From a virus, in the IMG/VR virus record IMGVR_UViG_3300018036_000047, positions 1 to 28,603 of that record: DNA of 28,603 nucleotides, one strand, 5' to 3'. The first letter of the stretch is position 1; each line of letters starts with the position of its first letter. A program made the translations under genes and the position numbers. The notes beneath the pieces were generated by a model that had not been told where the DNA came from, did no database searches, and was given only the letters and a program-made list of their open reading frames with translations. Below are positions 1 to 28,603 of this stretch, one piece after another.

Positions 1-1544
1 TCTTAAAAGAGATGGGAAAGCGAGGATACCTAATTACATCTGATCTTTCTCTACAAGATCAATATGAATCTGATATTTATAGATTAAAACTAAGATGGCC
101 TTCAATCAAAGGTATTGATAATTACGATTGTCATGTAAATGGTCTTAAATTTTCATTAGGCGAATGCCGTATGAAAAATATGGGATACGATCAGGCACTT
201 GCAAAATTAGACTGTTCTAAGACTTGTGATTATATTCAACTTAGGCTTAGAGCAATTGATTCCCCAGTTACAATATTAAACTATGCATTTTGGCTACTAC
301 AGAGAAATTATGTAGCTCCTAAAATGGAAGAAGCTGAGCGGCCGATTCCATTTAAGAAGAGAGATTTTACGTTCTTTGATGAGGCCCATAAAATAGATGA
401 TATTGTACAGAATCATTTTTCTCCTCGTATAGATAATTTCCTTCCCGACCTTTTAAATAACCAATCTAAGTTTTTAATTAAGCAGGGCCTTCCTTCTCCA
501 AATATTAGCAAGGCATATGTTAATGATTTAATTGGTGATTTAATCCGGGTTCAAGATAGAAATGTTTTGTTTTCTAAACTAAAAGAACTACAAAAAATAT
601 TAGTTCAATTTAACGCAGTTAAGGCTCCTGCTGAACAAATGACTAAGCGTATTTTTGGTCAAACTACTGAAAAGCAATTAACACCTACCTGGAAAACAGC
701 GTTCGGGAGATTTGATAGGATTAAAGATATTCATTGTAAAATTGACGATTATACTAAACTAATTTCTGAAGTTGGTGTTGAATCTATGGTGTGGAATCAA
801 GATAGCGAAGAAGTAAAATTTATGTGTACTGAAGAATCTATAATGATTCAAAAGTATTTACACGAACAGGCAGGGTTTAAGGTTTTTATGAGTGCTACTA
901 TTGGAGGGCCTAGAGAATTTGCAAAGGTTATGGGGATTAAAGGTGCTAAATTTATTAGACTTGATAATGCCTTTAATTATGATAAATCACCAGTTGTGTT
1001 TATTAATAAGCATAAGCTTTCCCGCCGTGAAAAGGAAACAAGTTTGCCTAAAGTAATAAAATTATTAGATAAAATAATAGAAAAGCATAAAGGACAGCGC
1101 GGTATTATTCATACAGGATCTTATGAGTTTACAAGGTATATTAAACAAAATAGTAAGCACGCATTTCGTTTAATGGATTATGAAAATTCAAAAGAAAAAA
1201 ATGATCTTTTGAATCTGTTTAAACAAAAAGAAGATGCAATTTTCATGGGACCGTCATTGCTTGAGGGATTAGACCTAAAAGACGATATTAGCCGATTTCA
1301 AGTATTTTTTAAAGTACCATATCCTAATATTGGAGATCCATTAATTAAAGCAAAAATGAATACAATGCCAAATTGGTATGATTGGAAAACTGGCATAACT
1401 ATTATGCAAGGTGTTGGGAGAAGTGTTAGAAATGAAGAAGACTGGGCTATTACTTATATTCTAGATGCTTGCTTTCTTTCTTTGATAAATAAATCGGAGC
1501 TTTTTCCACCATCATTTTTAGAACGTATTAAAACTATAAAATAA
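1..1544 (+). CDS. DinG/XPD-type superfamily 2 helicase, 5'-partial
   Basis: C-terminal part of a DNA helicase of the DinG/XPD/Rad3 group. The frame is open back to base 3, so the gene starts before the window and the ATG at 12 is probably internal. Numbering from that ATG, four cysteines (C40, C52, C68, C72) precede a CDYIQLR segment, as in the iron-sulfur cluster domain of this group. The DEAH box is at 123-126 (FFDEAHKID), a motif III-like FMSAT near 293, a GxxLLEGLD segment near 416-425, and motif VI (QGVGRSVR) at 466-473. The Walker A motif must lie upstream, outside the window. It would unwind DNA 5' to 3' with ATP in replication or repair, as the family does. The next ATG follows its stop directly. 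The family assignment is secure; the role in this phage is unknown. Confidence 0.85.
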   Translation, partial: LKEMGKRGYLITSDLSLQDQYESDIYRLKLRWPSIKGIDNYDCHVNGLKFSLGECRMKNMGYDQALAKLDCSKTCDYIQLRLRAIDSPVTILNYAFWLLQRNYVAPKMEEAERPIPFKKRDFTFFDEAHKIDDIVQNHFSPRIDNFLPDLLNNQSKFLIKQGLPSPNISKAYVNDLIGDLIRVQDRNVLFSKLKELQKILVQFNAVKAPAEQMTKRIFGQTTEKQLTPTWKTAFGRFDRIKDIHCKIDDYTKLISEVGVESMVWNQDSEEVKFMCTEESIMIQKYLHEQAGFKVFMSATIGGPREFAKVMGIKGAKFIRLDNAFNYDKSPVVFINKHKLSRREKETSLPKVIKLLDKIIEKHKGQRGIIHTGSYEFTRYIKQNSKHAFRLMDYENSKEKNDLLNLFKQKEDAIFMGPSLLEGLDLKDDISRFQVFFKVPYPNIGDPLIKAKMNTMPNWYDWKTGITIMQGVGRSVRNEEDWAITYILDACFLSLINKSELFPPSFLERIKTIK

Positions 1545-1742
1545 ATGGGATTTAACAAAATTATATTACCGGAAATAGACCAACTAAAAAACCATCTTTT
1601 AAAAGTTGGTAACGAAGAGTTTATAAAACATTGGGTATCTAGATATTCTAAATCGGATGCTGTAATAGGTTCTACTGAATCTTTTGAGTTTATAAAACAG
1701 TTCATGTCTAAAGAGTATGAAAAGGATAACTCAATTAATTGA
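1545..1742 (+). CDS. Small hypothetical protein, 65 residues
   Basis: I do not recognise this protein. It starts at the base after the helicase stop (AAATAAATG), which suggests translational coupling, and ends with TGA. It is charged, with no membrane segment or signal peptide. The only shape visible is a likely helical N-terminal half (PEIDQLKNHLLK) and a helical C-terminus ending SKEYEKDNSIN. It is the first of six small genes between the helicase and the tail module. The uninterrupted, tightly placed frame and A-rich leader support it as a real gene. Confidence 0.6.
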   Translation: MGFNKIILPEIDQLKNHLLKVGNEEFIKHWVSRYSKSDAVIGSTESFEFIKQFMSKEYEKDNSIN

Positions 1743-1779
1743 AAGAACAATTAAATTATTAACAAAATTAAAAAATATT

Positions 1780-2343
1780 ATGAATAGCGATACTGAAATT
1801 TCAGAAAAAATTTATGTATGGTCTAAAAGTGAATCTGCTGGTAAAATTGTAAAGGTTTCACCGGATCAACCAGGTGGAAAATGGCTATATTTTACAGATG
1901 GTACTCGAATTAATTCTTCTCTTGTTAATGAATATTTAATTGAAGCCGTCGATGAAAACGATGCAAAACACCATGCATCTTCTTTTGGAAATTCTATAGG
2001 ATTAACTTCTCCTAAAACAGGTCCCGTTGAAGATAACACTAATACAGCAGTAACTAATACGACAGAACCTGTAAATTTACCAAAAGAAGAGGTTAAAGAA
2101 GAGGTTAACGTAATGATGGAAATGTTGTCGAAGATGAGTAGAAAAAACAAAGCAGAAATGCCAGTTAAAGTCAATATTCCATCTAAAACAGTATATGAAA
2201 TGTTACAAGATCAGATGGATTTAGAGCCTAAAGATCTTAATGAACAAATCGGGATGCTGGTAGAAAATCAGATAAATAACCTACAAGAACAATTAAGAGA
2301 ACAAATTCAATCTTTTATTTCTAATTATTATACAAATGAGTAA
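1780..2343 (+). CDS. Hypothetical protein with small beta-rich N-terminal domain, 187 residues
   Basis: Unrecognised. I chose the ATG at 1780 because it follows an A-rich leader (AAAATTAAAAAATATT) like those of neighbouring genes; an in-frame ATG at 1717 would add 21 residues and overlap the previous gene by 26 bases. The first 55 residues look like a small beta barrel of SH3/KOW type (GKIVKV, then WLYFTDGTRINSSLV). A disordered acidic Thr/Pro/Glu-rich linker follows, including the tandem KEEVKEEV, and then a helical C-terminus rich in Gln and Glu (EQLREQIQSFISNYY) that could oligomerise. It overlaps the next gene by eight bases. The domain reading is inference from sequence pattern only. Confidence 0.6.
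   Translation: MNSDTEISEKIYVWSKSESAGKIVKVSPDQPGGKWLYFTDGTRINSSLVNEYLIEAVDENDAKHHASSFGNSIGLTSPKTGPVEDNTNTAVTNTTEPVNLPKEEVKEEVNVMMEMLSKMSRKNKAEMPVKVNIPSKTVYEMLQDQMDLEPKDLNEQIGMLVENQINNLQEQLREQIQSFISNYYTNE
2083..2106 (+). repeat. Tandem 12-bp repeat coding for KEEV-KEEV
   Basis: AAAGAAGAGGTT occurs twice in a row without mismatch (2083-2094 and 2095-2106), in frame, in the acidic linker of the surrounding gene. It is probably a slippage duplication that lengthens a flexible linker. Confidence 0.85.
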
Positions 2344-2361
2344 AGAACAAATGAGTAAAGA
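2332..2361 (+). repeat. Perfect 15-bp tandem duplication spanning a start codon
   Basis: ACAAATGAGTAAAGA is present twice back to back (2332-2346, 2347-2361). Each copy carries an ATG with the same A-rich leader, so the next gene has two equivalent in-frame starts at 2336 and 2351. The first copy also contains the stop codon (2341-2343) of the preceding gene. Confidence 0.9.
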
Positions 2362-2755
2362 AGCTACAGAGCAGCAAAATGAAGTAATGCTTTTGACTAG
2401 ACGTCAAAGACGATATATGCTTAAACAAAGAGGAGTACCTCAAGTTATTTCGAAACTTCCATTTCTTGGAGAAGTAAGAACAAATTTGCGTAGACAAAAC
2501 ATGGAAAATGGAAGAAAGCTACACGAACAGCACATGGATATTTTAGAATCTAGAAATGCAGAAATCCTAGAAGCAAAGCTAGAGTCTGTAAAGCAAACCT
2601 GGTCTAATATTGGTTATAATGCTGAAGAAATTAAACTTCTTGAAGAAGCATGGGCTCTCTTGACTGTTAAAGATAAAGAAACATATCGAGAAGATAAGAA
2701 AAAAGCTAGATCTTTAATGAGAAACGCTAGTGAATTAAAAAAATCTAGAGGATAA
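2336..2755 (+). CDS. Hypothetical basic/helical protein, 139 residues
   Basis: Unrecognised. The start is given as 2336, but 2351 is equally good because a 15-bp duplication copied the start region; translation from 2351 removes five residues (MSKEQ). The protein is almost entirely helical and highly charged. A basic stretch at about 22-30 (RRQRRYMLKQR) could bind nucleic acid, and the middle (LHEQHMDILESRNAEILEAKL) looks like a coiled coil. The C-terminus is also basic (KKKARSLMRN, KKSRG). It overlaps the gene before by eight bases and directly abuts the gene after, so it sits in a co-transcribed chain. Nucleic-acid binding or an assembly scaffold are possible, but neither is shown. Confidence 0.6.
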   Translation: MSKEQMSKEATEQQNEVMLLTRRQRRYMLKQRGVPQVISKLPFLGEVRTNLRRQNMENGRKLHEQHMDILESRNAEILEAKLESVKQTWSNIGYNAEEIKLLEEAWALLTVKDKETYREDKKKARSLMRNASELKKSRG

Positions 2756-3082
2756 ATGGTTTCTATCACTATAGAACCGGCAGATAACGGAGTCGTTAAA
2801 GTTGTATATGACGACTCCGTTAACGGCGCCGGCGAAGAATTTGTCGCTAGAAAAGTATATGACTTTGATAGAGATCAAACTTCAAAAGATTCAATTGTTG
2901 ATTTTTTAACAGATGTTATGTTAGATCTAGGAATTGAGTCAGGTACTAAACTTGATAAGTATCGAGTTTCCGTTATTAAGCAATGGGGTGATATATCCCT
3001 ACATAACGAAGACGACATTAAAAAAAGAATAGAAACCCTTCAAAAAGAAATTAATTCTTTAGAAGGAGTTATTAAAAAATGA
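2756..3082 (+). CDS. Hypothetical acidic protein with C-terminal coiled coil, 108 residues
   Basis: Unrecognised. The ATG follows the previous stop directly (GGATAAATG), with a weak GAGG upstream. The N-terminal 55 residues are acidic and likely beta-rich (VSITIEPADNGVVKVVYDD); the last 28 residues form a short coiled coil (IKKRIETLQKEINSLEGVI). The first 25 codons are unusual: they are richer in G and C than the surroundings and can fold into strong hairpins (separate entry), so translation of this gene may be controlled by mRNA structure. An AAGGAG stretch near its 3' end could serve the next start, which overlaps by four bases (ATGA). Confidence 0.6.
   Translation: MVSITIEPADNGVVKVVYDDSVNGAGEEFVARKVYDFDRDQTSKDSIVDFLTDVMLDLGIESGTKLDKYRVSVIKQWGDISLHNEDDIKKRIETLQKEINSLEGVIKK
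2758..2832 (+). promoter_or_regulatory. Two consecutive hairpins at the start of a coding region
   Basis: Hairpin 1: 2758-2766 pairs with 2771-2778 (GGTTTCTAT / ATAGAACC, one bulged T), covering the G of the start codon. Hairpin 2: TAACGGAGTCGT (2785-2796) pairs perfectly over 12 bp with ACGACTCCGTTA (2811-2822), extendable by a U-G and an A-U pair to leave a 10-base loop. An outer 5-bp stem CCGGC (2777-2781) / GCCGG (2828-2832) can enclose it, in competition with hairpin 1. The pairing is seen directly; a regulatory role is inference. Confidence 0.55.
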
Positions 3083-3477
3083 CATTAAAAGTAGCAGGCA
3101 TATGGTGTAAAACTAAATCTGAATTTGATAGACATGTCAGATCAAATTCATATGATTTGGTAATTTCTCATAATGAGATATTTACACGCCTGCTTAAAAG
3201 CGATCCAGATGATAACGAACCATCTGATGTTTTAATATCTCTTTATATACAAAAACTATTTAAGAATATTGAAACTAAATTTGAAGGTAAACCACGCGTA
3301 AATGTTGCCTTTTTATTTAAGAATTTAGATAAGGATACTGTAGATAATTTTAGATCTTTTATTGATAATTTATTCGAAAATAATTTTGTAGATCTAGTTA
3401 TAATCGACAGATGTGACTATCCAAAAAAAGGAGTTCTTAGTAAATTTGATGCTGTTAAATTTATAGATAATGATTAA
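3079..3477 (+). CDS. Hypothetical protein, 132 residues
   Basis: Unrecognised. The ATG overlaps the previous stop as ATGA, and unusually for this window an AAGGAG lies about 11 bases upstream, inside the previous gene. The pattern is alternating beta and alpha: LKVAGIWC, YDLVISHNEIF, VNVAFLFKNL, FVDLVIIDRCDY. This suggests a small Rossmann-like fold, but no nucleotide-binding motif is visible. The last eight bases overlap the next gene. It sits in the chain of small genes between the helicase and the first tail gene, and in T4-like phages such places often hold assembly or replication accessory proteins. No function is assigned. Confidence 0.6.
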   Translation: MTLKVAGIWCKTKSEFDRHVRSNSYDLVISHNEIFTRLLKSDPDDNEPSDVLISLYIQKLFKNIETKFEGKPRVNVAFLFKNLDKDTVDNFRSFIDNLFENNFVDLVIIDRCDYPKKGVLSKFDAVKFIDND

Positions 3478-4075
3478 GCATAAAATTTTTTCAAAAGGTG
3501 AATACGTACAAGCTTTAATTTCAACAACACAACAACCAAATATCCTCATACCAGTTCGAGGTATGATTTATGACGTTAAGTTTGACGATCTCAATCCACA
3601 GTATCAGATTAGAATTAAAAAGTTTTATGATAATATTTACTTTTTAAAGCAAAATCTTTTTGGGGGTAGATTTATAAGAGATTTTGAAGGTAAAGAAACT
3701 CGCATTAATGCAAAGCGTGTAAACTACAAAAATTCTGATGACCTAATTCAAAATTTATTTGATGGTCCTAATTGGAAAAAATACACTATTATTGTAGATT
3801 CTATATTTTGCACAAAGACTTTAGACCAACAGCAAGAATTATTTAATAATTTACAAACTTTTCTGATAGAACAGAAAATAAAAGATATTTATGAGATGTC
3901 TACTCGACAGCCATATCGAGCGTCTAATGGTGAATATTCATTTAATTCGAAGGGTGAATTTATAACACATCTTAAAAAGTTTTTAGGGGAAAGAATGCCA
4001 GATAGCGAGGAATGGTTAGAAAATATGTTCTATAATCCAACTTCTAGAGAAATGGATATGGGCGAGTGGAAGTAG
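3470..4075 (+). CDS. Hypothetical protein, 201 residues
   Basis: Unrecognised. It starts inside the end of the previous gene (eight-base overlap) and ends with TAG just before the candidate late promoter at 4088-4113, so it is the last gene of the small-gene chain. The sequence is mixed alpha/beta and rich in Lys, Asn and aromatic residues, with one likely buried strand (KKYTIIVDSIFC near 101-112) and an acidic C-terminus (DSEEWLENMFYNP, then MDMGEWK). No membrane segment, signal peptide or catalytic motif is seen. Confidence 0.6.
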   Translation: MIKHKIFSKGEYVQALISTTQQPNILIPVRGMIYDVKFDDLNPQYQIRIKKFYDNIYFLKQNLFGGRFIRDFEGKETRINAKRVNYKNSDDLIQNLFDGPNWKKYTIIVDSIFCTKTLDQQQELFNNLQTFLIEQKIKDIYEMSTRQPYRASNGEYSFNSKGEFITHLKKFLGERMPDSEEWLENMFYNPTSREMDMGEWK

Positions 4076-4087
4076 TAATATATTAAC

Positions 4088-4113
4088 TGGGATATATAAA
4101 TAAAAATATCCCA
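4088..4113 (+). promoter_or_regulatory. Candidate phage late promoter inside an inverted repeat
   Basis: The 42-base gap before 4118 contains GATATATA (4091-4098) and an exact TATAAATA (4095-4102), the T4 late-promoter element. They lie within an inverted repeat TGGGATAT (4088-4095) / ATATCCCA (4106-4113) with a 10-base spacer. Transcription starting about ten bases downstream would leave a very short leader before the ATG. GATATATA recurs in the three other longest gaps of the window. Confidence 0.55.
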
Positions 4114-4117
4114 ATAT

Positions 4118-5896
4118 ATGTCAATAATTACTGCTATTACAGACGCTATTCCTGGTAGTTCTTCAGCCCTACAATATGTCGGCAAAAATGGAGATCTATA
4201 CTTATACAGAGAGGTTTTAAGCGGCAGAGAATTTACATCCTCAAATATAATCGAAGGGGCTAAAGATAATCCAGTAGAAGAAAACGGAGAGGCAACGCCG
4301 TCGGGAAGAACTATTCTGCAGGACATTAATGCTGATTCTAAAGGATTTTATGGAGGTCAAACTGAACAACAAGCTAGAAAGTATCAAGTTAATGTCGAGA
4401 CTTCTGGGTCAGGCAGTACTGGAAAAACAGAAGATGCAGGAGATACGGTCGACCCTGGACAGGCAGTTAATTCAAAATTTAATAGATGGAATTTATTTAA
4501 GACTAATAACATTAGAGGAAAAAGCGGGATTGAAACAACCTCTAATAAAGAAGAGATGTCAAAATCTCTATATGGTCCACCTACAATAAACGGTGCTGTT
4601 AACCCAATTATTAATCCAACTGCTAGGAACATTGTAGAAGAGGTAAAAAAGTCTTCATCTAGTTTAGGATATGATTATGACTTAACTGATTTTATACAGT
4701 GTGAACATTATGGAGCAATTAGTAATAACTATCTGCTAACTTTACGAAGGTTTCCATACGCAACCCCAGATGACATAATTAGTCCTAGGACCTTTGATAA
4801 TACAGGAAAGGCAATTGATGCTCACCAACCTGATTTGGCAAGAGCAGTAACTTGGCTTTCACCACATCTTGGTAATGAATTAAAATCTATTGTTCAATTT
4901 AAAGTTGGATTCAAGTGGAAAGATGTAGAATCACAACTACAAGAAATACAATCTTCTAAAGGAAATCGAGGGGCTTTAGGTGCTGCAATTGACGGTAGCC
5001 CTCTTCTTTCTGCAATTCAAGGTGGTCTATCGGGTAGAAGTGCTGAAGAATCAGCAATGATTCAAAGCAGGGGAGCTGGATATGACCCTACAAAAGAAAC
5101 TTACCCGAATAAAGTTTTTGGACCATACAATATTATAAAAAATGTTCTTTCTCGAGATCAAGGTTTAATCTTTGAACAAGATTTTACCCTAACATTCCAT
5201 TATGATATTAGAGGCTATGGCAATACATCACCTAAGGCTGCATTTATGGACACTATGGCTAATATTTTAGCCCTAACATATAATACAGCACCTTTCTGGG
5301 GAGGGGCAACCAGATACACTGGAAGTGGATCTACTGGTAAAAAAGGATTTGGAGATTATCAAAAGCTTAAAAATGGAGATTACGGTGGATTTTTAGGTAG
5401 TTTAAAGGACCAATTCATGGGAGCAATGTCTGGTGGATGGGAAGATATTAGTAAAGGATTTGGTAATTCTAAAATATTAGATAATGTTATTGGAGGAGGA
5501 TTGATGAAGTTATTTAATGGACCACAAGGGTCTCAAATTGCTGCTGCATTTGTTAGTGGAGATCCTACTGGACAATGGCACTTAACTGTCGGAAATCCTC
5601 TTGCACCAATGATGGTCATTGGAAATTTGGCACTACAAGATGCAAAATTTGAATTTGATGGACCTTTAGGGTATGAAGATTTTCCAAGTAAGCTAAAAGT
5701 TACAATAACTCTTAAACCTGGAAGACCTAGAGATAAGGGTGAAATTGAAAGCATGTTTAACGCTGGTAGAGGAAGAATGTATATTCAACCTGAAAACGGA
5801 CCACAGGCTCCGGATTCAAAAATTACAGATCCATATGGAAGAAAGGTTATGTCAGACGCAATGTATCGTAGATCTTCTGATATGAACGCTGGTTAA
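4118..5896 (+). CDS. Large virion structural protein, probable tail/baseplate hub component
   Basis: First gene of the tail module, 592 residues, just after the candidate late promoter. The N-terminal 170 residues are low-complexity and polar. A folded domain starts at about 190 (LTDFIQCEHYG, then LLTLRRFPYATPDDI). A second conserved-looking block carries FTLTFHYDIRGYGN and AAFMDTMANILALTYN, and the C-terminus has GDPTGQWHLTVGNP followed by RPRDKGEIESMF, ending in a basic GRGRMYI. I associate these blocks with virion proteins of large T4-like phages but cannot match them to a T4 gene; a tube-end or hub protein fits the position before gp53-like and gp27-like genes. GSGSTGK occurs twice (97-103, 402-408), probably as a flexible linker. 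Confidence 0.6.
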   Translation: MSIITAITDAIPGSSSALQYVGKNGDLYLYREVLSGREFTSSNIIEGAKDNPVEENGEATPSGRTILQDINADSKGFYGGQTEQQARKYQVNVETSGSGSTGKTEDAGDTVDPGQAVNSKFNRWNLFKTNNIRGKSGIETTSNKEEMSKSLYGPPTINGAVNPIINPTARNIVEEVKKSSSSLGYDYDLTDFIQCEHYGAISNNYLLTLRRFPYATPDDIISPRTFDNTGKAIDAHQPDLARAVTWLSPHLGNELKSIVQFKVGFKWKDVESQLQEIQSSKGNRGALGAAIDGSPLLSAIQGGLSGRSAEESAMIQSRGAGYDPTKETYPNKVFGPYNIIKNVLSRDQGLIFEQDFTLTFHYDIRGYGNTSPKAAFMDTMANILALTYNTAPFWGGATRYTGSGSTGKKGFGDYQKLKNGDYGGFLGSLKDQFMGAMSGGWEDISKGFGNSKILDNVIGGGLMKLFNGPQGSQIAAAFVSGDPTGQWHLTVGNPLAPMMVIGNLALQDAKFEFDGPLGYEDFPSKLKVTITLKPGRPRDKGEIESMFNAGRGRMYIQPENGPQAPDSKITDPYGRKVMSDAMYRRSSDMNAG

Positions 5897-5911
5897 TATA
5901 ATTTTAGTTAC

Positions 5912-6469
5912 ATGAATTTAAAGACAATACTTGACAAAATTACAGATGGAACTAAATTAATTCTTTCAGTTCCTACTATATTATTTAGCGATAAAGATAA
6001 CGCTATTATTGAAGCGGAACATGTTGTTAATGATTACGAACAGGCAAGGCCAGATCTTATAGCCGCAAAACACTATGGTGATCCAACTGCATTAGATATT
6101 ATACTTAAGTACAATAATATTTCAGACCCATTTTCAATAAAGGAAGGCGAGAAAATTATTGTTCCAATTAGAGAAATACCTCTTGCAAAATATGAAAGAC
6201 CTAAGCAAGTTGAAGAGAACATTGTAAAGCAACAATTTATCGATACTAAAAGATTAAGTAAAAAGGATCAAAATAGGATTAAAACTCTTCAAAAGAAATA
6301 TAATAAAGAAAACTTATTACCGCCAAACGTCCTTCCAGTTGGAAAAAAGACTTATAAAATTAATGCTGGAAAAATTACATTTGGTGTACAGGCTCAGAGT
6401 GATTCAGTTGTAGATGAAATACTTAAAGAATCTAAGTCAAACATAAAGTCAAACATTAATCGATCATAA
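5912..6469 (+). CDS. gp53-like baseplate protein with LysM-like domain
   Basis: 185 residues. Residues about 42-86 read as a LysM-type module: HYGDPTALDIILKYNNI followed by IKEGEKIIVPI, the pattern in which a repeat ends with 'sitting on a low value and a Pro' as in peptidoglycan-binding LysM and in T4 gp53-type baseplate wedge proteins. In T4, gp53 joins wedges around the hub; the LysM-like fold there is structural rather than sugar binding. The following segment is basic and helical (KRLSKKDQNRIKTLQKKY). It lies eight bases before the hub gene, the expected neighbourhood. LysM-like proteins also occur at this place in contractile injection systems, which supports the call. T4 gp53 sequence similarity cannot be judged here. 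Confidence 0.65.
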   Translation: MNLKTILDKITDGTKLILSVPTILFSDKDNAIIEAEHVVNDYEQARPDLIAAKHYGDPTALDIILKYNNISDPFSIKEGEKIIVPIREIPLAKYERPKQVEENIVKQQFIDTKRLSKKDQNRIKTLQKKYNKENLLPPNVLPVGKKTYKINAGKITFGVQAQSDSVVDEILKESKSNIKSNINRS

Positions 6470-6476
6470 GGTTAAA

Positions 6477-7991
6477 ATGGAATTAGATAACAACATATTA
6501 GCTCTAATTGAGCCTTCTATTCAACCTAAAAAGATTGAAACTCCTTCATTTGAAGAAGGTAATGGTGAGACTGATAAAGTTTCAAAGACATTCGGTATTG
6601 ACCAACCTGTAATATTTATGAATAATTATAAGTTTGAAAAAACCGATATTCTTCAATTTGAATTATCTAATAGCGGATTTTTACCAACATGTGACGTTAC
6701 TATAGTAGATACTAAAAATGTATTTGCCGTTGATGCTTTTCCTAGAGACGGCGATAATTTTACAGTTTTTATAAATTCAAAAAACGAGAGTACTTTTAAA
6801 TCCATTCACATGGATTTTGAAGTTTTAAATATAGCAGCAGTTCCTAAAAAAGAAGGAGATCCTAAAAAGATTTCAATAAGTGGAAGGGTAAAAATTCCTA
6901 GGATATTTTCTGAAAATTGTCAGTTTTTAGAAGAAAATACATCAATAGAACATATTAAAAAAGTTTCTGAAGAATTAGGATTAGGATTAGCTTCAAATAT
7001 AACCGAGACAACCGATCCTCAAGTTAGAATACAGGCATATATTAATTATGTTGATTTTATAGGAAATATTGTAAAGTCATCGTATGTTTCTGATGATTCT
7101 TTTCAAACCCACTTCGTAGATCCGTATTATTATTTAAATTTTATAGATGTAAACAGAATTTTAAATTCTAAAAATCTTTCATTAGATGAACTTCAAGACA
7201 ATATGACTTCTTTAAATACTAGCATGGCAGAAGAAAACCATACTGATGAAAGTATTGATTCAACTGAAACAAAACTTATTTTAACAAATAATGTACAGTT
7301 AAAACCAACTAATCAATATATTGCTAAGTATGAAATTGAAAATAAATCAAACATCGTAGTAGAAGCACATGGTCATTTTAGAGATGTTCAAATTTATGAT
7401 GACAATGCAGAGTCTCCAGATGAAAGATTAGATGAATTTACAGTTGAAGCACTTAGTGCTAATGCAGAAAATTTAAAAGATATTGAAGAACCTTTAAAAG
7501 GAAATAGAGAATCTGAAGAATATTCTAGCTTAATTAAACATAAATATATGGGAAGACAAGACGTTGGCACAGAAGGTTTAGGAAATGTCCACCAGAATCA
7601 TATATTTTCACAGCTACATAATATTAGAAATATTGATGAAACTCAAAAATTAAAGCTAAAAATAACTTTAGAATCTTTTAACCCATCTCTTTATAGATTT
7701 CAAAAAATACCAGTACTTCTATATCACACGGATTCAAGAGCAATTAAAGGTGCCCAAAATCTAGAAGAAGCAAAAAAAGATAAAGGATTTACAGATTCTA
7801 GTGTAGATATTCCAAAAAGTGACGAAAAAGAACCAGATCAAATGCTAGACCAATTTCTTTCTGGTTACTATTTAATAGAATCAATTGATATTGTATATAG
7901 AATGAAAAGAAGTAACTTTTATCAAGAAGTTACATTAATTAGAAGGGAATGGCCGGCAAGAATGTCTGCAGTAAATTCAATAAATACATAA
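6477..7991 (+). CDS. gp27-like baseplate hub protein
   Basis: 504 residues, longer than T4 gp27 (391). The N-terminal half has the beta-rich pattern of hub/VgrG-type domains (DILQFELSNSGFLPTCDVTIVD, about 60-81). The C-terminal part has two strands typical of this group: LKLKITLESFNPSLYRFQKI and, at the end, YYLIESIDIVYR followed by FYQEVTLIRREWPA. In T4 the gp27 trimer forms the hub that joins the tube to the gp5 spike. An acidic, disordered-looking insert lies around 235-265 (SMAEENHTDESIDSTE). Its place directly after the LysM-like gene and before the gp5-OB gene fits. Identification is by pattern and context, not by alignment. Confidence 0.65.
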   Translation: MELDNNILALIEPSIQPKKIETPSFEEGNGETDKVSKTFGIDQPVIFMNNYKFEKTDILQFELSNSGFLPTCDVTIVDTKNVFAVDAFPRDGDNFTVFINSKNESTFKSIHMDFEVLNIAAVPKKEGDPKKISISGRVKIPRIFSENCQFLEENTSIEHIKKVSEELGLGLASNITETTDPQVRIQAYINYVDFIGNIVKSSYVSDDSFQTHFVDPYYYLNFIDVNRILNSKNLSLDELQDNMTSLNTSMAEENHTDESIDSTETKLILTNNVQLKPTNQYIAKYEIENKSNIVVEAHGHFRDVQIYDDNAESPDERLDEFTVEALSANAENLKDIEEPLKGNRESEEYSSLIKHKYMGRQDVGTEGLGNVHQNHIFSQLHNIRNIDETQKLKLKITLESFNPSLYRFQKIPVLLYHTDSRAIKGAQNLEEAKKDKGFTDSSVDIPKSDEKEPDQMLDQFLSGYYLIESIDIVYRMKRSNFYQEVTLIRREWPARMSAVNSINT

Positions 7992-7999
7992 ATTAGAAT

Positions 8000-9256
8000 A
8001 TGCAAGATTTTAAATCCATAAATGATTTTAGAAAAGGGTATCGCTATAGTAATATGGCGGAAGATCCTACATACTTGTCGTTCTTTTTTATGTTTGATTA
8101 CTATTCTGAAGAATCTCCTCTTTTTAATGGAGAGGCTCTTAATTATCTTAGAAATGTTATACAAGATGAAGAAAGAGCGACATCGCTTGAAAATTTTATC
8201 AAAATTTTAAAAAGAGTAAATAGTGAGCTTCCTTGGTTTTGGCAAAGTGTTTCTGGTTTAGATGCTACCCGAAAATATGGAAAACTTGCAGAACCTTATT
8301 GGGGAGCAGGTGATCCAGCACTTGAAATAAGTTGTTTAGAGACTGTAGAGCTAACTACTTCTGGGATGATAGATTTATATAAAAGAGCAGCCTTTGATTT
8401 TGATAGATGGGTTGAAGTTTTACCAAAAAACATTAGGCGTTTTAGAATGTGGGTTTGGGTTTCTGAAGTAAGAGATTTTGCGGTATCATCTGCTCAAAGA
8501 TTTTCAAATGGAGCCGCACAATTAACAGGTAATGAAAACTTAGACGTTTTTGGAAAAGATAATAGCGTTAAAAATGTTAGACCATTTTTTAAAGTAGAAT
8601 TAGGATATTGTCAATTTGATCCAGACTCAACTGATAGCATTTTTGCTGATCTTTCTAGGAGCCCATCTGAGCCAGCTGCTCCAAAAATTAAAATATTTTT
8701 TGAAAATGCTTCATATACAGGAGAGTATGCAAATAATGCCATTAAAGATGACAGAACTTTAGGCCAAATGATAGGTGACGTTGCTAAAGAAAAAGCGGGA
8801 CAGGTTGTTAGTGGTGCTATTGATAGGACAGTTGATAATGTTATAGCGCGAGCTCTTTTAGGAAATGTACATGGATTAAATTTGGCATCTTCAATTCAGG
8901 ATGCAGTAAGCACGGGGTCTATTAATGGTATTGCTAACCTAGTAGGAAGTGCTGTTGGAAATGGAAATAATTCTAGTGGACCTTCAATAGGACTCGGAGA
9001 AGTATACGACCCAGTACCTCTTAAAAATGAGCAACCGATTAATGCTAATGCGTATGATTCAGTTCCAGGTCAAAAGCCTCCTCTAAATTATGAAAACGTG
9101 TATTCAGGATCTAATATTGTTGATAATGAAACTTTAGAAAGTTCAAATGTCTATGATACTACGCCAACAGATAATGATTCCCTTGGAAAAATTAGTGTTT
9201 ATGATAGAACTGCACCGGATAGTGAAGGGCCTCTTAACGAAAATGCACATAAATAA
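8000..9256 (+). CDS. Probable tail-tube/hub-associated virion protein
   Basis: 418 residues, unassigned to a T4 gene. The N-terminal 190 residues look folded: YLSFFFMFDYYSEESPLF, then a helical segment LENFIKILKRVNSELPWFWQ, and the strand pair KNIRRFRMWVWVSEVRDF. I associate this order with tail-tube-fold or tube-cap proteins (T4 gp48/gp54 role) because of its place between gp27-like and gp5-like genes, but that is inference. Residues 250-330 are Ala/Gly-rich and helical (ASSIQDAVSTGSINGIANLVGSAVG). The last 90 residues are low-complexity with a loose repeat of VYD/AYDSVP-type segments. The stop overlaps the next start (TAATG). Confidence 0.5.
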   Translation: MQDFKSINDFRKGYRYSNMAEDPTYLSFFFMFDYYSEESPLFNGEALNYLRNVIQDEERATSLENFIKILKRVNSELPWFWQSVSGLDATRKYGKLAEPYWGAGDPALEISCLETVELTTSGMIDLYKRAAFDFDRWVEVLPKNIRRFRMWVWVSEVRDFAVSSAQRFSNGAAQLTGNENLDVFGKDNSVKNVRPFFKVELGYCQFDPDSTDSIFADLSRSPSEPAAPKIKIFFENASYTGEYANNAIKDDRTLGQMIGDVAKEKAGQVVSGAIDRTVDNVIARALLGNVHGLNLASSIQDAVSTGSINGIANLVGSAVGNGNNSSGPSIGLGEVYDPVPLKNEQPINANAYDSVPGQKPPLNYENVYSGSNIVDNETLESSNVYDTTPTDNDSLGKISVYDRTAPDSEGPLNENAHK

Positions 9257-9954
9257 TGTCAACAACTACAGAGTTATATAAAGACAATATTAGAGATACT
9301 CATTGGATTGGCGAAGTAGTAGACAACGTGGATCCATTACTTAACGGAAGGTGTAGAGTAAAAGTGTTTGGTAAATTTGATTTACTTCCAAATGAAGTTA
9401 TTCCATGGGCAAGTCCTATGAATCGAGATACTTCTGGAAAGCATTTTGTTCCAAGAATTGGAGACATTGTTGCTGTTAGATTTGATAATGGAGACGTTTA
9501 TCACCCTGAATATTGGTTTCAGGTTAATCAAAACGAAGCACTTAAATCGGAAGTTTTACAAAACAGTGCTAACCCAGAAAACGTAGTGTCACTCGTGTAT
9601 GACGAAGAAAGAGGGGTTAGATTATATTATTCCCCAGAAGATGGTTTAGTTATGACCACTGGAGAGTCCCAAACAGATGCCCCTATGATTAGATTTTCTA
9701 CGGATGGAGAAATATTTATTAACTCTGATAAAATCTATATTGCAACGTCTGGGACAGACACGACAGAGCCTGCAGTTAAAGGCCAAACTCTTGCTGATCT
9801 TTTATCTGAAATCATATCGCAGTTTAATGGACACACACATCCAACTGGAGTTGGACCTTCCGGTCCTCCGCTTCCGCCTCAATTAGGAGCGATGCTTAAC
9901 CTACAAACACAGATAAATAATAATACAGGACCTGGTTTTATTCAGCAAAAATAG
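9256..9954 (+). CDS. gp5-like baseplate hub/spike protein, OB-fold, no lysozyme domain
   Basis: 232 residues. Residues about 15-95 match the gp5/VgrG OB-fold pattern: HWIGEVVDNVDPLLNGRCRV, then IPWASP, VPRIGDIVAVRFDNGD and PEYWFQV. In T4 this domain sits on the gp27 trimer and leads to the membrane-piercing spike. A short beta region follows (GVRLYYSPEDGLVMTTG, MIRFSTDGEIFINSD), then GQTLADLLSEIISQF and the HTHPTG and GPPLPPQ segments common at the ends of phage spike proteins. Unlike T4 gp5 (575 residues), there is no lysozyme domain and no long VxGxxxxx beta-helix, so cell-wall cutting must be done elsewhere or not at all at the tip. It starts at the overlapping TAATG. Confidence 0.75.
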   Translation: MSTTTELYKDNIRDTHWIGEVVDNVDPLLNGRCRVKVFGKFDLLPNEVIPWASPMNRDTSGKHFVPRIGDIVAVRFDNGDVYHPEYWFQVNQNEALKSEVLQNSANPENVVSLVYDEERGVRLYYSPEDGLVMTTGESQTDAPMIRFSTDGEIFINSDKIYIATSGTDTTEPAVKGQTLADLLSEIISQFNGHTHPTGVGPSGPPLPPQLGAMLNLQTQINNNTGPGFIQQK

Positions 9955-9960
9955 TAAAAA

Positions 9961-10755
9961 ATGACATTTGATAAACTTATTGAAACCTACGAAGAAAGTT
10001 ATATTGTAACATCGTCACATAGCACTGTTGCCGAAAATATTATTTTGGCATGTGAGGATTTGATTGCAAGAAGTTTAAAAACATCAAATGATAAAACTTT
10101 TAATTTTATTGGAGAGATAGAAAACTCTGGAGCTAAAGAAAACTTAAAAAATGCTCTATCTAGTGGAAACGTAGTCAGTGCATGTTCAACTATAGATCCT
10201 ATTTTTACATCTAAAAAATCTGCTAAAAATTTTATATACGAGCATATTTCTGAAGAATTTAATAACATAATAGTACTATCTTCAATTGGATTATTTAAAG
10301 GCAGCAAAAAATTGTATGATGAGCTAGCAAGTTTTAATAAAGAGGGTAGTAAAAGACCTATTACTTCTTCAGGGTCTAATATAATAATTAGACCTAAGCT
10401 TATTAAAGAAAAGTGTGAAGACTACATAAAATCTTTTAAAATGAGTGTAAATGGTAAGATTATTGTTGGTGAATATTTTGAAGAAGACGTGCTAATGCAT
10501 GGAAATCAAGTTATTGGAACTGCTACTGAAGGAAATATTACATATAATATTGAAAAGTCCGGTGATTTACCAAGCGATAAACATGCTAGAGATTCTATTT
10601 TATTTACTCTTATTGAGGGTCTAGATCAAAGAGTTGATTCAGGAGAAGTATCTAAATATGAGGTAATTGAAGGATCTGGAAAAACTACAATTAAGACGTA
10701 TTTTAATGAACTTGATGACTATAATCAAGAATTAACCGTTAACTCTATTCTATAA
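9961..10755 (+). CDS. Hypothetical protein in hub module, 264 residues
   Basis: Unrecognised. It starts seven bases after the spike gene (GTAAAAAATG) and its stop overlaps the next start (TAATG), so it is co-translated with hub proteins. The N-terminal half is helical and mixed polar (NIILACEDLIARSL, NFIYEHISEEF). The C-terminal half has beta strands (GKIIVGEYFEEDVL, NQVIGTATEGNITYNI) and ends in a helix plus strands (STLFTLIEGL-like ILFTLIEGLDQRV, KTTIKTYFNEL). No signal peptide or membrane segment is seen. A chaperone or minor baseplate protein is possible by position. Confidence 0.55.
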   Translation: MTFDKLIETYEESYIVTSSHSTVAENIILACEDLIARSLKTSNDKTFNFIGEIENSGAKENLKNALSSGNVVSACSTIDPIFTSKKSAKNFIYEHISEEFNNIIVLSSIGLFKGSKKLYDELASFNKEGSKRPITSSGSNIIIRPKLIKEKCEDYIKSFKMSVNGKIIVGEYFEEDVLMHGNQVIGTATEGNITYNIEKSGDLPSDKHARDSILFTLIEGLDQRVDSGEVSKYEVIEGSGKTTIKTYFNELDDYNQELTVNSIL

Positions 10756-11468
10756 TGGCATTCGATTCTTTTAAAATTAATATGAATTTGTATTTTCAAG
10801 GAACTAACGGAACAGCGTCTGGTGTTATTCCAGCAGAAGATATGCCGTCTCCATTACTAATTCCGGAACCGGACCCTAATGACCCAACACAAACCGTTGA
10901 GGTTTTAGATATTGATTCTGAAATGAAAAAAACAGCTAATAAAATAGCTGAAGAATATCATTTAGCAATCTCTACTGCAAGACAAGAACATTTAGGTACA
11001 ATTAGACCTATTAATCCAGCAGTATACAATGCTGCAATGGAAACAGCAAAACAAGGAATAGCAACTGCGATATTAGGGGTTCTTAAGACTATGCATTCTA
11101 CTGGAATTAAGCCATCAATTCCTTTAATGTTGCCAATTGGTGCAGCAGTTGTTCTTTATTGGTCAACTACTCTTACTCCTGGATCTTTTTTACCAATTCC
11201 AACAATTCCACCAATAACAACTCCGGCCCCAGGAACTCTTGTTCTTTTCCCAGGAAACCCAGTTCCTGTTGCACGTGGATTTAAAAATGCATTTTCTAAA
11301 TATGATAATGAACAAGATTTTAACACTGCTCTTTCTAAAATGTTAAATGATTTAGTAGAAGGTTTTCAAAATCACTTAGAAACAATAAGTGGAATTTATG
11401 TAGGTCTTGTGCCTGCTCCACCTGTTTTAATACCAACCGTAATACCTTGGAAAGGAATCACGGTTTAA
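10755..11468 (+). CDS. Hydrophobic proline-rich virion-associated protein, 237 residues
   Basis: Unrecognised, though its overall build is familiar from baseplate regions of large myophages. The N-terminal 50 residues are polar; about 55-115 is helical (MKKTANKIAEEYHLAI, then AAMETAKQGIATAILGVL). Residues about 118-175 form a strongly hydrophobic, Pro/Thr-rich block: SIPLMLPIGAAVVLYW, then FLPIPTIPPITTPAPG and LVLFPGNPVPVARGF. The C-terminus returns to a polar helix (FNTALSKMLNDLVEGF) and ends with another Pro-rich hydrophobic tail. The block could be a membrane-interacting or tip-associated segment carried near the spike, but this is inference. The start overlaps the previous stop; the gene ends the hub operon before a candidate promoter. 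Confidence 0.55.
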   Translation: MAFDSFKINMNLYFQGTNGTASGVIPAEDMPSPLLIPEPDPNDPTQTVEVLDIDSEMKKTANKIAEEYHLAISTARQEHLGTIRPINPAVYNAAMETAKQGIATAILGVLKTMHSTGIKPSIPLMLPIGAAVVLYWSTTLTPGSFLPIPTIPPITTPAPGTLVLFPGNPVPVARGFKNAFSKYDNEQDFNTALSKMLNDLVEGFQNHLETISGIYVGLVPAPPVLIPTVIPWKGITV

Positions 11469-11470
11469 TA

Positions 11471-11478
11471 GATATATA
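11471..11478 (+). promoter_or_regulatory. Candidate late promoter motif GATATATA before the S1-like gene
   Basis: The 41-base gap 11469-11509 begins with GATATATA followed by ATATTGTATTAC. A small 5-bp hairpin TAATA (11477-11481) / TATTA (11485-11489) follows. The ATG at 11510 is 31 bases downstream with an AAAAAATAA leader. The motif is shared with the other long gaps. Confidence 0.4.
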
Positions 11479-11509
11479 ATATTGTATTACACTTTAATCT
11501 AAAAAATAA

Positions 11510-12793
11510 ATGTCAGAACAACAACGTAAAAGGATTACTACCTTAGATAAGGGATCCTTAGTATTAGAAGAAAAGTCTACTTCTAACGTAATCGAACAAA
11601 AGACTGAAGAAGAAAATTGGCTAACTCCTGAAGGAGATTTTGACTGGGAGGCATATGAAGCAACATGTATTACCAGGACTCGCACGCCAAATCCACACAT
11701 TAAAACTAACGGAAGAGATAAAGTTTTTTCAAGAGAACCATATGCTCAACAGCTATATGATACCTATTCAGCGCACGAAGATTCAATTAACCTAAGAACA
11801 ATTATTAATTTAGGAGACATTGTTGATGGAAAAATATATGGTGTGAGTGAACATTGGATGACTGTTGATGTCAGTTATCGAGAAATGGTTTACGTAAAGC
11901 TTTCAAAAGAACCTGGATCGGTTTTAGAAGATTATAAGCCAGGTGATGAAGTTGCAGTATTAATCACTGATCCTGGAAATACAGGAGTTAATTCGATGGT
12001 TATTGGTTCTATTTCTGGAGGAATGAAGCAAAAAGTATTCATAGATCTTCAGGCTGGCATTGATACCGCAGATACTGCATGGGTTGGTAAAGTTTCACAT
12101 ATGATTGAAAATGGAGGTTATATTGTTAATATCCAGGGAGTTGAATGTTTTATGCCAGGTTCTCTTGCCGGAATTAATAAATTACATGATTTTGAGTCAA
12201 TTATCGGCGAAGAATTATATGTTGTTCCTGTTAGTTTTTCAAATGAACGTGGAACAATTGTAGTTTCTCATAGAAAATACCTACAGGCGATGATTCCTAC
12301 AGAAATAGATAATCTTAAAGCTGATATTGAAAATAAGCAAACTGGATCTGTTACTGGAACTGCTAAATATGGTGTATTTGTTGAATTTAATAATTGTTTA
12401 ACTGGAATGATCCATATAAATGATTTAGATGAAGAAACTTTAAAGAACTTTAAATCTAGACAAATTAAACCAGGAGATTCTGTAGAATTTTGGGTAAAAG
12501 ATATTATTAGTAATTCTAAGATTACTTTAAGCCAAAAGGCCGAGACGATTAACAATCCCTGGAAAGATATAGAAAAAAGATTTAAAATTCCATGTGTTGT
12601 AGAAGCCAAAGTAAAAACTAAAAAAGATTATGGTATTTTTATAACCGTAGAAGAAGGTTTGGTTGGATTATTACACGTTAGTGAATTGCCAGATGGTATC
12701 ATAGATCTTTATAACTCGGGAGATTCCATAACTGTACAAATAAGTAGAGTCGATAAAGATTCTCAAAAGATCTTCTTAAAACTTCCTGAATAA
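11510..12793 (+). CDS. Phage ribosomal-protein-S1-like protein with four S1 domains
   Basis: 427 residues with four S1 RNA-binding (OB-fold) repeats at about 98-168, 190-258, 277-345 and 360-427. Clear signatures are GYIVNIQGVECFMPGSLAG (repeat 2), KYGVFVEFNNCLTGMIHIND (repeat 3) and DYGIFITVEEGLVGLLHVSE (repeat 4). The N-terminal 97 residues carry FDWEAYE (44-50), and NNPWKDIEKRFKI lies before repeat 4. Both resemble host S1 of Bacteroidota (FDWxxxE at the start; PW-linkers between repeats), which usually has about six repeats. S1 binds mRNA and, on the 30S subunit, brings leaders to the ribosome. The phage copy may steer host ribosomes to its SD-less late mRNAs or protect RNA. It has its own candidate promoter and is not an obvious virion protein, though a virion role is not excluded. 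Confidence 0.85.
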   Translation: MSEQQRKRITTLDKGSLVLEEKSTSNVIEQKTEEENWLTPEGDFDWEAYEATCITRTRTPNPHIKTNGRDKVFSREPYAQQLYDTYSAHEDSINLRTIINLGDIVDGKIYGVSEHWMTVDVSYREMVYVKLSKEPGSVLEDYKPGDEVAVLITDPGNTGVNSMVIGSISGGMKQKVFIDLQAGIDTADTAWVGKVSHMIENGGYIVNIQGVECFMPGSLAGINKLHDFESIIGEELYVVPVSFSNERGTIVVSHRKYLQAMIPTEIDNLKADIENKQTGSVTGTAKYGVFVEFNNCLTGMIHINDLDEETLKNFKSRQIKPGDSVEFWVKDIISNSKITLSQKAETINNPWKDIEKRFKIPCVVEAKVKTKKDYGIFITVEEGLVGLLHVSELPDGIIDLYNSGDSITVQISRVDKDSQKIFLKLPE

Positions 12794-12799
12794 GTTCAC

Positions 12800-12847
12800 T
12801 CAACTACTTATGATATATACAATAGAGTATAATATCATATTAGTTGA
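12800..12847 (+). promoter_or_regulatory. Candidate late promoter within an interrupted inverted repeat
   Basis: GATATATA lies at 12812-12819, followed by TAGAGTATA (12823-12831), which also occurs at 26460-26468. The outer arms TCAACTA (12800-12806) and TAGTTGA (12841-12847) pair, and the inner arms TATGATAT (12809-12816) and ATATCATA (12832-12839) pair, separated by a 2-by-1 mismatch. The right arm reaches the A of the next gene's ATG. Confidence 0.45.
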
Positions 12848-14157
12848 TGCAAACATTAAATAAAAATTCAGATAGAAATTCAATACTCAATGCTTCTCAA
12901 ATAGGCGTTGAGTTTGAATTCTACTCAAATCACGATCTAGAAGAGACCAGAGATATGCTCAAGGTTCTTTTAGGTCGTGATATTCGTATTGAGACCAAGG
13001 CTCACTCTGACTTTCAGCCAGACGAAAAAACATTTAAAATAGAGCCCGACATGAGCGGGGGTAAAGGTCTAATTGAGTTAGTCACTGGAGCAGTACCATA
13101 TCGAAACGCTAGAATTATAATAATTAAAATGCTAGCATGGATTAGAGAAAATGGATATACTACAGAAAGATCATCAATCCATTTAAATTTATCATTCCAA
13201 AAACACTCATTGGAAGATAAAAATATGATTTCAAGAATGAATACTTTAAAATTTATTCTTGATTTTAATGAAGATCAAGTATACAAATTCTTTCCTAATA
13301 GAAAAGATTCTATATATGCCAAATCTATTAAGTGGATTATGCCAAAAAATGAATCATTTTATTTTGATAGCTCTCAAATTTCCCATAATAATTTTAATTT
13401 TCCAAATACTAAATATTATGGAATAAACTTTGATAAGAAAGTAAAAAATTATCTTGAGTTTAGATATATTGGAGGAAAAGACTACGAACATAGACAAGAA
13501 GATATTTTATATCTTCTTGAGAGATTTATTGTTCAAATTTGGAAGTCATGTTCAGACTTTAATTTTACAGAAGAAAATAGATTAGAATTAAAAAAGATTC
13601 TAAATAAGAATTTACCATATCGAAGCATATTAGCAAGTCATAAAAATATTAAGAAGTATTTTCCAGATATTCATATAATGGTTGATCTACAAGAAATAGA
13701 TGCTATTATTGAAATGCAGTGGGGTAGAATTAAAAATAGAATTGTCGATATTATATCTTTGGGAGGTTTAACAAAGGGTATTATTAATTATGATTCAGAT
13801 ATATCAAGACTTCAGATTAAAGATGGCGAATTTCCAGTGTGTTACGAGCTTAAAGATGTAGATTTAGTAGATTGTATAGTAGATGGTAATGTATTTCAAT
13901 CTGATTTTCATAATTGTAAGGTAGATAAATCAACATTAGAAAAATGTAATTTATACCAAAGTACTGAAATTTCTAATTCTAAAATAAAGTCATCATATTT
14001 TCATGGTAGTTGCACTGCAAAAAATTGCTACATATTTGGTACTGATGGCGTATTTAAAGGAAGAATGATTGGCGGTATTTTTAGAGAAGGAATGATTGAT
14101 GATTACGCAAGATTTGAAGATGCGGAAATTGTCGTAAGTAAAAAAATAAAATCTTAA
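12847..14157 (+). CDS. Amidoligase-like enzyme with C-terminal pentapeptide-like repeats
   Basis: 436 residues from the ATG at 12847 (a TTG three bases earlier is less likely). The N-terminal domain matches the amidoligase (glutamine-synthetase-like COOH-NH2 ligase) pattern: IGVEFEFY at 19-26 with acidic E22 and E24, IEPDMSGG then IELVTGAVPY (65-85), SIHLNLSF (110-117), and a later LEFRYIGG near 202-210. Family members join a carboxylate to an amine with ATP, making peptide-like bonds on proteins or small molecules. Residues about 335-400 form a different unit of five-residue steps with V/F/L/I at regular places (VDGNV FQSDF HNCKV DKSTL EKCNL), which predicts a right-handed beta helix. It follows the S1-like gene and is followed after one base by wedge-module genes. 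The substrate is unknown. Confidence 0.65.
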   Translation: MQTLNKNSDRNSILNASQIGVEFEFYSNHDLEETRDMLKVLLGRDIRIETKAHSDFQPDEKTFKIEPDMSGGKGLIELVTGAVPYRNARIIIIKMLAWIRENGYTTERSSIHLNLSFQKHSLEDKNMISRMNTLKFILDFNEDQVYKFFPNRKDSIYAKSIKWIMPKNESFYFDSSQISHNNFNFPNTKYYGINFDKKVKNYLEFRYIGGKDYEHRQEDILYLLERFIVQIWKSCSDFNFTEENRLELKKILNKNLPYRSILASHKNIKKYFPDIHIMVDLQEIDAIIEMQWGRIKNRIVDIISLGGLTKGIINYDSDISRLQIKDGEFPVCYELKDVDLVDCIVDGNVFQSDFHNCKVDKSTLEKCNLYQSTEISNSKIKSSYFHGSCTAKNCYIFGTDGVFKGRMIGGIFREGMIDDYARFEDAEIVVSKKIKS

Positions 14158-14158
14158 A

Positions 14159-15001
14159 ATGGGAGAAATTAGAAGTGGTAGTGTTGGTAGTGCTAGTACT
14201 CCTAGGGATTTTGGAAATGATTGTTTAAATTCGTTTCTAGATGAACTAGGCGATGAAATTACAGGAGCATGTATGGTGCCTGTAAATTTACCAACCCGCG
14301 AAATTGTTAACATTATTAATAGGGCTAAAAAGTGGTTCTATAAAAACTATGAATATTCTGTTCAAGAGAACTTTTATCATGTTCCGCATGAAGTTTTTGA
14401 AAGTGAATATTTTAAATCGCACAGGGCTTTACATCTCCCAGGTGCTGATAGCTCAGGAGCTGGTGAAGTATTTTCTATATTTGGACTTTGGGATTTAAGT
14501 AGTGGTTGGCAGAATGCGGGATCTAGTTTAGATTTTAGATTTAGTGCAGAAGGAGACTTTACTCTAGATAGAATGTTATTTAAAAATGCATATGAAGGTT
14601 CAGGACCTGCTGAGTTTGCTGAGCAGCTTCAATACTATGTTGTTAATAGGTCGCTAATGGATTTATCTAGACAAATTCTAGAGAATCCAATCTCATTTGC
14701 ATATTCACAATTGAACGGTGAAATTAAATTTATGGGTGACACTCCTAAGGGTGATGTTGTTCTACAGGTGTATGAGACTATCGAAGATTGTGCATTGTTT
14801 AATGATGAAATATTTTTTAGATATGTCAGTGCTCGAGTAAAACAATCATTGGGCGCTAAGCTTGGAATATTTAAATTCGCACTACCTGGAAATGTTGACT
14901 TTGATTATGATGCTATTAAATCAATGGGAGACGAAGAGCTAGCTGAAATTAAAGAAGAAATAAAAGGAGATGAAGGCGTTGACTGGATGTTCCACAGCTA
15001 A
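14159..15001 (+). CDS. Conserved-type phage virion/assembly protein, 280 residues
   Basis: It starts one base after the amidoligase stop (CTTAAAATG). I cannot name it. After a Ser/Gly-rich N-terminus, residues about 40-70 read PVNLPTREIVNIINRAKKWF, a helix-turn pattern seen near the start of many unnamed structural proteins of large myophages. The centre is aromatic and Gly-rich (VFSIFGLWDLSSGW); then LQYYVVNRSLMDLSRQI, a beta segment (VVLQVYETIEDCALFND), a helical block IFFRYVSARVKQSLGAKLG, and an acidic C-terminus (DEELAEIKEEIKGDEG). Its place just before gp25 suggests a baseplate or neck protein or an assembly factor. The description is from sequence; the role is inference. Confidence 0.55.
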   Translation: MGEIRSGSVGSASTPRDFGNDCLNSFLDELGDEITGACMVPVNLPTREIVNIINRAKKWFYKNYEYSVQENFYHVPHEVFESEYFKSHRALHLPGADSSGAGEVFSIFGLWDLSSGWQNAGSSLDFRFSAEGDFTLDRMLFKNAYEGSGPAEFAEQLQYYVVNRSLMDLSRQILENPISFAYSQLNGEIKFMGDTPKGDVVLQVYETIEDCALFNDEIFFRYVSARVKQSLGAKLGIFKFALPGNVDFDYDAIKSMGDEELAEIKEEIKGDEGVDWMFHS

Positions 15002-15017
15002 TTATAATAAATAGAAT

Positions 15018-15374
15018 ATGGAACTGTATATCAAAACACTCGGCGATCCTAATTTTAATCCTAGGGAACCTCATATAAAAAATGAGGTTAATCAATTGAT
15101 TGCTCAAATAGAAACTATCTTATTTACGAATAAGGGAGAGGTTCTTGGGGATGTTGATTTTGGATGCAGTTTAAATGATATGATATATGAATTAAATGCA
15201 AACGAATTTGCTATAAAAAATGAGATTGATAAGCAAATTTCTACATATTGCCCTTTAGCAACTAAATATAAAGTTGATGCTAAAGTTTCTTTTGTTAGAG
15301 GGCAGGTTAGAGATGAGGCATATATAGACATAACCATTGATAGTCAATATATGGTCACTGTTGCAACTACTTAA
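15018..15374 (+). CDS. gp25-like baseplate wedge protein
   Basis: 118 residues (T4 gp25 has 132). It has the gp25/GpW build: a helix (HIKNEVNQLIAQIETILFT), then GEVLGDVDFG at 40-49, LNDMIYELNANEFAIKNEI, and C-terminal strands (KYKVDAKVSFVRG, EAYIDITIDSQYMVTV). In contractile tails gp25 links the wedge core to the first sheath ring. It is followed after 17 bases by the gp6-like gene, the same order as in T4 and in contractile injection systems, which strengthens the call. The leader is AT-rich with AATAAATAG. A small hairpin spans codons 17-24. Confidence 0.8.
   Translation: MELYIKTLGDPNFNPREPHIKNEVNQLIAQIETILFTNKGEVLGDVDFGCSLNDMIYELNANEFAIKNEIDKQISTYCPLATKYKVDAKVSFVRGQVRDEAYIDITIDSQYMVTVATT
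15067..15089 (+). repeat. Perfect 8-bp inverted repeat in the gp25-like gene
   Basis: AACCTCAT (15067-15074) and ATGAGGTT (15082-15089) pair perfectly around a seven-base A-rich loop, near the beginning of the coding region. It may fold in mRNA. It is too weak and lacks a T-run, so it is not a terminator. Confidence 0.6.
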
Positions 15375-15391
15375 AAAATTAAAAAAATTAA

Positions 15392-17221
15392 ATGGCTGAA
15401 TTAAAGTTTTTAACAAAGACGAGAGCAGTAGCTGGTCAAATATATGATGATACCAGAACATATATTGCTAGAGTGTATAAGAGATCTAATACGCTGTTCT
15501 CTAATGCTTCACCATTTGCTCAAATACTAAGAGTATTATCTGAACTTTCGGAATTAATAATGTTCTATATTGAAGATTCTACAGTTGAGCAAAACATATA
15601 TACTGCCCAACAGCCAGAATCTATTTATGGTTTAGCTAGACTTGCTGGACATGATCCTACTAGAGGGTTTGCAGCAACTGGTGAGATTTCAATTAGATTA
15701 AATATGCAATCTGGTGAATTTACTAAAATAGCTGGAGATGGTATTACAATTCCAGCAAATGCTGAACTTAAATTTGATGCAAATGGATTGTCTTATATGT
15801 TAAGAACTTCTAAAGATTCGTTTAGAATTTCAAAATCTCAAGTACAGGCAATTAAGGGTGTTATCGTTCAAGGAAAGGCAGAAACTCAAACACTAACAGG
15901 TACTGGAGAATCTTTTCAAACATATAATGTTCAAGTTTCTGGTAAAACTGATCATAATTTAATTAAAGTTTCAGTAAATGGAGAACAGTGGACAAAATTT
16001 AATTCTGTCTATGAAATGAATGCTGGAGATAAAGGATTTATTGTAAAAACAGGAATATCTGGAGGATTAGATGTTTATTTTGGTACTAACAATTTTGGAA
16101 TGATTCCTCAACTAGGATCAACTATTGAAATTGAGTATATAATACATCAAGGTGCTGAAGGTAATTTAGAAGATGCTGAAGACCTTACTATTAAATGGAT
16201 AGATGAAGGCAGAGATGGTTCTGGTAACTTCTTTGATTTAAATGAACTATTAACAGTAGAAATAACTTCTTCTCCTAAAATGGGAGCTGAGCCAGAATCT
16301 ACAGAATTTACAAAAATAATAGCACCGCTTTCATCTAAATCATTCGTGTTAGCAACTCCTGATAATTATGAATACTTTTTATCTAGATATGGTTTATTTT
16401 CATATATAGACGCATACAATACTAGCGATGATGGCTACATAGATGATGACAATGTTATTTACATATTTGCAGTTCCTGATATTAGAAAAAAACTATCAAA
16501 AAACCAAGATTATTTTTCTATGCCTGAGCAGGAGATGTTTTTTGATCAGTCAGAATATGATAAAATGACCGATGTGTTACAGGAAAGTGGACAAATGATG
16601 GTTACTACTGAGGTTAAATTTGTTAAACCTAAAGTTAGAAAATATACAATGGATATTTCTGTTAGATATTTTGAAGGTTTTAGCAAAGAAGATATTTTTA
16701 ATGACATCCGATCTGCAGTTTCTAACTACTTATTAAATGTTACTCGAAGAGATAAACTTCCTAAGAGTGATATTATCTATATTCTAGAAGAAGTTGATGG
16801 CGTAGATTCTGTTAATGTTCAATTTAGATCTGAAACTGAAGAAACTGCTAGAAGGATTGGATATTATGAATCGATAACAACTACAATTGCAGCGCAAGAG
16901 CCTGTTGTTCTAGAAGATATTGGCAATGGTAAACAAAAGTATATCTTCTTTAAGAAAATTAATGAGGTTGAAAAGATTCAAATTGGACCGGGAGACTCTA
17001 TACCATCGGATATCGCAGGTTTAGATCAATGGGGAGATATTATTATGGATAAAGAAGAAGTTGCAGTATTTAGAGGAGGCTGGTTAGATAGAGATGGAGA
17101 CGAAATTAAAGATGTTCCTTCTATAAATGAAGAAGCAAGTCTTTCTGTTACATTTGATGATGTACCAGTTCCTAGAACTATTTATACAAGAACTCAAGCT
17201 GGAAATAGAAAATCACTATAA
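15392..17221 (+). CDS. gp6-like baseplate wedge protein (baseplate J family)
   Basis: 609 residues (T4 gp6 has 660). The order is that of gp6/baseplate J proteins: a helical N-terminus (PFAQILRVLSELSELIMFYI, then QQPESIYGLARLAGHDPTRG), a beta-rich middle (ISIRLNMQSGEF, ITIPANAELKFDANG), and a C-terminal region starting PDNYEYFLSRYG, followed by RKYTMDISVRYFEGFSKEDI and SAVSNYLLNVTRRDKLPKSD. The segment IIYILEEVDGVDSVNVQF is typical of J proteins. In T4, gp6 dimers form the inner ring that holds wedges together. Its position after gp25 and before the gp7-like gene matches T4. The stop overlaps the next start (TAATG). Confidence 0.8.
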   Translation: MAELKFLTKTRAVAGQIYDDTRTYIARVYKRSNTLFSNASPFAQILRVLSELSELIMFYIEDSTVEQNIYTAQQPESIYGLARLAGHDPTRGFAATGEISIRLNMQSGEFTKIAGDGITIPANAELKFDANGLSYMLRTSKDSFRISKSQVQAIKGVIVQGKAETQTLTGTGESFQTYNVQVSGKTDHNLIKVSVNGEQWTKFNSVYEMNAGDKGFIVKTGISGGLDVYFGTNNFGMIPQLGSTIEIEYIIHQGAEGNLEDAEDLTIKWIDEGRDGSGNFFDLNELLTVEITSSPKMGAEPESTEFTKIIAPLSSKSFVLATPDNYEYFLSRYGLFSYIDAYNTSDDGYIDDDNVIYIFAVPDIRKKLSKNQDYFSMPEQEMFFDQSEYDKMTDVLQESGQMMVTTEVKFVKPKVRKYTMDISVRYFEGFSKEDIFNDIRSAVSNYLLNVTRRDKLPKSDIIYILEEVDGVDSVNVQFRSETEETARRIGYYESITTTIAAQEPVVLEDIGNGKQKYIFFKKINEVEKIQIGPGDSIPSDIAGLDQWGDIIMDKEEVAVFRGGWLDRDGDEIKDVPSINEEASLSVTFDDVPVPRTIYTRTQAGNRKSL

Positions 17222-17493
17222 TGGAATCGTTATTTAAAGACTTATTAAAATACAAACTTTCTAATTTATATGAAGGTGCTAAGACTAGAAAGGATAATCG
17301 ATTAAATCTTGGTTTTAATTATTCGGATCAACTGATGCAAAGAAATCTGTCTTCGCATATACAAAGAAATCAAACAATGCGAGAGTTTATTGGATTTTTA
17401 AATGATTATTTAATGAACCTTATAAGGTCGGTTAAACAATTACAACAGTGGAAAAACTTTACCGTTAAAAAAGATGACATAAATATTAGATAA
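17221..17493 (+). CDS. Small helical protein between gp6-like and gp7-like genes
   Basis: 90 residues, unrecognised. Both ends overlap neighbours as TAATG, indicating tight coupling to gp6 and gp7 production. It appears all-helical and basic, with two amphipathic stretches (LFKDLLKYKLSNLYEGAKTR and EFIGFLNDYLMNLIRSVKQL). Such a protein could fit between wedge subunits or act as a chaperone. No T4 equivalent between genes 6 and 7 is known to me, so this may be a lineage-specific wedge part. Confidence 0.6.
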   Translation: MESLFKDLLKYKLSNLYEGAKTRKDNRLNLGFNYSDQLMQRNLSSHIQRNQTMREFIGFLNDYLMNLIRSVKQLQQWKNFTVKKDDINIR

Positions 17494-20228
17494 TGTATTC
17501 TAACTTAAAAATATTTAATGGAACTTCTAGTATATTAGATACTACTATTAATTCTGAGGGAGTATTTGAAACTTCGGTATACTTAGAAGAGGTTTCAACT
17601 GGCTTATATGAATCTATTAACCTTTTCTTTTTAGAAGAGGTAGAATATAATGGAGGAACATATTTAAATAAACCTGTTTCTGAAACCGGTACATCTAGTA
17701 TTTCATTTGAGTGGAAAGAAGATAATTATGACTCGAGTGATATAATTATTTATGGTGCTAAAATAGAAGGTGGTTTAACTAAAATCGATGTAAAAGATTA
17801 TTATAGCATAAATGTTTTAGATAATTCTACTATTTCTTCAATAAATGGAGGTGTTAAAGTATTAAACAGTCTTGACAACGAAGCAATTCAAGTTAATATA
17901 GCGCTAAGTTCTCAGATTGAAGGAAGGCACCAAAGAACACTTCTAGTATACTCTATCGATGGATCTAATAAAACATTAATCGCTAAGATTTTTGTGTACG
18001 GCGAAGTTGTGGGTGAAGATGAAAGACTTAGATTATTACTTCAAAATTTAGGAGCAACTCTAGATGAGGGAGACTTTATTCTATTTAAAGAACATGACAT
18101 TACTGAAATGTCTCCCGATTATATTCTCATGAATCAAAAAAGAAGAGAATTACTTTTAGAACTTTCAAATATTCAACCATTTATAGGAACTTATAAGGCA
18201 ATTCTCAATGCAATTGATTTCTTTGGATATAACAATATCACGTTAAAAGAGTATTGGTTAAATATAAATACAGGAAGCAGCTCATTTGGTAAATTACAAG
18301 CAATACCTGTTCCTAACTCAAGCAAGTATGGAGAAGCTGTTCGCAAGAGCCTTCCATTTGAAATACCTTCTAGTAATCTTAAAAAGACTAGCAGGTTTAG
18401 TTTAGTATATAAAATAAATGTTCCTAATGGAGGAGTTGATGTTTGGGATATTCCAACAGTAGATGAAGTATTTGATTTTACGCCCGAAGAAGTTTTAATT
18501 AAACTCTACGGCCTAAAGTCTAAACTCCAAAGAGAGTATCTTCCTCTAAATGCTAAAATAGTAGATATTGTTGGTGAAGGCGATTTCTTTGCGCAGAAAA
18601 ATTTAAATATCTGGAATAATCAAAACGCAATCGCATTCTTTACAGAGGGTATCGATATTAAATATAAACAATTTCCACGAAATAGAAAAACTTTTATTGA
18701 AGATATTTCACTTATTCTTAAAAAAGTTTTTGATCCTAACGATACTACAGGATCTGGGTATCAAGATTATCAAACTTTACTAAATACAGAATTTAAAGAT
18801 TATGGCAATCTTTCTTCAATTCAATTAGAAAATTTAAGAAACGCAATAACTTTGTTTTATGAAGATTATCATGATAATAGTCTTGAAACTTTTAATGAAG
18901 ATATTCCAGTAGGATGTCCTATAATTTTAGACGGTAAAGATACCTTTGATTATACATGGGATTCTGCTGAATTTAATTGGAATGATGCTGTAGATCCTAA
19001 TCCTAATCTATTAGTAACTTGGAATGATTGGTGGAAAAGATGGATTTATGAAATAGAATGGATTATTAATGGACCTAATTGGTCTCACTCTTTTAGAGGA
19101 CCAATAGAAGACTTTATTGTTTTTCCAATATTTTTACCATACTCAGGAAATTATGATATTGAAATGAGAACATACGATCTTTTTGGACATATGTCTAGAG
19201 ATCTAAAAAGAGAAATGGTTTTTGTTGATCAGAAAGAAGTAGAGTTTTATGGATTTTATAAAACTTTACGAAAAAACACATGGAGTGATAGACAAAAGAT
19301 TAATTGGAATAGTGTAGGTGGATATTGGGATTTGCCACTACATAATCCTAATAAAATTGATGAATCTATAGGAAGTTGGTATATTGGACTAAATCGAGCA
19401 AATTATCCACATGAATCGAGCGAAGAAGTTAATGAAAACTTTTCTACAGTTGTCAGATACTTAGATCTCTATTCTGATACTGGGTATTCAGAAACAAGCG
19501 GTCCGTACTTTTGGAATAATTGTGATTTTTCTTGGAATTGGACAACTGATGTTTGGTGGAATTCTACTAGAATTGGTGCTGATTTAGCAGCTTCTTTTAT
19601 AATTGAAGATATTCAAAATAGTTCAGTACTTACAATAGACCATATTAATCCAACAACAAATCAATTAGAATCAGGATCTATAACTATTCAATCACCAACA
19701 CCAACATCTCTATCTGATATCGCGGGGTGGCAATTAATAGTTGACGAATTAAATAACTCATCAGATAATATTATTAATAAATTTATTTATAATTTAGTTG
19801 GTCAAGAAAATGGACAACCAGATGGTATAGTTGATTCGGTTGCATATATACTAGCAGTTGGTAAACAGGATTCGAGAACCTATGAATATGATTCGGTTTC
19901 AATTACAAATGGCAACATAATTGGAGAGGTTCACCAAGTAACATACAATCCTACATTTGACGAGATAGACATATTTACTGATTGGAGATCTATTAATAGA
20001 TCGACTCACGTTACATTTTGTCCTGAATATTCAAAGATGCCGGGGATGAAATTAAGAAAATGGACAATAACCAATAATACATATCCAGATAATAGTGATA
20101 TATATTATGGTGATATGGTGTTAACATATCTCTTTAAGAACCCTGGAGAATACACAATTTCATTAGAAGTTGAGGATACTAATGGGAATATTAACACCGC
20201 TCACAAAAATATACTAAAAGTAAACTAA
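17493..20228 (+). CDS. gp7/tail-protein-I-like baseplate wedge protein with PKD-like domains
   Basis: 911 residues, comparable to T4 gp7 (1032). A segment at about 200-255 resembles the tail protein I pattern (ELLLELSNIQPFIGTYKAIL, then NAIDFFGYNNITLKEYW), seen in P2 gpI and gp7-type proteins that span the wedge. Two tryptophan-rich motifs follow, at 485-517 (FDYTWDSAEFNWNDA, then TWNDWWKRW) and at 672-689 (YFWNNCDFSWNW, then VWWNS). Each is followed by a region with the beta-sandwich look of PKD/Ig-like domains (SGNYDIEMRTYDLFGH; at the C-terminus LFKNPGEYTISLEVEDTNGN). These suggest an internal duplication and a surface-exposed, fibre-linking C-terminus. Position after gp6-like supports the wedge role. 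Confidence 0.6.
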   Translation: MYSNLKIFNGTSSILDTTINSEGVFETSVYLEEVSTGLYESINLFFLEEVEYNGGTYLNKPVSETGTSSISFEWKEDNYDSSDIIIYGAKIEGGLTKIDVKDYYSINVLDNSTISSINGGVKVLNSLDNEAIQVNIALSSQIEGRHQRTLLVYSIDGSNKTLIAKIFVYGEVVGEDERLRLLLQNLGATLDEGDFILFKEHDITEMSPDYILMNQKRRELLLELSNIQPFIGTYKAILNAIDFFGYNNITLKEYWLNINTGSSSFGKLQAIPVPNSSKYGEAVRKSLPFEIPSSNLKKTSRFSLVYKINVPNGGVDVWDIPTVDEVFDFTPEEVLIKLYGLKSKLQREYLPLNAKIVDIVGEGDFFAQKNLNIWNNQNAIAFFTEGIDIKYKQFPRNRKTFIEDISLILKKVFDPNDTTGSGYQDYQTLLNTEFKDYGNLSSIQLENLRNAITLFYEDYHDNSLETFNEDIPVGCPIILDGKDTFDYTWDSAEFNWNDAVDPNPNLLVTWNDWWKRWIYEIEWIINGPNWSHSFRGPIEDFIVFPIFLPYSGNYDIEMRTYDLFGHMSRDLKREMVFVDQKEVEFYGFYKTLRKNTWSDRQKINWNSVGGYWDLPLHNPNKIDESIGSWYIGLNRANYPHESSEEVNENFSTVVRYLDLYSDTGYSETSGPYFWNNCDFSWNWTTDVWWNSTRIGADLAASFIIEDIQNSSVLTIDHINPTTNQLESGSITIQSPTPTSLSDIAGWQLIVDELNNSSDNIINKFIYNLVGQENGQPDGIVDSVAYILAVGKQDSRTYEYDSVSITNGNIIGEVHQVTYNPTFDEIDIFTDWRSINRSTHVTFCPEYSKMPGMKLRKWTITNNTYPDNSDIYYGDMVLTYLFKNPGEYTISLEVEDTNGNINTAHKNILKVN

Positions 20229-20239
20229 AAAATTAAACG

Positions 20240-20830
20240 ATGGCAAACATTACAGAAATTCTAGGAACAGATTCATTATCATCTTCTAGGTTAACAATTA
20301 ACGCTAACTTTACGGCTATTAATGATGAAGTTGCTGATATTACATCTCTTATAGATCCAACTACAAGTACGATCTCTGGGGTTGATAGTATTTCGGCGTC
20401 TTCTATTAACTTAACTTATTTGAATGGATCTTCAACACTTCCAATTTTATCAGTAGATTCTACGTCTGCTGTATTTAGCGTTGCCGCTGATTTTGGAGGA
20501 GATGTTGATTTACAGAGCAAAATTCAAAAATCAGGAATGATTGGAGCACCTGGCTCAGGAAATGGTTCTACATCAACTGCACCTACCGAAATGGCAGGGT
20601 CGACTTATTTCAGTGGAGTATCATTTGACTTACCTACTGGAGAAGAAGGTCAAGAAGTAACTGTTATCAGTACTTCTGGAAGCTCAATTAGTGTGGGAGG
20701 ACAAAACAATGTTAATATTGGAGCAACTTCAATTAGTTTAGATGATTTAAATTCATCTGTAACTTTAAGATTTTTCAGCGCTAATAATACATGGTACGTG
20801 ATTAGTTCACACAACGCAACAATTGCATAA
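20240..20830 (+). CDS. Probable fibre/fibritin-like structural protein, 196 residues
   Basis: The start LGTDSLSSSRLTINANFTAI is a pattern common at the N-termini of trimeric tail-fibre or short fibre proteins. The body is Ser/Thr/Gly-rich and beta-prone with repeated short strands (STISGVDSISASSINLTYLN). A Gly-rich segment (MIGAPGSGNGSTSTAPT) precedes a C-terminal beta domain with VTVISTSGSSISVGGQN and, near the end, VTLRFFSANNTWYVIS. No cysteine is present. It lies between the gp7-like gene and a large coiled-coil protein, suggesting an attachment to baseplate or tail surface. The role is inferred from composition and position. Confidence 0.5.
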   Translation: MANITEILGTDSLSSSRLTINANFTAINDEVADITSLIDPTTSTISGVDSISASSINLTYLNGSSTLPILSVDSTSAVFSVAADFGGDVDLQSKIQKSGMIGAPGSGNGSTSTAPTEMAGSTYFSGVSFDLPTGEEGQEVTVISTSGSSISVGGQNNVNIGATSISLDDLNSSVTLRFFSANNTWYVISSHNATIA

Positions 20831-20848
20831 ATAAAATAAGTAAAATAA

Positions 20849-22795
20849 ATGGCGACTCCATTAGTTAGAATACCACAACCTCAAGGAGGTACAATGTATG
20901 CTTTTGCCTCAGCTGCAAGAGATATTACACGTGCTTTTAATAATGCAGATCTTAAATTTGAGTTTAGTAGATATGCTTTATTAGATTTGCCAGATTTTAC
21001 AACATCTAGTTTAGGTTCTAATACTATTGATTATAGTAATTTATTAGAATCTTCAGGAAGTAACTATGTTCCTTCTGGAAATGGTGCAAATGTTGATTTT
21101 GCGTTAACATTTCAAAATTATGCATTAAACGCTGAGGAAATTATTCTACAAGATGATGATTTTGATCCTATTTTATTAAAATCAGATGCTGAAAAGCTGT
21201 TTTTTAAAATGATGAGTGAAGTTGGTGCTGTTAGATTTAAATCAGCAGACTCAACAGAATCAAACAATGGCAATTACACAGAAGATTCTAATTCAACTCA
21301 AACCGGTCAGGTATACGACAGAGTAGTTAAATATTTAGGATCTATTGATGCTGAAAATGATATAGCATATAAAGGGAACGCTTATCATGAAGTTTATATT
21401 AATGTTCCGTCATCTGCAGGAACTACACCGACTGTATTATTTGAGCCATCGAATTATAATACAACGGCAAACCAATTATATGCTGACCCGGACTGGATTG
21501 AAGGTAGAGATAATCAAACACACCCAGATCCTAATCTAAATCTTTCGCCAATAGTTGATAGTTATGATCAGGCATTAGGGCCTTTTTACGATATAAACAC
21601 GAATGGTACCAATTCAGTAGGTATCGATTGGAATCCTCAATCATATTATGGAATAACAAGTGATAGTAAAGTTAAGAATTTTAACGACTATAATAAAAAA
21701 GGAAGTGATTTTAAATTTAATGCAGTACTTGTTTATTATGACTTATATAGTTCTTCGGTTCCTGCAAATAGATCTACCAATTTATACGGTATTTTAATAC
21801 TTGATGATATTAAGAGCATTGGTGGCGGTGGAGCAAGAATTAATGAACAAATTAAGTATAAGCCAAACGAAGTAACTGGTTTAAATGGAAATGCGTTTTC
21901 ACTAAAATTAAATTTAAAGTTTAACACGTCACTTGATAACGTAGGGGTAGAAACTAATATTAATGATTTTACTACGTTCTCTATGGATCTATTCATGGAC
22001 ACTACGACATTATTAGAGAATGCCGCAGAGTTGCTTATTAGAGCAAATGATAGATATGGAGATTTAGAGACAAGGTTAAACCAAATAGAACAACTTGTTT
22101 TAGCAACAGAAACTGCAGAGGATTTAGATATTAGAGTTACTGAACTGGAACAAGATTTTCAAAATACATCAGCTCAATTAAAAGATTCTGATGCTTTATT
22201 AAAGCTAATCACAAAGGCACACGATAAATTAAATTCTTTAATTGATGGAACAATTCCAGTTGAGTTACAATATAATACAAATGTTATATTTGATGGAGCT
22301 GGGACTTCGGTTGATAAGTCTGTTCCAAATAAAATTAAAGTAAACAACACTACTAAAGGATATGAAAATTTAGGATTATTTAAATGGGATATAGCTTCTA
22401 AATCTGTTTCTGGTTCTATAACTACAAATCAATTATTTGATATTCAGATAAATGGTAGTGGCTTAAGTCAGTATGGTATATGGTGTAAACTTAAACCTTT
22501 TACAAATAGAATTAGCTTTATTAATAAGTTTTCTACCGGTACTGCGAATGATGATTTAAATATATACATTGATGATTCAACCACTCAATGGAAAGAGGGC
22601 CAGGTTGTTAGAATTACATTTGAAACTATCAATATGGATGGTAATAACATTAAGATTAGAACTAGAAAATCTGGAGACTTTGATAAGCTAATAGCCGATA
22701 TTTCTCCAGCAGATTTAATCACGAATAAACCATATATTGAAGTAATTTGTATTGATCCAGTAACGTATCAATTTGAAGTAGATATTATTAGGTAA
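20849..22795 (+). CDS. Large structural protein with central coiled coil, 648 residues
   Basis: Unnamed virion-type protein. The N-terminus (MATPLVRIPQPQGGTMYAFA) leads into a beta-rich domain of about 380 residues containing FNAVLVYYDLYSSS and YGILILDDIKSIGGGG. Residues about 392-470 form a long coiled coil (RYGDLETRLNQIEQLVLATE, then LDIRVTELEQDFQNTSAQL), suggesting a trimer. The C-terminal 170 residues are again beta-rich. By place it could be a wedge-surface or fibre-connecting protein (the T4 genes 8-10 interval), but I see no specific match. An in-frame ATG at 20894 has a perfect AAGGAGG upstream; I keep 20849 because of its A-rich leader. Confidence 0.5.
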   Translation: MATPLVRIPQPQGGTMYAFASAARDITRAFNNADLKFEFSRYALLDLPDFTTSSLGSNTIDYSNLLESSGSNYVPSGNGANVDFALTFQNYALNAEEIILQDDDFDPILLKSDAEKLFFKMMSEVGAVRFKSADSTESNNGNYTEDSNSTQTGQVYDRVVKYLGSIDAENDIAYKGNAYHEVYINVPSSAGTTPTVLFEPSNYNTTANQLYADPDWIEGRDNQTHPDPNLNLSPIVDSYDQALGPFYDINTNGTNSVGIDWNPQSYYGITSDSKVKNFNDYNKKGSDFKFNAVLVYYDLYSSSVPANRSTNLYGILILDDIKSIGGGGARINEQIKYKPNEVTGLNGNAFSLKLNLKFNTSLDNVGVETNINDFTTFSMDLFMDTTTLLENAAELLIRANDRYGDLETRLNQIEQLVLATETAEDLDIRVTELEQDFQNTSAQLKDSDALLKLITKAHDKLNSLIDGTIPVELQYNTNVIFDGAGTSVDKSVPNKIKVNNTTKGYENLGLFKWDIASKSVSGSITTNQLFDIQINGSGLSQYGIWCKLKPFTNRISFINKFSTGTANDDLNIYIDDSTTQWKEGQVVRITFETINMDGNNIKIRTRKSGDFDKLIADISPADLITNKPYIEVICIDPVTYQFEVDIIR

Positions 22796-22797
22796 AC

Positions 22798-25700
22798 ATG
22801 AACACAAACAATTCAATCTCAACAGTTATCAAGCAATTGCTTGAAATTAATGTAAATTCTCTTAAGACATTTGAGAGAATTAATGAGGCAGTAACCACCG
22901 ATAAGAAAAGTATACCTTTGGAACTTTTGACGGGAGATGGCACGAAAACTGTTTATGTTCCAGCATTTGGATATATGCAACGTGAGCTTGAAAGATTAGA
23001 TACTAATCTAAAAGCGTTAACAGACTTAACAGATGGAACTTCAAAAATTAAATTAGCAGACGGAACATACCAAAGAATATATACTGGGAATTTAAAGAGC
23101 CCTGCAAATGATATAACTTCAGTTAATAAGCCTTCAGAGTTTGGGATAAAATCAAATTATTTTTTCGAAGATTTTTTAACACCTCTCCTTACTACAAAAT
23201 TTGATGTAAGTTCTCAAGTCGGTTCAGATACTGAAAGAGTTTTAATTAAGAGGCTTATCATTGAAACAACGTTTGATTATGCTAAAGAATATTTTGATAC
23301 TGAATTAAAAGATAAAGAGGGATTAATTTATTCTGAAGTTATTTCAGGCTTAGCTGCAAATAATATACCATTCTATAATGATGAGGAAGTTAGAGACCTT
23401 CCATATAGAAACACTCAATATTATGGAACATTCGATGTAACTTCTATTGATAATATACAGAAAACGGTAGTTTCTGGAGGTAATTCTATTCAAAGGAATA
23501 TTAAAGTATACACTCTAGATAAATTAACATATACTGATTCTGAGAAGGAATTAAAAGATACCGAAGTTTTAAAAGTTGGAGATGAGGTTGCGGTTAATAG
23601 TGGAAAAAACAGTACAAAATACAGAGTAAAGAATATTGATAGTTCAACTAGACAGGTTGAATTAGAATTAATTCAAGGATATGAACCTATAAAAATAGGA
23701 GCAGATTCTCTTAGAATTTATAAAGCTAATAATATTGCGGTTGAAATTGAAATCAATCTTGGATTTAATGAAAGCATGGTTGTTTTCTTTAAAGCAATTG
23801 ATCCTGATTCAAACATTTTAGCAGAAAATTGGTCTCCTGGAGTATCAATATATAGTAATGATTTAACCACAACTTTAGAAAGTGGTCAAGTAAAAAGTCT
23901 TGCTGATTATTATAAAGAAGAGGTTGCCGACTTCGGTCAATTTATTAAAGCACTTAAAGAAGATGCAATTCCACCGGCTACTCTTGGAAAAACTCCAGAT
24001 TCTCCAACATTAGAAGCAACTAACTTTCAAGTTGTTCAAATAAACAAGCATTTAACTGAAAACGATGCTATTAATAAAGTTAAAAAATTAACTTCTGATA
24101 AGATTAATGTTGAAGAGGCTGTTAAAAAATTAGATGACACTATTGTTAAGAAGAGATCTAAGGTTTCTACTAGAAAATATTCTTCTCTAATCGAAAGAGA
24201 CAGAGACAGAAATGAATTAAGATCTCTAATTGAAAGTAGAGCTGCTGAAACAAAACTTTATAGCTCTATAGTAAATCAGATTAAGTCAATTTCAAGTGAT
24301 GCTAATGTCACTAAGATTGAACCTAAATTTAGAATTAGAGGATTTTGGTCAATTCCAGAACCTAAATTAGCAGCTGAAACAATACCTCAAAATATTGTTC
24401 AGTTTATTGTGCAGTACAGATATTTATCAACTAGTGGTAAGTCTTCTGAAATTGCTCAAATTCCATTTAAGTCAAATGAAACTGAAAAAACTGGAGTATT
24501 TTCTAATTGGAATGAAGTTAAGACTGGTGTTAGACAAAGACTAAAAGATGAGACTACTGGTAAATTTTATTGGGCTGAAGGATCGGTTGAAGATGGTCAA
24601 GAAATTAATTTTAACCAGCTAGATATTCCAATCCAAAAGGGTGAGGTTGTAGATATTAGAGTTAAGTCGGTCTCAGAGGCTGGTTTTCCATCTAATCCAA
24701 TAACTAGCGACTGGAGCGATGTTGTTAGAATAGAGTTTCCGGAAGGAGAATTAGATACTACTAACATATCAACACTTGTTAGTGAAAATGAAACAGAATC
24801 TGCTGTTGTTAGGATTAATGATGAATTAGAATCAAAAGGAGTATATAGCCACATAGATGATTCATTTATTGCTAATGAAAAGTATTTTTCACATAATGCA
24901 ACTTCAATTGCTTCTGGATTTTTATCACCGGAACAAACTCCAATTTCTCTTTTTGATAAACTTACAGATTTACAAAATGAAGTTAAATCTCTTCAAGAGA
25001 CTATTTCCGGAATTAAAGGTGAACTTTCTGTAAAACTAGTAAATGAAGAGGGTACTGTTATTAATATAAAAAGAAATACTAATAATAAAGTATTTGCTGG
25101 ATATTATGCTGATGAAACTGCAGACTTAACTGTTAAAAAAGGGCATATTGTTACTAAGACATTTAAACTTTTATTAGAAAATACAAATGCATCTCAGTTA
25201 GAGCTAATTGCAAGGATTATAGGAGATAGAAGTCTACCATCTTTTAGATCTTCAGCGTCAGCATCTAATGCAATTTCATATGGGTTTGGTATAGATCCAG
25301 ATCCTAATTTTGAAATACCTGAAAAAGTTGTAAATGACACATATTATACTACCGAAGCGAAATACGATATGGTTCCAATACAGTATCAAAATATATCAGG
25401 TGACGCATTATCGCTCACTTTCGGTACTAATTCTGTAGAATATAACTTTAGCGCGCCTTATCAATCTGCACAAAGAAGAGGTCAGTTTATATACTCTAGA
25501 TTTATGGATATTTCTAATGAAAATAAATTATATTTAGATATTCCTGCTATTTCTCCAACAACGTCTTCAATTGCCGATTATGAATATTTAATGTCATATG
25601 ACGTAACTTCTCTTCCTAGTGCTACAGGAAATGGATCAGGATCTGATTTTATATGGAATGGAACATTTGGAACATATGATTCTAACTCTTTGACATATGA

Positions 25701-26439
25701 TGTTTCCGGAGCATTTTCAGAAAACCTAGTTAATGTTACAAACCTAACAAATGTAACATCATCAAATTATGATGGTGGTATATATTTACACAAGGATCAC
25801 CCTGATTTAGTTAATATTTACAACTCTTATCAATCATCTGCAGTCGACCCTGCCGGGTTAACTGGCGCTGAAGTACAATCAATCTTACAAAATCAAATTA
25901 GTGCTGGGGTGGTAGGTACAATGCCAGTAACCGCTACTTTAGAATCTGATGCAAATAACGGATTAATTCAGCTAGGATATAAACATACTAATGGACTAAT
26001 AGGCACTGTTGGCGGAGTTAACTATGATAGAACATTAAAAATGTCATTTGACGCGAACGATCAATATTTATTAGGAGGTAAATCATGTGGTTCGTATTTA
26101 TTTATTGCACCAATTAATCCAGAATCTTTATTAGTTGACGGTGATAATAAGTTTGGTAAAAAATATATTGAAACTGGAGAAACAAATTCGGTCTCAATAG
26201 ATATTGTTTTTCAATATAGAATGACTGATTATGCTGGTAATAATGCAACTACAGATACTGGTAAAGTTGGTGGTATAATGAGCACTAATATATCAAATCT
26301 AACATATGCTAAAAAATTAGGTTTAGATATATTTGATTCAGATGGAGAACAATTTTCTTTTGATGTTGAAGTGTTCGCAAAATACAAAGCTAGTGGCACT
26401 AACAAAAACTCTATTAAGGCTGCCCAGCTCTCGATTTAA
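22798..26439 (+). CDS. Very large baseplate/fibre-associated structural protein, 1213 residues
   Basis: Starts two bases after the previous gene. Blocks in order: helical N-terminus with TVYVPAFGYMQRELERLDTN (about 49-68); beta-rich region to about 350 (RNIKVYTLDKLTYTD); charged helices at about 415-495 (NVEEAVKKLDDTIVKKRSKV, RNELRSLIESRAAE); a fibronectin-III-like region at about 507-650 (FRIRGFWSIPEP, VQFIVQYRYLSTSGKSSE, VVDIRVKSVSEAGFPSNP); a short coiled coil near 720-745 (LTDLQNEVKSLQETISGIKG); and a long Ser/Asn-rich beta region to the end. It is likely a surface or fibre-network component. I cannot equate it with a T4 gene. Its stop codon lies in the left arm of an inverted repeat that also covers the next start codon. 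Confidence 0.5.
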   Translation: MNTNNSISTVIKQLLEINVNSLKTFERINEAVTTDKKSIPLELLTGDGTKTVYVPAFGYMQRELERLDTNLKALTDLTDGTSKIKLADGTYQRIYTGNLKSPANDITSVNKPSEFGIKSNYFFEDFLTPLLTTKFDVSSQVGSDTERVLIKRLIIETTFDYAKEYFDTELKDKEGLIYSEVISGLAANNIPFYNDEEVRDLPYRNTQYYGTFDVTSIDNIQKTVVSGGNSIQRNIKVYTLDKLTYTDSEKELKDTEVLKVGDEVAVNSGKNSTKYRVKNIDSSTRQVELELIQGYEPIKIGADSLRIYKANNIAVEIEINLGFNESMVVFFKAIDPDSNILAENWSPGVSIYSNDLTTTLESGQVKSLADYYKEEVADFGQFIKALKEDAIPPATLGKTPDSPTLEATNFQVVQINKHLTENDAINKVKKLTSDKINVEEAVKKLDDTIVKKRSKVSTRKYSSLIERDRDRNELRSLIESRAAETKLYSSIVNQIKSISSDANVTKIEPKFRIRGFWSIPEPKLAAETIPQNIVQFIVQYRYLSTSGKSSEIAQIPFKSNETEKTGVFSNWNEVKTGVRQRLKDETTGKFYWAEGSVEDGQEINFNQLDIPIQKGEVVDIRVKSVSEAGFPSNPITSDWSDVVRIEFPEGELDTTNISTLVSENETESAVVRINDELESKGVYSHIDDSFIANEKYFSHNATSIASGFLSPEQTPISLFDKLTDLQNEVKSLQETISGIKGELSVKLVNEEGTVINIKRNTNNKVFAGYYADETADLTVKKGHIVTKTFKLLLENTNASQLELIARIIGDRSLPSFRSSASASNAISYGFGIDPDPNFEIPEKVVNDTYYTTEAKYDMVPIQYQNISGDALSLTFGTNSVEYNFSAPYQSAQRRGQFIYSRFMDISNENKLYLDIPAISPTTSSIADYEYLMSYDVTSLPSATGNGSGSDFIWNGTFGTYDSNSLTYDVSGAFSENLVNVTNLTNVTSSNYDGGIYLHKDHPDLVNIYNSYQSSAVDPAGLTGAEVQSILQNQISAGVVGTMPVTATLESDANNGLIQLGYKHTNGLIGTVGGVNYDRTLKMSFDANDQYLLGGKSCGSYLFIAPINPESLLVDGDNKFGKKYIETGETNSVSIDIVFQYRMTDYAGNNATTDTGKVGGIMSTNISNLTYAKKLGLDIFDSDGEQFSFDVEVFAKYKASGTNKNSIKAAQLSI

Positions 26440-26505
26440 TACTAGCTTTAATTGATATATAGAGTATAGGATTATATTCTATAAAAAGATAGACTAGTAT
26501 TAAAT
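26434..26505 (+). repeat. 12-bp inverted repeat bracketing the last intergenic gap
   Basis: ATTTAATACTAG (26434-26445) and CTAGTATTAAAT (26494-26505) are perfect reverse complements 48 bases apart. The left arm contains the stop codon (26437-26439) of the 1213-residue gene and the right arm contains the first two bases of the next ATG (26504). A second hairpin lies inside: 26459-26468 with 26473-26482, ten pairs including one G-U, loop GGAT. Confidence 0.8.
26454..26461 (+). promoter_or_regulatory. Candidate late promoter motif GATATATA before the adhesin-like gene
   Basis: GATATATA is followed by GAGTATA, sharing TAGAGTATA (26460-26468) with the gap before 12847. It is the fourth and last of the long gaps, 42 bases upstream of the ATG at 26504, and lies inside the 12-bp inverted repeat. 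Confidence 0.4.
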
Positions 26506-28603
26506 GTTTCAAACTCAAGTATATTATAAGTCAGGGCTGACAGCAGACCCAAATATTTGCACGTCACAGCATGACACTTTATTTGCGGTCAATGGAATTC
26601 CTGCAGACCCTGGAACTTTACCAGATACCTATATCGTATGGTATGATCAGATTGATATTAATGGAAATCCTCATGGACTTTCAGATAATGCATCTATTTC
26701 AGATCTAAGCCTATTTAAAGTACGTATTTATATTAATCAGTTACAGGGGTTATTAGGAAATTCAGGTTATGAATGTTCACCTGGTGTATATTCATCTATA
26801 TCATTTGATGGTAGTTTATCCAGTGGAAGCGCCTTTATTGCTGATTATGATCCTAATAGTCAACTAAAATGGGAGAACACGACAACATGTACATATGGTT
26901 CCAGTGGAACTTCTGGGACTAGTGGAACTTCTGGAACTAGTGGTGGTGGCCCAGTTGTAGGACTTCCAGATTCTGTTAAAAAATTCCAAGTATATTTTAC
27001 TGGGGATTTAAATGAAGGATCGTATTGTAGCGGAATTCAAACTGCTTGGTTGTATTATGATGGAACAGAAACGTATACATTAATCGAACAAATAATATAT
27101 GCGCATACTCAAGGTTCTATTAATTTATTAATTTTCCCAAATCCAGTTGGAGAACCACCCGCTGCAAATGTACCTAATTTAACTGATCCTGCTGTATATT
27201 CTACATTTGGATTAGAACCTTTATACCCTGGATCTTACGGAGACTCTATATCTGAATTTTACATTAATGGTAATGGAACTAGTAGTGTTTGGTTAATGGC
27301 AGGAGGTAGTCAAACAGACTACAGCCAAAATAATTTAGTTTTAGTTCCTTCAATAGATCCTGGAACTCAACCTGATGCTGCAGGATGGACACCACTATTA
27401 TGTCCAGGTTCTTCAGGTATTCAAATTAATCTTTTATATGCAACGACTTCTAGTACTTTTTGTTCTAGTCCTTTAAATAATCCATACTACTATTACACTG
27501 GCCCTGGAGGCCCTTCCTATAATACCATAGATGAGTTAGTTAATAATAGTATAAGCATCTTTAGCACTCCAGAAGACGCCGTTCAAAATTTCTATGATAA
27601 TAACCATACGACGAACGTTGCTACTTCAGGGATGTATTCGACTTCAGTCGATTATGGTTACTTTTGGGATCAATTTCAACAAAATTGGCTACCTACTACT
27701 ATTTCATGTGCAACTGCAGGAGATCCAGTATTACAGCAAAAAACAATACAAGTATCTCAATGTAATAGCGCTTCTGAGTTTGTTGGTTTTTGTCATTATC
27801 CTAAGATCGATGTTGAAGTATTCTATATGTCTAGTTCTCCATTGGACCTACTCACCATAGTAAAAAATAACATCTATTTATATACAGATCCTTCTGGTGC
27901 TGAAAATTCAAATTACAACAAGCTTATTGATTATGATGTAATAGGAGCTGCAGATGGCAGCATTTCTCCTAATCAATATTTTATTTGGACAGGATCTCAT
28001 TACATAGGGAATGACATTAACGGAGGTTCAGTTCCTAGTTATTCAGGTTCTATTTGGGAAGGTAAAGAATGCCCAAGCGTGACAAGAGATCCTAAATATA
28101 GTACAGTAGACCTAAACACTGGAGGATATAAAGTATATTATGCTTTTTATAAGTGTGGACCCAATACAATTGGACAGAGTGCAAATTCATATCCATTGTA
28201 TCTAATAGATGGTAAGCATGGAATTAATGAGACTAATTACATATCTGATTTCATTGATTATATAAATGGTCAATCTAGGACTGTTTTTTCTAAAAACATA
28301 TGTGGGTGTGTTGAATATGTTCATAGAATTATAGCTAACACTGAATATGAAGCAAAGGTTCTTTTAGAAAATTATTACGACTTAGTAGAATTTTCAGATG
28401 CTACAACTTTAGGAATATTTAGTGAATCTACACTGAACTTATATAGTTCTTGTTTAGATTGTGGTAATGATTCTAATAGATTAGAATACACGCTTCCATA
28501 TATAGAAGAGGCCATTCCAGAAAATCCTGGGCCAAATTTAAAAGCTGAAAAAAATTACAAGCTAGATAATTTATCTAAGCCTCTATTGAGAACTAATCCA
28601 AAA
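26504..28603 (+). CDS. Cysteine-rich adhesin/tail-fibre-like protein, 3'-partial (at least 700 residues)
   Basis: Reading from the ATG at 26504, all 700 codons to the window end are open, so the gene is cut by the window. The start follows AGTATTAAATG and a candidate promoter. Residues 1-130 are beta-rich. Residues 133-149 are a flexible linker of GTS steps ending in GGG. Large beta-rich, Tyr/Asn/Ser/Pro-rich regions follow (YSTSVDYGYFWDQFQQNWLP, YKVYYAFYKCGPNTIGQS). About 15 cysteines are present, while neighbouring structural proteins of similar or greater length have very few; two close groups are ICGC and SCLDC. There is no obvious signal peptide. Composition, linker and place at the end of the tail genes suggest a fibre or receptor-binding protein, but no domain is recognised. 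Confidence 0.6.
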   Translation, partial: MFQTQVYYKSGLTADPNICTSQHDTLFAVNGIPADPGTLPDTYIVWYDQIDINGNPHGLSDNASISDLSLFKVRIYINQLQGLLGNSGYECSPGVYSSISFDGSLSSGSAFIADYDPNSQLKWENTTTCTYGSSGTSGTSGTSGTSGGGPVVGLPDSVKKFQVYFTGDLNEGSYCSGIQTAWLYYDGTETYTLIEQIIYAHTQGSINLLIFPNPVGEPPAANVPNLTDPAVYSTFGLEPLYPGSYGDSISEFYINGNGTSSVWLMAGGSQTDYSQNNLVLVPSIDPGTQPDAAGWTPLLCPGSSGIQINLLYATTSSTFCSSPLNNPYYYYTGPGGPSYNTIDELVNNSISIFSTPEDAVQNFYDNNHTTNVATSGMYSTSVDYGYFWDQFQQNWLPTTISCATAGDPVLQQKTIQVSQCNSASEFVGFCHYPKIDVEVFYMSSSPLDLLTIVKNNIYLYTDPSGAENSNYNKLIDYDVIGAADGSISPNQYFIWTGSHYIGNDINGGSVPSYSGSIWEGKECPSVTRDPKYSTVDLNTGGYKVYYAFYKCGPNTIGQSANSYPLYLIDGKHGINETNYISDFIDYINGQSRTVFSKNICGCVEYVHRIIANTEYEAKVLLENYYDLVEFSDATTLGIFSESTLNLYSSCLDCGNDSNRLEYTLPYIEEAIPENPGPNLKAEKNYKLDNLSKPLLRTNPK
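26903..26938 (+). repeat. 18-bp tandem repeat coding for a GTS linker
   Basis: Two copies of AGTGGAACTTCTGGRACT (26903-26920, 26921-26938) differ at one base, and each is itself a near-duplicate of nine bases (AGTGGAACT / TCTGGRACT). They encode SGTSGT steps, followed by SGGG. Such Gly/Thr/Ser tracts are prone to length change by slippage. Confidence 0.85.

Follow-up and report, generated by a model that had tools for sequence, protein, structure and literature searches.

The window, a 28,603-nucleotide (28.6-kb) stretch of DNA, is a fragment of a myovirus-like phage with a tail and baseplate cluster on one strand. The cluster runs in the order LysM/gp53-like protein, hub-like protein, gp5-like spike, S1-domain protein, the protein under study (P0001), neck protein, gp25 and gp6/J, after which come large proteins. 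The features on which the analysis bears are as follows.

11510..12793, + strand: upstream neighbour with S1 RNA-binding domains, 427 aa (Pfam S1, E=2.9e-23)
12847..14157, + strand: whole gene, amidoligase-like/beta-helix fusion, 436 aa (P0001; open reading frame and translation; AlphaFold2 mean pLDDT 90.9, pTM 0.85)
12847..13764, + strand: catalytic domain, residues 1-306, with a glutamine-synthetase-like fold (separate AlphaFold2 model; best PDB matches are glutamine synthetases)
12904..12921, + strand: GVEFEF, residues 20-25; E22 and E24 predicted metal ligands (G20, E22 and E24 in 90/90 homologs)
13048..13086, + strand: DMSGGKGLIELVT, residues 68-80; D68 and E77 predicted metal ligands (D68, S70, G72, E77 and T80 in 90/90)
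13174..13197, + strand: SIHLNLSF, residues 110-117; H112 predicted metal ligand (H112, N114 and S116 in 90/90)
13411..13431, + strand: KYYGINF, residues 189-195; matched by KYSALNL, at the same position and spacing, in phage proteins annotated as amidoligases
13453..13464, + strand: LEFR, residues 203-206; predicted metal ligand (E204) and predicted phosphate/substrate arginine (R206), both in 90/90
13774..14136, + strand: pentapeptide-type beta-helix, about residues 310-430, pentads clearest at 317-391 (AlphaFold2 strands, pentapeptide match)
14159..15001, + strand: downstream neighbour, a neck or head-tail adaptor-like protein (PHROG 211, E=8.7e-9)
15018..17221, + strand: two baseplate wedge genes, gp25-like and gp6/J-like, in the operon of P0001 (Pfam GPW_gp25, PHROG baseplate wedge)

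The gene is a single complete open reading frame with an ATG start and a stop at 14157; an in-frame TTG at 12844 merely extends the mechanical reading frame. P0001 alone matches almost nothing in Pfam, PHROGs or NCBIfam, and its orthologs are required for annotation. An AlphaFold2 model was computed from an alignment of 17 family members, and the catalytic domain modelled alone reaches a pLDDT of 91.4 and a pTM of 0.87. The top PDB matches found by Foldseek are glutamine synthetases and gamma-glutamylcysteine ligases, with a best E of 6.4e-4 for the full-length protein and 1.6e-4 for the catalytic domain alone. These matches have low TM-scores (0.26-0.41) and the kinship to these enzymes is therefore remote. 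Matches among viral models (BFVD) are closer: 44 fall at E<=1e-3, including many that carry the name amidoligase, and models labelled "Amidoligase enzyme" match with E down to 2.9e-11. A0A6J5PQ40, which is uncharacterised and unannotated and comes from an uncultured Caudovirales phage, has the same architecture and matches over the full length (TM 0.84, 438 columns), with 23% identity.

An HMM search had been proposed as a check in the earlier note: Pfam Amidoligase_2 (PF12224, gathering cut-off 22 bits) is not reported for P0001 itself but exceeds the cut-off in two orthologs, L033 (26.9 bits, 52% identity to P0001) and L034 (26.3 bits, 44% identity), and matches below E=10 occur in 5 of the 17 family members; Pentapeptide_4 remains below its cut-off in P0001. 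Comparison by hhalign of two family alignments with eight phage amidoligases finds the right register at only 0.4% and 3.4% probability, weak values attributable to the shallowness of both alignments. Together with the low TM-scores, this weak profile-profile signal makes any particular chemistry assigned to P0001 tentative.

Residue conservation was assessed in 90 sequences below 90% identity, drawn from 190 loci. None of the 90 has a substitution at G20, E22, E24, D68, S70, G72, E77, T80, H112, N114, S116, E204 or R206, nor at K189, Y190, G192 or N194. The four motifs from which the enzyme was originally recognised are all present, GVEFEF(Y) at residues 20-26, IEPDMSGG at 65-72, IELVTGAVPY at 76-85 and SIHLNLSF at 110-117, and they form the most conserved part of the family. 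Within IEPDMSGG, E66 varies (kept in 86/90) whereas D68 is invariant, so that the ligand is more likely to be D68 than E66. Glutamine synthetase has two metal sites built from Glu and His ligands, together with an E-x-R motif, and P0001 has the same pattern of acidic, His and E-x-R residues. By this analogy, E22, E24, D68, E77, H112 and E204 are expected to be metal ligands and R206 is the putative catalytic arginine.

Annotated Amidoligase_2 proteins of phage tf, LUZ24, phiEco32-like and RIO-1-like phages share the fold of P0001 in Foldseek comparisons and carry the motifs GxExE, DxS..E, H-x-[HN], KYxxxN[LF] and EFR in the same order. The ordered motifs of Amidoligase_2 are thus found in P0001, the second histidine of the HxH motif being asparagine (HxN) throughout its family. 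DMSGGKGLIELVT corresponds to DGSLRNGAEYI of the phage tf enzyme and SIHLNLSF to STHLHM of phage amidoligases, and EFR is identical. Spacing in P0001 and phage tf is nearly equal from D to H (44 and 45 residues), H to KY (77 and 76) and KY to EFR (15 and 16), whereas the stretch from GxExE to DxS is 25 residues longer in P0001 (46 against 21). P0001 differs from these phage enzymes in its C-terminal beta-helix, in its tail-gene context and in that no GATase-II or COOH-NH2 ligase partners were found. With glutamine synthetase and gamma-glutamylcysteine ligase it has the fold topology in common, but at a TM of 0.3-0.4 and about 10% identity, with a fused beta-helix; no counterpart of the N-terminal beta-grasp region of glutamine synthetase was recognised.

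The earlier note had also described a C-terminal run of five-residue steps. In P0001 alone this run is marginal: Pentapeptide_4 scores 18.3 bits (E=0.0024) against a cut-off of 38 bits, and a home-made shuffle test of pentad periodicity gives p=0.055. It is clear in the orthologs and in the model. Pentapeptide_4 matches LR756501 (E=5.6e-6), LR756504 (1.2e-4) and LR745206 (1.5e-4), the best ortholog score (26.8 bits) also lying below the cut-off, and the shuffle test gives p<=0.005 in four Mahaphage-size records. Strands extend throughout residues 310-424 of the model, and the C-terminus matches an Orpheovirus pentapeptide repeat protein in BFVD, with an rmsd of 2.1 A across 96 columns and a TM-score, taken on the target, of 0.72. 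These model-based comparisons support a fold predicted to be a right-handed quadrilateral beta-helix, with the five-residue steps also seen in pentapeptide repeat proteins such as MfpA, Qnr and those of phages and giant viruses. Unlike these proteins, the helix of P0001 is short, degenerate and fused behind an enzyme, and it shows no sign of gyrase or DNA mimicry. The match of one ortholog to HalA is best read as a common pentapeptide pattern. At least 125 residues are kept in the C-terminal region of all 90 homologs and the domain is never lost, indicating that the pairing is an old, fixed family architecture and not a recent fusion.

The central reading of the earlier note, an amidoligase-like enzyme fused to a pentapeptide-type beta-helix, has thus held up: fold, motifs, ortholog Pfam matches and invariant putative metal and catalytic residues agree on the enzyme, and the helix is present in the model and as an extra domain in every homolog. 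Both checks that might have overturned it came out in its favour, since the predicted fold is glutamine-synthetase-like (AlphaFold2, Foldseek) and the acidic, His and Arg residues persist in all 90 homologs. This architecture is well supported, as is the likely catalytic competence of P0001; that it does catalyse, and with ATP, is what we infer. No published description of the amidoligase/beta-helix pairing or of its conserved place in a tail cluster was found in the open-licence papers covered, which do not include the 2009 amidoligase survey, and a 2026 jumbo-phage review does not mention amidoligases. Both domains are of known kinds; provisionally, it is their pairing and the place in the tail cluster that are new.

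The family is widespread in IMG/VR, with at least 561 confirmed candidate contigs in one scan. Among annotated phages, LR756500 (462 kb) and each of the five largest records (635-735 kb) have it as well, with identities of 33-42% along most of the protein. Al-Shayeb et al. (PMC7162821) describe five genomes of theirs above 634 kb as Mahaphages with predicted hosts in the Bacteroidetes, and the sizes of the five records agree with this. A scan of cellular-genome contigs with a few family peptide patterns gave no cellular relatives, and for the phage tf amidoligase no relatives turned up on plasmids. In the window, Shine-Dalgarno sequences precede 3 of 23 main reading frames against 13.6% at random positions, and are thus not enriched; the GC content is 32% and leaders are A-rich. 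These features fit a Bacteroidota-type host.

Other jumbo phages carry more distant amidoligase-like proteins. Salicola phage SCTP-2 gives a partial match to P0001 and encodes tandem divergent amidoligase-like proteins of 606 and 647 aa, annotated as hypothetical (gp124/gp125; L042:6960-10720). They share the domain but have a large insertion between GxExEF and H-x-S; the beta-helix is absent by sequence, no tail neighbours were recognised, and a search for viral relatives of gp125 found none. In Agrobacterium phage Atu_ph07, a different jumbo phage, AUZ94978 matches Amidoligase_2 above the cut-off (E=5.5e-8) and P0001 partially (270 columns); its gene adjoins head genes, 2.7 kb from the portal gene. 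Counting accessions, with the major capsid protein as gp215 and the portal as gp198, AUZ94978 is gp196 and, in this numbering, falls inside CDS 170-215, a region reported to be rich in virion proteins (PMC6102473).

Gene organisation differs between the near and the distant clade of the P0001 family. Near-clade loci keep the arrangement S1-amidoligase-neck-gp25-gp6/J with hardly any exception, and their S1-domain protein (11510-12793 in the window) is encoded within the tail operon. In one 212-kb contig (L037:6001-7309) the amidoligase gene lies in two overlapping frames, with a frameshift near 6611-6630, and the S1 gene is fragmented too, reflecting either decay or an assembly error. Distant-clade loci contain no S1 gene and vary in gene order and strand, yet 33 of 41 have a homolog of a tail, neck or baseplate protein within 5-6 kb. 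The background is at most about 20%, itself a rough and generous estimate that assumes a 640-kb genome with eleven structural genes, each isolated; the corresponding binomial value of 1e-16 is not a true probability because the loci are related. Four Mahaphage-size records have about 0.8, 2, 3 and 10.5 kb between the amidoligase gene and the closest tail gene, and in Mahaphages the amidoligase gene is often on the strand opposite the tail genes. In LR756500 it lies inside the tail cluster with an S1 gene directly upstream. A link with virion genes is thereby supported indirectly, by a tail-gene proximity that survives rearrangement.

The Mahaphage-size records also encode S1 proteins of about 360-410 aa, unlinked to the amidoligase gene. 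The protein adjoining the Mahaphage amidoligase (L044:6811-8799, L045:6826-9099, L142, L146) consists of an N-terminal tag followed by a start (HKDLDGVxSALA) that, judged from the motif only, may be DHH-phosphoesterase-like. Many otherwise unrelated huge-phage reading frames open with such a tag, approximately M-K-[YF]-x-x-[FY]-x-x-F-[ILV]-N-E, for example MKYIKEYSEFVNES and MKHLKRFKTFINES (loci L041, L043-L046, L050, L132, L135, L142, L146, L156-L158, L169, L170 and L209). It resembles the capsid-targeting N-terminus of T4 internal proteins and may mark head-packaged, injected proteins.

Several functions can be envisaged for P0001. Phage Amidoligase_2 enzymes of the tf, LUZ24 and phiEco32 types are encoded in cassettes together with a COOH-NH2 ligase and with GATase-II, ATP-grasp and GGACT proteins, and these cassettes are thought to alter peptidoglycan (PMC5498523, PMC10580990). 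Since the P0001 family has the motifs of these cassette enzymes, it might likewise alter peptide amides of the host cell wall, either to exclude superinfecting phages or, should it be carried in the virion, to assist entry. This is unlikely: COOH-NH2_lig and GATase_6 were found in 0 of 9 related phage records, the same searches being positive for both in the phage tf control, GGACT occurs in 3 of the 9, unlinked to the amidoligase gene, and P0001 is encoded among tail genes instead of within an early metabolic cassette. The nearest solved folds, glutamine synthetase and gamma-glutamylcysteine ligase, belong to small-molecule enzymes and would be compatible with P0001 making a small amide, gamma-glutamyl or similar, that feeds into nucleotide, DNA or redox chemistry, with the helix serving for oligomerisation. 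Such a role appears rather improbable given that metabolic neighbours are absent, that proximity to tail genes is kept across rearrangements and that the C-terminal domain is retained in every homolog.

Modification of the translation apparatus, in the manner of RimK acting on S6, is still less probable. The S1-domain protein encoded immediately upstream, as seen in the near clade and LR756500, would offer a substrate, as would a host ribosomal protein, and huge phages are known to carry S1 and other ribosomal proteins (PMC7162821). However, it is tail linkage that persists, S1 being unlinked in Mahaphage-size records and absent from distant loci. S1 C-termini vary (LPE, MPQ, VIM, IGA) and include no conserved RimK-type acidic tail, which speaks against the S1 protein as a RimK-like substrate. 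The ribosomal target named in the earlier note accordingly finds no support beyond the near-clade S1 neighbour, a linkage that Mahaphage-like relatives have lost. Finally, the position among structural genes might suggest a catalytically dead virion component using the fold as a structural block. Indeed, pentapeptide helices and glutamine-synthetase-like domains can act as scaffolds. There would be little reason for a scaffold to retain such ligands, however, and the invariance of all putative ligands and of R206 in 90 divergent sequences makes this the least credible of the four, and very unlikely.

The preferred reading, offered tentatively, is that P0001 modifies a tail or neck protein of the virion as an active Mg/ATP-dependent amidoligase for which the beta-helix is a docking platform. 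P0001 would most likely work during virion assembly. Its beta-helix would bind a subunit, or a sub-assembly, of the tail, neck or baseplate, and the catalytic domain would use ATP to phosphorylate a carboxylate, either an acidic side chain or a C-terminus. The activated carboxylate would then be coupled to an amine, which could be that of an amino acid, a peptide, a polyamine or a lysine, and the virion protein would thereby be tagged or cross-linked. The protein substrate, the docking role and the timing are inferred.

A more specific proposal, and a speculative one that is rather doubtful at present, is that P0001 represents a dedicated virion-protein ligase of huge phages, placing amino-acid tags or isopeptide cross-links in trans on tail or neck subunits under the guidance of the fused beta-helix. 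Capsid cross-linking of the HK97 type is autocatalytic, in contrast to the in-trans ligation envisaged here for the tail or neck. Amidoligases are widely annotated in phages, and in the literature covered their roles have so far been proposed and not shown. The maintenance of this subfamily in hundreds of huge-phage contigs, always fused to the helix and beside tail genes, suggests protein modification in virion assembly.
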